A stretch of DNA of 64,000 nt from positions 248,001 to 312,000 of the forward strand of contig NZ_JACJPI010000064.1 of NCBI RefSeq assembly GCF_014695975.1. The letters run 5' to 3'. The notes beneath the pieces were generated by a model, which saw only the letters and a program-made list of their open reading frames with translations, made no database searches and was not told the origin of the DNA. This stretch comes from Leptolyngbya sp. FACHB-321. Lineage in GTDB: Bacteria; Cyanobacteriota; Cyanobacteriia; Leptolyngbyales; Leptolyngbyaceae. Below, one piece after another: positions 1 to 64,000 of the stretch (position 1 is the first letter of the stretch; every line of letters begins with the position of its first letter). The translations under genes were made by a program, and so were the position numbers.

Positions 1-2
1 AG

Positions 3-572
3 CCCCCTGCTGAATCCAAGCCAGCGGATGCAGATGCTAAAGATTCTGACCAGCCGACTGCTACTCCAAGTGCGCCAACCCGTGCAGAGAAGCTTTCGCC
101 AGAACAAATTGCTGCACTTCAGGCAGATGCAGCCCGATCGCGTCAGTCCGATCCTTCATACACCTTCAATGGTCCAGAAACCGAAGAAAAAGCGGCAGGA
201 GTCTTTAACGATAATGTGACTGCTTTCATAGACAGGGCGGCGAAGGTAACGGCTGGCAATGTTGATGACAGCCGCTTTTACAAAACGCCTGAGAGGGTGA
301 CTGATCTCTTTCCAAAGGATGCCTGTCCGTCGGTGAGAGGGGTGCGTAATGCTTCCTTTAGCGCGATTGTGAAACCCGATGGCACCCTCGCAGAACCGCC
401 CGTTGTGCTGCTTACATCAGGCTACAAAGGCTTAGATACGGCTGCGATCGAAGACATTACCACCACCACGAAAAATAAAAAATTTAGTGATGGTGATAAG
501 TTCCAGCTCATTCGCTTCGACTACACCTTTGACCCCAAAACGGTTTGTCCTAAGTCTGCTGATCCTGCTTAA
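3..572 (+). CDS. C-terminal part of a TonB-C-like protein (5' end outside window)
   Basis: The reading frame is open from the window edge to the TAA at 570-572, so the true start lies upstream. The visible part begins with a Pro/Ala/Ser-rich hydrophilic stretch, as expected of a periplasmic linker. A compact domain of about 100 residues follows, with a two-cysteine pattern (DACPSVRG near its start, KTVCPKS near its end). The stretch from SFSAIVKPDGTLAEPPV to FQLIRFDYTFDP resembles the TonB C-terminal fold, in which a conserved VKPDG-type strand precedes an AAIEDI helix. The family assignment is inference from this pattern. A role in envelope energy transduction or as a periplasmic partner is possible but not shown. 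A 63-codon frame at 28-219 is a shadow of this gene. Confidence 0.55.
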   Translation, partial: PPAESKPADADAKDSDQPTATPSAPTRAEKLSPEQIAALQADAARSRQSDPSYTFNGPETEEKAAGVFNDNVTAFIDRAAKVTAGNVDDSRFYKTPERVTDLFPKDACPSVRGVRNASFSAIVKPDGTLAEPPVVLLTSGYKGLDTAAIEDITTTTKNKKFSDGDKFQLIRFDYTFDPKTVCPKSADPA

Positions 573-709
573 GCGTTTGGTTCGCAGCAATTTGTACAAA
601 ACACATTGTTTATTAGAGTTGCGTGTGTGATTACCCGAATGCGCTACTCTGACTGAGATAAAGTTGTTTGCGTACTCTTTGCGGACTTGTGGGTCACGTG
701 CGATCGTCT

Positions 710-1768
710 ATGGTTCTTGATGCGTCTTTTGCAGCCCAGCTTGCAGCGTCTGCTGAACGGCTGTTTTACTTGATCGATCGCTTTCAGACAGCGAAGATTT
801 TAGTCGTCGGCGATTTGACGTTGGATGAGTTTCTTACGGGGCAGGTGGAGCGGCTGTCTCGCGAAGCGCCTGTGCTTATCATTCGCCATGAAACGACCCG
901 ACAGGTGCCGGGTGGTGGCGCAAATGCGGTCTATAACTTTGCGAAACTAGGCGCACATGTAAAAGCTGTGGGGCTGCTAGGTGTTGATGACCAGGGGAAA
1001 GCACTACGCAGCATTTTTGAAGGCGCAGGTATTGATACGCAAGGAGTTCTGCTGGACAGCGATCGCCCCACTGTGACCAAAACGCGGATTTCGGGTCATG
1101 CTCGCCAGTCAGTAACGCAGCAGATTGTGCGGGTCGATCGTAAGTCGGATGATTTGCCCGATGAATTGCTCCAGCTTCAGCTTGCCGACTACATCCAGCA
1201 GCACGTTGGCACCGTTGATGCGGTTGTCTGCTCCGATTATGGCGATGGCACCTTAACGCCACCGGTCATTCAAGCAGCGCTGACCCATTCGCTCAGTGTT
1301 GTTGACGCTCAGATCGGACTCGATCGCTACACAGGCGCAACGGTTTTCACACCCAATCTGCCTGAAGCCGAGCAAGCTGTTGGTTATTCGCTCGTTAGTT
1401 CATCAGGTAATCCGGCTGACCTAACGCAACTTCAGCAAGGTGGACACGCCCTCTTGCAGCTGACTCAGGCAAAGCAAATGCTCATCACTCGTGGCGAAGA
1501 GGGAATGAGCTTATTTGATCGCGACGGCACTCAGCACCATATTCCTGCCTTTAATCGTACGGATGTTTTTGATGTAACAGGCGCAGGCGATACCGTTGTC
1601 GCTGCCTTCACGCTGGGGCTGATCGCAGGAGCAACCTCATGGGAAGCAACCGTTTTAGGCAACCTGGCAGCCAGCATTGTCGTCCGGCAGTTTGGCACCA
1701 CACCCACAACGCCAACCGAGATGAAAGCCTCGCTTCAGGCGCTTTTGGATGAGTTTCAGCATGAGTAA
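710..1768 (+). CDS. PfkB-family sugar kinase, HldE/RfaE kinase-domain type
   Basis: This is a ribokinase-family kinase of about 352 residues. Near residue 66 it has the glycine-rich substrate loop PGGGANAVYNFAKLGA, then GVDDQGKAL. Near residue 288 it has the anion-hole and catalytic-base motif DVTGAGDTVVAAF. The order of motifs and a TKTRI-type strand match the kinase half of HldE, which phosphorylates D-glycero-D-manno-heptose 7-phosphate at C1 for heptose synthesis. The adenylyltransferase half of bifunctional HldE is absent. The frame is also open from a TTG at 668, but the ATG at 710 gives the more usual N-terminus. The exact sugar cannot be read from sequence, and other PfkB substrates remain possible. 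Confidence 0.8.
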   Translation: MVLDASFAAQLAASAERLFYLIDRFQTAKILVVGDLTLDEFLTGQVERLSREAPVLIIRHETTRQVPGGGANAVYNFAKLGAHVKAVGLLGVDDQGKALRSIFEGAGIDTQGVLLDSDRPTVTKTRISGHARQSVTQQIVRVDRKSDDLPDELLQLQLADYIQQHVGTVDAVVCSDYGDGTLTPPVIQAALTHSLSVVDAQIGLDRYTGATVFTPNLPEAEQAVGYSLVSSSGNPADLTQLQQGGHALLQLTQAKQMLITRGEEGMSLFDRDGTQHHIPAFNRTDVFDVTGAGDTVVAAFTLGLIAGATSWEATVLGNLAASIVVRQFGTTPTTPTEMKASLQALLDEFQHE

Positions 1769-1911
1769 GGAGTGATGAGGCAAGGGGCTTAGCTATCAGG
1801 CGCTAGGAGTCAGAAGTCAGAAGTTGGAACTTAAAAGACTGCTTCTGCTCCCCCTGCTTCTCTGCTCCCCTCCCTTACCTCAATAAAAGATCAGAACAGT
1901 TGGAATTAAGT

Positions 1912-1940
1912 AGTACAAATATACTGTTCTACGTGTAGAA
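1912..1940. promoter_or_regulatory. Two adjacent operator-like palindromes upstream of the 89-aa gene
   Basis: AGTACAAATATACT at 1912-1925 differs at one position from the RGTAC-N3-DGTWC pattern described for cyanobacterial LexA boxes. Right after it, TTCTACGTGTAGAA at 1927-1940 is a perfect inverted repeat with 6-bp half-sites. Both lie 30-60 bp before the ATG at 1971, a place where an operator could act. Binding by any regulator is inference. Confidence 0.3.
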
Positions 1941-1970
1941 TACTCTCAGCAGAACGTTGAGGAACTCTCT

Positions 1971-2240
1971 ATGCAACCAGCGCTTAAATTCTCGCTCGAA
2001 ATGGTTGATGGCGAAAAACTGGGTAAGCTTGCTGTGCCCTATGTTCAGGTCGCTCGATGGCTAAATTTCTTGACCTCTCCCCACTACGGTGCACAGATTA
2101 TTTTCGCCGAGCAGGGCAGAGAGGGAGTCACCATTTATTTCGATGCGTGTGACGGTATGTATAGCTACTTGAGCGATCGCCTTAATCCCGATCGCGCGCC
2201 ACACCAAGCTGAATCCATCCCGCTCGCGCTGGCTAGCTAA
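1971..2240 (+). CDS. Hypothetical protein, 89 aa
   Basis: I do not recognise a family. The protein is 89 residues, without a signal peptide or a membrane segment. Its middle is aromatic and hydrophobic (VARWLNFLTSPHYGAQIIF) and the C-terminal part is Asp/Pro-rich. The ATG at 1971 follows an imperfect GAGGAA purine stretch in a suitable position, and the gene has its own upstream region with two operator-like palindromes at 1912-1940, which supports an independent transcription unit. Base composition and a GCGATCGC site inside the frame are like the neighbours, so nothing points to recent transfer. It is most likely a soluble lineage-restricted protein. Confidence 0.6.
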   Translation: MQPALKFSLEMVDGEKLGKLAVPYVQVARWLNFLTSPHYGAQIIFAEQGREGVTIYFDACDGMYSYLSDRLNPDRAPHQAESIPLALAS

Positions 2241-2353
2241 GGTTCTAGCAAGCTTTTCTGACGGTTGGTATCTTTCAAAGCTATTGTTTTTTGTAGGAAT
2301 GTTATTGCAATATCCCTACAGCTCTGTTCTACTGATACCTACCGTTAGCCCCT

Positions 2354-2845
2354 ATGCCTGAACCAATCCAGCTCCGCGCGGCAACTGCTAGCGATGTGCC
2401 GACTATCTTTGCTTTAATTCAGGCATTGGCAGAGTATGAAAAACTTTCTCATGCAGTTACAGGCACGCCGGAAGCATTAAAGGAGCATTTGTTTGGTTCA
2501 CGTCCCTATGCTGAAGTGGTTTTGGCTGAAACCGCAGGTAACGTTGCTGGACTGGCGCTCTTTTTTTACAACTATTCGACGTTTTTAACAAAACCAGGGC
2601 TTTATCTGGAGGATTTGTTTGTTTTGCCAGAGTATCGGCAACGGGGCATCGGCAAGGCATTGCTGATATATTTAGCGCAACGGGCGATCGCAGAAGGCTG
2701 TGGGCGGCTGGAATGGAGTGTGCTCGATTGGAATGCACCCGCGATCGCCTTTTACGAGCAGATGGGCGCTACTGTTTTACCTGATTGGCGCATCTGTCGC
2801 GTTACAGGAGATGCATTGACGCTGATGGCGGGTAAAACATCGTGA
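2354..2845 (+). CDS. GNAT-family N-acetyltransferase (SSAT-like)
   Basis: This is a single GNAT domain of 163 residues. It starts with IQLRAATASDVPTIFALIQ (beta1-alpha1) and carries the acetyl-CoA pyrophosphate loop PEYRQRGIGKALL near residues 93-105, followed by the beta5-alpha4 segment WNAPAIAFYEQMGA. The LYLEDLFVLPEYRQRGIG stretch is typical of the diamine/thialysine acetyltransferase branch, so an amine or a small amino-acid analogue is a plausible acceptor, but the substrate cannot be fixed. The ATG at 2354 is favoured because the domain begins within ten residues of it. A long hairpin follows the stop (2893-2934). The gene appears monocistronic. Confidence 0.85.
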   Translation: MPEPIQLRAATASDVPTIFALIQALAEYEKLSHAVTGTPEALKEHLFGSRPYAEVVLAETAGNVAGLALFFYNYSTFLTKPGLYLEDLFVLPEYRQRGIGKALLIYLAQRAIAEGCGRLEWSVLDWNAPAIAFYEQMGATVLPDWRICRVTGDALTLMAGKTS

Positions 2846-2888
2846 GACGATAGCGGTGAAGCTTGTAGACTGGGAAGTAAGAGTAATT

Positions 2889-2938
2889 GAGAACGGAGAC
2901 GAAGAGCGATCGACACTAATCGCTTTGTCTCCGTCTCT
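2889..2938 (+). terminator. Long hairpin after the GNAT gene
   Basis: Positions 2893-2910 and 2919-2934 form a nearly perfect stem (ACGGAGAC...AGCGAT pairing with ATCGCT...GTCTCCGT) with a short loop; flanking GAG/CTC extends it. It lies between the GNAT stop and the next GTG start. There is no clean T-run, so it may act in RNA stability rather than intrinsic termination. Confidence 0.5.
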
Positions 2939-2975
2939 AACCAAAACCCTCTAAACACTTCAGGAGCGTGCGATC

Positions 2976-3182
2976 GTGTCTATTTGGGTAAACGAACAGA
3001 TTGATCCATCCGGTATCCTCTACTCGTGCATTGCGTGTTGCGATGAAGACCACGCGCAGGACTGCCACCAATCGTTTCAAAACAATTTGACCGCTGAACA
3101 AGTGGCAGCAGGCTGGATTGCCCGCCTACGTACCGTCAATTCGTGGGACGAAGTGCCTGCCAATGCGTTGAAGTTGGACTAA
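2976..3182 (+). CDS. Conserved small cysteine-rich hypothetical protein, 68 aa
   Basis: This 68-residue soluble protein starts at a GTG (2976) with CAGGAG placed about ten bases upstream, which decides the start. It contains a cysteine/histidine cluster, CIACCDEDHAQDCH, near residues 18-31, which could bind a metal or be redox active. The C-terminal half (LTAEQVAAGWIARLRTVNSWDEVP) looks like an amphipathic helix. From memory, similar short proteins recur in cyanobacteria without assigned function. No signal peptide or membrane segment is present. The metal-binding idea is inference from the Cys/His spacing. Confidence 0.6.
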   Translation: MSIWVNEQIDPSGILYSCIACCDEDHAQDCHQSFQNNLTAEQVAAGWIARLRTVNSWDEVPANALKLD

Positions 3183-3766
3183 TCGAGTTGGACTAGCTGA
3201 ACGATCTTCTTGTAGTCCAAGAAGCCAACTCCACTGAACCGTATGGTGTCTCCAAGTCGGGGAACAATTCTCACGGCATGACGGTTTTTGATGATGGTCT
3301 TTGCCTAGAATCCAACAGTTGCCCCGTTCTCTATTGAGTCTTTGAACACTTTTGTCAGTTTAAAGTGAAGAAAAATCACTAATAGTTGCAATTACGTTAA
3401 AAAGCCCGTTGCCAAAGTAATTGTGACAAAAGGTAGCACTTTTTCTTGGATGCTTATTTCATCGTGATTGTGACTTTGAAGGTCAATTGCTTGCGTCTGC
3501 GATCGCTTCGTAAAACTTAAAAATCAATCTTCGTAGACTTCGCTGAATAGCAACGAATCAAGCTCTTAAACTAGTCTATTAAAGGGCTTTGAGCGATAGG
3601 AAGAGATTGCAATCGAGTTGATAAATCTTCACAGGCAACGCTGGAATAATAAAAACGGATCTCAATACTATGAGAGTAGGTAAGCAATACCAGCATTTGG
3701 TAAAGATTGCCAAACACTTATTTTTTGGCTACGGATTTCCTGTAGTTTCTAGCACTTATTACTACT
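3183..3766 (+). promoter_or_regulatory. 584-bp non-coding leader and promoter region of psbA
   Basis: No supported gene lies in this AT-rich spacer. It must hold the psbA promoter and 5' UTR, since psbA is preceded by nothing else on its strand. I cannot pick a convincing -35/-10 pair or a Shine-Dalgarno sequence directly before the ATG at 3767. The last 60 bases are pyrimidine-rich and AT-rich, as in other psbA leaders controlled after transcription. Confidence 0.5.
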
Positions 3767-4849
3767 ATGACAACAACCATTCAAAGGCGCGAAAGCGAAA
3801 GCGCATGGGATCGGTTTTGTAACTGGGTCACTAGCACTGATAACCGTCTGTATGTAGGCTGGTTTGGAGTGTTGATGATCCCTACCCTGCTGTCAGCAAC
3901 TATCTGCTTTATCATTGCTTTCATTGCTGCTCCCCCTGTAGATATTGACGGCATTCGTGAGCCTGTGGCTGGCTCTTTGCTGTATGGCAACAACATTATC
4001 TCCGGCGCGGTTGTGCCTTCCTCCAATGCGATCGGTCTTCATATGTACCCCATTTGGGAAGCCGCTTCTCTAGATGAGTGGCTCTACAACGGTGGTCCTT
4101 ATCAGCTCATTGTTTTCCACTTTTTGATCGGCATCTTCGCTTACATGGGTCGCCAGTGGGAACTCTCCTACCGCCTCGGTATGCGTCCCTGGATCTGCGT
4201 CGCTTACTCTGCACCTCTAGCGGCAGCTACGTCCGTACTGCTTATCTATCCGATCGGTCAAGGCTCCTTCTCTGACGGGATGCCCCTCGGCATTTCTGGC
4301 ACCTTTAACTTCATGTTCGTGTTCCAGGCAGAGCACAACATTCTGATGCACCCCTTCCATATGTTGGGTGTGGCAGGTGTTTTCGGTGGTAGCTTGTTCT
4401 CCGCTATGCACGGTTCGCTGGTTACGTCCTCTTTGGTGCGAGAAACCAGCGAAAACGAGTCAGCAAATAGCGGCTACAAGTTTGGTCAAGAAGAAGAAAC
4501 CTACAACATCGTGGCAGCACATGGCTACTTCGGTCGTTTGATCTTTCAATACGCCAGCTTTAACAACTCACGCTCACTGCACTTCTTCTTGGGTGCGTGG
4601 CCCGTAGTTGGTATTTGGTTGACGGCTCTGGGCATTAGCACAATGGCGTTTAACCTGAATGGATTCAACTTCAACCAATCAGTGTTGGATTCTCAAGGTC
4701 GTGTGGTTAATACCTGGGCGGACATCTTGAACCGCGCCAACCTGGGTATGGAAGTGATGCACGAACGCAATGCTCACAACTTCCCGCTTGACCTGGCAGC
4801 AGGCGACGCAATTCTCGTTTCAATGCAGGCTCCTGCGATCGACGGCTAA
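3767..4849 (+). CDS. psbA: Photosystem II D1 protein
   Basis: This is the D1 reaction-centre protein, 360 residues, five transmembrane helices, in the thylakoid membrane. Key residues are at the standard positions: Tyr161 (TyrZ), Asp170, Glu189, His190, His198 (P680), His215 and His272 (non-haem iron), Ser264 (QB/herbicide site), and His332, Glu333, His337, Asp342 and Ala344 (manganese cluster). Processing after Ala344 would remove a 16-residue tail. Residue 130 is Gln, as in the D1:1 (low-light, PsbA1) type rather than the Glu130 high-light type. The gene has a long leader and a strong terminator, so it is monocistronic. Cyanobacteria usually carry several psbA copies; only this one is in the window. 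Confidence 0.99.
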
Positions 4850-4868
4850 TTACACCAGTCTCTTGCTC

Positions 4869-4908
4869 AAAAAAAGCGCTTCCCTAACATTAGGAGAGCG
4901 CTTTTTTA
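4869..4908 (+). terminator. Intrinsic terminator of psbA
   Basis: An 11-bp stem (AAAAAAGCGCT at about 4870-4880 pairing with AGCGCTTTTTT at 4897-4907) encloses a 16-base loop and ends in a T-run. It sits 20 bases after the psbA stop. Its symmetry (A-run on the left arm) lets it serve the convergent minus-strand gene ending at 4922 as well. Confidence 0.9.
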
Positions 4909-4921
4909 GTAATTGAAACTT

Positions 4922-5722
4922 TTATGAAAACCATCCAGAAAGACGTGCTATGAAGGTTTTTGCAGTCAAAGTGATACCAACTGCTGACCACAACCAGTTT
5001 TCCTTTATTAACTCAACTGCGACTCGTGGTGTTGAACCATATTGGCTGAACCAAGTAGCATCTGTTTGCAATGTTTGATAGCAGGCGCAACTAAAGACAT
5101 TTGCAATTATATCAACCTTTCTTAGGGTAGATTGATGCAATTTAATATAAGCTCTGTTACTGAAAGCTTCGGCTTCTTCCTTACCAGTTAGAGAATCTCT
5201 TTTATTAATGCTATTTTTATCTACTAAAGCTTCTAATCTTGGATGTCCGATATATTCACGACCGTATATAGCAACTAGAGCACGAGCTAAATCAAATTTC
5301 TTACTTTCAAAGATCGAAAAAGGGTTGCCGTTAAGAACGCTATAGCGATGCTCAATTGCAGCAAAACCATAATTGATATCACGCATATTCCAATGCACCC
5401 ATGAGGATTGTTGGTGTGAGCGTACGAAATCAAAAAACTCATCTAACGTTTCTTTCTCAAGCTCATCATAGTTAGCATCAATTTGATTAAAAGGAACGTT
5501 CTTTTGTTCGGCGATTTTATGAATAGAAAATGACTCTGTTTGTCCAGAAGCTAAATTTCTTACAGCAATAGATGTGATTCGGGGTGTTCGACCATCAGTC
5601 CTTTCATAAAAACTCTCGCAGGAGTAATGGATAACCAAAGTTGTCTCAGCACTGTCCATCAGTGAATTAATCTTAGCTCGTGCTTGTTTACAGTCTTTCA
5701 ACCGACGAAGTGCCTCACCCAT
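4922..5722 (-). CDS. Unknown protein, AT-rich gene; distant DEDDh-exonuclease-like pattern
   Basis: This 266-residue protein belongs to no family I can name. Three spaced segments are reminiscent of DEDDh 3'-5' exonucleases: an acidic residue after a beta strand (LVIHYSCESFY, residues 29-39), a His/Asn/Asp segment (HWNMRDINYGFAAIEHRY, around residue 109) and a late His-Lys-Asp helix (LHQSTLRKVDIIANVF, around residue 195). Key acids of a real exonuclease are not all convincing, so this is a weak hypothesis. The last 30 residues (WLWSAVGITLTAKTF) could form one membrane segment. Codon use is markedly more AT-rich than the neighbouring genes and no HIP1 octamer is seen inside, which suggests acquisition. 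It stands alone, convergent to psbA and divergent from aroC. Confidence 0.7.
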   Translation of the reverse strand: MGEALRRLKDCKQARAKINSLMDSAETTLVIHYSCESFYERTDGRTPRITSIAVRNLASGQTESFSIHKIAEQKNVPFNQIDANYDELEKETLDEFFDFVRSHQQSSWVHWNMRDINYGFAAIEHRYSVLNGNPFSIFESKKFDLARALVAIYGREYIGHPRLEALVDKNSINKRDSLTGKEEAEAFSNRAYIKLHQSTLRKVDIIANVFSCACYQTLQTDATWFSQYGSTPRVAVELIKENWLWSAVGITLTAKTFIARLSGWFS

Positions 5723-5902
5723 GAAATCTCCAGAAAAAGCTTAAGCAATGTGAATACTCTAACTAAGAATTTACTAAGCGTGATTGAGTTGCTTCAAGAC
5801 CATCTAAGAGACTTGAAGTGATGGTGGAGCGCTGCTTTTTAAGCAATAATTTGCTGCGTTTTCCGCTACGATCGCGATCTTACAATCTCTCCAACATTCA
5901 CT

Positions 5903-6991
5903 ATGGGCAACACCTTCGGTCATCTCTTTCGCATTACCACCTTCGGCGAATCGCATGGCGGTGGCGTTGGTGTCGTCATTGATGGTTGTCCGCCTAGGCT
6001 AGAAATCTCGGTTGAGGAAATCCAGGCAGAGTTGAACCGCCGTAGACCGGGGCAAAGCAAGATTACAACGCCGCGCAATGAAGCGGATACCTGCGAAATT
6101 CTCTCTGGCATGGTTGATGGTAAAACGACGGGCACCCCGATCGCCATCCTCGTTCGTAACAAAGACCAGCGATCACAAGACTATGACGAAATGGCGGTCA
6201 AGTACCGTCCCTCTCATGCCGATGCAACCTATGACGAGAAGTATGGCATTCGTAACTGGCAGGGTGGGGGTCGCTCATCTGCACGGGAGACCATTGGGCG
6301 AGTCGCAGCTGGCGCGATCGCTAAAAAGATTCTTCAGCAAGTGGGAGGGGTAGAAATCATCGGTTACGTCAAGCGAATCAAAGATCTGGAAGGTGCCGTT
6401 GATGCCGAAACCGTGACTTTGGAGCAGGTGGAGAGCAACATCGTCCGTTGTCCTGATCAAGACGCTGCCGATCGCATGATTGATTTGATTGAACAGATGC
6501 GGAAAGAAGGGGATTCGATCGGTGGTGTCGTGGAATGTGTTGCCCGTCATGTCCCCAAAAGTCTGGGAATGCCCGTTTTCGACAAGCTCGAAGCTGATCT
6601 AGCAAAGGGCATCATGTCTCTCCCAGCGACTAAAGGCTTTGAAATTGGCTCTGGCTTTGCAGGCACATTGCTAACAGGCAGTGAGCATAACGACGCATTT
6701 TACACAGACGATCGCGGCACCATTCGCACTGTTACAAATCGATCGGGCGGTGTACAAGGGGGCATCTCCAACGGCGAAAATATTCTCATTCGCGTTGCTT
6801 TCAAGCCCACTGCTACCATTCGCAAAGAGCAACGCACCGTAACGAATGCAGGCGAAGAAGTGACATTAGCAGCCAAAGGTCGCCACGATCCCTGTGTATT
6901 GCCCCGTGCTGTGCCGATGGTTGAAGCAATGATGGCGCTCGTACTATGTGATCACCTCCTACGCCAGCAAGGGCAGTGTGGCGTGCTGTGA
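5903..6991 (+). CDS. aroC: Chorismate synthase
   Basis: AroC converts 5-enolpyruvylshikimate 3-phosphate to chorismate, the last shared step to Phe, Tyr, Trp, folate and quinones; it needs reduced FMN. The protein is 362 residues, the usual length. Recognisable signatures are the N-terminal [31 protein letters not shown], the central [18 protein letters not shown] and the C-terminal [14 protein letters not shown]. The ATG at 5903 gives the expected [19 protein letters not shown] beginning. The stop at 6989-6991 is overlapped by an open frame for the next short gene. The final six residues (GQCGVL) vary among species. Confidence 0.98.
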
Positions 6992-7056
6992 TCTTTGACC
7001 AGTGGATGGGCACTTTGAAGAAGGAATTGCATCCACGAAGTCTCAGGAAAAAGGCT

Positions 7057-7371
7057 ATGAAGCAGGTCAAGACTCGCTGGCTAGGCTCTCTAACCAGACG
7101 AGTCAGCTCCAGCCTATACGGTTGGCGATCGTTCAGTGGCTTAAGCTTCATCGCCCTGATCATTAGTCTTGGTCTCAACGCTTGTGCCGTCGGGCAGCCA
7201 AAATTGCAATCGCTGAAGGTTGGCATTCAGTCGCAGGGCAGGCTAAAACAGTCGATCGCCCAACTGGCTCAACTGTTGCAAGACGATCCACGCGCTGGTC
7301 ACGCGCCCCGTAAAGACATTGAAATCAACTCCAGACCAATCACTGCTGCAATTGAGGCTTGGAAAGCTTGA
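7057..7371 (+). CDS. Short lipoprotein, possibly a truncated PhnD-type binding protein
   Basis: The frame is open from 6976, inside aroC, but the ATG at 7057 gives a sensible export signal: MKQVKTRWLG, a hydrophobic stretch (LSFIALIISLGLNAC), then a lipobox-like cysteine. The mature part (LKVGIQSQGRLKQSIAQLAQLLQ ... EINSRPITAAIEAWKA) looks like only the first lobe of a PhnD/phosphonate-type solute-binding protein, in which a strand like LKVGIQS is followed by a helix and a later SYxxAIEAxKAG segment. The reading stops there, about 200 residues short of the family length. It overlaps the following histidine kinase by 13 bp. PhnD-like proteins often precede sensor kinases in cyanobacteria, so a deletion remnant is plausible; this is inference. 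Confidence 0.45.
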   Translation: MKQVKTRWLGSLTRRVSSSLYGWRSFSGLSFIALIISLGLNACAVGQPKLQSLKVGIQSQGRLKQSIAQLAQLLQDDPRAGHAPRKDIEINSRPITAAIEAWKA

Positions 7372-9140
7372 ACCAACTCTTGCAATTACGGAAGCAAAGT
7401 CTTTCAAAGCAACTCTTGCTTGGCTTTGGGCTTTCCCTCCTAACAGTCGGCTTTGCAACCCTGTGGGTAAACTACCGTCTCATCCAGGAAGACTTAGCTC
7501 AACAGGTAAAACAACGCGCTCAAACAATTACGCAATCGCTAGAGTTTTCCACTGAGGGGTTGCTGGCGATCGAAAATCGCCATATTCTGCGGCAGGTCGT
7601 GCAAAATTACGCCACCCTGCCTGCCGTCATTGAGATTGTCATTGTGAACCCAAGTGGCAAGATTTTGGCACATAGTTCTCAGGACTCAGAGCACTCCTCT
7701 CATGGAGTCGCAGACAGCTTTTACACCATCGAGCACCCAGAGCTAGCTCCCTCTATTGAGCAAGCGGCACTGAAAGGTACGGAAGTTAGTCAAGCAATGA
7801 CTCTACATGGCAAACCTGTGCTGGTGCAGGTCTTGCCTTTTAACAGCGTACTCTTTGGTACTTCAGGGCAGCGTGGGCTGGCGATCGCGATCGTTGACCT
7901 GCAAGAGATGCAAGCCGACTCAAAACGTTTCTTCTACTCCTCTACTCTGGTTTTGCTAGTCGGCACGATCGGCATTCTGTGTCTCATTGGTGTTCTCATT
8001 CATCGAACGGTCTTACTTCCACTGAGGGTACTGAACGATGCCGTCAGGGACAGCAAACAATCGGGCGCTTTTACAATGCCCCGCATCACGCTTGCTAGCG
8101 AAATCCGGTTTCTAGCCATGACCTTTGACACAGTAATTCGAGAATTAGCTACCCATAACCAGCTCAAGTCTGAGATTGCTCAACGCGAGCAGGTTGAAGC
8201 AGAATTGCGGGAGAGCGAAGCAGGCGAACGGCAGAAGTCCCAGGCGCTCGAACAAACGCTTCAAGAACTGCGTCAAGCCCAAACGCAACTGGTGCAAAGC
8301 GAGAAGATGTCTAGCCTGGGTCAGCTTGTAGCGGGTGTAGCGCATGAAATTAACAATCCAGTCAACTTCATTCACGGCAATATCCATCATGCAAGTCAGT
8401 ACACACAAGATTTACTCGACTTGTTGGAGCTTTATCAAGAGCATGATCCAGCGCCTACCGCAGCCATTGAAACAACCATTGAAGACATTGACCTGGACTT
8501 TCTGCGGAGCGATTTGCCCAAGCTGCTCGTCTCTATGAAAGTAGGGGCAGACCGCATTCGCGAAATTGTGCAATCGCTGCGATCGTTCTCACGGCTAGAC
8601 GAAGCCGAAGTGAAAGATGTGGACGTTCATGATGGCATTGATAGTACGCTGATGATTCTCCACAGTCGGCTGAAGTCAAGAGCTGATCATCCTGCTATTC
8701 AGATAGTGAAAGAGTATGGCAACCTGCCCAAGATCGAATGCTACGCGGGGCAGCTCAACCAGGTATTTATGAATATCTTGAGCAACGCGATCGACGCGAT
8801 GGATGACTATAACCAGCAACGTTCACCTGCTGATTGTGTTGCGGAGCCGAGCACCATTACGATTCGTACCAAGCAACGGGGCGATCGTGTCGTCATTCAG
8901 ATTGCTGACAATGGTCCGGGGATGTCCGAGCAAGTGCAAAAGCGGCTCTTTGACCCCTTCTTCACCACTAAAGCCGTTGGTCAAGGCACGGGCATGGGGA
9001 TGTCCATCAGCCATCAAGTGATTACCGAACGGCATAAGGGTACGCTTCAGTGCAGTTCTCAGCCTGGGCAAGGCGCAACCTTTGTCATTGAAATTCCAAT
9101 TCGGCAGACACCTACAGGTAATACAGGCTTGCTGGTCTAG
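7359..9140 (+). CDS. Membrane sensor histidine kinase (HAMP, HisKA, HATPase)
   Basis: This transmembrane sensor kinase has 593 residues. Helix TM1 is near residues 20-38, an extracytoplasmic sensor region of about 150 residues follows, TM2 is near 192-212, then a HAMP segment and a Gln/Glu-rich coiled coil to about 310. The phospho-acceptor is His329 in the H-box GVAHEINNPVNF. The ATP-binding domain has N-box NQVFMNILSNAIDA (about 467), DNGPGM (about 517) and GTGMGMSIS (about 543). The start is a TTG overlapping the preceding lipoprotein gene; a second TTG at 7368 is possible. Its kinase core is nearly the same as that of the next gene. No response regulator is adjacent, so its partner must be elsewhere. 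Confidence 0.93.
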   Translation: MESLNQLLQLRKQSLSKQLLLGFGLSLLTVGFATLWVNYRLIQEDLAQQVKQRAQTITQSLEFSTEGLLAIENRHILRQVVQNYATLPAVIEIVIVNPSGKILAHSSQDSEHSSHGVADSFYTIEHPELAPSIEQAALKGTEVSQAMTLHGKPVLVQVLPFNSVLFGTSGQRGLAIAIVDLQEMQADSKRFFYSSTLVLLVGTIGILCLIGVLIHRTVLLPLRVLNDAVRDSKQSGAFTMPRITLASEIRFLAMTFDTVIRELATHNQLKSEIAQREQVEAELRESEAGERQKSQALEQTLQELRQAQTQLVQSEKMSSLGQLVAGVAHEINNPVNFIHGNIHHASQYTQDLLDLLELYQEHDPAPTAAIETTIEDIDLDFLRSDLPKLLVSMKVGADRIREIVQSLRSFSRLDEAEVKDVDVHDGIDSTLMILHSRLKSRADHPAIQIVKEYGNLPKIECYAGQLNQVFMNILSNAIDAMDDYNQQRSPADCVAEPSTITIRTKQRGDRVVIQIADNGPGMSEQVQKRLFDPFFTTKAVGQGTGMGMSISHQVITERHKGTLQCSSQPGQGATFVIEIPIRQTPTGNTGLLV

Positions 9141-9259
9141 AGTCGCAACCATCCAAACAGCGCGAGCTTACCATGCTGCGTTAACACATCCTTTGTTCAG
9201 GGCATGATGAAGACGGTAGTTAAAGCCGCTTTTGTCCTCATAGGGAGTGTTTGACGCGC

Positions 9260-11089
9260 ATGCAGTCCACCGAACTGAGCTTGGATTCAAACAATGAGGA
9301 AACTGATCAAGCCACACTACTGCGATCGTTTGCCGAGCATAGCCCGATCGCGATCGCCATGTTCGATCGCACGATGCACTACCTGTTAGCAAGTCGTCGT
9401 TGGTGTGAAGACTACGGCTTTGGCGATCGCGACGTTATTGGGCAATCTCACTACGACCTTTCTCCCGACCTGCCACCGCATTGGAAAGGTATTCATCAGC
9501 GGTGCCTAGCGGGTGCGATCGAACGCTCTGAGGAAGAAGCCGTAACCGACGTTGATGGCAATACCATCTGGCTCAAGTGGGAAGTCCGCCCCTGGTATGG
9601 CTCTATGGGCACGATCGGTGGCATTATCATTTTTGCTGAGTTGATTACAGAGCAAAAGCAACACGCTTTAGCGTTACAAGAAGCCAATGTCCAACTAGAG
9701 GCTAAAATCACAGCCCGCAATGCTGAACTAGAGCAGACCATTGAGCAATTGCAGCAAGAAATCTCGGAACGTCATGCTGCCTTGAACGAGCGCAAACATG
9801 TTGAGGCAAAACTGCAAGAACAAGAGCAATTTCTACGTAGCATTTATGACGGCGTAAACTGCTCTATTTTTGTCGTCGATCGACTGGAAAATGGTGAATA
9901 TCGATACGCCAGCCACAACCATGTGGAAGCAAAGCTCATGGGTCGTTTAAGTGCCGAGGTGGAGGGCAAAACGCCAGCCGAGGTGTTTGGTGCAACAGAA
10001 GGTGCAGCGATCTGTCAATTTCTAGACCACTGCGTTGCTACCAAGACAGCCCTGACGACAGAAGAAAATTTGACGTTTGATGGCAAATATACCTGGCTGA
10101 TGACTACCTTTAACCCATTATTTAATCAGGAAGGGCATGTTCATCGTCTTGTTGGCACCAGTTTTAACATTACTGATCGTAAACAGGCAGAAACACAGCT
10201 TAAGCAACAAGCAACGGACTTAGAGCACGCTATGCAAGAACTCTGCCGAACGCAGACGCAAATGGTGCAGAACGAGAAGATGTCGAGTTTGGGGCAACTG
10301 GTCGCTGGGGTGGCACACGAAATTAATAACCCCGTTAACTTCATTTACGGCAACTTAACTCATGCGAATGACTATACCCAGGATTTGCTTAGACTGCTCT
10401 CACTCTACGAGGAGCATTACCCTAATCCAGTAGACGCAATTAAAGCTGCGGTCGAGGCGATCGACCTGGAGTTTTTGATGGCAGATCTTCCCAAACTCCT
10501 AGTTTCCATGAAAGTGGGTGCCGATCGCATTCAAAAGATTGTTGCATCATTGCGATCGTTCTCGCGGTTGGATGAAGCTGAAGTGAAAGATGTTGATATT
10601 CACGAAGGCATCGACAGCACGCTCATGATTCTCCACAATCGGCTGAAGTCTAAGTCAGACTGTCCCGCCATTGAGATCGTGAAGGAGTATGGCACGTTGC
10701 CGAAGATTGAGTGTTATGCAGGACAACTCAATCAGGTGTTTATGAATATTTTGAGTAATGCGATCGATGCGTTGGATGAGCAGAATCAGCACCGCTCCCT
10801 GGCAGCATTCGCAGAGCATCCCAGCACCATTACTATCCAGACAAAGGTAACTGGCAAAACTGTGGTGATTCAAATGACTGATAACGGACCTGGCATTCCC
10901 AAAGCGGTTCAGAAACGCCTATTCGATCCCTTCTTTACTACCAAAGCTGTAGGCAAAGGTACGGGCATGGGTATGTCTATCAGCTATCAGGTTATTACCG
11001 AACGCCATAAAGGCAGTTTGAAATGCCGTTCGTTGCCCGGACAGGGTGCCTCTTTCATCATTGAAATCCCCATTCAGCAAACGTGCTAA
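9260..11089 (+). CDS. Soluble PAS-domain sensor histidine kinase, paralogue of the preceding kinase
   Basis: This is a cytoplasmic kinase without membrane segments. It carries a PAS domain at about residues 24-135 (HSPIAIAMFDRTMHYLLASR ... GGIIIFAELITEQKQ), a coiled coil to about 190, a second PAS domain at about 195-312 (FNITDRKQAE marks its end), then HisKA with the acceptor near His353 (GVAHEINNPVNF) and an HATPase domain with NQVFMNILSNAIDA, DNGPGI and GTGMGMSIS. The last 270 residues match the upstream kinase almost position by position, showing tandem duplication followed by replacement of the sensor half. An in-frame TTG at 9251 is an alternative start. It ends convergent to the MBOAT gene. 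Confidence 0.93.
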   Translation: MQSTELSLDSNNEETDQATLLRSFAEHSPIAIAMFDRTMHYLLASRRWCEDYGFGDRDVIGQSHYDLSPDLPPHWKGIHQRCLAGAIERSEEEAVTDVDGNTIWLKWEVRPWYGSMGTIGGIIIFAELITEQKQHALALQEANVQLEAKITARNAELEQTIEQLQQEISERHAALNERKHVEAKLQEQEQFLRSIYDGVNCSIFVVDRLENGEYRYASHNHVEAKLMGRLSAEVEGKTPAEVFGATEGAAICQFLDHCVATKTALTTEENLTFDGKYTWLMTTFNPLFNQEGHVHRLVGTSFNITDRKQAETQLKQQATDLEHAMQELCRTQTQMVQNEKMSSLGQLVAGVAHEINNPVNFIYGNLTHANDYTQDLLRLLSLYEEHYPNPVDAIKAAVEAIDLEFLMADLPKLLVSMKVGADRIQKIVASLRSFSRLDEAEVKDVDIHEGIDSTLMILHNRLKSKSDCPAIEIVKEYGTLPKIECYAGQLNQVFMNILSNAIDALDEQNQHRSLAAFAEHPSTITIQTKVTGKTVVIQMTDNGPGIPKAVQKRLFDPFFTTKAVGKGTGMGMSISYQVITERHKGSLKCRSLPGQGASFIIEIPIQQTC

Positions 11090-11166
11090 GTTGTCAAGCA
11101 TGGCTCAACTAAGGATGTTTTTCGGTCTGCCCCATCCTCCTCCTGTCATTGCAAGAGCTACTGATT

Positions 11167-12657
11167 TTAGAAATCGAAGTAAATGTAAGGTAAGGAATCT
11201 TTGGGCGCTAAAACCCAGACCGCAAACAAGCAGAGCGGCACGAGCATCAGCTTGATATGCCAGTTTAGCTGTAGTTTAAACGCGCGATCGCACAGATACG
11301 CAGCCCCCATTGCAATGCCCAAGCCCCAAAGCAGCAGCACGATTTGAAACGGTGCGAGACCGAGCGCTTCCAGGTACACTTTTTGGGCAAACTGCGCGTC
11401 AGCAGTATGTCCCCACAGACGCTGCACCACCAACCAGGACTCTTTCAAGTCTGGCAACCGAAAGAAAATCCAGGTGCTAAACACCATACTTTGCGTCAGG
11501 AACCACGCCAGCACAACGCCTGGTAAGCTTTGCCAAGCGCTTTTAAGCCAGGGCTGCCGCTGTGACAACGCTTCAGTCAGCCGATGAACGACAAGCGCGA
11601 CCCCATGCAGCAAACCCCAGACAACAAAGCCCCAGGTGGCTCCGTGCCAGATACCCGCGATCGCCATAACAATGACCAAATTCAAGCAGGTACGCAACAA
11701 GCCTTGCCGTGAGCCGCCGAGCGGAAAGTAAAGGTAATTGCGTAACCAGTCGCCCAATGTCATGTGCCAGCGTCGCCAGAAGTCTGCAATGCTAGTGCTG
11801 AAATAGGGAAAGTCAAAATTTTGTGGCAGGTCAAACCCCAACAGCACAGCACTTCCTCGTGCCATATCAACATAGCCGCTAAAGTCTAGATAAAGCTGTA
11901 GTCCATACGTAACAGTTGCTAACCACAGATCGCCGCTGCCCGCCCGTTGCAGGTTTTGAAAACTGAGATCAACTAAAACACCAAGATTATCTGCTAATAA
12001 CCCTTTTTTTACTGCGCCGCAGGCAATTAGCCATACGCCTTCAACCAGGCGATCGACCGTTGGAAACGTCTGCGTTTCGACTTGCGCTGCCAGCGAATGA
12101 TAGCGAGTAATGGGACCACTAATCAGCTTGGCAAAAAAAAGTTTGTAGGCAGAAAACTTGAGAAATTGTTGCGCTGCTGGTGCCCCACGATAAACATCTA
12201 CCAGATAAGCAATGCACTCGAAACAAAAAAAGCTTAGTCCCAATGGCACAATCAGGTTCGATCGCGTCCAGTTCGCGCTGTTTTGTAGGTCTGGGTTGCC
12301 CAGCACAGCCCCAATCGTTGAAAGCAAAAAGGGTATGTACTTAAACCCGACCAGCAGCAAGACATTGACCCCAATCCCCAGCCACAAGAGCCTCAGTCGT
12401 CTCCGATTCCAATCTTGTTGGGCAAACTGCCAGTCATTGTTACGCCAGTCAGGGGGAAGGTCGATCGCCTGCCCTAGCTGAAACGTCACCCATGTACCCG
12501 CCACTAGCAACGGCAGATACTGCACTTGAAAAGATGAATAGAAGACAATGCTAGCTGCCAGCAGCGCCCACATACGAAGCCATTGCTGCTGAACCGACCA
12601 GTAAATGCCGATTACGCTTAACAGAAACAGTCCGTAGGCGATAGAGATAAAAGTCAT
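11167..12657 (-). CDS. MBOAT-family O-acyltransferase (AlgI/DltB type)
   Basis: This is a polytopic membrane enzyme of 496 residues with about ten hydrophobic helices. It carries the MBOAT signatures WRRWHMTLGDWLRNYLYFPL (near residue 289) and the catalytic histidine in AIAGIWHGATWGFVVWGLLHG (near residue 335). Family members move acyl groups, often acetyl, onto extracellular polysaccharides or onto lipid-linked or protein acceptors, usually with an SGNH partner protein. No such partner is adjacent here, so the substrate is open; exopolysaccharide acetylation is the most likely role. The ATG at 12657 is directly before the first membrane helix. Confidence 0.92.
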   Translation of the reverse strand: MTFISIAYGLFLLSVIGIYWSVQQQWLRMWALLAASIVFYSSFQVQYLPLLVAGTWVTFQLGQAIDLPPDWRNNDWQFAQQDWNRRRLRLLWLGIGVNVLLLVGFKYIPFLLSTIGAVLGNPDLQNSANWTRSNLIVPLGLSFFCFECIAYLVDVYRGAPAAQQFLKFSAYKLFFAKLISGPITRYHSLAAQVETQTFPTVDRLVEGVWLIACGAVKKGLLADNLGVLVDLSFQNLQRAGSGDLWLATVTYGLQLYLDFSGYVDMARGSAVLLGFDLPQNFDFPYFSTSIADFWRRWHMTLGDWLRNYLYFPLGGSRQGLLRTCLNLVIVMAIAGIWHGATWGFVVWGLLHGVALVVHRLTEALSQRQPWLKSAWQSLPGVVLAWFLTQSMVFSTWIFFRLPDLKESWLVVQRLWGHTADAQFAQKVYLEALGLAPFQIVLLLWGLGIAMGAAYLCDRAFKLQLNWHIKLMLVPLCLFAVWVLAPKDSLPYIYFDF

Positions 12658-12934
12658 GCGGTGACAAGGAGTGACGACAGGTTTGGCTTGCAGACAGCCG
12701 ATTCAGCTTGCAGACAAGCAGTGACCCAGAGAAGTGCAGATGGCGTTGATTATAGTGAAGGTTGAGACATTCGCACAGATTCTTGCAGCAGTTGTGCGAT
12801 CGAAACACACGATGGCTTTTAACGTAAAGGGCGATCGTGACTTGCAGCACTACTTTTTAATTTAGGATCAAAATCTACTAACGATGATTTTGGTGCATCT
12901 CGTTGTGCTAGTATCTATTTTCGTGGACTGAAAT

Positions 12935-13016
12935 GGGTCGATGCCCGAGTGGTTAATGGGGGCGGACTGTAAATCCGCTGGCTACGCCTACGCTGGTTCA
13001 AATCCAGCTCGGCCCA
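12935..13016 (+). tRNA. tRNA-Tyr (GTA)
   Basis: An 82-nt class II tRNA. The acceptor arms GGGTCGA and TCGGCCC pair with one wobble. The anticodon loop CTGTAAA carries GTA, there is a long variable arm (GGCTACGCCTACGCT) and the T-loop GGTTCAAATCC. The CCA end is not encoded. It lies about 100 bp upstream of tRNA-Thr. Confidence 0.97.
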
Positions 13017-13112
13017 TCCACGATAATGTTGTAAGCAGTGAGTTTTAAGCTTCGAGTTAATCTAACTGGATTCTTTACTTAAAGCTAAAGCTCAAAGTTT
13101 ATAACAATGTTT

Positions 13113-13184
13113 GCCCGTGTGGCTCAGTGGTAGAGCACACCCTTGGTAAGGGTGAGGTCACGAGTTCAATCCTCGTCACGGGCT
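13113..13184 (+). tRNA. tRNA-Thr (GGT)
   Basis: A 72-nt tRNA with acceptor arms GCCCGTG and CACGGGC, D-loop GGCTCAGTGGTAGAGC, anticodon loop TTGGTAA giving GGT, and T-loop AGTTCAATCCT. No CCA is encoded. The Tyr-Thr pair on one strand suggests a shared transcript. Confidence 0.97.
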
Positions 13185-13504
13185 CTGTTTGTAAGAGGCG
13201 TTCAGCTTCTAAGAATAATTTTATTGGCATAAACCTGACACAGAGTTTATGTTAAATCGTAGTGTCAGGACGATCAAGTTGTTCCACGCTGTCTTTAAAT
13301 CAGTCTGGATGTCGCCAGAAGATTGCAGCCTATGGACAGCGCTCGTCGTCAAACGATCGTTATCAGACACCAGAAGGGAAAGTCTAGCTAAGGGTATAGC
13401 TCTAGCAAAGGGCTACACTACTGACGTACTCGCTCAAGATAGAGGGTCTAGAGAAGCATATACGGCATCATTGAAGTTGAAGAGCATTACCAGAGGCTAG
13501 AGTC
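13185..13504. other. Spacer after tRNA-Thr, no supported gene
   Basis: 320 bp. An 83-codon frame at 13249-13500 shows no domain, no biased composition and no good ribosome binding site. The segment most likely contains the promoter of the exported protein starting at 13505. Confidence 0.4.
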
Positions 13505-13855
13505 ATGAATAGAGTAATTGCTGTCCTCAGTGCCGTTGTTGTAGTTGGTGGCTTAAGTTCTGCTGCAAACGCACAATCTCGTCCCGTCAATGGTGCTGCT
13601 GCACTTAGCGGTCTGCAAAGTCAGGCGATTCAGATCAGTGCTACTCCTGCACAAGCGCCCTTGCTAAACCCTTACGAAAAGAGCACGATCGGCGTTTCTG
13701 GTTCCTCTGACAACCAAGTTGTTTATGAGCGACTAAACAACGATACATTTTTGGTTATAAGCCCTGTAAAAGACGACAGAGAGCTTTTGGATAACGTGAA
13801 TGCAGGCGATACAGGTAACAATCGCGTTCAAGTTCTCTTTCAACCAACGCTTTAG
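13505..13855 (+). CDS. Small exported hypothetical protein, 116 aa
   Basis: The protein begins with a clear Sec signal peptide (MNRVIAVLSAVVVVGGLSSAANAQ), with cleavage expected after ANA or AQS near residue 24. The mature part of about 92 residues is polar, with no cysteines and no repeat; its middle (PLLNPYEKSTIGVSG) and end (NNRVQVLFQPTL) suggest a small beta-rich periplasmic protein. I do not recognise the family. The ATG at 13505 follows a GAGGC purine stretch. It stands alone after the tRNA pair. Function unknown. Confidence 0.65.
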   Translation: MNRVIAVLSAVVVVGGLSSAANAQSRPVNGAAALSGLQSQAIQISATPAQAPLLNPYEKSTIGVSGSSDNQVVYERLNNDTFLVISPVKDDRELLDNVNAGDTGNNRVQVLFQPTL

Positions 13856-14076
13856 CCAGTCGTGCAGTTACCGTTTAAAACTAGACGCTAGCTTGAAAGG
13901 ACAGCTCGCCCCCTGCCCTTATTTTTGTTTGGGTAATTGAAAGGATGTTAGGGGTAGGGAGCGATCGTCACGCTTGAGTGAATGAGGCGTGTCTTGGATG
14001 AGCGATCGTACTTAAGTCCGTCTTAAATCTGTCATAAGAGTGGGGTCAAACTCTGGTGGTGAGACGAGAGAAGGCA

Positions 14077-14160
14077 ATGAGACGAAAGAAACTGTTGCAG
14101 TTAGTTTTGCCACTAGCGGCTTCAGTTTGCCCTCACCAGACCACAGCGCTAAGTGTTTGA
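14077..14160 (+). other. Candidate 27-codon micro-ORF with signal-peptide-like start
   Basis: An ATG with GAGAAGG upstream opens 27 codons: MRRKKLLQLVLPLAASVC followed by a short polar tail and TGA. The start looks like an export or lipoprotein signal but almost no mature protein follows. It may be the remnant 5' end of a lost lipoprotein gene, or chance. Confidence 0.25.
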
Positions 14161-14205
14161 GGGTTATAGATACAGTATGACAAGAAGCCTCTTTAAAGTG
14201 AGAAA

Positions 14206-14226
14206 GCCCGGTGCCAGCGACCGGGC
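14206..14226. terminator. GC-rich hairpin in the 13.9-14.4 kb spacer
   Basis: GCCCGGT and ACCGGGC form a perfect 7-bp stem around a 7-base loop. On the minus strand it is followed by TTTCTC. The whole spacer from 13856 to 14384 otherwise holds only the micro-ORF and the second hairpin at 14321. Confidence 0.45.
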
Positions 14227-14317
14227 GTTGTAAACCTTACTCAGGAGTTCATCAATGGCGAATGCTGCTGGCTTAGCTTAGCGTGCCCATACAGTTAGGC
14301 AGATAAACATAGTTAAA

Positions 14318-14343
14318 CAAAACCCCGATCGTTAAACCGGGGT
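14318..14343 (-). terminator. Terminator of the 107-aa exported protein gene
   Basis: Read on the minus strand, ACCCCG and CGGGGT form a stem followed by TTTGTTT, about 40 bp downstream of the stop at 14385. This is a reasonable intrinsic terminator. Confidence 0.6.
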
Positions 14344-14384
14344 AAAGCATCAGTTTTTAACTTTTTTGACTGCTTTAGCGCTTA

Positions 14385-14708
14385 TTAATCAGCATTGGTT
14401 ACCTTCTCAAGTGCTTTCTTAGCACCTTCTAGTAAGCCTCCTTGTTCTTGCTTATGAGCTTTTTGATCTTGGTCGTACGCTTCATCAAGAGCCTGCGGAT
14501 TGTTAACGGCATCTTTAGCCTCTTTTACGACTTGCTCATAAGCCTGTTCTGGCGTTTGATCTTTCTTGCTACTGTTGCTCATGCGTTCTTGAGCTACTGT
14601 TGCATAGCTAGGTTGCACGGCAACGAAAAATGCGCCTGACAAACTGATTAAACTTACTAAACCAATAACTAATAAATTCTTGCCTAAAAAGGAAATGATG
14701 CGTTGCAT
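14385..14708 (-). CDS. Exported small charged protein (low-temperature-induced-like)
   Basis: A 107-residue protein with an N-terminal signal or anchor (FLGKNLLVIGLVSLISLSG, then SYA|TV). The rest is very hydrophilic, rich in Lys, Glu, Gln and Ala, and predicted helical (KDQTPEQAYEQVVKEAKDA ... EGAKKALEKVTNAD). This arrangement resembles short cyanobacterial stress or low-temperature-induced periplasmic proteins that I recall, but the match is by style rather than by a strict motif. The start ATG follows GAGAGC. The gene has its own terminator at 14318-14343. Function unknown. Confidence 0.6.
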   Translation of the reverse strand: MQRIISFLGKNLLVIGLVSLISLSGAFFVAVQPSYATVAQERMSNSSKKDQTPEQAYEQVVKEAKDAVNNPQALDEAYDQDQKAHKQEQGGLLEGAKKALEKVTNAD

Positions 14709-14908
14709 GATAAGCTCTCCCGTATCTTTTGTTAAGTTTTACTTTGCTGAGATCGAAAAAATCTCAAGTGCATCTTAGGGGTTTGCTGAGTACTACGCCT
14801 TCTACCTCTAGACGCATTAGATTTCTTTGCTAATAGCTGGTTGCAAAGATGTTTCGAAATAGTTGCAAGTTTTAAAGTCAAGCTTGCGCCCTAAAACTTT
14901 TTGATTGC

Positions 14909-15142
14909 TTAATAGGGCGCGCCGCAGCGTGCCTGTAAATCTGCTTCAGGTAACCCAAAGCTTTGCTGTCGGCAGAGCAAAACTTGGGCAGTGCGTTGCT
15001 GAGCATAAATACGATGGGTAAACCAACCGATAGGTGTACCGGCAATCGTACCCAGCACCAGCCCAATGATCAGACTGGAAAACAGATTTTTTCGGGTAAT
15101 CTGCCGTTCTGTAGGTCGATGAGTAACAGGAGTTTCTTGCAT
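14909..15142 (-). CDS. Small single-pass membrane protein, 77 aa
   Basis: The 77-residue product has a basic, polar N-terminus (about 20 residues), one membrane helix (NLFSSLIIGLVLGTIAGTPIGWF) and a short soluble tail with two cysteines ending RCGAPY. Overlapping frames at 14878-15066 and 14946-15179 on the same strand are shadows; this one has an ATG preceded by a GGAGGAA-like sequence (TTCCTCC at 15144-15150 on the plus strand), which decides the frame. Short proteins with an identical C-terminal GAPY-type tail occur in cyanobacteria in my memory, but function is unknown. Confidence 0.6.
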   Translation of the reverse strand: MQETPVTHRPTERQITRKNLFSSLIIGLVLGTIAGTPIGWFTHRIYAQQRTAQVLLCRQQSFGLPEADLQARCGAPY

Positions 15143-15338
15143 TGGAGGAACCAGATGAACTGAATCTATGGTCTTGCATCTATTGAAGAAAAGAACGGAG
15201 CGTATAGCCTCCTTCTAGCTATAGACATTTGTAACGAGAATTCAAGAGAAGTTCAGTCAAAATTGCAAGCTTTCACACCATGAAGCACCTGTTAACTGCC
15301 TTTTGGAGGAAATCAGACATATACTGCGCCAACGGGGC

Positions 15339-15905
15339 TTACGGTAGCACTTTAACTGGAGTGCCTAAACTAACGTGTGAAAAGAGGTCTCTCAAGTCGC
15401 TGTCGTACATATGAATACAGCCGTGGGAGGCAGCTTTGCCTACACTGCTAGCATCTAAAGTGCCGTGAAAGCCAATCCAGTTCTTGCCATTTGTCCAGAA
15501 GCCAATCCAATAACCGCGCAGTGGGTTTCTAGGGTCATTAGCAGTGATGCGCTCATCAGTGAAGGGATTGATCCAGGTAGGGTTGCGCTTCTTTTGCATC
15601 ACGCGAAAGTTGCCTAGCGGTGTTTTCCACCCTTCCCGTCCTGTCCCGATCGGATAGCGTTTGATTGGGGTGTTGCCCTGATAAAGCACAGCCTGACGTT
15701 GATTAAGGTGAATTTCGAGGTGCGTAACCTTTGCGTTTAAGCGGGCTGCGTGCAGCATCGGATTATGAATACCTATCTGGTTGCTGCTTGCACTTAAAGG
15801 TAAGGCGGCGATCGACCAACTTGATAGCAAGCCTGTACAACAAGCGATCGTCGCGATCTGTCTAGCTTGTTTTGTTAACGCACTGAACTTAGCTTGACGA
15901 TACAT
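15339..15905 (-). CDS. L,D-transpeptidase (YkuD domain)
   Basis: This periplasmic enzyme forms or exchanges peptidoglycan cross-links by L,D-transpeptidation. The YkuD fold covers about residues 65-188, with HLEIHLNQRQAVLYQG at the beginning, GTGREGWKTPLGNFRV, the histidine in FHGTLDASS and the catalytic cysteine in SHGCIHM. The frame is open up to 16004, but the ATG at 15905 yields a proper signal peptide (MYRQAKFSAL ... IATIACCTGLLSSWSIAALPLSAS), so I prefer it. The C-terminus GTPVKVLP is typical of the family. It is divergent from purB. Confidence 0.93.
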   Translation of the reverse strand: MYRQAKFSALTKQARQIATIACCTGLLSSWSIAALPLSASSNQIGIHNPMLHAARLNAKVTHLEIHLNQRQAVLYQGNTPIKRYPIGTGREGWKTPLGNFRVMQKKRNPTWINPFTDERITANDPRNPLRGYWIGFWTNGKNWIGFHGTLDASSVGKAASHGCIHMYDSDLRDLFSHVSLGTPVKVLP

Positions 15906-16156
15906 CGTACATTGCTCCAGATTGAAGTGCTGCAACCGTTCATCTAAAGGAAACGGGCTGATGAGAAGCAGCATACGTCTACAATATGCCTCTTTCTGTG
16001 CCAATCTCTACACTAAGATAGATGACCATTCATAAATATTTAATCAAGTTCCCGAGCGAGAGTCCATAACGTGCTGGAATTCAGCAATTCTTCATCTCCA
16101 CTCATCCATCAAAGGACAGTTGTACAATAGAGCCGTTGTGCTGTGCGACACGAACC

Positions 16157-17452
16157 TTGATTGAGCGTTATACTCTGCCCGAAATGGGCAACTTGTGGAC
16201 AGATACCTACAAGCTGAAGACCTGGCTGCAAGTCGAAATTGCCGTGTGCGAAGCGCAGGCAGAACTTGGTTATATTCCAACGGATGCGGTGGCAGATATT
16301 AAGGCAAAGGCAAACTTTGACCCAAAGCGAGTACTGGAAATTGAGGCGGAAGTACGCCACGACATGATCGCTTTCCTCACGAATGTCAACGAGTACGTGG
16401 GCGATGCGGGACGTTATATTCACCTTGGCTTAACCAGTTCTGATGTGCTGGATACAGCTTTAGCGCTCCAGCTTGTCGCTAGTCTAGATGTCTTGATGGC
16501 ACAGCTAGAATCGCTCGTTCAGGCAATTCGCTATCAGGCTCAGCAGCACCGCCATACCGTAATGATTGGTCGATCGCACGGCATTCATGCAGAACCGATC
16601 ACCTTTGGCTTTAAGCTTGCTGGCTGGTTAGCGGAAGTTTTACGTCATCGCGATCGCCTTTGCCGTCAACAGCGCAGCATTGCGGTTGGCAAAATTTCTG
16701 GTGCAGTGGGAACCTATGCTAACATTGACCCGCAAGTAGAGGCGATCGCCTGTCAGCATCTTGGGTTAGAGCCTGATACGGCTTCAACGCAGGTAATTTC
16801 ACGCGATCGACATGCTGAGTTTGTGCAAACACTGGCGCTCTTAGCAGCGTCGATCGAGCGCTTTGCTGTCGAAATCCGTAACCTTCAGCGCACCGATGTA
16901 CTGGAGGTTGAAGAGTATTTTGCCAAAGGGCAGAAAGGCTCCTCTGCAATGCCCCATAAGCGAAATCCTATCCGCTCTGAACGCCTAACAGGGATGGCGC
17001 GAGTCGTTCGCAACCACGCAGGGACTGCCCTAGAAAACGTGGCGCTTTGGCATGAACGCGATATTTCCCATAGTGCAGCGGAGCGGGTAATTCTACCGGA
17101 TGCCTGCATTTTGACTCACTTTATGCTTGTTGAGGCGACCGATTTGGTCAAAAACCTGCTGGTCTACCCCGAAAACATGACGCGTAACCTGAACCTTTAT
17201 GGTGGCGTTGTCTTTAGTCAACGGGTGCTGCTGACGCTGGTCGAGAAAGGCATGAGCCGAGAAGATGCGTATGTTGTAGTACAAGCCTGCGCTCATCAAG
17301 CCTGGAATAAACCCGATGGCGATTTTCGCCATCTGATTAGCCAGGATGCTCGTGTTGCCAAGCACCTTTCTGCCGAAGAGGTCGAAGCGTGTTTCGATCC
17401 GCAGCACCACTTAAAGCACCTTGATCCTATCTATCAACGTTTAGGTATTTAG
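16157..17452 (+). CDS. purB: Adenylosuccinate lyase
   Basis: PurB acts twice in purine synthesis, releasing fumarate from SAICAR and from adenylosuccinate. The fumarase/aspartase signature SSAMPHKRNP lies near residue 262, with GRSHGIHAEPITFGFK and TSSDVLDTA upstream. The frame is open from a TTG at 16136, but the second TTG at 16157 gives the canonical MIERYTLPEMG start of cyanobacterial PurB, so I use it (431 residues). Two more purine genes, purM and purA, occur later in the window but not in one operon. A 51-bp palindrome follows the gene. Confidence 0.97.
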   Translation: MIERYTLPEMGNLWTDTYKLKTWLQVEIAVCEAQAELGYIPTDAVADIKAKANFDPKRVLEIEAEVRHDMIAFLTNVNEYVGDAGRYIHLGLTSSDVLDTALALQLVASLDVLMAQLESLVQAIRYQAQQHRHTVMIGRSHGIHAEPITFGFKLAGWLAEVLRHRDRLCRQQRSIAVGKISGAVGTYANIDPQVEAIACQHLGLEPDTASTQVISRDRHAEFVQTLALLAASIERFAVEIRNLQRTDVLEVEEYFAKGQKGSSAMPHKRNPIRSERLTGMARVVRNHAGTALENVALWHERDISHSAAERVILPDACILTHFMLVEATDLVKNLLVYPENMTRNLNLYGGVVFSQRVLLTLVEKGMSREDAYVVVQACAHQAWNKPDGDFRHLISQDARVAKHLSAEEVEACFDPQHHLKHLDPIYQRLGI

Positions 17453-17555
17453 CGGTCAGCTTTGGTCTGCTAGTTGGTATAAGGAGACTTCTCACCATGC
17501 AAAGACAGCGTTCAGGCATAAACTGCAACGCGTAGGGCAGGCACTGGCTACTCCA

Positions 17556-17606
17556 CAGACAAGCTGATAGCGATCGGCTGTCAGCCGATCGCTATCAGCT
17601 TGTCTG
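17556..17606. repeat. Perfect 51-bp palindrome between purB and the GTPase gene
   Basis: Arms of 25 bp (17556-17580 and 17582-17606) are exact reverse complements around a single T. The stop codon and last codons of the minus-strand GTPase gene lie inside the right arm. As RNA it would form a very stable hairpin on either strand and could be a bidirectional terminator for the two convergent genes, although no T-run follows. The GCGATCGGC core resembles HIP1. Confidence 0.9.
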
Positions 17607-18962
17607 CTTGAAGCGCTCTTTTGCCGTAGCAAAGGATGCGTTCATTACCTGTTGAATTCGTTTGGGGTCAGGTTTTTTGCCGCCCATTAAGTCGCCAAAG
17701 TAAACGCAGGCAGCTTCACCCAGTGCCCAGGTATAAGCGGCTGCCCACGATGCTGCAATCACGCTGCCGAAGCCAGGGATGAATTTGATTAGTTCGCGCC
17801 CGATCGCCTGTGCCAAAAAACCACCGCCGATCGCGCTGACGACTCCGCCTGCCTGCGATGGCGACAGTGTTTGCCCATACAGTTGTCCTAACAACCCTAC
17901 TAACGAACCCTGTAACGCAGTCAAAACGGGCATCGTTGCAAAGGGTAACGGCACAGCGGCAAGGGTTGCCGCCATAATCGCAAAGGGCAGAATGTAGCGG
18001 CGACCTGCGTCTCTGTAAAGGTTGCCAAGCTGCTGTCCGGCTGTATCGTCTAGAAGCTGATGGATGGCGCGAGCTTCTGCCTCTGGCAATAAATCGGCTA
18101 AAGCATTGACCAATGCCTCCACACCATAAAACGTTGGCGTAAACTCGTCTTCCTCCAATGTAAAGTCAATCATGACTGCGCTATCAAACAACCCCTTGAA
18201 CGATTCTTGTACAGCCGCAAATGCTCGGTTCACCGCCTCTACATCGGGGGGATAAGCGGGATGATCAGTGCGATCGGCTGGGTAGAGTTCGTGAAGGGAC
18301 GTAACAGCTAGTAAGCAAGGCACATCTGGATGCTGCTTACGGATCGTGCTAGCAATCTGATGTAGCGTATCAGTCGCAAAATCATTGATTTTGACGGTAA
18401 GAATCAGGACTCTGGCACGACGGTTTTCGTTAGGCTGAAGTTCGCTGATAAGCTCCTGCGCGATCGCTCCTGTCTCCCGAGAAACATCGCCCAAACCAAC
18501 CGTATCGGTAAAAATGAGCAATGGTAGATCGCTTGTAGGGTAGCTATAGCGCTGCGTGTTCTGGGTATGCGGTCGAAAGCCTTGCCCAACAATAGCGGCA
18601 GAAACTCCAGTTAACCCTCGCACAAGCGAGCTTTTGCCTGCCTGTGGCTTGCCTACTAGCAGTGCCTCAGTGGTAGGCAACTGTCCCCGCACCTGCTCCA
18701 AAATCTCGGCAATCTCGGCTTCACTAACACTAAACCAGGACATTAAAGTGTCTGTAACCCACTGTACAGGTACAAGGCGCTTCCATCCTTTTAGGGAGCT
18801 TAGAATGTCATACCAAAGAGCCGCTGATGTCTCCACTACTGAGGTAGAAACGATAGCGGCATCCTTCGGCTTTTTGGTTACATCTGAAGGTTGCACTTCA
18901 GGTAATTCAGAGTTCGGCTTTTCGGTTACGTCTGAAGGCTGCACTTCAGGTAGTTCAGACAT
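17595..18962 (-). CDS. Dynamin/Era-like GTPase with C-terminal DUF697-type membrane domain
   Basis: A 455-residue protein in three parts. Residues 1-35 contain two near-identical copies of SELPEVQPSDVT(E/K)KP. A G domain follows: P-loop VGKPQAGKSSLVRG near 100-113, switch TQRYSYPTSDLPLL and G3 DTVGLGD; the usual NKxD is replaced by a TSLHEL-type segment. The C-terminal 130 residues are hydrophobic (PFAIMAATLAAVPLPFATMP ... WALGEAACVYFGDLMGG), as in DUF697/YcjF-type GTPases that sit on membranes. The role is probably in membrane or envelope maintenance; this is inference. Its last codons lie within the 51-bp palindrome. Confidence 0.85.
   Translation of the reverse strand: MSELPEVQPSDVTEKPNSELPEVQPSDVTKKPKDAAIVSTSVVETSAALWYDILSSLKGWKRLVPVQWVTDTLMSWFSVSEAEIAEILEQVRGQLPTTEALLVGKPQAGKSSLVRGLTGVSAAIVGQGFRPHTQNTQRYSYPTSDLPLLIFTDTVGLGDVSRETGAIAQELISELQPNENRRARVLILTVKINDFATDTLHQIASTIRKQHPDVPCLLAVTSLHELYPADRTDHPAYPPDVEAVNRAFAAVQESFKGLFDSAVMIDFTLEEDEFTPTFYGVEALVNALADLLPEAEARAIHQLLDDTAGQQLGNLYRDAGRRYILPFAIMAATLAAVPLPFATMPVLTALQGSLVGLLGQLYGQTLSPSQAGGVVSAIGGGFLAQAIGRELIKFIPGFGSVIAASWAAAYTWALGEAACVYFGDLMGGKKPDPKRIQQVMNASFATAKERFKQTS
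18885..18962 (-). repeat. In-gene tandem duplication at the GTPase N-terminus
   Basis: Two copies of a 48-bp unit encode SELPEVQPSDVTEKPN and SELPEVQPSDVTKKPK. The copies differ at only a few bases, indicating a recent duplication; unit length is a multiple of three so the frame is kept. Confidence 0.85.
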
Positions 18963-19024
18963 GGGCTACCTAGTATTGAGCGACTGCACTTCTATAGTAA
19001 TCAGGATTGGCGCTCTAGGCTCAG

Positions 19025-19363
19025 TTAAGCATCATCACGCAGATCACTTGAGCCAAACGAACTAGCACCCGGAGACGATTCATAAATTGCGTCCAACTGC
19101 TCACGTGCATCTTCCATGCTCATCGACCGCATGACCAGCAGTGGCTCGTTAATCACTTTGCCAGCGTCGTCTAAAAACTCTGGATGAGGGACTGCTTGTA
19201 GACGCGATCGTCCTGCTACTTGAGGTTCACCCATCGTCCAACCTTTTGGCGCTGGGGGACGCTGAGATTCCATACCCAGCGTCATCATGTTCCGAATCAG
19301 ATTGCCAACCGCAAAAAAGGCAAGCGTAGTAAAGGCAATGACATAGAGCAAATGTAATAGCAT
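19025..19363 (-). CDS. DUF2973 family protein
   Basis: A 112-residue protein with one N-terminal membrane helix (MLLHLLYVIAFTTLAFFAVGNLIRNM) and a soluble tail holding the family hallmark HPEFLDDAGKVINEPLLV and SMEDAREQLDAIYESSP. These features match DUF2973, a family known only in cyanobacteria and without known function. It lies downstream of and on the same strand as a DUF2605 protein, the usual partnership. The ATG at 19363 fits the anchor. A small role at the thylakoid or plasma membrane is conceivable but unproven. Confidence 0.85.
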   Translation of the reverse strand: MLLHLLYVIAFTTLAFFAVGNLIRNMMTLGMESQRPPAPKGWTMGEPQVAGRSRLQAVPHPEFLDDAGKVINEPLLVMRSMSMEDAREQLDAIYESSPGASSFGSSDLRDDA

Positions 19364-19550
19364 AGGTTTTTCCTCAAAAGCCGCAGTCTCAGTTGGAGCC
19401 GCAATAGTGTGTTTTTATGAATGCTTACAAAGATAGGTGTTTCAAAGTCGCTTGAAGTGATTGGACTAAATCGAGTCATCAACAAAATTAGAAAGTGATG
19501 ATTATCACTCCTCAATCATGCTACGCGACTACCCTAATTTTATTCAAATG

Positions 19551-19904
19551 CTACAGTCCGTTACAGTCTTTTTCGTCTGATTGTTGTGCACCTGCTTCCT
19601 GCATCCGTCGGCGCACTGCGACTTGCCAGCATTCTGCTACTAGATCATGCCAGGGTTTCATGACTGACAGCTCAATCCCCACCTGACCACCTGTTGCCCT
19701 AAAGAGCATCTGCGCCGTAGAGACCTCCTGCTGCGCCACTACAATCCGCTTTAGCAAAGAGTCTCGTTGCTCAGTACCTAAAAAGGGAAGTGCTTCCGTT
19801 TCTAACAAAAGCCGCGATCGCTGGAACCAATACTGAAAATCTTCAAGGAGTGGCTCCAAGATGGAGCGAAGCAGGTCTGCATTCGGTGAAGGGGAATCAA
19901 ACAT
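19551..19904 (-). CDS. DUF2605 family protein
   Basis: A 117-residue soluble, mostly helical protein. It begins LLRSILEPLLEDFQYWFQRS and continues ALPFLGTEQRDSLLKRI and VGIELSVMKPWHDLVAECW, which is the DUF2605 pattern as I remember it; the family is limited to cyanobacteria. It precedes DUF2973 on the same strand with 187 bp between, so the two probably work together, for instance a soluble partner of the membrane-anchored DUF2973. Biochemical function unknown. Confidence 0.85.
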   Translation of the reverse strand: MFDSPSPNADLLRSILEPLLEDFQYWFQRSRLLLETEALPFLGTEQRDSLLKRIVVAQQEVSTAQMLFRATGGQVGIELSVMKPWHDLVAECWQVAVRRRMQEAGAQQSDEKDCNGL

Positions 19905-20200
19905 TAGTAAAGCTGACTGGTTATGTCCATATTTTCATTTTAGCGCTTTCTCAGGTTCGTAAACCTTCTTTACATAGATTTAAGTAACGCAAAGTCGTTT
20001 GCGCTAAGGGGGTCAAGAAGATTCAGTAAGATAGAGACTACGGTCTTTGCGGTAAATGCTTTAACCGTAGGTGGAATGCGCTGCGTCAAACTTTAGATTG
20101 GAATCATCTGGCATTTAGATTGATCTGATGTCAGGGTTTGATGATAACTCGCTGCGATCGTGCGCTCTCCTCTGTTTGCCCTCTATTGTCTGTTGTATCG

Positions 20201-22036
20201 ATGCCATCTCCTATGCCTGTTTCCGCCTCCCCCGAAGACGATCAACCAGAGAAAATCCATCTGCCTCGCACCAGCGAATCGGAACCGTTGCAGAGGATTC
20301 GCCACACCACGTCTCATGTGATGGCGATGGCGGTGCAAAAGCTGTTTCCGAAAGTGCAAGTCACGATCGGACCTTCGATCGAAACTGGCTTCTATTACGA
20401 CTTTGATAGCCCAGAGCCATTTACTGAGAAGGATCTGAAGGCAATCAAGAAGGAGATGACGAAGATCATCAACCGCAAACTGCCAGTGATCCGGGAAGAG
20501 GTGAGCCGGGAAGAGGCTCGGCAGCGTATTCAGGCAATTAACGAACCCTACAAGCTAGAAATTTTAGAAGGCTTGCAAGAACCAATTACGCTCTATCATC
20601 TGGGCGACCAGTGGTGGGATCTGTGCGCGGGTCCGCACGTTGAGAGTACGTCTGAGCTTAACCCTGATGCCTTTGATTTGGAAAGCGTCGCTGGTGCCTA
20701 CTGGCGTGGCGATGAAACTAAAGCTCAACTTCAGCGCATCTATGGCACTGCTTGGGAAACTCCGGCACAGTTGGCGGAATACAAGCGGCGTAAAGAAGAA
20801 GCTCTGAAGCGCGACCACCGTAAGCTGGGCAAAGAGCTGGGTCTCTTTATTTTTTCGGATTCGGTTGGTCCTGGTTTGCCACTGTGGACACCAAAGGGAA
20901 CGGTACTGCGATCGATCCTCGAAGACTTTCTTAAGCAGGAACAACTAAAACGGGGCTACCTGCCTGTCGTCACCCCCCACATTGCCAGAGTGGATTTGTT
21001 TAAAACCTCTGGGCACTGGCAAAAGTATAAAGAAGATATGTTTCCGCTGATGGCAGAGGATGAGGCAGCAGCGGCACTGGAGCAGGGCTTTGTCATGAAG
21101 CCAATGAACTGCCCCTTTCACATTCAAATCTACAAAAACGAACTACGTTCTTACCGTGAGCTACCACTGCGGCTAGCAGAATTTGGCACGGTCTACCGTT
21201 ATGAGCAATCGGGTGAACTCGGCGGTTTAACCAGAGTGCGCGGCTTTACGGTTGATGACTCGCATTTATTTGTCACGCCTGAACAGTTGGATGCTGAGTT
21301 TTTGAGCGTGGTGGATTTGATTCTGTCCGTGTTCAAGAGCCTGCAATTGAAGAACTTCAAAGCGCGTTTGAGCTTCCGCGATCCTGATTCTGATAAGTAC
21401 ATTGGCTCGGATGAAGCATGGGATAAGGCTCAAGGAGCGATTCGTCGTGCGGTAGAAACACTGGGCATGGATCACTTTGAAGGCATTGGGGAAGCGGCAT
21501 TTTATGGTCCCAAACTAGACTTTATTTTTCAAGATGTGCTCGATCGCGAATGGCAGCTTGGCACAGTTCAGGTAGATTACAACCTCCCCGAACGCTTTGA
21601 CTTGGAATACGTTGCCGAAGACGGCACTCGCAAGCGACCTGTGATGATTCACCGTGCGCCGTTTGGTTCTCTAGAACGACTGATCGGCATTTTGATTGAA
21701 GAGTATGCAGGCGATTTTCCGGTCTGGTTAGCGCCGATTCAGGTACGCCTGCTGGCGGTTAGCGAAGATCAGCTACCCTTTGCCAAACAGGTGGTGAGCC
21801 AACTGCTGGCGATCGGTATTCGGGCAGAAGTGGATACCAGCGGCGATCGTCTCGGCAAGCTGATCCGTAACGCCGAAAAGGACAAAATTCCCGTGATGGC
21901 AGTGGTTGGTGCTAAAGAGGTGGAAGCCAATTCTCTTAGCATCCGTACCCGTGCCGCTGGCGAATTAGGCGCAATTCCGGTGGCAGAAGTGCTAGAGCGG
22001 CTGAAAGCGGCAAATGAGAACCATGCTAACTTTTGA
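20201..22036 (+). CDS. thrS: Threonyl-tRNA synthetase (form without TGS domain)
   Basis: ThrRS charges tRNA-Thr and edits mis-charged serine. The protein starts directly with the editing domain (RIRHTTSHVMAMAVQKLFP and the later DLCAGPHV motif), followed by the class II catalytic core (motif 2 RYEQSGELGGLTRVRGFT, zinc ligand in MNCPFHIQIY, motif 3 HRAPFGSLERLIGIL) and the anticodon-binding domain. The N-terminal TGS domain of Escherichia coli ThrRS is missing, which I believe is normal in cyanobacteria. The frame is open from a TTG at 20138; the ATG at 20201 (or 20213) gives the usual length of about 610 residues. Confidence 0.97.
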   Translation: MPSPMPVSASPEDDQPEKIHLPRTSESEPLQRIRHTTSHVMAMAVQKLFPKVQVTIGPSIETGFYYDFDSPEPFTEKDLKAIKKEMTKIINRKLPVIREEVSREEARQRIQAINEPYKLEILEGLQEPITLYHLGDQWWDLCAGPHVESTSELNPDAFDLESVAGAYWRGDETKAQLQRIYGTAWETPAQLAEYKRRKEEALKRDHRKLGKELGLFIFSDSVGPGLPLWTPKGTVLRSILEDFLKQEQLKRGYLPVVTPHIARVDLFKTSGHWQKYKEDMFPLMAEDEAAAALEQGFVMKPMNCPFHIQIYKNELRSYRELPLRLAEFGTVYRYEQSGELGGLTRVRGFTVDDSHLFVTPEQLDAEFLSVVDLILSVFKSLQLKNFKARLSFRDPDSDKYIGSDEAWDKAQGAIRRAVETLGMDHFEGIGEAAFYGPKLDFIFQDVLDREWQLGTVQVDYNLPERFDLEYVAEDGTRKRPVMIHRAPFGSLERLIGILIEEYAGDFPVWLAPIQVRLLAVSEDQLPFAKQVVSQLLAIGIRAEVDTSGDRLGKLIRNAEKDKIPVMAVVGAKEVEANSLSIRTRAAGELGAIPVAEVLERLKAANENHANF

Positions 22037-22237
22037 GGCTATGCCTCAGTGGTAGGACATTAGGAGATTTCTGAGAAAGAATGTACCGCTTGTAGGGGGC
22101 AGGTTTTGTCAGAATTTTACTCATAGCCGCTCACGTTGGTATCAAACCTGACCCTACGGGTATTTTGTTTGCTAGCAATCTTCTTAGTAAGCGATACGCT
22201 TTCGCGGATCGGCTCCGGTGGCGGAAGTCCAGCTTTT

Positions 22238-22600
22238 CTACTGGTCTACTGATGCAGGCTGTTGGTTTAGCAGTCGCTCGATGAGGCTAGGAGGAGTAGC
22301 TTGACGATAGGCTCCACAGTAATGCATTGTGAGGACTGCCTTAAACGCCCAATGATTGGCAGGCACATCGACAAATGGGTTGGGCAATGTTTCGGCTCGA
22401 TTCTGTACACAGGCTTCAAGTACCTGTCTAGCAGTTGGTTCAGCCTGTGCTTGATCGCCTGATGTCTGTGCGATCGTGCGAGGTGGGTTATTTGGCAAAG
22501 CCGCGCTCGCCGCTAGAGGTAGCATGAGCGTGGCGATCGCCGACAGCATTACTGTGCTGAAAATTGTGCTGAAACGGTTGCAGTTCATAGAACAAACCAA
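22238..22600 (-). CDS. Exported protein with a single SLH-like motif, 120 aa
   Basis: The protein has a signal peptide (FSTVMLSAIATLMLPLAASAA, cleavage near residue 34) and a short mature chain of about 85 residues. The central NPFVDVPANHWAFKAVLTMHY is a good match to the first part of an S-layer homology motif (F-x-D-V-P-x-x-H-W-A-x-x-A-V). Only one copy is present, whereas cell-wall anchoring SLH proteins carry two or three, and cyanobacterial SLH-porins carry it before a barrel. It may be a small stand-alone SLH protein or the trimmed end of a larger one. Three cysteines are present. Confidence 0.65.
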   Translation of the reverse strand: MVCSMNCNRFSTIFSTVMLSAIATLMLPLAASAALPNNPPRTIAQTSGDQAQAEPTARQVLEACVQNRAETLPNPFVDVPANHWAFKAVLTMHYCGAYRQATPPSLIERLLNQQPASVDQ

Positions 22601-22784
22601 GGAGAGGTTAAGAGTGCTAGAGCTAACATTTAACTGATAAGACTAGTGTAGTCATGCAAGCGCTGAAGTGCATTTAAGGGCAAGTGTTAGTGACGGCTGC
22701 TGGACTTGAATGGCTATGATGCTTGCTCTACCAGCACCTCTTACCAGAAATGATTTGTGTACAAGCTGTCTTTTTGATGCTGTT

Positions 22785-23333
22785 ATGACTACTACTGTTG
22801 CCCGCTTGACGGTTTGCCTGATGAGCCTCATCGCTTTAACGTTGGGCAGTTGCAGCGCTCCGCCTGTGGCTGATGCTCCTCCTGGCGATCGCAGTCCGGT
22901 GCCTACGCCTTCACCGAGCGCGACACAGCCATCACCCTCTCCTAGTGTTGCCGCTCGCCTGACACCACCGACGGGCACACCCAGTCCGACGACAACAATC
23001 AATATCTATAAAGTCGATACGCAATGCGCGAATTTGGCACCAGAAAAGGTGACGGTGACAGCCTCGAAATCCTTGGAGGCAGCGATCGCGCAAGTGCTAG
23101 CCGAAACCGATAGCGGTGACTTCAGCATTGCGGGCTACCGAGTCAGCCAAGAAGGGGCGCGGGCGATCGTCGATCTCCGCCTTCCTGCTAATGCTAAACG
23201 CAGTTTCTACTCCCTCTCAAGTTGCGAACAACTTGCCCTCTTTGGCGGCATCCGCAAAACGTTGCTCAACAACTCCCAATGGAAGATTCAATCCGTACAG
23301 TTTACGGAGAAAGGGCAGGAGATTGTTTTGTAA
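22785..23333 (+). CDS. GerMN-domain lipoprotein
   Basis: The ATG at 22785 is chosen because it gives a lipoprotein signal, MTTTVARLTVCLMSLIALTL then GSC with the lipidated cysteine. A Pro/Ser/Thr-rich linker (about 45 residues) leads to a domain of about 110 residues, INIYKVDTQCANLAPEKVTV ... LEAAIAQVLAET ... AIVDLRLP ... FGGIRKTLLNNSQWKIQSVQF, which matches the GerMN fold. GerMN proteins are periplasmic and often linked to cell-wall or spore-coat processes; in cyanobacteria their role is not established. Frames on the opposite strand are shadows. Confidence 0.8.
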   Translation: MTTTVARLTVCLMSLIALTLGSCSAPPVADAPPGDRSPVPTPSPSATQPSPSPSVAARLTPPTGTPSPTTTINIYKVDTQCANLAPEKVTVTASKSLEAAIAQVLAETDSGDFSIAGYRVSQEGARAIVDLRLPANAKRSFYSLSSCEQLALFGGIRKTLLNNSQWKIQSVQFTEKGQEIVL

Positions 23334-23335
23334 GA

Positions 23336-23377
23336 AAGGCTGAAGGCTAAAGGCTGAAAGCTGAAGGCTAAAAGGGC
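23336..23377 (+). repeat. Degenerate heptamer repeat after the GerMN gene
   Basis: Six consecutive 7-bp units of the type AAGGCTG/AAGGCTA. The same period occurs in many other spacers of the window. Confidence 0.8.
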
Positions 23378-23382
23378 TGGTT

Positions 23383-24066
23383 TTATCCTTTAGTTCTTAT
23401 CTTTATACTTTCCACTTTCGACACGGCTGGGCAGTTTGCCAGATACCAGCGCCAGGGGAAGTCAGTGCCCTGAGTTAAGCCAATGCGGGTTGTTTGGGTC
23501 AATGAATGTGTGCCGTCATCTAGCTGCTGTTGAAACGTGGCATCGCGGTGTTCGAGCCACAGCGGTTGTTCCAGTTGCAGCGGTTGGGCAGTAAAGCTCA
23601 GGTCAATCTTGAGGGCGCGACAGAGTTTGCCAGGTCCGGCAGCAATGCGGTGAGGTTTTGGCTCTTTTTGTCGATCGATCCAGGGTGGAATCGTTTCAAG
23701 CTGGAGTGCCCGGATTAATACAGCGCTGGGCACTCCATCCAAGTCAGTGACAACATTCAGGCAGTAATACATCCCATAGATGAGATAGACATAGGTCATG
23801 CCAGCGGGACCAAACATTACGCTGTTGCGATCGGTGCGGCGGCGGTAGGCATGACAGGCAGGATCGCCTGGGGTATATGCCTCAGTCTCGACAATCTGCC
23901 CACGCCAGGTCGTGCCATCAGGTAACAGTCGCACAAGGGTACAGCCGATGAGGTCAGGTGCAACGGCTGTAGAAGGGCGGGAAAGCCAGGACGGTGAAAT
24001 GACCAAACTTGTTGCGAGATTCTGTGAATTGGTAGGATTACGGAAAGACCGTTTTACAATCTTCAA
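23383..24066 (-). CDS. mpg: 3-methyladenine DNA glycosylase (AAG/Mpg family)
   Basis: This base-excision repair enzyme removes alkylated purines. The protein matches the AAG fold: DLIGCTLVRLLPDGTTWRG, the catalytic glutamate in IVETEAYTPGDPACHAY, MTYVYLIYGMYYCLNVV, PSAVLIRALQ and AAGPGKLCRALKI. The length of 227 residues is close to family norms. The start at 24066 is a TTG; shorter starts are possible because the conserved part begins near residue 28. A heptamer repeat lies just downstream of its stop, shared with the convergent GerMN gene. Confidence 0.93.
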   Translation of the reverse strand: MKIVKRSFRNPTNSQNLATSLVISPSWLSRPSTAVAPDLIGCTLVRLLPDGTTWRGQIVETEAYTPGDPACHAYRRRTDRNSVMFGPAGMTYVYLIYGMYYCLNVVTDLDGVPSAVLIRALQLETIPPWIDRQKEPKPHRIAAGPGKLCRALKIDLSFTAQPLQLEQPLWLEHRDATFQQQLDDGTHSLTQTTRIGLTQGTDFPWRWYLANCPAVSKVESIKIRTKG

Positions 24067-24143
24067 ACGTTTAAGAGCGTACTGCGATCGTAGGCCGCTC
24101 TTTTAACTTAAAGTCAAACCTTCATTTAGAGAGGCATAAAAAG

Positions 24144-24266
24144 ATGGATGTTAAATTAGCACTGGTTGTACTCACGGCTGTCTTTACAGTAGCGTGCTTG
24201 TTTTTCGGCACCAAAAACGGCTTTTACGATACTGACGACTACCACGGCAATGGTTCTGCTCATTGA
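24144..24266 (+). CDS. 40-aa single-helix membrane protein, candidate NdhP (NDH-1L subunit)
   Basis: A small ORF of 40 codons with ATG at 24144. It has one membrane helix (KLALVVLTAVFTVACLFF) and a conserved-looking polar tail, GTKNGFYDTDDYHGNGSAH. The tail pattern fits the small NDH-1L complex subunit NdhP as I remember it; this is recognition from memory, not proof. If right, it sits in the thylakoid or plasma membrane NDH-1L complex for respiration and cyclic electron flow. A purine stretch (GAGAGG) lies upstream. Its shortness means automatic gene calls may miss it. Confidence 0.6.
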   Translation: MDVKLALVVLTAVFTVACLFFGTKNGFYDTDDYHGNGSAH

Positions 24267-24750
24267 GGCACTCGTAAGACCTGTGCAATCTGATTGCTGA
24301 GAGTGCTCAACACCTTACCGGCAGGAGCAACGCGCTTGTAAGGTAGCCTCTTATTGCCGTCGCCATAGAGCTTAGAACCTTGGAAAGGGAGTGTATGGGC
24401 TTGCCCCTAACCAGAATGCAACCCCTGCACCTTGTTTCAACTAATATGGCTACTGCTGTAAGACCAAGAGATGCAGAGACTTCAACGCTTTCTAACCGCA
24501 TACGACATGGTTGTATTCATGTTGATACATTCATGTCGATTCAGTGAGTTGGAGTGCATGGCTGGTTGGTTTAACCCTACGTTGATGAGTCGGCAACATT
24601 GCTTCATCGGTGTATCTGGTGCAGAAGTGCAGGAATGTTTGCCCTCTGCACTAGGCTGCTGGACAACTAAGCCTGAATCCTTGATTTCGCTAACGAAAGC
24701 GCCGTCCTGCAAGATAACCGACGTGAACGCCAGAGTAGGACGACGCGAAC
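24267..24750. other. 484-bp spacer, no supported gene
   Basis: Frames on both strands are short, overlap each other and show no domain or signal. The segment presumably holds the promoter of the metallo-hydrolase gene at 24751. I see no tRNA, riboswitch or strong hairpin. Confidence 0.4.
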
Positions 24751-26481
24751 GTGAGTGAACTGGAATGTGTAGCGTATGGTGTGGGAGCAGATGAGGGCAT
24801 CTGCCTTCTGCTGAAGCTTGGGCGCTATCGTGTTTTATTGGACTGTGGGCTGGCAGATCTCTCTACGCTGCTGGCAGAAACGACGGTTCCTCCAGCCGAT
24901 TTAGTGTTGTGCAGTCATGCTCATGCCGATCACGCGAGGGGATTGTTGGCACTGCATCAAGCGTTTCCTCAGCTACCCATTTATGCAAGTGAGGTGACGA
25001 CACAACTGCTGCCGCTGAACTGGTCTAACGTGAACCATGATGCCGATCGCAATGTAAGGGTGATCGAGCCATCACCCCTTTGTCATGCCTTACCCTGGCG
25101 CACGCCGATCGAGTTTTGTGATGGTCTCAGCGTTGAGCTGTATCCAGCAGGGCATTTGCCTGGTGCAGCGGCATTTTTGCTCACCTATGCACCGTTGCCA
25201 GAGGACGATCACCCAGCTCGTGCCTACACCATTTTTTATACAGGCGACTTTTTTCTTTCGAATGCGCGACTGGTCGAAGGGCTGCCCCTGGAAGAACTGC
25301 GAGGCATTGCCCCGGATGTCTTGATTGTGGAGGGTAGCTACGGCACGGCACGACATCCCCACCGTCGTCAGCAAGAAAATCAACTGGCAGAACGCATTGA
25401 CCGAGCGATCGTCAACCAGCAATCGATCTTGCTACCAACGCCAGCGCTAGGGTTAGGGCAAGAACTCTTGATGCTATTGCGGAGCCATCATTATTTCACT
25501 GGGCGTGATCTAGATATCTGGGTAGATAGCACGGTTGCCGCAGGCTGTGATGCCTATATGGAGATCTTGCCTCATCTGCCGACTGCGGTGCAAAACTTTG
25601 CTCGGCATCAATCCCTTTTTTGGGATGAGCGCGTGCGTCCACGGGTGCGTGCGCTAACCCCAGACCAGCAGTTCCATTTGGAGACGCATCCTGCGATCGT
25701 GCTGGCTGATGAAGCTGCTGATCTGAGCCAATACTATGGCACCAACCCTGATGCCTGGTTAATCTTGCAGCCACAGCAACCTCACTTGGCGGGAGAGGAG
25801 CGAGGAGAGAGGGGAGAAGAGAAAGATGAAAGGGAGGCAGGGGAAGCAGGCGTAGCAAAGAGGCGAAATGATTCTTACCCCTCACCCCTCACCCCTCTCA
25901 CCGAAACCTACCTGCTGGCGCAGCATGGCGATGGTCCTGGTACAGCGCAGCTCATTCATAACTTGCGCCCACAGCACGTAGTTTTCATTCATGGTTCGCC
26001 CACTTATTTGGCAGATCTCGCAGGCTTAGAAGAACTGCACAACCGCTATCACCTGCACACACCGTCTGCAAATAGCCTGGTGGAACTGCCGATCGGCGAG
26101 ACGTTTTTACATACTGCTGCGCCTGAAGCTAGTTATGAAGGTGAATTGACCGAACTCAACACGATTGTCAGTATTACTTTACCGGATGCAATTACAGCCG
26201 ATCCGCGCTGGCGGCAATTAGCCGATACAGGACTAGTAGAGGCTCGCTGGCAGGGTGATGAACTGGTCTTGCGGGGTCTGCCACAACGGGAACTCCTGCG
26301 GCCTAGCGATCGCCTGCTGGACTGGGTAGACGGTAATTCGCCGCTGCGTAGCTGCTGTGGCAATTGTCGCCATTATCGTGGACAACGCTGCTGGAATCAG
26401 CTTTCGCCCTTGTTTGAGTTTAAGGTTGCACCAGAAGGTTTTTGTCCCGTCTTTGAGCCGCTTCAACCGCCAGAGGATTAA
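24751..26481 (+). CDS. Beta-CASP-type metallo-beta-lactamase fold hydrolase with in-frame repeat insertion
   Basis: A 576-residue protein starting at a GTG. The metallo-beta-lactamase core has the metal motif SHAHADHARG at about 55-64, further ligands in PAGHLPGAAAF and YTGDFF, then a beta-CASP-like region (EGSYGTARHPHRRQQENQLAERI ... PALGLGQELL). Such proteins are RNA nucleases or processing factors. Near residues 348-385 a low-complexity Glu/Arg/Gly then Pro/Ser/Thr stretch interrupts the fold; its DNA is a heptamer repeat like those in spacers. The C-terminus carries CCGNCRHYRGQRC plus FCPVF, a possible zinc ribbon. RNA cleavage is inference. Confidence 0.85.
   Translation: MSELECVAYGVGADEGICLLLKLGRYRVLLDCGLADLSTLLAETTVPPADLVLCSHAHADHARGLLALHQAFPQLPIYASEVTTQLLPLNWSNVNHDADRNVRVIEPSPLCHALPWRTPIEFCDGLSVELYPAGHLPGAAAFLLTYAPLPEDDHPARAYTIFYTGDFFLSNARLVEGLPLEELRGIAPDVLIVEGSYGTARHPHRRQQENQLAERIDRAIVNQQSILLPTPALGLGQELLMLLRSHHYFTGRDLDIWVDSTVAAGCDAYMEILPHLPTAVQNFARHQSLFWDERVRPRVRALTPDQQFHLETHPAIVLADEAADLSQYYGTNPDAWLILQPQQPHLAGEERGERGEEKDEREAGEAGVAKRRNDSYPSPLTPLTETYLLAQHGDGPGTAQLIHNLRPQHVVFIHGSPTYLADLAGLEELHNRYHLHTPSANSLVELPIGETFLHTAAPEASYEGELTELNTIVSITLPDAITADPRWRQLADTGLVEARWQGDELVLRGLPQRELLRPSDRLLDWVDGNSPLRSCCGNCRHYRGQRCWNQLSPLFEFKVAPEGFCPVFEPLQPPED
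25793..25905 (+). repeat. Heptamer-type repeat inside a coding sequence
   Basis: Purine-rich 7-bp units (GGAGAGG, AGCGAGG, AGAGAGG, GGAGAAG and so on) pass into pyrimidine-rich CCCTCAC units. The two halves are partly complementary, so the element could fold. It matches the style of spacer repeats at 30617-30790 and elsewhere but here adds about 37 codons in frame. Confidence 0.75.
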
Positions 26482-26676
26482 GCCTGGCTACCTTTGATCA
26501 AGATTAGGTTTAGCTTATGAAGTTAGTTGTAGAGCGCAGGTATACCGTTCCAACAGCGAACCGTTAGAGGGAATATACCCCACTGACTTGGAAGCCTTGC
26601 TGTGATTCTCAGCACCTGGTTTAGTGTCGATCGCCCATACCCTAAACTATTAGAAATGTTGATGAGTCTAATACCG

Positions 26677-28023
26677 ATGAAACCCCTCGCTTCAGCTAAT
26701 CGTGTTAAACCTGCTAAAGCTGTGAGCCTAGCGATCGCAGTGCTAGCGATCGGTTTTCTCTCTGCTGCCTGTCAAGAAGCCGCTGCACCGCCAGCCAGTA
26801 CTTCTGCTGGTTCACCGTCACCTGGGACACCTTCTGCTGGTGATGCCAAAAGCCTAAAAATTGGCACCCTGCTCCCTGCAACGGGCGACCTGGCTTCTGT
26901 CGGTCAGCCAATGCTAGCGGCAGTCCCACTACTGGTCGAAACCGTTAACCAGTGCGGTGGAGTGAATGGCGCTCCAGTAACGCTCTTAGCCAACACCGAT
27001 GACCAAACTGACCCAACGGCGGGTGCAGACGGTATGACCAAGCTCGCAGAAGTGGATAAAGTAGCAGGCGTGGTCGGGTCATTCGCTAGCAGCGTTTCGG
27101 CGGCGGCAATTCCGATCGCTATTCGTAACAAGGTAATGCTCGTCTCCCCAGGCAGCACCAGCCCAGTCTTTACAGAACGAGGTCAAAAAGGCGAGTTTCA
27201 GGGCTACTGGGCGCGCACAGCTCCACCAGATACTTACCAGGCGCGGGCACTGGCAAAGCTTGCCTATGAAAGAGGCATTCGACGAGCAGCCACGGTGGTC
27301 ATCAACAACGATTACGGCAGAGGGTTTGAGAAAGAATTTGTGCAGGCGTTCAAAACGCTCGGCGGCACCATCACCAATGAAGCAAAGCCTGCTCGCTATG
27401 ACCCCAAAGCCACCACGTTTGCAACCGAAGCTCAAGCTGCCTTTGGCAATAAGCCGGAAGGAGTGGCTGCGGTTGCCTATGCCGAAACAGGTGCGCTGTT
27501 GCTGAAAACTGCTTACGAGCAAGGGCTAAGTAAAGGGGTGCAAATTCTACTGACTGATGGTTCCAAGTCTGATCAATTTGCTACTCAAGTAGGCAAGACA
27601 AGCGATGGCAAATTTATTCTGCAAGACGCGGTGGGGACCATTCCCGGTGCTGACGGCAAAGCGCTTGATGCATTGACCAAACTCTGGCAGGCAAAATTTA
27701 AGCAAGCCCCTGCTGCGTATGCACCCCAATCATGGGATGCTGCTGCCTTGCTGGTACTCGCTGCTCAAGCTGCTAAAGCAAATACCGGTGATGCAATTAA
27801 GAGCAAGATTCTTGACGTGGCAAATGGTCCTGGTAAGGACGTAAGCGACGTGTGTGAAGGGCTGAAGCTATTGAGCCAGGGAGAAACCATCAACTACCAG
27901 GGAGCTAGCGGCAACGTCGATATTGACAAGAACGGTGATGTCTCTGGTGTCTATGACGTGTGGCAAGTGGCAGCAGACGGCACGCTAAAGACGGTTAGTA
28001 AGGTGAGTCCTGCAACCAAGTAG
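26677..28023 (+). CDS. ABC transporter substrate-binding lipoprotein, branched-chain amino acid (LivJ) type
   Basis: The ATG at 26677 gives a lipoprotein signal (KPAKAVSLAIAVLAIGF, then SAAC with Cys32); the frame is open upstream to a GTG at 26602. After a Ser/Pro/Gly linker the type I periplasmic binding fold begins: LKIGTLLPATGDLASVGQP, VETVNQCGGVNGAPV, VAGVVGSFASSVSAAA, then VVINNDYGRGFEKEF. This family binds branched-chain amino acids, amides or urea in the periplasm. No permease or ATPase gene is next to it, so it is an orphan component that must pair with a transporter elsewhere or act as a sensor. Substrate unknown. Confidence 0.9.
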   Translation: MKPLASANRVKPAKAVSLAIAVLAIGFLSAACQEAAAPPASTSAGSPSPGTPSAGDAKSLKIGTLLPATGDLASVGQPMLAAVPLLVETVNQCGGVNGAPVTLLANTDDQTDPTAGADGMTKLAEVDKVAGVVGSFASSVSAAAIPIAIRNKVMLVSPGSTSPVFTERGQKGEFQGYWARTAPPDTYQARALAKLAYERGIRRAATVVINNDYGRGFEKEFVQAFKTLGGTITNEAKPARYDPKATTFATEAQAAFGNKPEGVAAVAYAETGALLLKTAYEQGLSKGVQILLTDGSKSDQFATQVGKTSDGKFILQDAVGTIPGADGKALDALTKLWQAKFKQAPAAYAPQSWDAAALLVLAAQAAKANTGDAIKSKILDVANGPGKDVSDVCEGLKLLSQGETINYQGASGNVDIDKNGDVSGVYDVWQVAADGTLKTVSKVSPATK

Positions 28024-28051
28024 GGAGTAGGGAGTAGGGAGTAGGGAGTGA
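28021..28051 (+). repeat. Perfect heptamer tandem repeat (AGGGAGT)n
   Basis: Four copies of TAGGGAG run directly from the stop codon of the binding-protein gene. This is a classical short tandem repeat of cyanobacterial genomes. Confidence 0.95.
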
Positions 28052-28055
28052 AACT

Positions 28056-28109
28056 AGAAGTCAGACGTTAGAAAGCACGAACTTTCTAACGTCTGGCTCC
28101 TAACTTCTT
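28056..28109. terminator. Bidirectional terminator between convergent genes
   Basis: CAGACGTTAGAAAG (28062-28075) and CTTTCTAACGTCTG (28082-28095) form a perfect 14-bp stem with a 6-base loop; outer AGAAGT/ACTTCT pairing extends it. It lies between the plus-strand binding protein and the minus-strand beta-barrel gene. Confidence 0.8.
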
Positions 28110-28150
28110 CTTTCTCGTGAGCGTGGCTGAAGACAGTGCGTTAGAACTAC

Positions 28151-29047
28151 CTAAAAGCCTGCAAAGTTGTAGCCAATTCCGATTAAAACGCCCAGTTCAA
28201 TACCATCAATCAAGCCTGCGTTGGCGGCAGCGGTAAGCGTGAGTTGGGGTGAGAGTGGAACGTCGACGCCACCAGAAACAATCAGGTCGGCGTTTTTGCG
28301 ATCGCCTGTAGAAAACGACGCACCAACGCCCACATAAGGCGCAAAGCTCACTCGTCCAGCGCTTTGAATTGGAAAGTCGAGCGTAACGGGGAACAGGAAG
28401 CTGACATCACCATTGATCAAAATTGTTGGTCGTACTGAGATGTTGCTGGTCAAGCCAATCTTGCTCAAGATCGCGCCGCTCAAATCGCCGAGAGGCGTGC
28501 TGCCGATCGCGCCAATGTTTGCACCGACACCGACATAGCTGGAGCCAGAGCGGGTTGCCCGACCTGGTTCGATCGGCTCAATTTGGGCAAGCACGGGTGC
28601 AGTCGTCTGTGCAAAATCCTGCTGCTCGGCAAAAGCAGATGTTGACGCTTCAAGGTCAAGTGCTGCTGCCGACGTTGGTACTGTGCCGGGGGCAGGAACG
28701 GCTAGCGTGGTTGCAGCAGTCGAGCTAACAGCCGTCTCTACCTGAGGCACGTTTACCGATTGAGCTGACAAATTCGCTGGCTGATTCGCTACCGACGCGG
28801 TTGGCTCTAACGCCGCAGACAAAACAGCTGTTGTCTCCTGGGGAGCCACAGCAGCATTGCTGAAAGACGCTGCCTCTGGCAATATCAGATTGCTGGTTAA
28901 ACGAATCGTATCAGCCATCTGTAGCATTGGGGCTTCGGAAACCGGATTGGTTGTTTCGGCTTGAACCGCTAACTGACCACAGGCGATCGCAGAAACAGCA
29001 AGACTAAACGACAGACACAGACGATCGATCGAACGGTTAAATTTCAC
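28151..29047 (-). CDS. Exported outer-membrane beta-barrel-like protein with long Ala/Thr/Val linker
   Basis: The frame is open to 29116, but a GTG at 29047 preceded by GGAGATG gives a proper signal peptide (KFNRSIDRLCLSFSLAVS ... AVQA), so I choose that start (298 residues). About 125 residues after the signal are low in complexity (Ala, Thr, Val, Pro, Ser). The last 130 residues alternate in beta-strand style (SSYVGVGANIGAIG ... VRPTILINGDVSFLFPVTLDF ... ELGVLIGIGYNFAGF) and end in a terminal Phe, the BAM recognition signal of outer-membrane proteins. The strands seem too few for a porin; a small barrel of 8 strands is likely. Function unknown. Confidence 0.75.
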   Translation of the reverse strand: MKFNRSIDRLCLSFSLAVSAIACGQLAVQAETTNPVSEAPMLQMADTIRLTSNLILPEAASFSNAAVAPQETTAVLSAALEPTASVANQPANLSAQSVNVPQVETAVSSTAATTLAVPAPGTVPTSAAALDLEASTSAFAEQQDFAQTTAPVLAQIEPIEPGRATRSGSSYVGVGANIGAIGSTPLGDLSGAILSKIGLTSNISVRPTILINGDVSFLFPVTLDFPIQSAGRVSFAPYVGVGASFSTGDRKNADLIVSGGVDVPLSPQLTLTAAANAGLIDGIELGVLIGIGYNFAGF

Positions 29048-29116
29048 GGACACATCTCCACACGTAATAAAAAATTGGGTAGCTACAACTGGTGTTAAAT
29101 CGAGCGGTTCATACAA

Positions 29117-29572
29117 GTCTGCTCTCTCACTCTAGTTAAACGCGGCAAAGCGATCGTCCCGGTGGCGATTGAGAACGTATTTCCACAAAGCCTGTTGCCA
29201 GGTAGAGCGTTGATACTTAGCGTCATCAGGCTTCAGCATTCAGAAGTCTGAGTAACAGCAAACTGTATAAAAGCGCTTCCAATAACGGCAAATTGCTTCT
29301 ACCTCTATTCAATGAGAAACGGAGTGCTGGTGAGTCACTCCTACGGTAGATCATGTCCTAAAAGCTCAATTCTCTTAGGGCTTACACACTTGACGCTTGA
29401 AATATTGCTCCCTTAAAAGGGGAAATGCCAAAAGTCCCTTTTTTGATGAAAGTAGAAACTTCTGCTGCGTCAGTCCTATCTTTTTACACTATCGACCAAG
29501 CCAAGGGTCAAAATCGAGGATGATTGGATAGCAACGCGATATGACAGCACCAGCCAAACGCTGAAAGCAAAG
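29117..29572. other. 456-bp divergent spacer, no supported gene
   Basis: It separates the divergent beta-barrel and csaB genes and must contain both promoters. No ORF with coding character and no clear RNA gene is seen. Confidence 0.4.
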
Positions 29573-30619
29573 ATGGGCACCCGAGCAGTTTTGTGTGGAT
29601 ATTATGGGCAGGGCAATGGTGGCGATGAGGCGCTGCTGGCATCGCTGCTGCAAATGCTGCCAGCGTCGGTAACGCCGATCGTGCTATCGGGTAATCCTGC
29701 GCAAACCCACGATCGCTACCATGTGGAGGCGATTGATCGCAAAAATCCCTATGCGATCCAGCAAGCCTTACGCAGTGCCCAGGTCTTCATTTGGGGCGGT
29801 GGCAGTCTGCTTCAAGACGCGACGAGTGCGGTTAGCCCTCTCTACTATGCAGGCTTGATGGCGCTGGCACAAAAAATGGGTTTGAAAACGATCGCCTGGG
29901 CACAGGGCGTTGGTCCACTTCAGCGATCGTTCACACAATGGATGGCACACCAAACGTTTGCAGGCTGTGATGCGGTTAGCGTGCGTGATCATGGCTCGGC
30001 TGCCATGCTGTCTAACTGGGGCATTCCTTTTACGCTGGCTCCCGATCCAGTTTGGGCACTCGAATCAACGCCAGTCGAGGGTTTGTGGGATTTGCCTGCG
30101 CCTCGTGTTGCCGTTAACCTACGCTCTCACCCGCAGCTATCTCCAGCGCGGCTAGAGACGTTAACGCAGGCATTGATCACCTTTCAGAAAGCAACTCAGA
30201 CTTGCCTTTTGCTGCTGCCCTTTCAAGCCGCTCAAGACCTGGCGATCGCCGAAACCATTCAGCCCCAATTGCCCGATGTCAGCCACATTCTGCAATTAGA
30301 AGATCCACAGCAGTTAAAAGGGGTGTTTCGTGGCGTAGAGATGGCGATCGCCATGCGCTTTCACGGTCTCATCATGGCAGCTGCCGAAGGCTGTCGTTGC
30401 TTTGCCCTCAGCTATGACCCCAAGGTCAGCAACTTGATGCAGGCACTCGATCTACCAGGCTGGTCTCTCGCAGAGATTCCCGATGATCCAAACGCCATTA
30501 GTCAAACCTGGCTCGAACTCTACGCCAACGGTGAAGCCCTTTCCACCGATCAAATCCAGTTTCAGGTCGATCGGGCGTTGATTCATCGAGAGGTCTTGGA
30601 GACAGCGATCGGGGAGTAG
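29573..30619 (+). CDS. csaB: Polysaccharide pyruvyl transferase CsaB
   Basis: CsaB adds pyruvate ketals to cell-wall polysaccharide, the anchor for SLH-domain proteins in many bacteria. The protein (348 residues) begins with RAVLCGYYGQGNGGDEALL, contains VFIWGGGSLLQDATS, AWAQGVGPLQ and the C-terminal GVEMAIAMRFHGLIMAA, all hallmarks of the pyruvyltransferase family. The ATG at 29573 follows AAAG. It may connect with the SLH-like protein at 22238-22600, but they are not in one operon. A heptamer-rich spacer follows. Confidence 0.92.
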   Translation: MGTRAVLCGYYGQGNGGDEALLASLLQMLPASVTPIVLSGNPAQTHDRYHVEAIDRKNPYAIQQALRSAQVFIWGGGSLLQDATSAVSPLYYAGLMALAQKMGLKTIAWAQGVGPLQRSFTQWMAHQTFAGCDAVSVRDHGSAAMLSNWGIPFTLAPDPVWALESTPVEGLWDLPAPRVAVNLRSHPQLSPARLETLTQALITFQKATQTCLLLLPFQAAQDLAIAETIQPQLPDVSHILQLEDPQQLKGVFRGVEMAIAMRFHGLIMAAAEGCRCFALSYDPKVSNLMQALDLPGWSLAEIPDDPNAISQTWLELYANGEALSTDQIQFQVDRALIHREVLETAIGE

Positions 30620-30680
30620 AGGGAGAAGGCGGAAGAACGGCAGAAGGCAGAGGGCAGGAGGTAGAGGGTAGCATTTAGGA
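30617..30680 (+). repeat. Heptamer-type repeat after csaB
   Basis: Degenerate 7-bp units of the GGCAGAA / GGCAGAG type between csaB and purM; a pyrimidine-rich counterpart lies at 30720-30790. Confidence 0.7.
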
Positions 30681-30846
30681 TTTAAAGCTCAGCACCTCTA
30701 GCGCGGGGGCGCAAAGTGCTGCTCAAAGTTTCCCTTGCTTCCTCTGCTACTCTTACTTCCCCCGCTTCCCCATCTTCTCCGCTCTCGCTTTTCACCCCCA
30801 AGCCAAGTAAAATACAACCTGCGACGATCGCCCAAAGGCAACTGAC

Positions 30847-31872
30847 ATGGATTATCGAGAGGCGGGTGTAGACGTTGAGGCGGGGCGGGCGTTTGTGCAG
30901 CGTATCCGCAGCATGGTAGACAGCACAACACGACCAGAGGTTTTGGGCAACTTTGGTGGGTTTAGTGGGCTGTTTCAACTGCCGGTTGGTTACCGTGAGC
31001 CTGTGTTGGTGTCTGGCACCGATGGCGTGGGGACGAAGCTCAAGCTGGCGCAGAACCTCGATCGCCATGAAACCGTTGGCATTGATCTGGTCGCTATGTG
31101 CGTGAACGATGTGCTGACCTGTGGCGCAGAACCGCTGTTTTTTCTCGACTATTTGGCAACGGGAACGCTGAACTCAGAGCAACTGGCAAATGTCGTGTCG
31201 GGCATCACGACAGGTTGTCGGCAGTCAGGCTGTGCGCTGCTAGGCGGCGAAACGGCAGAGATGCCAGGGTTTTATCAGGTAGGAGAATACGACTTGGCGG
31301 GCTTCTGCGTCGGCATTGTAGAGAAGAGTAAGATTCTCGATGGGTCGCAGGTGCAGCTTGGCGATGTGGCGATCGGTCTTGCCAGTCAGGGAGTTCACAG
31401 CAACGGCTTTAGTCTGGTACGCAAGATTGTGGACGATCGCGGCTACAACTGGAGCGATCGTCCAGATGCCTTTGACGGCAAAAGTCTGGGCGACGTACTG
31501 CTGACACCCACGCAAATCTATGTGCAGCCCATTCTGGGAGCGCTCAAGCAAGAATTGCCGATTCACGGCATGGCGCACATTACAGGTGGTGGGTTGCCAG
31601 AAAACCTGCCGCGCTGTCTCGGTGTGGGGCAGGCAGTCAAGGTCGATCCAACTGCGTGGACGGTGCTGCCCATCTTTGATTGGTTAGCGGCTGAAGGCGA
31701 TGTCTCCCCAACGGCAATGTTCCACACGTTTAATATGGGGATTGGGTTTGTTGTGCTAGTACCAGCAGAGGCTGTCGCCACTACCATGCAGTATTTTGCA
31801 GACCAGAATCTAGCCGCTTACGCGATCGGCGAGGTGGTTTCTGGCAGTGGCGTTGTGGGTCTACCGGAGTAA
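30847..31872 (+). CDS. purM: Phosphoribosylformylglycinamidine cyclo-ligase (AIR synthetase)
   Basis: PurM closes the imidazole ring in purine synthesis (FGAM to AIR, ATP-dependent). The protein is 341 residues with [17 protein letters not shown] at the start, [58 protein letters not shown] and [13 protein letters not shown]. The ATG at 30847 starts the canonical N-terminus. The stop is followed after four bases by the GTG of rsmA, so the two are probably co-transcribed. Confidence 0.98.
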
Positions 31873-31876
31873 CCCT

Positions 31877-32695
31877 GTGCCCCAACCCCGTAAAAAATTT
31901 GCCCAACACTGGCTTCGTAGCGAAAAAGCACTCAATAGTATTGTGAATGCAGCCGCGTTAACAGAGCGCGATCGTGTCCTCGAAATTGGTCCTGGTACAG
32001 GCATCCTCACCCGACAATTGTTGGCGCTTGCCCAGGCAGTCGTTGCCGTAGAAATCGATCGAGATTTATGTGAGCTATTAGTCAAAAAGTTTGGCAAAGT
32101 CGAGCATTTTTTGCTGCTACAAGACGACTTTCTCGCTACCGATCTCGATCGCTTACTGGCACTATCGCCAGAGTTTCAAAATCCGAACAAGGTTGTTGCC
32201 AATATCCCTTACAACATCACAGGACCGATTATCGAGAAACTACTGGGCACGATCGCCGCTCCCAATCCTCAACCGTTTGATGCGATCGTTCTTCTGGTGC
32301 AAAAAGAAGTCGCCCTGCGTCTTTGCAGCAAGCCTGGTTCCACCCATTTTGGAGCGCTGTCTGTGCGAGTGCAATATCTTGCCGAGTGCCAGTTTATTTG
32401 TGATGTCTCCGCCAAAGCGTTTCAGCCTCCGCCCAAAGTTGACTCTGCCGTAATTCGCCTGTGTCCTCGTCCTGTGGTTACGCCTGCCCATAACCCTCGG
32501 CACCTGGAAACGATCGTCAAAGCCGGTTTTGCCAGTAAGCGCAAAATGCTACGCAATAATCTAAAAAGCTTAGTCGATGGCGACCGACTCACCCACCTAC
32601 TAGAGCAATTAAACGTTAATCCCCAAGTGCGCGCTGAAGACCTGAGCGTTGAGCAGTGGATTTCGTTGAGCAATGAACTACAAGAAGGTTGTTAG
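31877..32695 (+). CDS. rsmA: 16S rRNA dimethyladenosine transferase (KsgA)
   Basis: RsmA dimethylates two adjacent adenines near the 3' end of 16S rRNA during 30S assembly. The SAM-binding motif is VLEIGPGTGILTRQLL; the catalytic motif is VVANIPYNITGPI; FQPPPKVDSAVIRL is the family C-terminal signature. The frame is open from a GTG at 31847, but the GTG at 31877 yields PQPRKKFAQHWLRSE, the usual start, and avoids overlap with purM. The product has 272 residues. Confidence 0.97.
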   Translation: MPQPRKKFAQHWLRSEKALNSIVNAAALTERDRVLEIGPGTGILTRQLLALAQAVVAVEIDRDLCELLVKKFGKVEHFLLLQDDFLATDLDRLLALSPEFQNPNKVVANIPYNITGPIIEKLLGTIAAPNPQPFDAIVLLVQKEVALRLCSKPGSTHFGALSVRVQYLAECQFICDVSAKAFQPPPKVDSAVIRLCPRPVVTPAHNPRHLETIVKAGFASKRKMLRNNLKSLVDGDRLTHLLEQLNVNPQVRAEDLSVEQWISLSNELQEGC

Positions 32696-32696
32696 T

Positions 32697-32823
32697 TATT
32701 AGAAGGCAGAAGGCAGAAGGCAAAAGGCAAAAAGCTGTACTCAAAGCTCTCTAACGAAGCGGCGCAAAGCGCTACTCAAAACTCAAAACTTCCCCCCACT
32801 CCCTACTCCCTACTCCCCACCCC
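32697..32823 (+). repeat. Heptamer-repeat spacer between rsmA and ispE
   Basis: GAAGGCA-type units (32702-32735) are followed by pyrimidine-rich CTCCCTA-type units (about 32790-32818), both with a 7-bp period. The two arms are roughly complementary in composition. Confidence 0.75.
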
Positions 32824-33792
32824 ATGCGTTCTTACTCCCTTCTCGCTCCTGCCAAGATCAATCTCTATCTCGAAATTCTGGGCGACCACGTAACGGGTGG
32901 CGAAGATTCTCGACCGTCTGGCTTTCACGAAATGGTCATGGTGCTTCAGAGCATTAGTTTGACCGATCGCGTTGATGTACGAGCCAGTGGCACCGATCTG
33001 ATTCGGGTTTACTGCTCACATCCTCAAGTGCCCAGTGACGCTAGCAATCTGGCGTATCGAGCGGCAGCGCTCATGAGCAAGCAGTTTCCAGACAAGTTTG
33101 CCCGCTACGGTGGGGTCGATATCACGATTCACAAACAGATTCCAGTAGGGGCAGGGTTAGCAGGTGGGTCGAGCAATGCGGCGGCTGTGCTAGTGGGGCT
33201 AGATCTGTTGTGGGAACTGGGGCTAACACGAGATGAATTACAGGATCTCGGTGCGGTACTTGGCTCTGATGTACCATTTTGCATTGCGGGAGGCACTGCC
33301 CTTGCAACCGGGCGCGGCGAACAGCTTGATGCGTTGCCTGCCTTGACCGATCGCTATGTGGTGCTGGCAAAGTATCGCAGCCTATCAGTGTCAACAGCAT
33401 GGGCATACCAAACCTATCGACAACAGTTTGGTGCATCGTATTTACGTCGAGGTAGTGACCTGGAGCAACGCCAACAGCAAATTCATTCAGGTGCAATGAT
33501 GGCTGCGATCGCTCAACGAGACGGCACCAAGATGGGGCAACTGCTGCGAAATGATTTGGAAAAAGTCGTCTTACCAGCGCATCCTCAAGTCGTGCAGTTA
33601 CGGGAAGCGTTTCAGCAGACCAACCCACTCGGCACGATGATGTCTGGCTCTGGTCCCACCGTCTTTGCGTTAGCAGAATCGCAGACACAGGCGGAAGACA
33701 TACAGGCACGGGTAAAAGCGGCGATCGCCAACCCAGACCTAGAATTTTGGATCGCTACCTTTAACCCGTTTGGCATTCGGATAGTAGAGTAG
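32824..33792 (+). CDS. ispE: 4-diphosphocytidyl-2-C-methyl-D-erythritol kinase
   Basis: IspE is a GHMP kinase that phosphorylates CDP-ME at the 2-position in the MEP isoprenoid pathway, feeding carotenoids, phytol and quinones. The protein has SLLAPAKINLYLEILG at the start, the ATP loop IPVGAGLAGGSSNAAAVLVGL, GSDVPFCIAGGTALATGRGE and MMSGSGPTVFAL. Its length of 322 residues is normal. Another MEP gene, dxr, lies 6 kb downstream. A DUF3082 gene follows after 99 bp. Confidence 0.97.
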   Translation: MRSYSLLAPAKINLYLEILGDHVTGGEDSRPSGFHEMVMVLQSISLTDRVDVRASGTDLIRVYCSHPQVPSDASNLAYRAAALMSKQFPDKFARYGGVDITIHKQIPVGAGLAGGSSNAAAVLVGLDLLWELGLTRDELQDLGAVLGSDVPFCIAGGTALATGRGEQLDALPALTDRYVVLAKYRSLSVSTAWAYQTYRQQFGASYLRRGSDLEQRQQQIHSGAMMAAIAQRDGTKMGQLLRNDLEKVVLPAHPQVVQLREAFQQTNPLGTMMSGSGPTVFALAESQTQAEDIQARVKAAIANPDLEFWIATFNPFGIRIVE

Positions 33793-33891
33793 AGACTTAA
33801 GGGCTTTTAGATTGCAGCCTAAAGTGTGTGCGTTTACAACCTTTAAGCTGTTCACTGCACCAATCCACAAACCCACTACATTCTTATTGCT

Positions 33892-34233
33892 ATGAGCGAA
33901 CCAACTAACTCTGCTCCGGTTGTTCAGGTTTCTAAAGAAGGTGCACCTGCACCAAGCCCATTACGCTGTATTGGTGGGTCGATCGTCGCCGGTGCCATTG
34001 CGGTTGTCCTTTATCGGCTGACTAGCTCGATCGCGATTGCCTTCGCCTCCAAACCGCTCCAAACCGATAATTTCACTACGCAACGCATTTCTGCCGCCGT
34101 TCGTACGCTAATCATTGGGTTAAGCTCACTAGGAACGGGCATCTTTGCCTTAGCAGCATTTGGGCTTTTTGCCCTGGGCACCCAACTACTGCTCCAGCGA
34201 TCTAAGGAAGAGTCAACTCCACCCAACGCTTGA
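33892..34233 (+). CDS. DUF3082 family membrane protein
   Basis: A 113-residue protein with two predicted helices: LRCIGGSIVAGAIAVVLYRL and VRTLIIGLSSLGTGIFALAA running into FGLFALGTQLLL. This two-helix form following ispE is characteristic of the cyanobacterial DUF3082 family, as I recall. The N-terminus is polar and proline-rich and the C-terminus is charged. Location in the thylakoid or plasma membrane is inferred. Function unknown; the steady position after ispE suggests a link to the same transcript rather than to the same pathway. Confidence 0.8.
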   Translation: MSEPTNSAPVVQVSKEGAPAPSPLRCIGGSIVAGAIAVVLYRLTSSIAIAFASKPLQTDNFTTQRISAAVRTLIIGLSSLGTGIFALAAFGLFALGTQLLLQRSKEESTPPNA

Positions 34234-34706
34234 ATCTATGTTCTCAAGTATCCATTAGAAAGATAATCTGACAATAGCTGAAAGATGTCTTTCTAGACGC
34301 GCATGAAACCGATTGCGCTAAATCAATCTGACCAAAACCGTACATAGCACATGCTAACTAGTGCTGTGATCAATCTTAAGCAAACGGTGGCATGGTGATA
34401 GGGTTTCCCCATGCTCAAGCACAGTTGGCTTGCTTCGCTACGCGCACCTAGGCAAACTACCTCTAGCAGCTTTACTATTAGTATCTATTGCTACTTAATC
34501 CTCTGCTACTTATAGTTTACAAAGAAAAAGTATTCGCGATTTATTATATCTTTGCAGAAAAAGTCATTTGATTAAAGTATAAGTAAATAGGGTCGTGGAA
34601 ATAAAGGCTCTAATTTAATATGCAGAGAGATTGATTAATTGCCAGTGGCACTCATTCAGGATTCACCAATTAAATAGAAAACTTAAATAAAGCTAGGGAG
34701 TTTAAG
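34234..34706. other. 473-bp AT-rich spacer before the glycosyltransferase
   Basis: No supported gene. Base composition falls from about 34480 onward and stays low into the following gene, indicating that the spacer and the gene share an origin. Confidence 0.45.
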
Positions 34707-35813
34707 ATGGATCTCTCTCTAAAAACTGTGGTTCCACCAATTAGTGTGGAACCTACAATGATGTTTAGTTATCCTACGTGTGCAGCGGATGTCTATACAC
34801 CCAGGGTTGAACAAATCTATTTGCCTGGTAAAGAAGATGTGCCAGAACTTCCAGTTGAGGTTAAAGTCACTACAAAATACACTTGGGCAGTACAACTAAC
34901 TAGTTGGAAATGGAAGTTTATTGAAAAATCAGTCAAGCTTAGTGGACATAAAAAAGCGCTCAATTATACAGGGCATTTTATCTTCGATGCTCGTAACGAA
35001 GCTGATAAAAATGTTGCACACCTTCTTGAAAATAGTTGTACCTATGCGTTGCTGGCAAAGAAGCTGCTCTCAGAGCACCTTGGGCGGGCAGTTGAAGTCA
35101 GTGTGATTTTGAAGAAAAATGTACCTGCTTTTGCACGTGAGTTGTTTAACTCCTTAGGTATTCCAATTATTTGCACTAATTTTGAAGTTTATGGAGATGT
35201 CGTCGAAGTTGTTCATAACTATAACTACCGACTGTATGGCATTCAGGCAGAGCTGTTTAATGTAGAGCTTAAAGACTACAATCCAACTACTCCCGAACGA
35301 GTCTTTATTCCTCGCCGTGGTAGCCGTCAATTAATCAATAATAATGAAGTTGTCAATTTTCTTAAGGAGAGAGGCTTTACAACCTATTACTTTGAGGATC
35401 TGACTGCAAGTGAAAAGTGGTCAATTGCTCGCAACGCTAAAATAGTTGTTTCGGTTCATGGTGCTGGAACAGGAAACTTTATTTTTAATCGTTTAGGATT
35501 AGCACCTCAGGCAGAAAAAGGAAGCGGATTGTGCCTTATTGAGTTGCTTTCTCCAAGTTTTACAATTCATACCTATAGACAATTCGGCACTATTTTAAAC
35601 GGAAAATGGTGTGGTGTCCGTGGTCAGATTACCCCTGAAGTGTTGCGGTATCTAGACTTTGACACGCGCCCCCGTAATACGCTTAAATCACCAATTCGTG
35701 ATCCGTTCAAGATTGATTTGTCTAGCTTGCAAATGGCACTAGATTTTATGGCTGTTGATCAAGTGAAGTTGCCTTCAGAAGAGTTGGCACCTAAAGGAGT
35801 TGGGATTGGGTAG
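34707..35813 (+). CDS. Glycosyltransferase family 61-like protein (DUF563)
   Basis: A 368-residue protein whose C-terminal half matches GT61: a RVFIPRRGSRQLINNNEVV strand-helix segment, LTASEKWSIARNAKIVVSVHGAGTGNFIF near residue 240-255 with the diagnostic HGAG, then LIELLSPSF. Enzymes of this family transfer xylose, GlcNAc or other sugars to glycans, often for exopolysaccharide or LPS. No signal peptide is seen, so it works in the cytoplasm. The gene is clearly more AT-rich than its neighbours and no glycan genes surround it, which suggests horizontal arrival. Confidence 0.8.
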   Translation: MDLSLKTVVPPISVEPTMMFSYPTCAADVYTPRVEQIYLPGKEDVPELPVEVKVTTKYTWAVQLTSWKWKFIEKSVKLSGHKKALNYTGHFIFDARNEADKNVAHLLENSCTYALLAKKLLSEHLGRAVEVSVILKKNVPAFARELFNSLGIPIICTNFEVYGDVVEVVHNYNYRLYGIQAELFNVELKDYNPTTPERVFIPRRGSRQLINNNEVVNFLKERGFTTYYFEDLTASEKWSIARNAKIVVSVHGAGTGNFIFNRLGLAPQAEKGSGLCLIELLSPSFTIHTYRQFGTILNGKWCGVRGQITPEVLRYLDFDTRPRNTLKSPIRDPFKIDLSSLQMALDFMAVDQVKLPSEELAPKGVGIG

Positions 35814-36090
35814 GAGGTGAAGTGACTCTTATCCCTTCAAGCTTTAGGTCATATAGTTCCATATCGCGACGATTCATGAAGCCGACTGGCATGGATGCCC
35901 TTGTTTAGGCAGTGACAAGAGCCTCAGTGGGGGTGATTGAAGCGAAACCAAAAGATAGGGCAATAAAGAACTTTTGAAGTCTGAAGCAATGTAAAGCCGT
36001 AGCCTGAAACGTACGATCGCTGATTGCGTAGGTTGGGCTAGCTTTATGAAAGTTGATCTCCATATGCCAGAGCGGTCATAGCAAGAAACG

Positions 36091-37005
36091 TTACTTGTTC
36101 ACTGCTGAAACGGCTTTTCTCAAATTTCCTTGGTGGTCTGCCAAAAGTTGATCGCCCGCTTCTTTCCCCAGTCCTGTCCAGTGCATTAAGAGTGCTAGTT
36201 TAACGCTGCGATCGCTTTGTTCTAGCAGATGCCCTGCTTCCTCACGGCTCAAATCTGTCAGATCTTGCAAAATGCGAAGGGCGCGATCGTGCAGCTTTTT
36301 GTTTGTAACCGCAACATCTACCATGCGGTTGCCGTACACTTTGCCTAGCTGCACCATTACGCCTGTAGAGAGGATATTAAGCGCTAGCTTTGTTACGGTG
36401 CCTGCCTTAAGACGCGTCGATCCTGCCAGCACTTCGGGACCCACTAGCAAGCGAATGTCTACATCAACTTGAGCACTCACCTGATCGGCAGGTACACAGG
36501 CAATAAAAATCGTTGTGGCTCTTTGTTGCCGTGCCGCTTGCAAGGCACCGTGGACGTAGGGCGTGGTGCCGCCTGCGGTAATACCAACCACGACATCCAA
36601 CATCGTAATCTGTCGATTGTCGATCGCCGCTGCACCGTCATCTGCCCGGTCTTCCAGCCCTTCGGAACTACGGACTAACGCCTCGGTTCCGCCAGCAAGA
36701 ATGCCTTGCACCTGTTCTGGATGAGAACAAAACGTAGGTGGACATTCTGCTGCATCCAGCACGCCTAAGCGCCCGCTCGTACCTGCCCCGATATAAAACA
36801 GTCGTCCGCCCTGCCGTAGTGCCTTCGCTGTGAGATCGATCGCCGTTGCCAGTGGCTCGCGTGCCTGCGCGATCGCCTCGATCGTTCGTGTATCCTCCTG
36901 GTTAAACAGATCTACCAACTCCAGCGTCGTTAACTGATCTAAGTGCTGGCTCTTCGGGTTTGCCTGCTCAGTCAGTAGGTGTCCGCGCTCGTCTAGATTC
37001 GGCAT
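36091..37005 (-). CDS. murQ: N-acetylmuramic acid 6-phosphate etherase
   Basis: MurQ cleaves the lactyl ether of MurNAc-6-phosphate during peptidoglycan recycling. The SIS-domain protein (304 residues) has GGRLFYIGAGTSGRLGVLDAAECPPTF, the catalytic region EGLEDRADDG, VGITAGGTTPYVHGAL, and STRLKAGTVTKLALNILST. The ATG at 37005 gives the common N-terminus MPNLDERGHLLTEQANP. Heptamer repeats lie just upstream (GGATAAA units at 37016-37050). Confidence 0.96.
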   Translation of the reverse strand: MPNLDERGHLLTEQANPKSQHLDQLTTLELVDLFNQEDTRTIEAIAQAREPLATAIDLTAKALRQGGRLFYIGAGTSGRLGVLDAAECPPTFCSHPEQVQGILAGGTEALVRSSEGLEDRADDGAAAIDNRQITMLDVVVGITAGGTTPYVHGALQAARQQRATTIFIACVPADQVSAQVDVDIRLLVGPEVLAGSTRLKAGTVTKLALNILSTGVMVQLGKVYGNRMVDVAVTNKKLHDRALRILQDLTDLSREEAGHLLEQSDRSVKLALLMHWTGLGKEAGDQLLADHQGNLRKAVSAVNK

Positions 37006-37015
37006 GGGAATGAAA

Positions 37016-37116
37016 AGAAGGGATAAAGGATAAAGGATAAAGGATAAAAGGCATCTAAATTTAGATATCTTTATCCTTCTGCCCTTGGCCTTCTGCCCTC
37101 TGCCTTTTACCTTCTA
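37016..37116. repeat. Heptamer repeats between murQ and the DUF3110 gene
   Basis: Four tandem GGATAAA units are followed by a pyrimidine-rich CCTTCTG/CCCTCTG series, both 7-bp periodic. Part of the second series lies directly at the end of the DUF3110 gene. Confidence 0.8.
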
Positions 37117-37539
37117 CAGCAGTCCCTCCAGTTGACGACGAATGCGCTCTAGCTCTGCTGCCGCGATCGCATCGGCTTCGGATTCCGGCTCTAATTCTGG
37201 CTGTGGTGTCTCTGGCTGTTTGTCTTTTTGCCAATCGGTTTCAACCAAATTGCTCTCAGGCGGCGCCAGTAGTAGGCGCTCGGCATCTGTCTGAGGAACA
37301 AAGCCAGCCGGTACAAGCTGACCTTCGTAACCAGTGCTCTCACAGAACTCTTCAATATCAGCCTGTTCCATCGCTTCAACGGTAGGCACCGGAAAATCCT
37401 GTGCCTCTAGCAACAGTGCGTAGCGGGTGGCATCGTCTTCCTGCTCAAAAATCAGCACGAGGTTGCGATCGCCAATGCGAATGGTGTGGATGCCCTCATT
37501 CTCCCTTCCCGCATTAAACAGTAAAACAAACACCTGCAT
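37114..37539 (-). CDS. DUF3110 family protein
   Basis: A 141-residue soluble acidic protein. The conserved domain covers about residues 1-95: MQVFVLLFNAGRENEGIHTI, NLVLIFEQEDDATRYALLLEAQDFPVP and EFCESTGYEGQLVPAG. These match DUF3110, a cyanobacterial and plastid-lineage family with unknown function. The C-terminal 45 residues are disordered in character (Pro/Glu/Gln-rich) and end in a charged helix. The ATG at 37539 is unambiguous. Confidence 0.85.
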   Translation of the reverse strand: MQVFVLLFNAGRENEGIHTIRIGDRNLVLIFEQEDDATRYALLLEAQDFPVPTVEAMEQADIEEFCESTGYEGQLVPAGFVPQTDAERLLLAPPESNLVETDWQKDKQPETPQPELEPESEADAIAAAELERIRRQLEGLL

Positions 37540-39422
<1,883 letters not shown>

Positions 39423-39425
39423 AAG

Positions 39426-39491
39426 GTCGTTAGTAGTTGGTAGTTGGTTGTTAGAAAAAATGCTAACCACCAACTACTAACTGCTAACAAC
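39426..39491 (+). repeat. Hairpin built from heptamers between ATP synthase beta and epsilon genes
   Basis: Units GTTAGTA, GTTGGTA, GTTGGTT and GTTAGAA form the left arm (39429-39456) and the complementary series starting GCTAACCACC forms the right arm, with an A-rich loop. The RNA would fold into an imperfect stem of about 25 bp in the intercistronic region. Confidence 0.75.
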
Positions 39492-39528
39492 TCTCTTGAT
39501 TAATCGGTTTGACTTTAGGAGAAATTTT

Positions 39529-39939
39529 ATGCCATTGACCGTTCGTATTGTTGCACCCGATAAAACCGTCTGGGATGCAGAAGCAGAAGAAGTAATTTTG
39601 CCCAGCACTACCGGGCAACTAGGCATCTTGGCAGGTCATGCACCTTTGTTAACAGCGTTAGATACAGGCGTGTTGCGCGTTCGCTCCGGCAAAACCTGGA
39701 CTCCGATCGCGTTATTGGGTGGCTTTGCCGAAGTTGATAATAACGAAGTCACTGTGCTGGTGAATGCAGCGGAACGTGGCGACACGATCGACAAAGAAAA
39801 AGCGCGGACTGCCTATGCGGACGCTGAAACAAAGTATAACCAGTCGCTACAAAGTGACGATCGCTCAGCGCGGATCCAGGCGACACAAGCCTTCAAACGT
39901 GCGCGAGCAAGGCTTCAGGCAGCAGGCGGCACAGTTTAA
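39529..39939 (+). CDS. atpC: ATP synthase F1 epsilon subunit
   Basis: Epsilon couples the rotor to F1 and inhibits ATP hydrolysis. The protein has 136 residues: an N-terminal beta barrel ([60 protein letters not shown]) and a C-terminal helical part ([20 protein letters not shown]). The frame is open from 39496, but the ATG at 39529 has TAGGAG at a proper distance and gives the standard start. It lies 106 bp after the beta gene and ends before a strong terminator. Confidence 0.98.
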
Positions 39940-39967
39940 TATTCGACCGCAACAACGAAATAGCAGT

Positions 39968-40001
39968 AAAGGGTACGGCATTGCCGTACCCTTTGCCGTT
40001 T
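39968..40001 (+). terminator. Terminator of the ATP synthase beta-epsilon unit
   Basis: AAAGGGTACGGCA (39968-39980) and TGCCGTACCCTTT (39982-39994) are perfect 13-bp arms with a minimal loop, followed by GCCGTTTTG. Confidence 0.85.
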
Positions 40002-40128
40002 TGCCCCTACCGTTTATGTGGGCTGTGCTGCCGCGAGTGCTGATCAAATGATACCCAGACAAGATTCCTTCAGCGTTCGGTCATACTAAACCGTAAGATA
40101 AGGGAGGCGTGACTGGACTTCGGCGATC

Positions 40129-41316
40129 GTGAAAGCAATTTCCCTTCTTGGCTCCACTGGCTCCATTGGTACTCAAACACTCGATATTGTTGCCCAGCAT
40201 CCCGATCAGTTCCGCATTGTTGGGTTAGCGGCAGGACGCAACGTTGCCTTACTAGCCCAGCAAATCCGCCAATTCCACCCCGCAATTGTGGCGCTTTGCG
40301 ACACAGACTTATTACCTGATCTCCAAGCCGCGATCGCCGATCTTGATCCGCAGCCAACGCTTCTAGCGGGTGAAGCTGGAGTGATTGAGGTTGCCCGCTG
40401 GAGTACAGCCGATGTGGTCGTCACAGGCATTGTGGGCTGTGCCGGACTATTGCCAACCATTGCAGCGATCGAAGCCGGTAAAGATATTGCCTTAGCGAAC
40501 AAAGAAACGCTAATCGCTGGTGCGCCTGTTGTGCTGCCGCTAGTGCAAAAACATGGCGTAAAGCTACTGCCTGCGGACTCCGAGCATTCAGCGATTTTTC
40601 AGTGTCTCCAGGGTGTGCCAGAGGGGGGGCTGCGCCGGATTCTGCTCACTGCTTCAGGTGGAGCGTTCCGAGATCTGCCAGTTGAACAGCTAGCAAACGT
40701 CACTGTTGCCGATGCGTTGAAACATCCCAACTGGTCAATGGGGCGGAAGATTACGATCGACTCCGCCACCTTAATGAATAAAGGGTTAGAAGTCATCGAA
40801 GCGCACTATTTGTTTGGCGTAGCCTACGATCAGATTGCGATCGTCATCCATCCTCAAAGCATCATTCATTCACTGATTGAGCTTCAGGATACCTCTGTGC
40901 TGGCGCAACTAGGCTGGGCAGATATGCGCCTACCGTTACTCTACGCGCTGTCTTATCCAGAACGCATCGCCACTAATTGGGAACCGCTTGATCTGGTTAA
41001 AGCAGGTACGCTAACCTTCCGAGAACCCGATCACCAAAAATATCCCTGTATGCAATTAGCGTATGCAGCCGGTCGTGCGGGTGGCTGTATGCCCGCCGTG
41101 TTGAATGCCGCTAATGAGCAGGCGGTGGCTCTCTTTTTGGATGAAAAAATTCAATTTCTAGACATTCCGCGCCTGATTGAGCGTGTGTGCGATCACTATC
41201 AGGCACTCAACCGACCCGACCCAAGCCTTGATGAGATTATTGATGCTGATCACTGGGCGAGACAAGCAATCCTGACTGCCAGCCAAACACCACTCCCGCT
41301 GCTTTCAAGTCGATAA
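40129..41316 (+). CDS. dxr: 1-deoxy-D-xylulose 5-phosphate reductoisomerase
   Basis: Dxr makes MEP from DXP with NADPH, the first committed step of the MEP pathway. The protein (395 residues) starts at GTG 40129 with the NADPH fold [20 protein letters not shown], then [11 protein letters not shown], the metal and substrate region [41 protein letters not shown], and [13 protein letters not shown]. All catalytic segments are intact. It follows the ATP synthase terminator, so it has its own promoter. Confidence 0.97.
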
Positions 41317-41358
41317 TTGCAAGCTGCTAGTGATGCCTTTCTATAGAAAGGTTGTACG

Positions 41359-41850
41359 TTAAGGCGCAGTAAGCTTGACCAGTGCTTCTTTCACAGCAGG
41401 CGGTAATTGGCGCATAATTTTGCCTTTCTCGCGATCGACTGCCACCAACGCTACACGAGCCGTTGCAAACAGGTCTTGCCCATCCGTAGACTGAATCTGG
41501 TAATCCCAGTTAACACGGGCTCCCTCCATATTTACCATGCGGGTTCGCACTACCACTGCCATACCCATCTGCACCGATTGGTGATAGCGAATCGACAGCT
41601 CAACGACCGGCAAATCACAGCCTAGCGCAACTAAATCAGCAAACTCAATGCCAATGGAGCGCAAGCACTCTACCCTTGCTTCTTCCATCCATGTCACATA
41701 GGCACCATGCCAGACGATGCCAGCGTAGTCTGTATGGTGCGGATGCGCCCTGACTAAATACTCAAACCAATGCTCTGAAGCTACCTGCAATGAATTTTGG
41801 AGCACTCCTGTTGGTGGGAGTTGGCGTTGATCCGGCTGATCATTTGTCAT
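41359..41850 (-). CDS. Acyl-CoA thioesterase, hotdog 4HBT type
   Basis: A 163-residue hotdog-fold protein. After 25 polar residues the domain starts at HWFEYLVRAHPHHTDYAGIVWHGAYVTWMEEARVE, in which the H-T-D-Y-x-G-I-V-W-H-G motif with the catalytic Asp is the 4-hydroxybenzoyl-CoA thioesterase signature. The rest (VVRTRMVNMEGARVNWDYQI) completes the fold. Cyanobacterial members include the DHNA-CoA thioesterase for phylloquinone and others of unclear acyl specificity, so a symbol is not assigned. It is convergent with dxr. Confidence 0.88.
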   Translation of the reverse strand: MTNDQPDQRQLPPTGVLQNSLQVASEHWFEYLVRAHPHHTDYAGIVWHGAYVTWMEEARVECLRSIGIEFADLVALGCDLPVVELSIRYHQSVQMGMAVVVRTRMVNMEGARVNWDYQIQSTDGQDLFATARVALVAVDREKGKIMRQLPPAVKEALVKLTAP

Positions 41851-42475
41851 AGAGTCAAGCGTTCTAGTGATCGAGGCTTTTGTATTATTTTATATCAATC
41901 TATCCGGCATTTGTTTACGTTAATTAACTCAATCACTTTCTTTACTCTTAAAAGTTATTAATGAAGTGATAACGCGCAGCCCAGAAAGGCAACATGTTCA
42001 CTCTGTAGCAATTAGCTGCAACGCTTTCTAGGCAACGAATATATTAGGGGAAAACCCTGAAACCTTCTTTCAAAGCAGGGCTAAAAAGCTGAGCGATCGA
42101 CTAATCTTTCTTGACATCTCTTCATGCTCGGTGGTGCAACAATGCGTAACAGTCCTCCTAGTTTGCTAGAGGTTAACGGTAAAATCCTAGATTAGAAAGC
42201 AGTGGCTCAACTACTGTTCTGCGTGCTCCTTGCCTAACCTTTAGCCTCTTAGTAATAACTGCCAGTGATAGCTGTCAGATTGTACTAGCGGCGATCGCAG
42301 TGTTGTCCTCTGCCATAGCAATACTCAGTCAGTTATGTCTCGTACGTATTGATTGAAGTCTTACCGCAGCGGACTAATATGGGCTACGGCTGACAACCTG
42401 AATTGGCTTGCCATTGCTGCCGCACCAGGGGTTAGAAACTCTAATTTGTTTTTATGAAAAGCGTGAGGTAAACCC
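41851..42475. other. 625-bp spacer upstream of the universal stress protein gene
   Basis: No supported gene on either strand; longest frames are short and lack a signal. AT-rich in its first 150 bp. It must contain the promoters of the divergent thioesterase and stress-protein genes. A non-coding RNA cannot be excluded. Confidence 0.4.
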
Positions 42476-43327
42476 ATGATCGAAAAAATTCTTCTTGCTG
42501 ATTCTGGTACTGGGCATTCTGAAGAAATGCTCAAAGCGCTGGCAGATATTCCTTCGATGCGGACGGCATCGGTAACAGTTTTGCACGTTGTACCGCCCCA
42601 GATTACGTCTACTGGAATGGAAGAGCAGCGCGAAAAAGGCGGCGAAATTCTTGCTAGCGCAATCCAATCACTGAACCTTGATCCCGATCGCGTCTCTGGT
42701 CTTTTACGTGAAGGCGATCCTAAAGATGTCGTCTGTAAAGTGGCTGATGAGATTGATGCTGATTTAATCATCATGGGTTCCAGGGGGCTTCAGCGCCTGG
42801 TCTCAATTTTGGAAAACTCCGTTAGCCAGTATGTCTTTCAACTCTCGTCTCGTCCCATGCTGTTGGTGAGAGATGACATTTATGTCAAAAAGGTCAAGCG
42901 CGTTATGGTAGCGCTCGATCGGTCGGAGTCAGCGAAGCAAAGCCTGAAACTGGCGCTGTTCTTGCTCCGTGACCTCAAAGGTGGCGAACTTATTCTGACG
43001 CACATTGATCCTGACCTGACAGGCAAATCTGGTTGTTCTACTGGTGCTGTATCTGAGCATGACCCTGTATTTGCAACTGCTATTGCTGATGCGAAACGGC
43101 TTGGTATTAGCTACCGCTGCCTCTCCTGCGTTGGCAAACCGGCTAAAGAACTCTGCCGTTTAGCTGACGAGCTAAATGTGGATTTGCTGCTGTTAGGTTC
43201 GCCAGAGCGTCGTCCCTCGATCGCCAAAGGTTTGCCTGACCTCGATCGCTTGCTGGGCAACTCCCTTTCAGACTACGTGCGGGTTTACGCCAACTGCCCC
43301 GTTCTGTTGGCGCGTACGGCAACCTAG
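42476..43327 (+). CDS. Universal stress protein with two Usp domains
   Basis: 283 residues containing two tandem Usp folds: residues 1-140 (MIEKILLADSGTGHSEEMLKAL ... ADLIIMGSRGLQRLV) and 141-283 (VKRVMVALDRSESAKQSLKLAL ... VDLLLLGSPERRP). In the first copy the ATP-binding G-x2-G-x9-G(S/T) pattern starts as GSRG but ends in ENS; in the second it is GSPE followed by GNS. Binding of ATP by the first copy is doubtful. Tandem Usp proteins are common in cyanobacteria and respond to stress. A terminator follows at 43413. Confidence 0.92.
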   Translation: MIEKILLADSGTGHSEEMLKALADIPSMRTASVTVLHVVPPQITSTGMEEQREKGGEILASAIQSLNLDPDRVSGLLREGDPKDVVCKVADEIDADLIIMGSRGLQRLVSILENSVSQYVFQLSSRPMLLVRDDIYVKKVKRVMVALDRSESAKQSLKLALFLLRDLKGGELILTHIDPDLTGKSGCSTGAVSEHDPVFATAIADAKRLGISYRCLSCVGKPAKELCRLADELNVDLLLLGSPERRPSIAKGLPDLDRLLGNSLSDYVRVYANCPVLLARTAT

Positions 43328-43412
43328 CGCCGCTTCTTCAACTTACAATCTGGCGACGGAGCATTTCGATCGACGGGGTATTGAGGGTGAACAACATTCA
43401 ATGCCCCGTTTG

Positions 43413-43440
43413 CGTCTGTGCCTGCCACAGACGGTCTTTT
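43413..43440 (+). terminator. Terminator of the universal stress protein gene
   Basis: CGTCTGT and ACAGACG form a perfect 7-bp stem around GCCTGCC, followed by GTCTTTT. It lies about 85 bp after the stop. Confidence 0.75.
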
Positions 43441-43617
43441 CATAGCCTGTTGCAAGCTTCGTTGAATCTTCATGCCTTACGTAATCTTTCTTTGCAGTTA
43501 TGGCGCTATGCTTGCGGATAGTACGGAACACCTCCTACCTTGAATGACTTTTGATCGCGCTGAAGCGATGCTAGTTCCGTACAACCCGTATGATACAGGC
43601 GTTTTTGGACTGGCATA

Positions 43618-44232
43618 ATGACTTCTACTGCACCCCTACTTACCCGTACTTCTACTGCCTTCACTGATACTGCTTTCACTGACGTTGCGATCAAGCGGCA
43701 AGCGGATGTGTGCTCCAAGCAACTCCTTAGTGGTGAGATTGTGCTGGAAACCCGTAGTCATTCTGCCTGGGGTGGTGCAGTGACCGCTCAGATGTACTTG
43801 CCTCTAGAGCGGGCGAATGCATGGCGACAATTAACAGACTATCCCCGCTGGGTGCAATACTTCCCCGCACTGACCCGTAGCGAAATTATCAGCCATAACG
43901 ATTTCAGGCTTGGTAAGCAAAGTGCAAAAGATGGTTGTAAGCGTTTGTACCAGGTAGCGGGTAAAGCATTTTTGTTTCTGACCGCACAAGTAGATATCTA
44001 TTTAAAGGTGATCGAAACAGCACACCAGCAGATTCAGTTTCGGCTAGAGTCGGGCAGTTTTCATGACTTTGCGGCTGATTTGACTCTGCAAGACTATAGT
44101 AATGGCACCTTGTTAACCTATTCTGTGCAGGCAACGCCTACCATTCCAGTGCCTTCTATCTTTATTCAGCAGGCAATTCAGATGGATCTGCCAGCCAATA
44201 TGCGAAGAATGCGCCAAGTTCTCTGCCGCTAG
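43618..44232 (+). CDS. SRPBCC-superfamily protein (polyketide cyclase/START-like)
   Basis: A 204-residue protein. Its first 45 residues are Thr/Ala-rich and hold a small duplication (TAFTDTAFTDVA). The SRPBCC domain starts around SGEIVLETRSHSAWGGAVTAQMYLPL, continues with AWRQLTDYPRWVQYFPALTRSEI, and ends with the long C-terminal helix IQQAIQMDLPANMRRMRQVL. Such domains bind hydrophobic ligands in a deep cavity; cyanobacterial members include ligand carriers and cyclases, so the ligand is not inferred. A paired role with the upstream stress protein is not indicated. Confidence 0.8.
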   Translation: MTSTAPLLTRTSTAFTDTAFTDVAIKRQADVCSKQLLSGEIVLETRSHSAWGGAVTAQMYLPLERANAWRQLTDYPRWVQYFPALTRSEIISHNDFRLGKQSAKDGCKRLYQVAGKAFLFLTAQVDIYLKVIETAHQQIQFRLESGSFHDFAADLTLQDYSNGTLLTYSVQATPTIPVPSIFIQQAIQMDLPANMRRMRQVLCR

Positions 44233-44291
44233 CAGCTAGGCATCACTAGAGGAAGTAGAGTCTCAAAGATAGAGGGTTAGAACTCCTTTGT

Positions 44292-44359
44292 CTTAACGGT
44301 TTGATTACTGCTTTAAAGAGCTCTGTCTGGAAGTAAATGTAATTTCGGTTACTTAACCT
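44292..44359 (+). promoter_or_regulatory. Pho-box-like sites upstream of pstS
   Basis: CTTAACGG (44292-44299) and CTTAACCT (44352-44359) match the cyanobacterial SphR Pho-box unit (C/T)TTAA(C/T)(C/T)(A/T), the first with one mismatch. A clean array with 3-bp spacing is not seen. Control by the SphS-SphR phosphate system is the expected biology for pstS. Confidence 0.4.
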
Positions 44360-44413
44360 TCTCTTTACTGACGCACGCTAGCGTTAGGGCAGATGTGTTA
44401 AGTTGCAGAATTT

Positions 44414-45532
44414 ATGATCTCCTCTCTAAAAGCAGCCCGTTGGGCATTCTCGGCTTCGGCGATCGCCCTTACAGTCGGGCTTACAGCCTGCGGACCAAGC
44501 ACACCTCCAGCTGGTGGTCCTGCTCCAGGTGGCAGCGCGGCTCCAGCAGCAAGTTCAGGTGCTGGCGGCGGTACGATTTCCCTTAGTGGTGCAGGCGCAA
44601 CGTTTCCAGCGCCTCTCTATCAGCGCTGGTTCGCTGAGTACAATAAAACAAACCCAAACGTTCAAATCAGCTATCAGTCTGTAGGCAGCGGTGCCGGAGT
44701 TAAGCAGTTCATCGCTAAAACTGTGGACTTTGGTGCGACTGATGCTCCCTTGAACGATAAAGAAAGGGCGCAGTATCCGAAGGATCTTGGTCAACCGCTG
44801 CAAGTTCCTATGACGGGGGGCGCAGTTGTTTTTGCCTATAATTTGGATGGCGTTGACAACTTAAGGCTGTCGCGTGAAGTCTACTGCGGTATCACTGGGG
44901 GCACTATCAAAAAATGGAATGACCCCAAAATTGTGAAAGACAATCCTAATGCCAAGCTTCCAGATGCTGATATTGCGTTTACCCATCGCTCAGATGGTAG
45001 CGGTACAACCTATCTCTTCACCAGTCACCTGAAAGCTGCCTGCCCAGGCTGGCAAGCGGGTGCTGCTAAGTCGGTTGAGTGGCCCGTTGGCACAGGCGCT
45101 AAGGGGAACGAGGGTGTAACGGCTCAAATCCAGCAGACAAAGAATGCGGTTGGCTACGTTGAGTATGCGTACGCTAAAGAGAACAACCTGAAGTTTGCCG
45201 AATTGCAGAATAAAGCGGGCGGGTTTATTGCGGCTACGCCTGAAGCGGCTGCCAAATCACTAGAAGGCGCGACTCTGCCAGCAGACTTCTCGCTGGCAGT
45301 GCCTAATCCAGCAGCTAAGGACGCTTATCCGATCGTCGGGTTGACCTGGCTGTTAGTTTATGGTCAATACAGTGACCCTGCAAAGGCTGATGCGCTCAAG
45401 AACTTCATCAAGTGGGCATACAGTGCCGAAGGCTCTAAGTATGCGACCGAGCTGGGTTATCTACCAATTCCGCAAGACATTTCCGGCAAGGCGACTGCTG
45501 CTCTTGATAATGTTAAGGTTGCGGCCAAGTAG
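44414..45532 (+). CDS. pstS: Phosphate ABC transporter substrate-binding lipoprotein
   Basis: PstS captures inorganic phosphate in the periplasm. A lipoprotein signal ends at Cys26 (SAIALTVGLTAC), a Pro/Gly/Ala/Ser linker follows, then SLSGAGATFPAPLYQRWFAEY, YQSVGSGAGVKQFIAKTVDFGATDAPL, and AFTHRSDGSGTTYLFTSHL, which hold the phosphate-binding Thr, Ser, Asp and Arg residues of the family. Length 372 residues is normal. The ATG at 44414 is clear. It heads the pstS-pstC-pstA-pstB cluster. Confidence 0.98.
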   Translation: MISSLKAARWAFSASAIALTVGLTACGPSTPPAGGPAPGGSAAPAASSGAGGGTISLSGAGATFPAPLYQRWFAEYNKTNPNVQISYQSVGSGAGVKQFIAKTVDFGATDAPLNDKERAQYPKDLGQPLQVPMTGGAVVFAYNLDGVDNLRLSREVYCGITGGTIKKWNDPKIVKDNPNAKLPDADIAFTHRSDGSGTTYLFTSHLKAACPGWQAGAAKSVEWPVGTGAKGNEGVTAQIQQTKNAVGYVEYAYAKENNLKFAELQNKAGGFIAATPEAAAKSLEGATLPADFSLAVPNPAAKDAYPIVGLTWLLVYGQYSDPAKADALKNFIKWAYSAEGSKYATELGYLPIPQDISGKATAALDNVKVAAK

Positions 45533-45696
45533 CATCGTGACCTGATTGGCACGTAGCTATCGTCATGCTTGCGGCGGTGGCAGCCACAACAGTGATGTGT
45601 AAAGCATCAACGCTGATGGCTGTCACTGCTTTACCAGTTAAGGCTGCTTTTTTAGAGTTTTGCTTTCTTGTTCCCACGCCCTACCTATCGATCACT

Positions 45697-46653
45697 ATGT
45701 CTTCTTCCCCGATCGAACCCTCATCACCCATGAACTGGAAGCGTTCAGCAGCCTCGCGCTCGCTCGACACAGGCTTCTTTTGGGTGACAGGCGCTTTTGC
45801 GGTTGGCATTGCTGTCATTCTCTTTACGATCGCCATTCAGGTTGGGCATGATGCGCTCCCAGCCATTCAGCAATTTGGCGCTGGCTTTATCACAGGTTCT
45901 CGCTGGGACCCAGTGGCAAATATTTATGGAGCATGGCCTCAAGTCTACGGAACCCTTGTTACTTCAATCATTGCGTTGCTTCTAGCTGTGCCGATCGGCA
46001 TTGGAGTAGCACTGTTTCTGAGTGAAGACTTTTTGCCCCCACGTATTCAGCAGCCGATCGTGTTTTTGGTTGAGCTGCTCGCCGCCATTCCTAGCGTTGT
46101 TTACGGGCTGTGGGGCATTTTTGTGCTGATTCCAATCCTGAATCCGATCGGGCTCTGGTTGAACAAGAACTTCGGTTTTATCCCTCTCTTTAAAACGCCA
46201 CCAGCGGGTCCAGGGCTTTATGTGGCTGGCATTATCCTGGCAATCATGATTCTGCCCATTATTGCCGCTATTTCGCGAGACGCTCTCATTTCTGTACCTC
46301 CCGAATTGCGTCAAGCTGCCTATGGTCTGGGTGCTACTCGTTGGGAAACAATCTTTCAAGTGGTGCTACCAGCAGCGATTTCTGGAATTATTGGCGGCAT
46401 CATGCTGGCGCTTGGGCGAGCAATGGGTGAAACAATGGCAGTGACGATGGTGATTGGCAATAGCAATCGGGTCACTGGCTCTATCTTAGATTCGGGTTCA
46501 ACCGTCTCGTCGCTGTTAGCAAATCAGTTTGCGGAGGCAGGCGGTTTGCAGATTTCTTCTCTAATGTATGCAGCCTTGATTTTGTTCGGCTTGACGCTGC
46601 TCGTAAATGTGCTGGCTGAGGTCATTGTTCGCCACTTTAGATTGAATCTTTAA
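45697..46653 (+). CDS. pstC: Phosphate ABC transporter permease PstC
   Basis: This inner-membrane permease has 318 residues from the ATG at 45697. The frame is open to 45565, but the longer start adds a hydrophobic non-family leader. Six helices are expected. Family segments include VYGTLVTSIIALLLAVPIGI, VVYGLWGIFVLIP, SVPPELRQAAYGLGATRWE (the EAA loop contacting PstB) and LALGRAMGETMAVTMVIGNS. It lies 164 bp after pstS. Confidence 0.97.
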   Translation: MSSSPIEPSSPMNWKRSAASRSLDTGFFWVTGAFAVGIAVILFTIAIQVGHDALPAIQQFGAGFITGSRWDPVANIYGAWPQVYGTLVTSIIALLLAVPIGIGVALFLSEDFLPPRIQQPIVFLVELLAAIPSVVYGLWGIFVLIPILNPIGLWLNKNFGFIPLFKTPPAGPGLYVAGIILAIMILPIIAAISRDALISVPPELRQAAYGLGATRWETIFQVVLPAAISGIIGGIMLALGRAMGETMAVTMVIGNSNRVTGSILDSGSTVSSLLANQFAEAGGLQISSLMYAALILFGLTLLVNVLAEVIVRHFRLNL

Positions 46654-46748
46654 GGCTGGAAACGGTGTAGTTGAACCATTTCATCGTTTGTTTGACCGTC
46701 TACAAGGCTGTGGTGAATCAGTTAGTATAAAGTTAGGAAGGCATTAAG

Positions 46749-47633
46749 ATGGCTAGTCAGGAAATCGCTGCTCCGTTGGCGGAAAGGAGCATGAAGCGTT
46801 CTTCAATGTCACCGCGAACATTGTTTTCCTCGGTGATGACAGGTGTGTCGATCGTTTTTACATTGATGGCCCTGATCCCGCTCTTTGCCATCTTGATTTA
46901 TGTATTTATCCAGGGCGCTAGCCGTCTGAGTTTAGATTTGTTTACGCAGCTTCCGCCGCCGCCCCTTGTTAAGGGAGGTGGTTTTGGTAATGCTATTGTT
47001 GGCACCTTGTTAATGGTCGGTATTGCGTCAGCTCTCAGCATTCCGTTTGGTGTTGCTGCTGCCATTTTTCTATCAGAATTTGCTAGAGATACTAAGTTAG
47101 CCAATGCGGTTGATTTCTTCACCAACGTCTTGAGTGGTGTCCCCTCCATTGTCATTGGTGTGTTTGCTTATGCGATTGTTGTTCTAAAGACAGGCACGTT
47201 TTCAGCTTTTGCAGGGGGGGTTGCACTGTCAGTACTGATGCTGCCGACGATCGTTCGTACCGCAGCAGAAGCATTAGAAGCCGTACCGAGAGACTATCGG
47301 CAGGCATCAGTAGGGCTGGGTGCAACTCAGTTTCAAACGGTGGTCAGGATTGTGCTTCCGGCAGCGATTCCAGCGATTGTAACGGGGGTGATGCTGGCGA
47401 TCGCTCGTGCGGCTGGTGAAACGGCACCACTTATTTTTACTGCCCTGTTCAACCAATATTGGGCTAGAGGCGTTTGGGAACCAACGGCATCGTTGGCTGT
47501 ATTAGTCTTTAACTTCGCTATTGTTCCGTATAAAAACCAGCAGGAGCTTGCTTGGGCAGGTTCGCTCGTCCTTGTGGCGATGGTTTTGCTAACGAGTATC
47601 TTGGCACGATGGGTCACTAAAAAACGTAAATAG
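46749..47633 (+). CDS. pstA: Phosphate ABC transporter permease PstA
   Basis: The second permease, 294 residues. It has IVGTLLMVGIASALSIPFGV, FFTNVLSGVPSIVIGVFAY, the EAA loop EAVPRDYRQASVGLGATQFQ and AIARAAGETAPLIFTALF, all typical of PstA. The ATG at 46749 with AGGAAGG upstream decides the start. It lies 95 bp downstream of pstC and 121 bp before pstB. Confidence 0.97.
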   Translation: MASQEIAAPLAERSMKRSSMSPRTLFSSVMTGVSIVFTLMALIPLFAILIYVFIQGASRLSLDLFTQLPPPPLVKGGGFGNAIVGTLLMVGIASALSIPFGVAAAIFLSEFARDTKLANAVDFFTNVLSGVPSIVIGVFAYAIVVLKTGTFSAFAGGVALSVLMLPTIVRTAAEALEAVPRDYRQASVGLGATQFQTVVRIVLPAAIPAIVTGVMLAIARAAGETAPLIFTALFNQYWARGVWEPTASLAVLVFNFAIVPYKNQQELAWAGSLVLVAMVLLTSILARWVTKKRK

Positions 47634-47754
47634 TAGCTGGAATGAGTCAGGTCATTGAAGGCTTTGCTGATGGAACGATGGCAGCCTCTCGCTCTTCCTG
47701 CCATTCGTATTCATTTTTCTGCATAAACGGTAACAACTTACTCAACCCTAACTT

Positions 47755-48561
47755 ATGAGCACTAACCTCCAAGCAGCCCGCCAGACTGAAACCGTTTTTC
47801 GGACTCAAGATTTAAACATCTACTACGGTGATTTTCTAGCTGTAAAAAACGTCTCGATCGAGATCCCAAAAAATAAAATTACTGCGTTTATCGGTCCATC
47901 AGGCTGTGGCAAAAGTACGGTGATTCGTTGCTTTAACCGTCTTAATGATTTGATTAAGTCGTTTCACCTTGATGGCAAGATCTTTTATAAGGAGCAGGAT
48001 CTTTACGCTGCCGATATTGACCCCGTAGAAGTGCGTCGTCAGATTGGCATGGTGTTCCAAAAACCAAATCCTTTTCCAAAGTCAATTTACGAGAACATTG
48101 CGTTTGGTCCTCGGCTGGTTGGCTACAAAGGTGACATGGACGAACTAGTGGAGCGTTCCCTCAAGCAAGCCGCTTTGTGGGATGACGTCAAAGACAAGCT
48201 CAAAGCGATGGGCACCGACCTCTCTGGTGGACAACAGCAGCGTCTATGTATCGCACGGGCAATAGCCGTGCAACCTGACGTCATTTTGATGGATGAACCT
48301 TGTTCAGCGCTTGATCCAATCTCAACGCTTAAAGTTGAAGACTTGCTGCAAGAGCTGAAAGAGCGTTATACGATCGTTATCGTGACTCACAATATGCAGC
48401 AGGCATCGCGAGCCTCTGATTTCACAGCGTTTTATAACGTCGAAGCAAATGATAAGGGTCAGCGAACGGGCTACATCGTAGAGTATGAACGCACCGAAGC
48501 GATTTTTCAGTCACCTAAGCATCAAGCCACTCAAGAGTATGTCAGTGGTCGCTTCGGTTAA
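47755..48561 (+). CDS. pstB: Phosphate ABC transporter ATP-binding protein PstB
   Basis: PstB powers phosphate import. It has Walker [21 protein letters not shown], the PstB-specific [20 protein letters not shown], signature [17 protein letters not shown], Walker [14 protein letters not shown] and the H-loop [10 protein letters not shown]. 268 residues is the family length. It ends the cluster; no phoU gene follows in this window. Confidence 0.99.
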
Positions 48562-48691
48562 GGTAAGGTTTGTTTCCTAAGGCTGATTAACCTCTCCTAT
48601 AGGGTGCATGATCCCCGTTCCGGATCGCGGTAGGATGGATGCTATCTGGTACGTCACAGAAGGCTGAACCGTTGTTTAACCCTTTTTGCGA

Positions 48692-49093
48692 ATGCTTATG
48701 AAGCGCTTTCTTTCCGTTATTTTGGTTATTTTTATCAGCCTGATTGGGTTTACCCAAACTGCAAGTGCAGCGACTGCCCTGACGGGAGACTATCGGCAGG
48801 ATACATCAGCTGTTGTTACCACTCTAAGGGAATCGATTCAGATCCCCGATGACTCGCCTGATCGCAGTGCGGCGCAAACAGAAGCACGTCAGTTGATCAA
48901 TGACTTTACTGCTCGTTACAGACGTAATAATTCGGTGGCAAAGCTGACCTCCTATACGACGATGCGTACGGCGTTAAACTCTTTAGCGGGTCACTATAGT
49001 TCCTACCCAAATCGCCCTGTTCCCCAAAAAATGCGCGATCGTCTGGAGCAAGAATTTAAGCAAATTGAGCTTTTCCTGAATCGAGGCTCTTAG
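48692..49093 (+). CDS. psb27: Photosystem II assembly factor Psb27, non-lipidated form
   Basis: Psb27 binds CP43 on the lumenal side of PSII assembly intermediates and guards the unassembled manganese site. The mature four-helix part, LTGDYRQDTSAVVTTLRES ... RQLINDFTARYRRNNSVAKL ... MRTALNSLAGHYSSYPNRPVP, is a clear match. Known cyanobacterial Psb27 proteins usually carry a lipidated cysteine; here the signal (FLSVILVIFISLIGFTQT) ends ASA|AT with no cysteine, so it should be cut by signal peptidase I and stay soluble in the lumen. The frame is open from TTG 48686; ATG 48692 or 48698 is more likely. Confidence 0.92.
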   Translation: MLMKRFLSVILVIFISLIGFTQTASAATALTGDYRQDTSAVVTTLRESIQIPDDSPDRSAAQTEARQLINDFTARYRRNNSVAKLTSYTTMRTALNSLAGHYSSYPNRPVPQKMRDRLEQEFKQIELFLNRGS

Positions 49094-49128
49094 CCATAGT
49101 TACTCTTAGCCGTAGTAAGTGATGCATT

Positions 49129-49178
49129 AAACTGCCTGTGAAGTGGCTTCTACCCAGCCTTTTCACAGGCAGTTTTTT
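49129..49178. terminator. Bidirectional terminator between psb27 and the deaminase-like gene
   Basis: AAACTGCCTGTGAA (49129-49142) pairs with TTCACAGGCAGTTT (49162-49175), a perfect 14-bp stem followed by TTTG; the A-rich left side gives T-runs on the minus strand as well. Confidence 0.9.
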
Positions 49179-49179
49179 G

Positions 49180-50325
49180 TTAACGTTGAGCGATCTCGTA
49201 GGGGTTGGCTGCCTCTCGATCAGGCTCAATCTTAAGCAAGCCGTTTAAAAGCGAGGCAGGGCGCTGGCTATAGGGCCATGCAAACGCATGACGGAAGGCT
49301 GCATCCTGGCACGCTTGTAATTGCTCAAAGCCGATAATGTCGTGGGTTAGCAGGTTTTCATATTCAAATGGTAGGCGAACGTCGTGTAAACCGGCGTTGT
49401 CGGTACAGATAGCGATGTCAACACCAGCATCAAAGCAGCGATCAAACACCAGCTTTAATTGCGAAATGTCCTCTAAGGTTCCGGTTTGCAGATAAGTTGT
49501 TGGGCAGACCTCTAGGCATTGTCCGCGTTCGGCAACTTCTTTCAGTAAGTGCGGATGGTGCAAGGGAATCTGAATACCATGCCCAATCCGCATTAGGTAG
49601 GGCAGTAGTTCGGGATAACAACCGTCTCTCGTTTCGTAGAGGTGCCCCGTGGTGCTGAGTCCCAGCGATCGCGCATAGGCGTACAGTTCAACAAACTCAT
49701 CCAGACGCTCACCATAGTGATTGTCACCACCCGCTATATCGATCGCGCAGACGTGATCAGGTGATTGAGCTGCGAGATCAACGATCGCTCGATTGACTTC
49801 ATAGGGCAGCCGCGTGTGCATACACAAAATTTGGCTGGTGACGATCGGGTATTCGTTGAGCCGACTTGCTTTGCCGACGATCGACACAATTTCTGCCATT
49901 AAATCAATGCGTTGTGCTTGTGTGAGATGATCAGGCGTGCGTAAGTACGGTGTATAGCGCAACTCAAGGTAAGCCAAATTCTCAAAAATATAGGCACCCC
50001 GCATCAAGCGATAAATAAAGTAAGGGAGCGCCTCTGCCGTTTGCACAGATTCCACCAGGGTATGCAACTCCAGATATTCGTCTAGAGTGCTACGGGGACG
50101 GGTGTAAAAATCCTCAAACTCAGGGTAGAGCGGAAAGCGTTGCGCCAGCTTAGAGTCATTCCGTTGCAGGTACCGCCACAGAACGCGGGGCACAACTGAT
50201 CCTCCAAGGTGACGGTGTAACTCAGCGTATAAAGCCACAAGAACCTCTTCAGGGTAAAAATAAGGTGTTTTTAGTCTAAAAGGACTCTCAAGCTGCGAAC
50301 CGCAATAGGCGCAGTCGTCGATCAT
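49180..50325 (-). CDS. Adenosine-deaminase-family protein (divergent)
   Basis: A 381-residue amidohydrolase-fold protein. Motifs correspond to adenosine deaminase but are altered: AELHRHLGGSV (usual HxHLDG), a central ICMHTRLPYE and IDIAGGDNH, GHLYETRDG, LEVCPTTYLQTG (usual CPxSN) and ICTDNAGLHD (usual TDDP). Metal and base residues are mostly conserved, so catalysis is likely but the substrate may not be adenosine. The first eight residues include a CAYC pair. It is divergent from purA, which also handles adenine nucleotides. Confidence 0.82.
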   Translation of the reverse strand: MIDDCAYCGSQLESPFRLKTPYFYPEEVLVALYAELHRHLGGSVVPRVLWRYLQRNDSKLAQRFPLYPEFEDFYTRPRSTLDEYLELHTLVESVQTAEALPYFIYRLMRGAYIFENLAYLELRYTPYLRTPDHLTQAQRIDLMAEIVSIVGKASRLNEYPIVTSQILCMHTRLPYEVNRAIVDLAAQSPDHVCAIDIAGGDNHYGERLDEFVELYAYARSLGLSTTGHLYETRDGCYPELLPYLMRIGHGIQIPLHHPHLLKEVAERGQCLEVCPTTYLQTGTLEDISQLKLVFDRCFDAGVDIAICTDNAGLHDVRLPFEYENLLTHDIIGFEQLQACQDAAFRHAFAWPYSQRPASLLNGLLKIEPDREAANPYEIAQR

Positions 50326-50509
50326 TTGTGATATCCTAACGAATCTGCTGAAGGCGTAAGATCGTCTTCAAGTGCTGCTAGGCTGAAAGTAGCTCTACGG
50401 CTAAGTGATACTAGCCACCTATTCTGTTCGGTGACGTTTTGCTACTGACACGTTGACACAAGTGTCTCTTTCTGGTGATAATCAACGTTTGTGCAAACTC
50501 TAGCGCTGA

Positions 50510-51871
<1,362 letters not shown>

Positions 51872-51994
51872 ATTTGAGCGGAACGAGATGTAAGGAACAA
51901 GTCAAGTATTATTCCTCACAGCTGTCTCCGCCTGATTGCCTCTTTGTTTTACCCCTGTTTGCTTTTTCACCCCTCGTCCTTCATTTGATTCACC

Positions 51995-52618
51995 ATGGAA
52001 CTTACGCTTGAATGTCAAACTCGCCCTGCTGGCAGCAAGGCAAATGCTCTCCGTCGCGCTGGCTTGATCCCTGCTGTCCTGTACGGTCACAAAGGTGCGG
52101 AATCAGTCTCCCTAACTGTTAAAGCTAAGACGGCTGAACTGCTCGTCCGTGATGCATCAGTTAACAACACGCTGATTCAGGTAAATGTGCCTGAAATACC
52201 GTGGAAAGGCAAAGCATTGCTGAGAGAAGTACATTCCCATCCCTGGCGTGGTTATGTCTATCACCTAAGCTTTTTCTCCGTTGGCTCTCAAGAGTCTTTA
52301 GATGTGGATGTGCCTATTCATCTAGTTGGCGAAGCAACCGGTGTGAAAAACGGTGGTGGCTCGATCGATCACGGTTTGACAGAACTACAGGTGCGCTGTG
52401 CGCCCGATTTGATTCCAGAATCTATTGAAATTGATGTGACCGGATTGGATGTTGGCGATTCGCTCCACGTCCACGAACTCACTCTGCCAAACGGCGTGAC
52501 AGCATTGGGCGAGCCCGATCGCGTGGTCGTAACGGTGTTGGCACCATCTAGCACTGTAGCAGCTGAGGCTGCTGAAGAAGAAGCTGCTGCCGCTGCCGCT
52601 TCAACTTCGGGAACCTAA
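51995..52618 (+). CDS. rplY: 50S ribosomal protein L25 (Ctc/TL5 type)
   Basis: Binds 5S rRNA in the large subunit. The protein (207 residues) belongs to the long Ctc type: an N-terminal L25 domain (ELTLECQTRPAGSKANALRRAGLIPAVLYGH) and a C-terminal beta domain (VDVPIHLVGEATGVKNGG, DVGDSLHVHELTLPNGV). It ends in a run of Ala and Glu. The ATG at 51995 is the first good start. purA-rplY is a common cyanobacterial order. Confidence 0.96.
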   Translation: MELTLECQTRPAGSKANALRRAGLIPAVLYGHKGAESVSLTVKAKTAELLVRDASVNNTLIQVNVPEIPWKGKALLREVHSHPWRGYVYHLSFFSVGSQESLDVDVPIHLVGEATGVKNGGGSIDHGLTELQVRCAPDLIPESIEIDVTGLDVGDSLHVHELTLPNGVTALGEPDRVVVTVLAPSSTVAAEAAEEEAAAAAASTSGT

Positions 52619-52659
52619 CAGTATCTACTCTAATAGCGCAGCATTGTAGTGATTGATTA

Positions 52660-52690
52660 AAGGGCGCCCCTAGGGGTGCCCCTTAGTTGT
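52660..52690 (+). terminator. Hairpin after rplY
   Basis: AAGGGCGCCCC and GGGGTGCCCCTT pair around TA with one bulge and are followed by AGTTGTT. It lies about 40 bp after the rplY stop. Confidence 0.65.
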
Positions 52691-52757
52691 TAATGGGTGC
52701 TGTACTCTTACGCCTCTTTTTTCTAAGCTTTTTGGCATCTGCCATACAGCCACAGTT

Positions 52758-53142
52758 ATGTCATTTGATCATCTTTGCAAGTTGCTCTTCGAATACCCAC
52801 AGCGTTCTGCCGCTTGCATTTTAGAAGCACTGCCGAAGTCGGTAAACGAACTTGAAACTGCTGAGTTAAGCATCGAACCCATTCGGGCGGATTCCGTCAC
52901 CAATGTTTCGGGAGGGCAGGATGCGGGAGTCCATCATTTACTAAGAAATACTCCAGGATGGTCGCCCAGAAAAGGGTGTGGTCCCTATCTTGCAGTTGCT
53001 GAAATGCCGCTTTGGCACGCTCGACAAAGCTGTGCAGTCGCAAGTTACAACCCTCCCCTCTTTTAAAGGATTAGGGGAAGCTCTGTTAGACTTCTCTGAA
53101 CCAGCCGATTTAAGCAGCTGCTTACAAACGTATCAAGATTAA
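52758..53142 (+). pseudogene. Remnant of an Rpn/DUF4351 family gene
   Basis: Three parts of one family can be read. In the first frame (52758 on) MSFDHLCKLLFEYP ... TELSIEPIRADSVT-like sequence (here ETAELSIEPIRADSVT) gives the N-terminus of the Rpn/DUF4351 putative nuclease family. Around 52905-52980 a shifted frame reads FREGRMRESIIY, a TAA, then EILQDGR, a segment normally found near residue 150-200. From about 52977 on the same frame reads VVPILQLLKCRFGTLDKAV ... LGEALLDFSEPADL to a TAA at 53140-53142, the DUF4351 C-terminus. So about 100 or more middle codons were deleted, the frame shifted and a stop arose. The gene is dead. A continuous 102-codon frame at 52758-53066 exists only by accident. 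Confidence 0.85.
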
Positions 53143-53156
53143 GCAACCGTCTACCA

Positions 53157-54410
53157 TCAGGTGAGATCCAACACCTTCGCAACAGTTTGGACATCCTTGT
53201 CACCGCGACCAGAGCAGTTAATGACAATGCGAGGATTGCCAGAAAGCTGCGGGCAGAGCATTTCAAGTAGGGCGATCGCATGTGCCGTCTCCAGCGCAGG
53301 GATGATGCCTTCTAATTGCGACAACCGCTGAAAGGCAGCAAGCGCTTCAGCATCTGTGACGCTGTAATATTCCGCCCGACCCAGATCTTTTAGGTAGCTG
53401 TGTTCCGGTCCCACACCGGGATAATCTAGCCCTGCGCTGATGGAGTGCGCTTCTGTTACCTGACCATCTTCATCTTGCAACAGGTAGCTCATAGCACCAT
53501 GCAGTACACCCACGCGCCCTTGTGTGAGAGTTGCTGCGTGTTTTTCTGTATTAACACCTTCTCCGGCTGCTTCCACACCAATGAGGCGAATGCTTGGCTC
53601 GTCGATAAATTCGTGGAATAGCCCGATCGCATTAGAGCCGCCACCTACACACGCCAGCAAAATATCTGGTAAGCCGCACCATTTTTCCTGGCATTGAGCA
53701 CGGGTTTCTTGCCCAATGACTGCATGGAACTCCCGTACAAGCATGGGATAGGGGTGCGGTCCTGCTACGGAACCAAGAATGTAGTGCGTGTCCTCCACAT
53801 TCGTGACCCAATCTCGAATTGCCTCAGAGGTCGCATCTTTCAGCGTCCCAGTGCCTGCTTCTACGGGTGATACTTCTGCACCCATCAGCCGCATACGAAA
53901 GACGTTCAGCGCTTGCCGCTCCATATCCTGCACGCCCATATAAATGACGCACTTAAGACCAAACCGTGCACACACAGTCGCCGTTGCTACGCCATGCTGC
54001 CCTGCACCCGTTTCGGCAATTACGCGCTGCTTGCCCATACGCTTCGCCAACAGTACTTGTGCTAAGGCATTGTTGATCTTATGAGCACCTGTATGATTCA
54101 GGTCTTCGCGCTTCAGGTAGATCTGTGCACCCGTGCCATCTGGTCGAGCATAGTGAGCCGTAAGCCGCTCAGCAAAATAGAGTGGGCTGGGTCGTCCTAC
54201 GTAGTCTCGCAAGAGTCCCTGAAGTTCCTGCTGAAAGTCGGGTTCGGCACGATAGCGCTGAAACGCTGCTTCTAGCTCAAACAAAGCAGGCATGAGCGTT
54301 TCGGGGACGTACTTGCCGCCAAATTTGCCAAACCGCCCCAATGCATCAGGACGATTTTGCGGTAAAGCGGCTGCCGTTTGAAGCTGGGAGGGGAGAGGCG
54401 TTGTAGTCAC
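53157..54410 (-). CDS. trpB: Tryptophan synthase beta chain
   Basis: TrpB joins indole and serine to tryptophan with PLP. The protein (417 residues) has [18 protein letters not shown], the PLP lysine in [29 protein letters not shown], the serine-binding [14 protein letters not shown] and the C-terminal [13 protein letters not shown]. The ATG at 54410 gives a slightly extended N-terminus of about 25 residues, common in cyanobacteria. No trpA is adjacent. The remnant at 52758 lies just downstream. Confidence 0.98.
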
Positions 54411-54743
54411 AAGTTCACGGGAGTGGAGAATAGCCTTTATTATACGTCTGAGACTGTGAGGCGTTCAGTCGAGGGACTAGTTTCTGTCCGGAGTCTTATA
54501 ACCTTGTCTAACAAAAGGCATCAATTGAGCCATGCCTGAGCACTCCGCACAGCGCTAATGTTCTATCTCTAAAGCACTTTATTGGTTATCGGCATTAGTG
54601 CAGGACATAGACAACTTAGGAATGGGAATTAAATAAGTTCGATCCTTGGTAGGAGGGGGTTTTGCTGTCCAAGCGATTGCAGGCTGCCGTTTGGTCTGCT
54701 AAACCCGCCCGTACAGTTTGCGGATTGATTAAAGTCACGATCC
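54411..54743. other. 333-bp spacer, no supported gene
   Basis: It lies between trpB and the end of the transporter operon on the same strand, so it holds the trpB promoter and the 3' end of the transporter transcript. No clear hairpin with a T-run was seen. Confidence 0.4.
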
Positions 54744-55583
54744 TTAGTCGTCCCGATCGAACCGATGGAGGAGAAAGTCTAAGGCAGCGGCGTGAAGCTG
54801 TTGATAAGCAGGATCATGGCGAATAGCCATGCGATCGCGCGGGTGCGGAAAGGGGACATGCAGAATCTCGCCGATCGTCGCCTCTGGTCCATTAGTCATC
54901 AAAACAATGCGATCGCTCATGTAAATCGCTTCATCAATATCGTGGGTAATCATCATCACTGCCTGACGCTGGCTTTCCCAAATTCTCAGAACCTGCTGCT
55001 GCAACTTGCTGCGAGTCAGCGCATCTAATGCTCCAAACGGTTCATCCATGAGCAAAATCTTGGGCCGCACTGCCAGCGCACGAGCAATGCCAACCCGTTG
55101 CTTCATGCCGCCTGACAGTTGATCGGGGTATTTCTCAGCGGCAGCAACGAGATTCACCATTTCCAGATGAGCGTTAACTAGCTCAGCTTTGCGAGCCCCA
55201 GGTAACGACTCAAACACCTCGTCTACTGCAAGGCGAATGTTCTGGCGCACTGTTAGCCAGGGCAAGAGGCAGTATTGCTGAAACACCATCATACGGTCAG
55301 AGCCCGGTTTGCGAATGGGCTGACCTTCCAGTCGTATACTACCCTGCGTGATTGGCTCTAAACCGGCTACTAGCCGCAACAGCGTTGATTTGCCGCAGCC
55401 AGAATGACCCACGATCGTCACAAACTCTTGCTCGCCGAGCGTTAAGTTGATGTGATCCAGCACGATTGAGTGTCCGCCCTGAGGCTTAGGGTAGGCTTTA
55501 ACGAGATTCTCAATTTCTAGAAAGGTTGTAGACCCAGCATCCGGACGCACTTCATTTGCAGGCTGGGGAGAAACATTAAGCAT
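54744..55583 (-). CDS. ABC transporter ATP-binding protein, nitrate/bicarbonate/cyanate (NrtD/CmpD/CynD) class
   Basis: A 279-residue ATPase with Walker A GHSGCGKSTLLRLVAGL, the Q-loop VFQQYCLLPWLTVRQNI, signature LSGGMKQRVGIARALAV, Walker B ILLMDEPFGALDALTR and H-loop MITHDIDEA. The sequence is of the NrtD/SsuB/TauB group. It is the last gene of a three-gene operon on the minus strand, 59 bp after the binding-protein gene. It lacks the solute-binding extension of NrtC/CmpC. The carried anion is not fixed by this subunit. Confidence 0.9.
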   Translation of the reverse strand: MLNVSPQPANEVRPDAGSTTFLEIENLVKAYPKPQGGHSIVLDHINLTLGEQEFVTIVGHSGCGKSTLLRLVAGLEPITQGSIRLEGQPIRKPGSDRMMVFQQYCLLPWLTVRQNIRLAVDEVFESLPGARKAELVNAHLEMVNLVAAAEKYPDQLSGGMKQRVGIARALAVRPKILLMDEPFGALDALTRSKLQQQVLRIWESQRQAVMMITHDIDEAIYMSDRIVLMTNGPEATIGEILHVPFPHPRDRMAIRHDPAYQQLHAAALDFLLHRFDRDD

Positions 55584-55642
55584 AAGAACCTCCTGTAGAA
55601 TACGGTTTAGAGTCTGCTTGCCTTGTCTTACGCAAGGGAGAA

Positions 55643-57064
55643 TTACGCAAGAGAGATATTGGTCGGACGATTGGCACGAATTTCAAAGCTTTTTAGATAG
55701 CCATCCAGATCGCTGGGGTCAAACGATTTGTTGTCCATAAATAACGTGCCCGGCTCAACTTTGTAATCCTCTTTAGGGCACGCAATCCCCATCTCGGCGG
55801 CAATGTCTCGATACAAATCGGTACGCCATGCCTCACGCGCAATCTTTTCTGCCTGTGGCGGGATCGCAGGGATTTGCCCCCACCGAGCCGATTGGGTCAT
55901 GAGCCAGAGGCTTTGCGATTGCCAGAGAAAGGTCGAATGATTGCCTGCAATGTTGCCTTCTGCCGCTGCTAGCTCAGACGGAATGTCAAAGAAAACAGTG
56001 GTTTCATCCGGTTTGTTGACAACGCGCGATCGCTCGTCAAAACCACCATAATCGTAATTGCCCAAAATGGCAGGGCGAGTCATCTTCGGTTTGGCACCAG
56101 TAAACGATCGCTCTGAGATTAATTCTGCTACCTCTTGCCGATTGTTCGGATCGCTGCAATACTGGCAGGCTTCAATCATGGCTTTCACCAGCGATCGATA
56201 GGTTTTCGGGTTTTCGTTGATAAAGGACTCCTGCACCGCTAAGAGGCGATCGGGATGCCCTCGCCAAATTTCTCGCCCTTGAGCAAAGGTAAAGCCAATG
56301 CCTTCGTTGCCCTTAATGGCACGGGTGTTCCAGGGTTCAGCGACCATATACGCTTGCATCGCACCAATGCGCATATTGACTAACATCTGTGGCGGTGGCA
56401 CGATGATGATGCGAAATTCTTCAAGCGGGTTGATGCCCACTGCCGCAACGATATAGCGCACAAAATACTCGTAGATCGCGGAACTCAGGACCACTGCCAT
56501 AATGCGTTCTTCCGATGGCAGGCTGTTGAAATAGCGATGAAAATCCTGCCTAAACGCATCCAGGTTGCCGTTGTAGTCCTGCCAGGGACGTATGCCTGCA
56601 TCCCACATGGCTCGGTTCATGGTGATAGCATTGCCATGCCGATGAATTGTCATCGCTGCACATATTGGGGCACTCCTGGCACCTTCTGCTCCGGTACGGG
56701 CATTCGTCACAGCGCCAGAAACCACTGGAGCGGCATCCAAACGACCAAAAACAACGCCATCACGCGACGTTGCCCAACTAGCTTCACGGTTGAGTTTGAC
56801 GTTCAAGCCATACTTGCGAAAAAAACCTTTCTTCCAGGCGATCGCAAACGGGGCACAATCATTAACAGGCACATAGCCAATGACAAGGTTAGACTTTTCT
56901 AGCGTTTCGGGCTGCACCACACGTTCGACTGCCAAAGCCTCGGGCGTAAGCGCTGACGGGCTACGATTGCTGTCGATATTTAGTGAAAAAAGTGCGGCAC
57001 CTGTCAGGGATGCTCCGGTTGCAGTAAGAAAACTGCGCCGTGACCAGCGTCTACGATGACTCAT
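55643..57064 (-). CDS. CmpA/NrtA-family solute-binding protein, twin-arginine signal
   Basis: A 473-residue periplasmic binding protein. The N-terminus SHRRRWSRRSFLTATGAS is a twin-arginine (Tat) signal followed by a hydrophobic segment. The mature part, LVIGYVPVNDCAPFAIAWKKGFFRKYGL, LDAAPVVSGAVT, MTIHRHGNAITM, PPPQMLVNMRIGAMQAYMVAEPWN and the C-terminal EDYKVEPGTLFMDNKSFDPSDLDGYLKSF, matches the nitrate/bicarbonate/cyanate binding proteins NrtA, CmpA and CynA. I cannot distinguish these substrates with confidence. No lipobox cysteine follows the Tat segment. It is the middle gene of the operon. Confidence 0.88.
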   Translation of the reverse strand: MSHRRRWSRRSFLTATGASLTGAALFSLNIDSNRSPSALTPEALAVERVVQPETLEKSNLVIGYVPVNDCAPFAIAWKKGFFRKYGLNVKLNREASWATSRDGVVFGRLDAAPVVSGAVTNARTGAEGARSAPICAAMTIHRHGNAITMNRAMWDAGIRPWQDYNGNLDAFRQDFHRYFNSLPSEERIMAVVLSSAIYEYFVRYIVAAVGINPLEEFRIIIVPPPQMLVNMRIGAMQAYMVAEPWNTRAIKGNEGIGFTFAQGREIWRGHPDRLLAVQESFINENPKTYRSLVKAMIEACQYCSDPNNRQEVAELISERSFTGAKPKMTRPAILGNYDYGGFDERSRVVNKPDETTVFFDIPSELAAAEGNIAGNHSTFLWQSQSLWLMTQSARWGQIPAIPPQAEKIAREAWRTDLYRDIAAEMGIACPKEDYKVEPGTLFMDNKSFDPSDLDGYLKSFEIRANRPTNISLA

Positions 57065-57368
57065 AATGTGTTGCTCAATGAGGAACAGCAGTCGTTAAAA
57101 CTAATAATTAGCAAAGTCGTAAAGCTAACAATTGACGAAGACGGCTAGGGAAAATGAGAAAGGAAAAGCTAACCACAAGAACCTGAGCTAGCAGCCAATT
57201 TCATATTTGACGAAGCTGTTCTCAATACCTCTACCTATAACTACGCTAGCTATCCATCAATGAAAGGTTGATGGATAGAGCAAGCTTATAGAGTTGGTTT
57301 AATAGTGTTTAATGCTAAAGATTCAGAGCCAGCGATTACCACAATCGTAATGCTAAAAAAGCAGTAGC
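57065..57368. other. 304-bp spacer inside the transporter operon, with a hairpin
   Basis: CTATCCATCAA (57250-57260) and TTGATGGATAG (57268-57278) form a perfect 11-bp stem with a 7-base loop between the permease and binding-protein genes. It may set the ratio of the two products or mark a processing site. No gene is seen. Confidence 0.7.
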
Positions 57369-58208
57369 TTATGATTGTGCGGGTCTATGGGTTACGGCTT
57401 CCTGAAGCTTGCAAAGCAGCCAATCGAGCACCAAACCTGTGAGACCAATCAACACCACCGCCATAAAGACAGCACTAAGATTTAAGCGACTCCACTCATC
57501 CCACACAAAAAAGCCAATACCAACTCCGCCCGTCAGCATTTCAACGGCTACGATGACCAACCACGCAACCCCCAAGCTGATCCGTAGTCCGGTAAAAATA
57601 TAGCTCAAGCTCGCTGGCAGAATAATCTTTATAAGCTGTCGCCAACGCGGCATTTCTAACACTTTAGAGACATCAATATAGTCCTGAGGCACGCTAGAAA
57701 CGCCCAACGCAGTATTAATTACCGTCGACCAGAGCGACGTGATGAAAATGACAAAAATTGCAGAAGGATTAGCTAGGTTGAAAATAGCTAACGCAATAGG
57801 CAACCATGCTAGCGGCGAAACGGGTTTAAGCACTTGAATCAGCGGATTGAGCGCCAGATAGGCAGGACGATACAGCCCAATTAAGAAGCCGATCGGCACA
57901 GCGACGATCGCCCCCAACACAAACCCAATTAGTACACGGCGAATGCTCGCTAACAAAAGCCAGCCGACACCTAAATTGCCAGGACCACGCCTGTAAAACG
58001 GATGGATGATGTAGTCCCAGTTTGCCGTCAGCGCTTGCCAGGGCGTTGGCATAATCTCGCTTCTAATGGTTGCAAGCAGCCACCAGAGAGCAATTACACC
58101 AGCAAAACCAGCGAGCGGCAACAGCACCGTATCGCGCCAAAAAGCTTTACGAAAACGATTAGCGGTAGCATAACTGGCATTCACCGCCAGATCTAGCAGC
58201 AATGTCAT
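57369..58208 (-). CDS. ABC transporter permease, NrtB/CmpB/CynB class
   Basis: A permease of about 279 residues with at least five helices, such as LPLAGFAGVIALWWLLATI, VGWLLLASIRRVLIGFVLG and LGVAWLVIVAVEMLTGGVGIG. The cytoplasmic EAA loop is VLEMPRWRQLIKIILPASL, contacting the ATPase. The family is NrtB/SsuC/TauC. A GTG at 58217 is an alternative start to the ATG at 58208. It is the first gene of the operon, an unusual place, since binding proteins generally come first. Confidence 0.9.
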   Translation of the reverse strand: MTLLLDLAVNASYATANRFRKAFWRDTVLLPLAGFAGVIALWWLLATIRSEIMPTPWQALTANWDYIIHPFYRRGPGNLGVGWLLLASIRRVLIGFVLGAIVAVPIGFLIGLYRPAYLALNPLIQVLKPVSPLAWLPIALAIFNLANPSAIFVIFITSLWSTVINTALGVSSVPQDYIDVSKVLEMPRWRQLIKIILPASLSYIFTGLRISLGVAWLVIVAVEMLTGGVGIGFFVWDEWSRLNLSAVFMAVVLIGLTGLVLDWLLCKLQEAVTHRPAQS

Positions 58209-58696
58209 GGATCGCACCTCATTTCATCAGAACGTTGGCTGTTTCTGAATATCCAGTCAAGAAGTCTGATGAAACCGACACTGCATGACAACAGGCATCT
58301 CAAAGCCTATCGCTATGGAGCAATCATCAATCAGTCTTCTCTCAATGCCTACGAGGTTAGCTGTCGGGCTAGGGTTGAGAGATACCCTTCATCAAAGCCT
58401 TTACCATACAGATAAAGTGCCCTTGAAAATGCGCCCCATACTCTTGGGTCTTGGTTCCCCCGCTCTTCACTCTGTCTTAAGCGCTATAGACTTAAACTGC
58501 AGAGTGCAAATTAGGCTGACTATTCAGTTAAACAGAAACTAACATTAAAAGCTTCAGTTTTCAACACTCCTCTTCAAAAAATCCTTGAGGTAATGCTTTG
58601 AAGTCCGTTAATGTTTCAACGTTTTACATCTCATTGTTTTTCTTAAAGTTAGTAGCATTTTAGTAGGCGATCGTCTGCCTGTTACACTCTCCCCTC
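58209..58696. other. Divergent spacer, no supported gene
   Basis: About 490 bp between the transporter operon and ycf46. I searched for the NtcA pattern GTA-N8-TAC and did not find it. An 85-codon frame at 58285-58542 has no coding character and is discounted. It must hold both promoters. Confidence 0.4.
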
Positions 58697-60322
58697 ATGC
58701 TTGATCGTCCCCTGTCTACTGCCAAGCCGACTGCTACCCCCTTCATCCCGCATTACGACTTGATCAAGGAACTCGACTTGATGCTGCGGGCACACTATCC
58801 GTTGCTTTACATCGTGGCGGTTGAAGAAGAACCTGTTGAGGCAGTCTTACGGCAAGTTGCAGCCCAAGCGCAGCCAATTCGTAGCGTGCTCCTGTGGGAC
58901 ATTGTGCGTGGTTGGAATGATAACAGCACGGCAAAAGGCAGTGTGATGGCAGCGCTCGATCGCATCAGCAAAGCGCCAGCCGATGAAGACACTATCTTTG
59001 TTCTCTGCGACCTCCATCCACTGTTGAGAAACGCAGCCAGCGACAAAAATGCGCCGATTGTGCGCGAAATCAAGAATCTTGCGAAAGACTTGAAGCGCAC
59101 CCGCAAGACCCTGGTATTGATCAGCCATACGCTGGAACTGCCGATCGAGCTAGCTGAGGCAGTCACCGTCATTGATTTTCCGCTGCCGAATCCGCAGGAG
59201 ATTGATCATTTGATTGCCCAGTTAGTGGCACCAGAAGCGCTGAAAGTGAAAGGATTGGCGCGAGAACAACTGGTGAAAGCGTGTCAGGGCTTGAGTGAAA
59301 CACGGATTCAGCGCGTTTTGGCAAAGGCACTGGCGGCAAGGCAGCAGGTCAGTGAAGCCGATATTGCGGGCGTGCTAGAGGCAAAGCAACAGGCTATTCG
59401 GCAAACGGGCATTCTGGAATTTCTCACCGTGCGGGATTCGCTCAAAAGCGTGGGCGGGTTAGAGAACCTGAAGCAATGGGTACGGATGCGGCAGGATGTG
59501 TTTACCGAAGAGGCACGGCGCTACGGCATTCGCAATCCTAAAGGCGTGCTGCTGGTGGGCATTCAGGGCACGGGCAAATCGCTCTCAGCCAAGACGATCG
59601 CCCATGAATGGCGGCTCCCCTTACTGCGGCTTGATACAGGACGGTTGTTTGGCGGCATTGTTGGTGAAAGTGAAAGCCGTGTGCGCCAGATGATTCAACT
59701 TTCTGAGGCGATCGCGCCCTGTGTGCTGTGGATTGACGAAATCGACAAAGCCTTTGGCAATATTAACAGCGGCTCAGATGGCGATTCGGGCACTAGCCGT
59801 CGCGTGTTTGGCAGCCTTATTACCTGGATGCAAGAAAAGACTAGCCCCGTCTTCATCGTTGCCACCGCTAATAATGTGCAAATTCTGCCTGCTGAACTGC
59901 TGCGAAAAGGGCGCTTCGACGAAATTTTCTTCCTGAACCTTCCCACCGAACCAGAACGGCAGGATATCTTTAAAGTGCACTTACAACGCTTGCGCCCCAC
60001 TCGCTTACGAGAGTTTGACGTGGGATTGCTGGCACGGCAGGCAAAGAACTTCAGCGGTGCCGAAATTGAGCAGGTGATTATCGAAGCCATGCATCAAGCC
60101 TTTGGGCGCGGCAGCAGCGGACAACGGCAAGACTTCACTACAGAAGATATCGTACGATCGATCGAAGAAACCGTTCCCCTCGCCGCGATCGCCCGTGACC
60201 AGATTGATCGCCTTAAACAATGGGCAGCCGAAGCAGGCGCACGCACCGCTTCACAAGACGTTCAGCTTGTTGAGGAACTGAAACGTCTCACCATTCAGCG
60301 AGGGATGAGGGATGAAGTATGA
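58697..60322 (+). CDS. ycf46: Ycf46-type AAA ATPase
   Basis: A 541-residue cytoplasmic protein. The N-terminal 240 residues (LIKELDLMLRAHYPLLYIVAVEEEP ...) are special to the Ycf46 family. The AAA module has Walker A GIQGTGKSLSAKTIA near 289, Walker B CVLWIDEIDKA near 341, and sensor motifs VATANNV and LRKGRFDEIF. Homologues are encoded in red-algal plastids; in Synechocystis a homologue has been linked to inorganic carbon use, as I recall. It is followed by ycf35, the usual cyanobacterial neighbour. The last codons overlap a small heptamer-like repeat. Confidence 0.95.
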   Translation: MLDRPLSTAKPTATPFIPHYDLIKELDLMLRAHYPLLYIVAVEEEPVEAVLRQVAAQAQPIRSVLLWDIVRGWNDNSTAKGSVMAALDRISKAPADEDTIFVLCDLHPLLRNAASDKNAPIVREIKNLAKDLKRTRKTLVLISHTLELPIELAEAVTVIDFPLPNPQEIDHLIAQLVAPEALKVKGLAREQLVKACQGLSETRIQRVLAKALAARQQVSEADIAGVLEAKQQAIRQTGILEFLTVRDSLKSVGGLENLKQWVRMRQDVFTEEARRYGIRNPKGVLLVGIQGTGKSLSAKTIAHEWRLPLLRLDTGRLFGGIVGESESRVRQMIQLSEAIAPCVLWIDEIDKAFGNINSGSDGDSGTSRRVFGSLITWMQEKTSPVFIVATANNVQILPAELLRKGRFDEIFFLNLPTEPERQDIFKVHLQRLRPTRLREFDVGLLARQAKNFSGAEIEQVIIEAMHQAFGRGSSGQRQDFTTEDIVRSIEETVPLAAIARDQIDRLKQWAAEAGARTASQDVQLVEELKRLTIQRGMRDEV

Positions 60323-60429
60323 GGGATGAAGTATGAATGATAAGTTTTGAGTTTGGAACGGACCTCTGCCTTTTGTGCCTCCCTACCCCTTCTGCCTTCT
60401 GCCTTTGCCCTTTAGCCTTTCCCCTTCCC
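60309..60429 (+). repeat. Heptamer-type repeats between ycf46 and ycf35
   Basis: GGATGAG/GGATGAA-type units reach into the end of ycf46 and a pyrimidine-rich CCTTCTG/CCTTTGC series runs to the ycf35 start. The ycf35 ribosome binding site is therefore weak or absent. Confidence 0.75.
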
Positions 60430-60837
60430 ATGTCCCACTTCACTGCGATCAAGACTCAAATCAAAGATGCTGCTGCGCTGGTAAAAGCGCTTGCAGATGT
60501 TGGCTTTAAGCAGGTTGAGGTGCATGAGACTGCCCAACATCTCTATGGCTTTCAGGGCGACGTTCGCGCTCAGACCGCAGAAATTATTATTCGACGTAAG
60601 TATGTGGGCAATGCTAGTAATGATATTGGCTTTCAGCAGCAGGCAGATGGGACATTTGAGGCGATTGTGTCGGAGTACGATCGTCGTAAGTACTCCCAAT
60701 TGTGGCTAAACCAGGTAACGCAGCGCTACGGCTATTATGCGCTTATGGCAACCGCACCCGCGCAAGGGTTTACGGTAGAAGAAGAGGAAGTTCTAGCAGA
60801 TGGCACGATCCGCGTCGTCGTTGGCAGGTGGACATGA
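60430..60837 (+). CDS. ycf35: Ycf35 (DUF1257) protein
   Basis: A 135-residue soluble protein beginning MSHFTAIKTQIKDAAALVKAL, continuing GFKQVEVHETAQHLYGFQGD, ADIIIRRKYVG-like sequence (here AEIIIRRKYVGNASNDIGF) and ending TVEEEEVLADGTIRVVVGRW. These segments define DUF1257/Ycf35, a plastid and cyanobacterial family without known function. The frame is open to 60337 upstream but that part is repeat-derived, so the ATG at 60430 is chosen. The usual DUF2997 protein does not follow here. Confidence 0.93.
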   Translation: MSHFTAIKTQIKDAAALVKALADVGFKQVEVHETAQHLYGFQGDVRAQTAEIIIRRKYVGNASNDIGFQQQADGTFEAIVSEYDRRKYSQLWLNQVTQRYGYYALMATAPAQGFTVEEEEVLADGTIRVVVGRWT

Positions 60838-60898
60838 AACGATCGTGCATCAGGCATTCCCTATGGAAGCAATGGCGATGTTGTTTAAGCCACAAGCC

Positions 60899-62161
60899 TT
60901 AGAAGAAATCCCAACAGAAGGGAGGTGTGCTTGCCCAGGCATTATCGAGGTTTGTTAGCAACGCCTGATCGCCCTCCACTTCCAGTTCTCCTGTCCACAG
61001 CAAATCGCGCGAGCGACGAAAGCCAGCAAACAGTTCGGTCAAATGCTCGATCGACGTTTTGATGACCGTTGAAGCAGGTTGAACTGTTGGGTGCATCTTC
61101 CCATCCGCAAAGTCGGCAGTGATGCTGCGATCGCCCAGAATGGGATCGGTCAACTGAAAGGTTAGCGTGAAGGGCAGCTGTGCCGTGATTGGGCGAAGAC
61201 GAAATGCTGCCTCCAGATCAACCAAACGCCACATAAAGCCAGCATTAATGGTGCCCAGATGATGCGTCCAGCCAAACTCGGAAGGGATGGCAGCAAGAGC
61301 CGGATCACGCCGTTGTTCGCTCAATAGATGGGGAAATAGATCATCAGCAGACGTGTTCCAGACGATCGTCGAAACTTGATCCCGCAGCGAGGCTAGAAAG
61401 CCTAGAATGCCTCGGTAAGCGGCAGGCGTTGGGGCAACCCATTCCTGCACGATCGCCGCAAGTACATTCTGTGGTGGCTCCAGTCGGGCAAATTGCACAA
61501 TGACATAGCCTAGCGGCTCCCCTGCTTCCGCATAGCAGTACACTTCACGTCCGGTTATGGGTTTCACGCGAGCCTGCCACTGCCAATCCCACCGCTTGAG
61601 CCAACCGTTACGGTGCAGAGCTTCTCTCTGATAGATTGCTTGCAGCATCGGCTCATGCTGAAACGGGTCATAAGGGACGATGTACGATCGCTCCATATAA
61701 TTTGGCAAATGACGCGCAGCCACCCGATACTGGTGCGATCGTCCCACCCATGCCCAGCCCATTTTGCGGTAAAAGCCATGCTGAAAGGGATACAGCATCA
61801 TCAGAGGTAACTGTTGCGCCTGCGCCTCTGCCAGCGAGTGTTCTAGCAACACCTGGGCTAGCTTTTGCCCTCGAAAGTGAGGCGCAACCGCCACGGCTGC
61901 AATGCCCATTGCAGGCAACACCTGCCCCTCAAAGCAAACTCCCAGGCGTAACTGAGCGTAGCTACCAACCGCCAACCCAGTCATGCCCTGTATCGCTACA
62001 AAGAGCGATCGATCAGGCAATGCCAACCCCTGCCCATACCACTCGCGCTCGATGTCAGCGTTAGTACTTAACGGCGCAAACGCCAGGCGATCGAGATTTA
62101 CAATCTGCGGTAGGTCGCTATCCTCAGCAGCGCGAAGGATAATTCCAGGTAGTTGGGTCAT
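60899..62161 (-). CDS. Eis-like GNAT acetyltransferase with SCP2 domain
   Basis: A 420-residue protein of three parts, as in Eis: an N-terminal GNAT domain (IILRAAEDSDLPQIVNLDRLAF, MGIAAVAVAPHFRGQKLAQVLLEHSL, YPFQHGFYRKMGWAWVG), a second degenerate GNAT region, and a C-terminal sterol-carrier-like domain (FRLRPITAQLPFTLTF ... DLLWTGELEVEG). The chain ends in FF; in Mycobacterium Eis the C-terminal Phe carboxylate is the catalytic base, which is consistent. Eis acetylates aminoglycosides and lysines in proteins; substrate here unknown. It is convergent with ycf35. Confidence 0.88.
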   Translation of the reverse strand: MTQLPGIILRAAEDSDLPQIVNLDRLAFAPLSTNADIEREWYGQGLALPDRSLFVAIQGMTGLAVGSYAQLRLGVCFEGQVLPAMGIAAVAVAPHFRGQKLAQVLLEHSLAEAQAQQLPLMMLYPFQHGFYRKMGWAWVGRSHQYRVAARHLPNYMERSYIVPYDPFQHEPMLQAIYQREALHRNGWLKRWDWQWQARVKPITGREVYCYAEAGEPLGYVIVQFARLEPPQNVLAAIVQEWVAPTPAAYRGILGFLASLRDQVSTIVWNTSADDLFPHLLSEQRRDPALAAIPSEFGWTHHLGTINAGFMWRLVDLEAAFRLRPITAQLPFTLTFQLTDPILGDRSITADFADGKMHPTVQPASTVIKTSIEHLTELFAGFRRSRDLLWTGELEVEGDQALLTNLDNAWASTPPFCWDFF

Positions 62162-62447
62162 GCGTTTCAGCCATTGTGGGTCACTCCGCTCTACAGAATA
62201 GGCAGAGAGACAGCAATTTAATGGTAAGTCACAGCTTGTCGGTAAGTGAAGGTGTAGGAGGGTGAAGGGGTGAAGGAGTGAAAGGGTAGAAGGGTGCAGC
62301 GCGTGAAAGCAACTGAATAATTCAGCAAGCGATTGCTTGTTATACGATCAAGTCCTGGTAGCGAGAGCAGTTGGGATGTTGCAAGTTGAATGAGTGCGAG
62401 GAGATGGGCACGGTCACAACGTCAAGCGTGTTGAGAAGGGAAACGAT

Positions 62448-62909
62448 GTGAAGATACGGTTGTTTGAAAAGCGGGATGCTGAAACAGTCGCACGGTTATT
62501 TCATGAAACAGTGCGCGAAATCAACAGCCGCGATTACTCAAGCAAGCAAGTGAAAGCTTGGGCACCTGACGATCTTCATTTCAGAGATTGGGAAACGCGA
62601 TGCTCAAGCCGATTCACCTTTGTGGCTGATGATGAAGGTGTTATTGCTGGCTTTGGTGAGCTAGAGCCTGACGGTCATATCGACTGCTTCTACAGCCACA
62701 AAGATTATCAACGCTGTGGTGTGGGTAGCCAAATTTATCAAGCAATTGAAGCTAAGGCGATCGCCCTGGGTCTGAAGCGTCTCACGGTTGAAGCAAGCAT
62801 TACGGCAAAACCCTTTTTTCAACGCATGGGGTTTGCGATCGTCAACGAGCAAGAAGTCATTTGTCGCGGTGAACGTTTCATCAATTACGTGATGGAAAAG
62901 TGGTTGTAA
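62448..62909 (+). CDS. GNAT-family N-acetyltransferase
   Basis: A 153-residue acetyltransferase. The GTG at 62448 preceded by GAGAAGGG gives MKIRLFEKRDAETVARLFHE as a natural domain start; the frame is open to 62394. The acetyl-CoA motif is YQRCGVGSQIYQAIEAKA near residue 94, and EASITAKPFFQRMGFAIV is the C-terminal motif. The sequence resembles the YafP/ElaA-like putative acetyltransferases. Substrate unknown. It is unrelated in subfamily to the GNAT protein at 2354-2845. Confidence 0.87.
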   Translation: MKIRLFEKRDAETVARLFHETVREINSRDYSSKQVKAWAPDDLHFRDWETRCSSRFTFVADDEGVIAGFGELEPDGHIDCFYSHKDYQRCGVGSQIYQAIEAKAIALGLKRLTVEASITAKPFFQRMGFAIVNEQEVICRGERFINYVMEKWL

Positions 62910-63073
62910 AGCGCAGTCTAATAACCTGCTTGGCTTGTATTGACTCCGCTTGGCGCAGATACAAAGGGTCTTGCAGCCGCTTAACCAGAATGTTTCCGCT
63001 GGCACGTCTAGTCAGAAGGCGCAAAACCCACCTAAGCTGAGAGTGCTTTAGCTCCCTGTTACTTTTCAACTTC

Positions 63074-63286
63074 ATGGCAGATCAAATTACGCTACAGGTC
63101 AATGGTGAACTGCGTACCTGCGACTCCAAAACCTCCTTACCCAACTTTTTGGCTCAACTTGGCTTAAATCCACGCCTAGTTGCAGTGGAATACAACGGCG
63201 AAATTTTGCACCGTCAGTTTTGGGAGCAAACCGAAATGCAAACGGACGATCGCCTGGAGATTGTCACTATTGTTGGCGGCGGCTAG
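63074..63286 (+). CDS. thiS: Thiamine biosynthesis sulfur carrier protein ThiS
   Basis: ThiS is a ubiquitin-like protein whose C-terminal Gly becomes a thiocarboxylate that gives sulfur to the thiazole ring. The 70-residue protein has the fold QITLQVNGELRTC, LPNFLAQLGLNPRLVAVEYNGEIL and DRLEIVTIVGGG at the C-terminus. One extra Gly beyond the usual GG terminus is present. ATG at 63074. A TPP riboswitch consensus is not visible upstream. No other thi gene lies in the window. Confidence 0.93.
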   Translation: MADQITLQVNGELRTCDSKTSLPNFLAQLGLNPRLVAVEYNGEILHRQFWEQTEMQTDDRLEIVTIVGGG

Positions 63287-63287
63287 A

Positions 63288-63324
63288 GGGAGGCAGAAGG
63301 CAGAAGGCAAAGGGCAGAGGGCGT
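63288..63324 (+). repeat. Heptamer repeat after thiS
   Basis: GGCAGAA / GGCAAAG / GGCAGAG units, 7-bp period, starting at the thiS stop codon. Confidence 0.85.
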
Positions 63325-63398
63325 TAATACATCGATCGCTGCCCTACGGTGCGGCTATCGGCTTAAGCTAGAAGCAGAGGCAAGCCAATGAGGTACAG

Positions 63399-64000
63399 AT
63401 GGAAATCGGTGTTCCCAAAGAGACGAAGGATCAGGAATATCGAGTGGGGCTAAGTCCCAATAGTGTCCGAAGCCTGAGCGATCGAGGTCATACGGTCTTT
63501 GTCGAGCGCGGTGCTGGTGAGGGATCGGGCTTTGCAGATGCTGACTATCTCCAGGCGGGTGCTCAGATCGTGCTGGATGCAAAAGATGCCTGGGATCGCG
63601 CACTGGTGGTGAAGGTGAAAGAACCCTTACCAGGCGAGTACCCGTATCTCCGGGAGGGGCAAATGCTCTTTACCTACCTTCATCTGGCAGCCAATCGCGC
63701 CCTCACTCAAGCATTGCTAGATTCTGGAACAACGGCAATCGCCTACGAAACGGTTGAACTGCCGGATAAGCGTCTGCCGCTTCTTGCTCCTATGAGCATT
63801 ATTGCTGGACGGCTTGCCATCCAGTTTGGCGCACGGTTTCTAGAGCGTCAGCAAGGGGGACGTGGCGTGCTGCTGAGTGGTGTCCCTGGAGTAAAGCCTG
63901 GTCAAGTTGTGATTTTGGGCGGTGGCGTTGTGGGTACAGAAGCAGCCCGCATTGCTGTTGGCATGGGTGCCCAGGTGCAGATTTTGGATGTTAATGTCGA
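63399..64000 (+). CDS. ald: Alanine dehydrogenase (3' end outside window)
   Basis: Ald interconverts alanine and pyruvate plus ammonium with NAD. The 200 visible codons read MEIGVPKETKDQEYRVGLSP, VVKVKEPLPGEYPYLREGQ with the catalytic lysine, FTYLHLAANRAL with the catalytic histidine, and the NAD-binding VILGGGVVGTEAARIAVGMG near residue 174. The ATG at 63399 is the canonical start. The gene runs off the window edge. Confidence 0.96.
   Translation, partial: MEIGVPKETKDQEYRVGLSPNSVRSLSDRGHTVFVERGAGEGSGFADADYLQAGAQIVLDAKDAWDRALVVKVKEPLPGEYPYLREGQMLFTYLHLAANRALTQALLDSGTTAIAYETVELPDKRLPLLAPMSIIAGRLAIQFGARFLERQQGGRGVLLSGVPGVKPGQVVILGGGVVGTEAARIAVGMGAQVQILDVNV

Follow-up and report, generated by a model that had tools for sequence, protein, structure and literature searches.

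In filamentous cyanobacteria, small dispersed repeats (SDR) are often embedded in tandem heptamers; they are not known to include in-frame protein inserts. Those of Nostoc punctiforme, reportedly the subject of work by Elhai et al. in 2008, are said to be tiny and often to lie within such heptamers.

The cyanobacterial STRR and the G-rich heptamers of Nostoc share with the present repeats 7-base units and a genome-wide, mostly intergenic distribution, as described in the available part of PMC4692102, according to which 68% of the GGGGA(C/T)T repeats of Nostoc PCC 7120 are intergenic and the intragenic fraction exceeds that of xanthomonads. In that part of the paper intragenic copies are counted, whereas here they are analysed as in-frame inserts at conserved loops, and the repeats described below differ from it in having several unit families and a two-arm architecture. 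To judge by its title, Vioque 1997 places STRR within an RNA gene, rnpB. Another likeness is to the Rickettsia palindromic elements (RPE), small palindromic repeats of about 150 bp that lie in frame in unrelated housekeeping genes and whose encoded peptide is conserved (Ogata et al. 2000, 2002, as excerpted from the review PMC10969869). In-frame insertion in unrelated conserved genes and an inverted-repeat structure are found here as well, but the conserved encoded peptide of RPE proper is not, as peptides vary by species at one site; going by the excerpted description, the unit here is 7 bp long, the peptide is species-specific and the element is seemingly rewritten in place. PARCELs, in the excerpt of PMC2996958, are likewise coding sequences with dyad symmetry that are shuffled within genomes, but they comprise a 25-residue amphipathic motif in ORFs of unassigned function, whereas here spacer heptamers lie in housekeeping enzymes. 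The section of PMC8619395 that defines repeats gives units of 1–6 bp, so that heptamers fall outside its reach, and in the accessible portions of PMC3922686 and PMC3542288 heptamers are mentioned in the reference lists only. We recognised no earlier report of in-frame heptamers in cyanobacterial genes in the literature searched, which excludes most subscription journals. Our finding combines STRR-type heptamers with RPE-like in-frame insertion; it departs from both in that the protein loops stay put but are filled by different repeat families according to the pool of the genome.

Results

The insert in the β-CASP gene

The window, a 64,000-nucleotide stretch of Leptolyngbya sp. FACHB-321 (contig NZ_JACJPI010000064.1, positions 248,001 to 312,000), carries a gene whose reading frame runs uninterrupted across a stretch of repeats. 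The features discussed below are as follows.

24751–26481, + strand: MBL/β-CASP hydrolase gene with GTG start, 576 aa, host of the insert (Pfam and solved-structure relatives)
25786–25902, + strand: variable linker, aa 346–384, with an in-frame spacer-type composite repeat (alignment, AlphaFold model)
25791–25850, + strand: purine-rich arm, weakly heptameric (limits set by eye; inverted repeat, lag scores)
25851–25873, + strand: middle segment separating the arms (sequence)
25874–25902, + strand: pyrimidine-rich arm, about four ACCCCTC-type heptamers (TRF, lag-7 score)
32699–32823, no strand assigned: spacer copy of the same architecture, with AGAAGGC purine heptamers, a middle with ACTCAAAACTCAAAAC and ACTCCCT pyrimidine heptamers

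Judged from its sequence, the 576-residue protein has a CPSF/RNase-J-like MBL-β-CASP fold with an RMMBL-like segment: Lactamase_B_2 scored above its cut-off (42.7 bits against 27) and RMMBL below (18.1 bits against 21.6), and, among solved structures, CPSF73, Integrator subunit 11 and Thermus TTHA0252 come out best in sequence comparison. A fold search with the AlphaFold model (mean pLDDT 73.6) placed Integrator subunit 11 (IntS11), CPSF73 and archaeal CPSF among the best matches, and an alignment of 41 sequences shows no variation at H56, A57, H58 and H61 and almost none at D60. The linker comprises 39 codons, encodes the peptide LAGEERGERGEEKDEREAGEAGVAKRRNDSYPSPLTPLT and is flanked by the segments WLILQPQQPH and ETYLLAQH. 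An earlier note on this DNA had proposed an in-frame heptamer insert in a β-CASP enzyme; the open frame and the heptamers stand, and the boundaries are redrawn to 25786–25902. The 39-residue loop is predicted to be mostly disordered, with pLDDT below 50 at residues 347–377 and neither helix nor strand from residue 351 to 382 of the model.

The purine-then-pyrimidine 7-bp repeat described in the earlier note is clear in the pyrimidine arm, where lag-7 identity is 0.86 (z 4.8) and Tandem Repeats Finder (TRF) reports three copies of ACCCCTC at 100% (25877–25897), and weak in the purine arm, where lag 7 reaches z 1.9 and lag 9 is higher (z 3.1). Across the entire insert lag 9 (z 5.6) slightly exceeds lag 7 (z 5.2), which makes the periodicity in part codon-like. 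Between them the arms form an inverted repeat of 22 nt that is 82% complementary. As single-stranded RNA the insert is unexceptional (fold z −1.3; 17 of 200 shuffles equally stable), and an Rfam scan of it returned seven matches up to E 1, with no family at gathering score. The best, MIR1507 (27.6 bits against a gathering score of 73, E 0.0006), was attributed to chance, and the microRNA and lncRNA matches, all far below gathering score, were rejected as low-complexity hairpin resemblance. When the insert was searched against its own genome for a donor copy, the top non-self match was 68 bp long at 76% (E 3e-5), and no recent donor was found. The window insert alone is modest evidence; the strength of the case comes from relatives and from the remaining genome.

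The linker in orthologues

By protein search, a relative is present in 41 of 42 family genomes, and 53 loci came from scanning the contigs of named genomes. With identical duplicate ORFs removed, every orthologue alignable at this position carries a variable linker, 16 to 60 residues long including flanking letters. Outside the genus it is mostly 20–40 residues (range 16–53), with sequences unrelated to that of the window; within the genus it is 48–60 residues, with one of 30, and most are E/R/G followed by P/S/T. The idea that the repeat interrupts an otherwise regular enzyme therefore needs amending, as a variable linker is present throughout and what is special to the genus is its length and its heptamer DNA. 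The earlier note had named an identical linker conserved in all orthologues as the outcome that would speak against it; this was looked for in the alignment and is absent.

The best 21-base lag-7 score of each linker was compared with those of 500 codon shuffles, L102, L107 and L112 being dropped for broken or partial ORFs. No shuffle reached the score in five of the seven genus members, and 0.2% did so in the sixth (L064); the seventh, L063, is aperiodic, with 20.8% of shuffles reaching the score. Among the 53 testable rows outside the genus (two more were too short), one is strongly periodic, L040 of another genus, with 17 of 21 matches, 0 of 500 shuffles and its own GGAGTGA heptamers in the β-CASP loop; L067 is weakly so (12 of 21 matches, 0.4% of shuffles), and the 1.4% of L081 is at chance level across 53 tests. 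The heptamer DNA is largely genus-limited, which favours the reading of the earlier note. The loop itself is thus old and its heptamer DNA a feature of the genus (six of seven members), with at least one independent arrival of heptamers outside it.

Heptamer arrays across the home genome and beyond

The window stretch is one case of a genome-wide phenomenon. We sampled 1,658,400 bases of the home genome (G000), read in stretches and amounting to about one quarter of it, in which a home-made codon-score caller found 1230 genes (78.6% coding), and defined an array as 18 matches in 21 at a given lag, with periods 1–3 removed. Lag 7 gave 83 arrays, 40 in genes, 34 in spacers and 9 at gene edges. 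At control lags 4, 5, 10, 11 and 13 there were none; lag 14, a multiple of 7, gave 52, and lags 6, 8, 9, 12, 15, 16, 17, 18 and 19 gave 8, 6, 4, 6, 10, 7, 4, 12 and 1, so that the highest non-multiple among lags 4–19 is lag 18, with 12. Tandem 7-bp units are thus dispersed in many genomic copies, as for STRR-type repeats.

The 40 in-gene arrays are spread over 26 called genes, and 33 of them, in 21 of these genes, are 60 codons or more away from either gene end; some of the seven terminal ones may sit upstream of true start codons, the caller being home-made. The in-gene share (40/83) is below that expected from the coding fraction (p 1e-9), which shows that genes filter arrays, although nearly half of the arrays are still in genes. 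When 23 of the 25 non-window genes were compared with Pfam (C37:199507 and C83:98976, which cross stretch ends, being omitted), 21 of the 23 proteins matched a family at 1e-5 or better, including SMC/RecN type, HerA-like ATPase, AnmK, DHH/RecJ, GH116, an AMP-binding enzyme and SbcC-like ATPase, as well as DNA polymerase III gamma/tau type, corrin/porphyrin methylase, ArsA, PriA and others; the putative names RecN, MenE, SbcC, DnaX and CobI are our own reading of the Pfam domains. AnmK aligns with a solved levoglucosan kinase in three pieces (4–108, 135–201 and 242–424), and both of its arrays fall in the two gaps.

In 400 kb of G035, of the same genus, there are 43 arrays (19 in genes, 7 at edges and 17 in spacers), against none at lags 5, 6, 10, 11 and 13 and one at lag 8. 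G012, of another genus in the same family, has three in 400 kb, hardly above its control lags (0 to 2 each). Across the 53 named loci, taken as gene plus flanks (369,658 bases), arrays occur in 14 loci, with more than one array in six, compared with one array each in three loci for four control lags combined. Arrays thus occur in other lineages as well, such as Chamaesiphon, and a distant lineage is possibly array-rich: locus L090 of Chamaesiphon polymorphus has five heptamer arrays in 4.6 kb.

The GH116 gene carries three heptamer arrays in the home genome (L154:13093–15894) and six in G035 (C9:268557–271481), and one pair of these between the two genomes (..SSFSLHPSSFIPQC.. and ..NLSSFILYPLSFILQC.., respectively) looks inherited. 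The window has more arrays outside called genes or at their edges, at 28015–28052, 32699–32823, 37015–37106, 60300–60336 and 63289–63322; the arrays at 28015 and 32699 overlap the end of the gene upstream of them or come to within a few bases of it. Unrelated to the heptamers is a 48-bp unit present twice at 18865–18959 (TRF score 162), at the 5′ end of the minus-strand ORF 17595–18962.

Two-arm architecture

In the G000 and G035 samples, 21 pairs of arrays lie within 160 bp of each other. Read on the plus strand, 16 of these run from purine to pyrimidine (10 in genes, 6 elsewhere) and none in reverse; two of the remaining pairs are of one type and three include a mixed array. Because this order is unchanged when the element is read on the opposite strand, the two-arm element has a fixed polarity. 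The kinship with spacer repeats claimed in the earlier note is borne out, as two-arm heptamers occur in spacers and in many other genes of the home genome. At some sites the middle of the element consists of ACTCAAAACTC-type 7-mers, translated as TQNSKLKTQNSKL or similar. Of the 83 arrays, 14 have a CTCAAAACT-like motif no further than 120 bp away, compared with 1.9% of 2000 random places; the motif, enriched but not universal, was rejected as a definition of the element.

Reading frame

That the frame is kept despite a 7-bp unit was noted at the outset as a peculiarity; the frame is indeed open, and there is no puzzle in it, since the total length alone must divide by three. Frame survival follows from the fact that many units are stop-free in every frame on both strands. 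In G000 and G035 together, the unit is stop-free on both strands in 40 of 59 in-gene arrays and 25 of 67 elsewhere (p 0.0007), and the array itself is open in all three coding-strand frames in 43 of 59 in-gene cases, whereas elsewhere 39 of 134 strand readings are (p 2e-8). This comparison is partly forced, because a called gene must be open, and sister genomes, which played no role in the choice of genes, are the fairer test.

In the seven genus genomes (G000 and G034–G039), one open frame spans the sites of RecJ, MenE and PriA in 7/7 and those of AnmK in 6/7, the AnmK of G037 being split over two contigs (L224, C20; L225, C579). We followed seven loop sites in these four proteins, PriA site 1 being excluded for lack of its marker peptide in the reference row, and called an entry strongly heptameric at 16 or more of 21 matches at lag 7. 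This holds for 37 of the 49 site–genome entries (home genome 7/7, G034–G038 29/35, G039 1/7). All 37 heptameric inserts are open in the reading frame, with lengths that are multiples of three, and the two unused frames are open in 16 and 19 of them; insert length takes 4 to 7 different values per site. Since all are open in the reading frame and the other frames are often closed, the inserts are presumably translated, with frame-breaking changes purged by selection. As a separate observation, the G037 contig breaks in AnmK fall near insert sites, and arrays may cause breaks in draft genomes.

Unit families and genome pools

At shared sites the unit families differ by species. RecJ site 1 encodes GGRRQEAEGRGQ from AGGAGGC and AAGGCAG units in the home genome, and AVSGQQSAVSGQ from CAGCGGT units in G035, with a similar peptide in G034. 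AnmK site 2 has CAGCGGT in G035, G034 and G036, and CACACCC with AAGGCAG in G038; PriA site 2 has AAGGCAG in the home genome, AGAGAGG in G034 and CAGCGGT with CAGCAGT in G035. The encoded peptides at one site differ between species accordingly, and CAGCGGT is listed at the seven sites in G034, G035 and G036 only. Pools were counted in whole genomes as three-unit matches with up to one mismatch, overlapping registers being counted:

AAGGCAG: G000 66, G034 5, G035 190, G036 51, G037 7, G038 248, G039 2
CAGCGGT: G000 10, G034 187, G035 708, G036 42, G037 0, G038 17, G039 0
CACACCC: G000 1, G034 75, G035 160, G036 54, G037 7, G038 233, G039 7

A reversed-pattern control gave zero for AAGGCAG and CAGCGGT; for CACACCC it is uninformative, the reversed unit being nearly itself. 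The families at the sites match the genomic pool: the observed match was reached in 0.019% of 100,000 label shuffles (p 0.00019), in a test that covers three unit families and 16 occupied slots tabulated by hand and that ignores relatedness. Against the match, AAGGCAG is common in G035 (190) yet unlisted at its seven sites, and CAGCGGT/CAGCAGT arrays lie in the home-genome genes C83:22372 and C37:200446, where the unit is rare.

The β-CASP protein tree, which includes three outgroups, puts G039 on the first branch, with support of 94/95 for the fork that unites the remaining six, a value under the tool's mark; a midpoint-rooted tree of RecJ, MenE and PriA agrees on G039 as first-branching, and both give the pairs G034+G035 and G036+G038 with good support. 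At RecJ 1, MenE 2, AnmK 1, AnmK 2 and PriA 2, heptamers occur in most of the six and are missing from G039, so that, most simply, occupation of these sites would have arisen on the branch to the six, or G039 would have lost it. Of the two remaining sites, both in MenE, site 1 has heptamers in G039 as well; at site 3 they are confined to G000 and G035. Some arms are common to the sister pair G034/G035 (RecJ site 1, AnmK site 2), and part of the pattern is therefore plain inheritance; with sisters sharing some arms and differing in others, inheritance and replacement both act at the loop sites.

Discussion

We consider it likely, with fairly good confidence, that permissive loops were colonised by spacer-type composite elements, which continue to be exchanged with the pool of the genome, the frame being kept by selection. 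The element would have a middle flanked by two heptamer arms, purine first and pyrimidine last; in the β-CASP loop it lies in frame, and there it is presumably translated as a disordered linker, nearly neutral for the enzyme. Many conserved proteins would have received such elements in their loops, most simply along the branch ancestral to six of the seven members of the genus. The fixed loop sites would later have been rewritten as elements were exchanged with the repeat pool of the host genome or re-inserted from it, so that the amino acids of a loop track whichever heptamer family is common in that genome, while selection discards events that shift the frame or introduce a stop. Dispersed arrays could have exchanged sequence through recombination or gene conversion, or the element itself could be mobile. 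The earlier note's idea of repeats entering genes gains support from the comparisons with orthologues and with spacer copies, with the correction that the loop predates the repeat.

The loops might instead be merely permissive, with the element of each species arriving separately and no ancestral copy rewritten. The GGAGTGA heptamers of L040, in a different genus, are what such independent insertions would look like, and even sister species have different unit families at several sites; yet 29 of 35 entries are filled at the same seven sites in the five sisters other than G039, and arms are shared within sister pairs, where a common ancestral occupation is simpler, and we regard separate arrivals as unlikely. 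Growth in place, in which an ancestral low-complexity linker lengthened by heptamer slippage without traffic from spacers, would suit the 4 to 7 insert lengths per site, and slippage is probably active within arms. It cannot, however, convert an AAGGCAG array to CAGCGGT or CACACCC at the same site in relatives, a kind of unit-family change already seen between species, and it explains neither families that follow the pool nor the two-arm polarity, which makes it very unlikely as the whole explanation.

Still less probable, in our view, is selection at the protein level for a charged and then Pro/Ser/Thr-rich disordered linker, with the DNA periodicity as a by-product. A variable linker is kept in all aligned orthologues (16 to 60 residues with flanking letters) and lag 9 is as strong as lag 7 across the window insert, as this explanation would have it, but codon shuffles are not as periodic as the real inserts in six of seven genus members, and the identical kind of repeat lies in non-coding spacers. 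Lastly, the inserts could be absent from the protein through RNA removal or ribosome skipping, as with hairpin-forming intervening sequences, which the inverted-repeat arms bring to mind; to this we give scarcely any credence, given that all 37 inserts are open with lengths that are multiples of three, a constraint that skipping would not impose, and that the RNA fold of the window insert is unexceptional (z −1.3), with no Rfam family at gathering score.

If colonisation of loops with continuing exchange is right, non-coding repeats steadily supply a free-living bacterium with new protein sequence across its whole genome, and comparing species one by one reveals both where that sequence comes from and which loops receive it. 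It then becomes testable in what way mobile or recombining micro-repeats pass the filters of reading frame, stop content and protein structure. A bolder version, which we put forward tentatively and lean slightly against, is that the coding loops and the spacers of a genome share one population of repeats with exchange between them, such that a spreading spacer family overwrites the loops of dozens of enzymes in frame through a putative 7-bp-array transfer activity; were that so, part of the proteome surface would evolve in concert with junk DNA. The preferred reading would also explain the low-complexity inserts GRRQKAEG, TQNSKLKTQNSKL and PLPTPHSPLPTPHS in conserved proteins of the genus, which otherwise resemble misassembly or new domains.

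MenE site 3 of L213–L216 (G037, G038, G036 and G039) carries another in-frame insert, ..SCSGGLGELGPQKAGDRGEVPRTQ.. and variants. This insert, which may be a different dispersed repeat translated into protein, is missing from G000, G034 and G035; heptamers take its place in two of these three.
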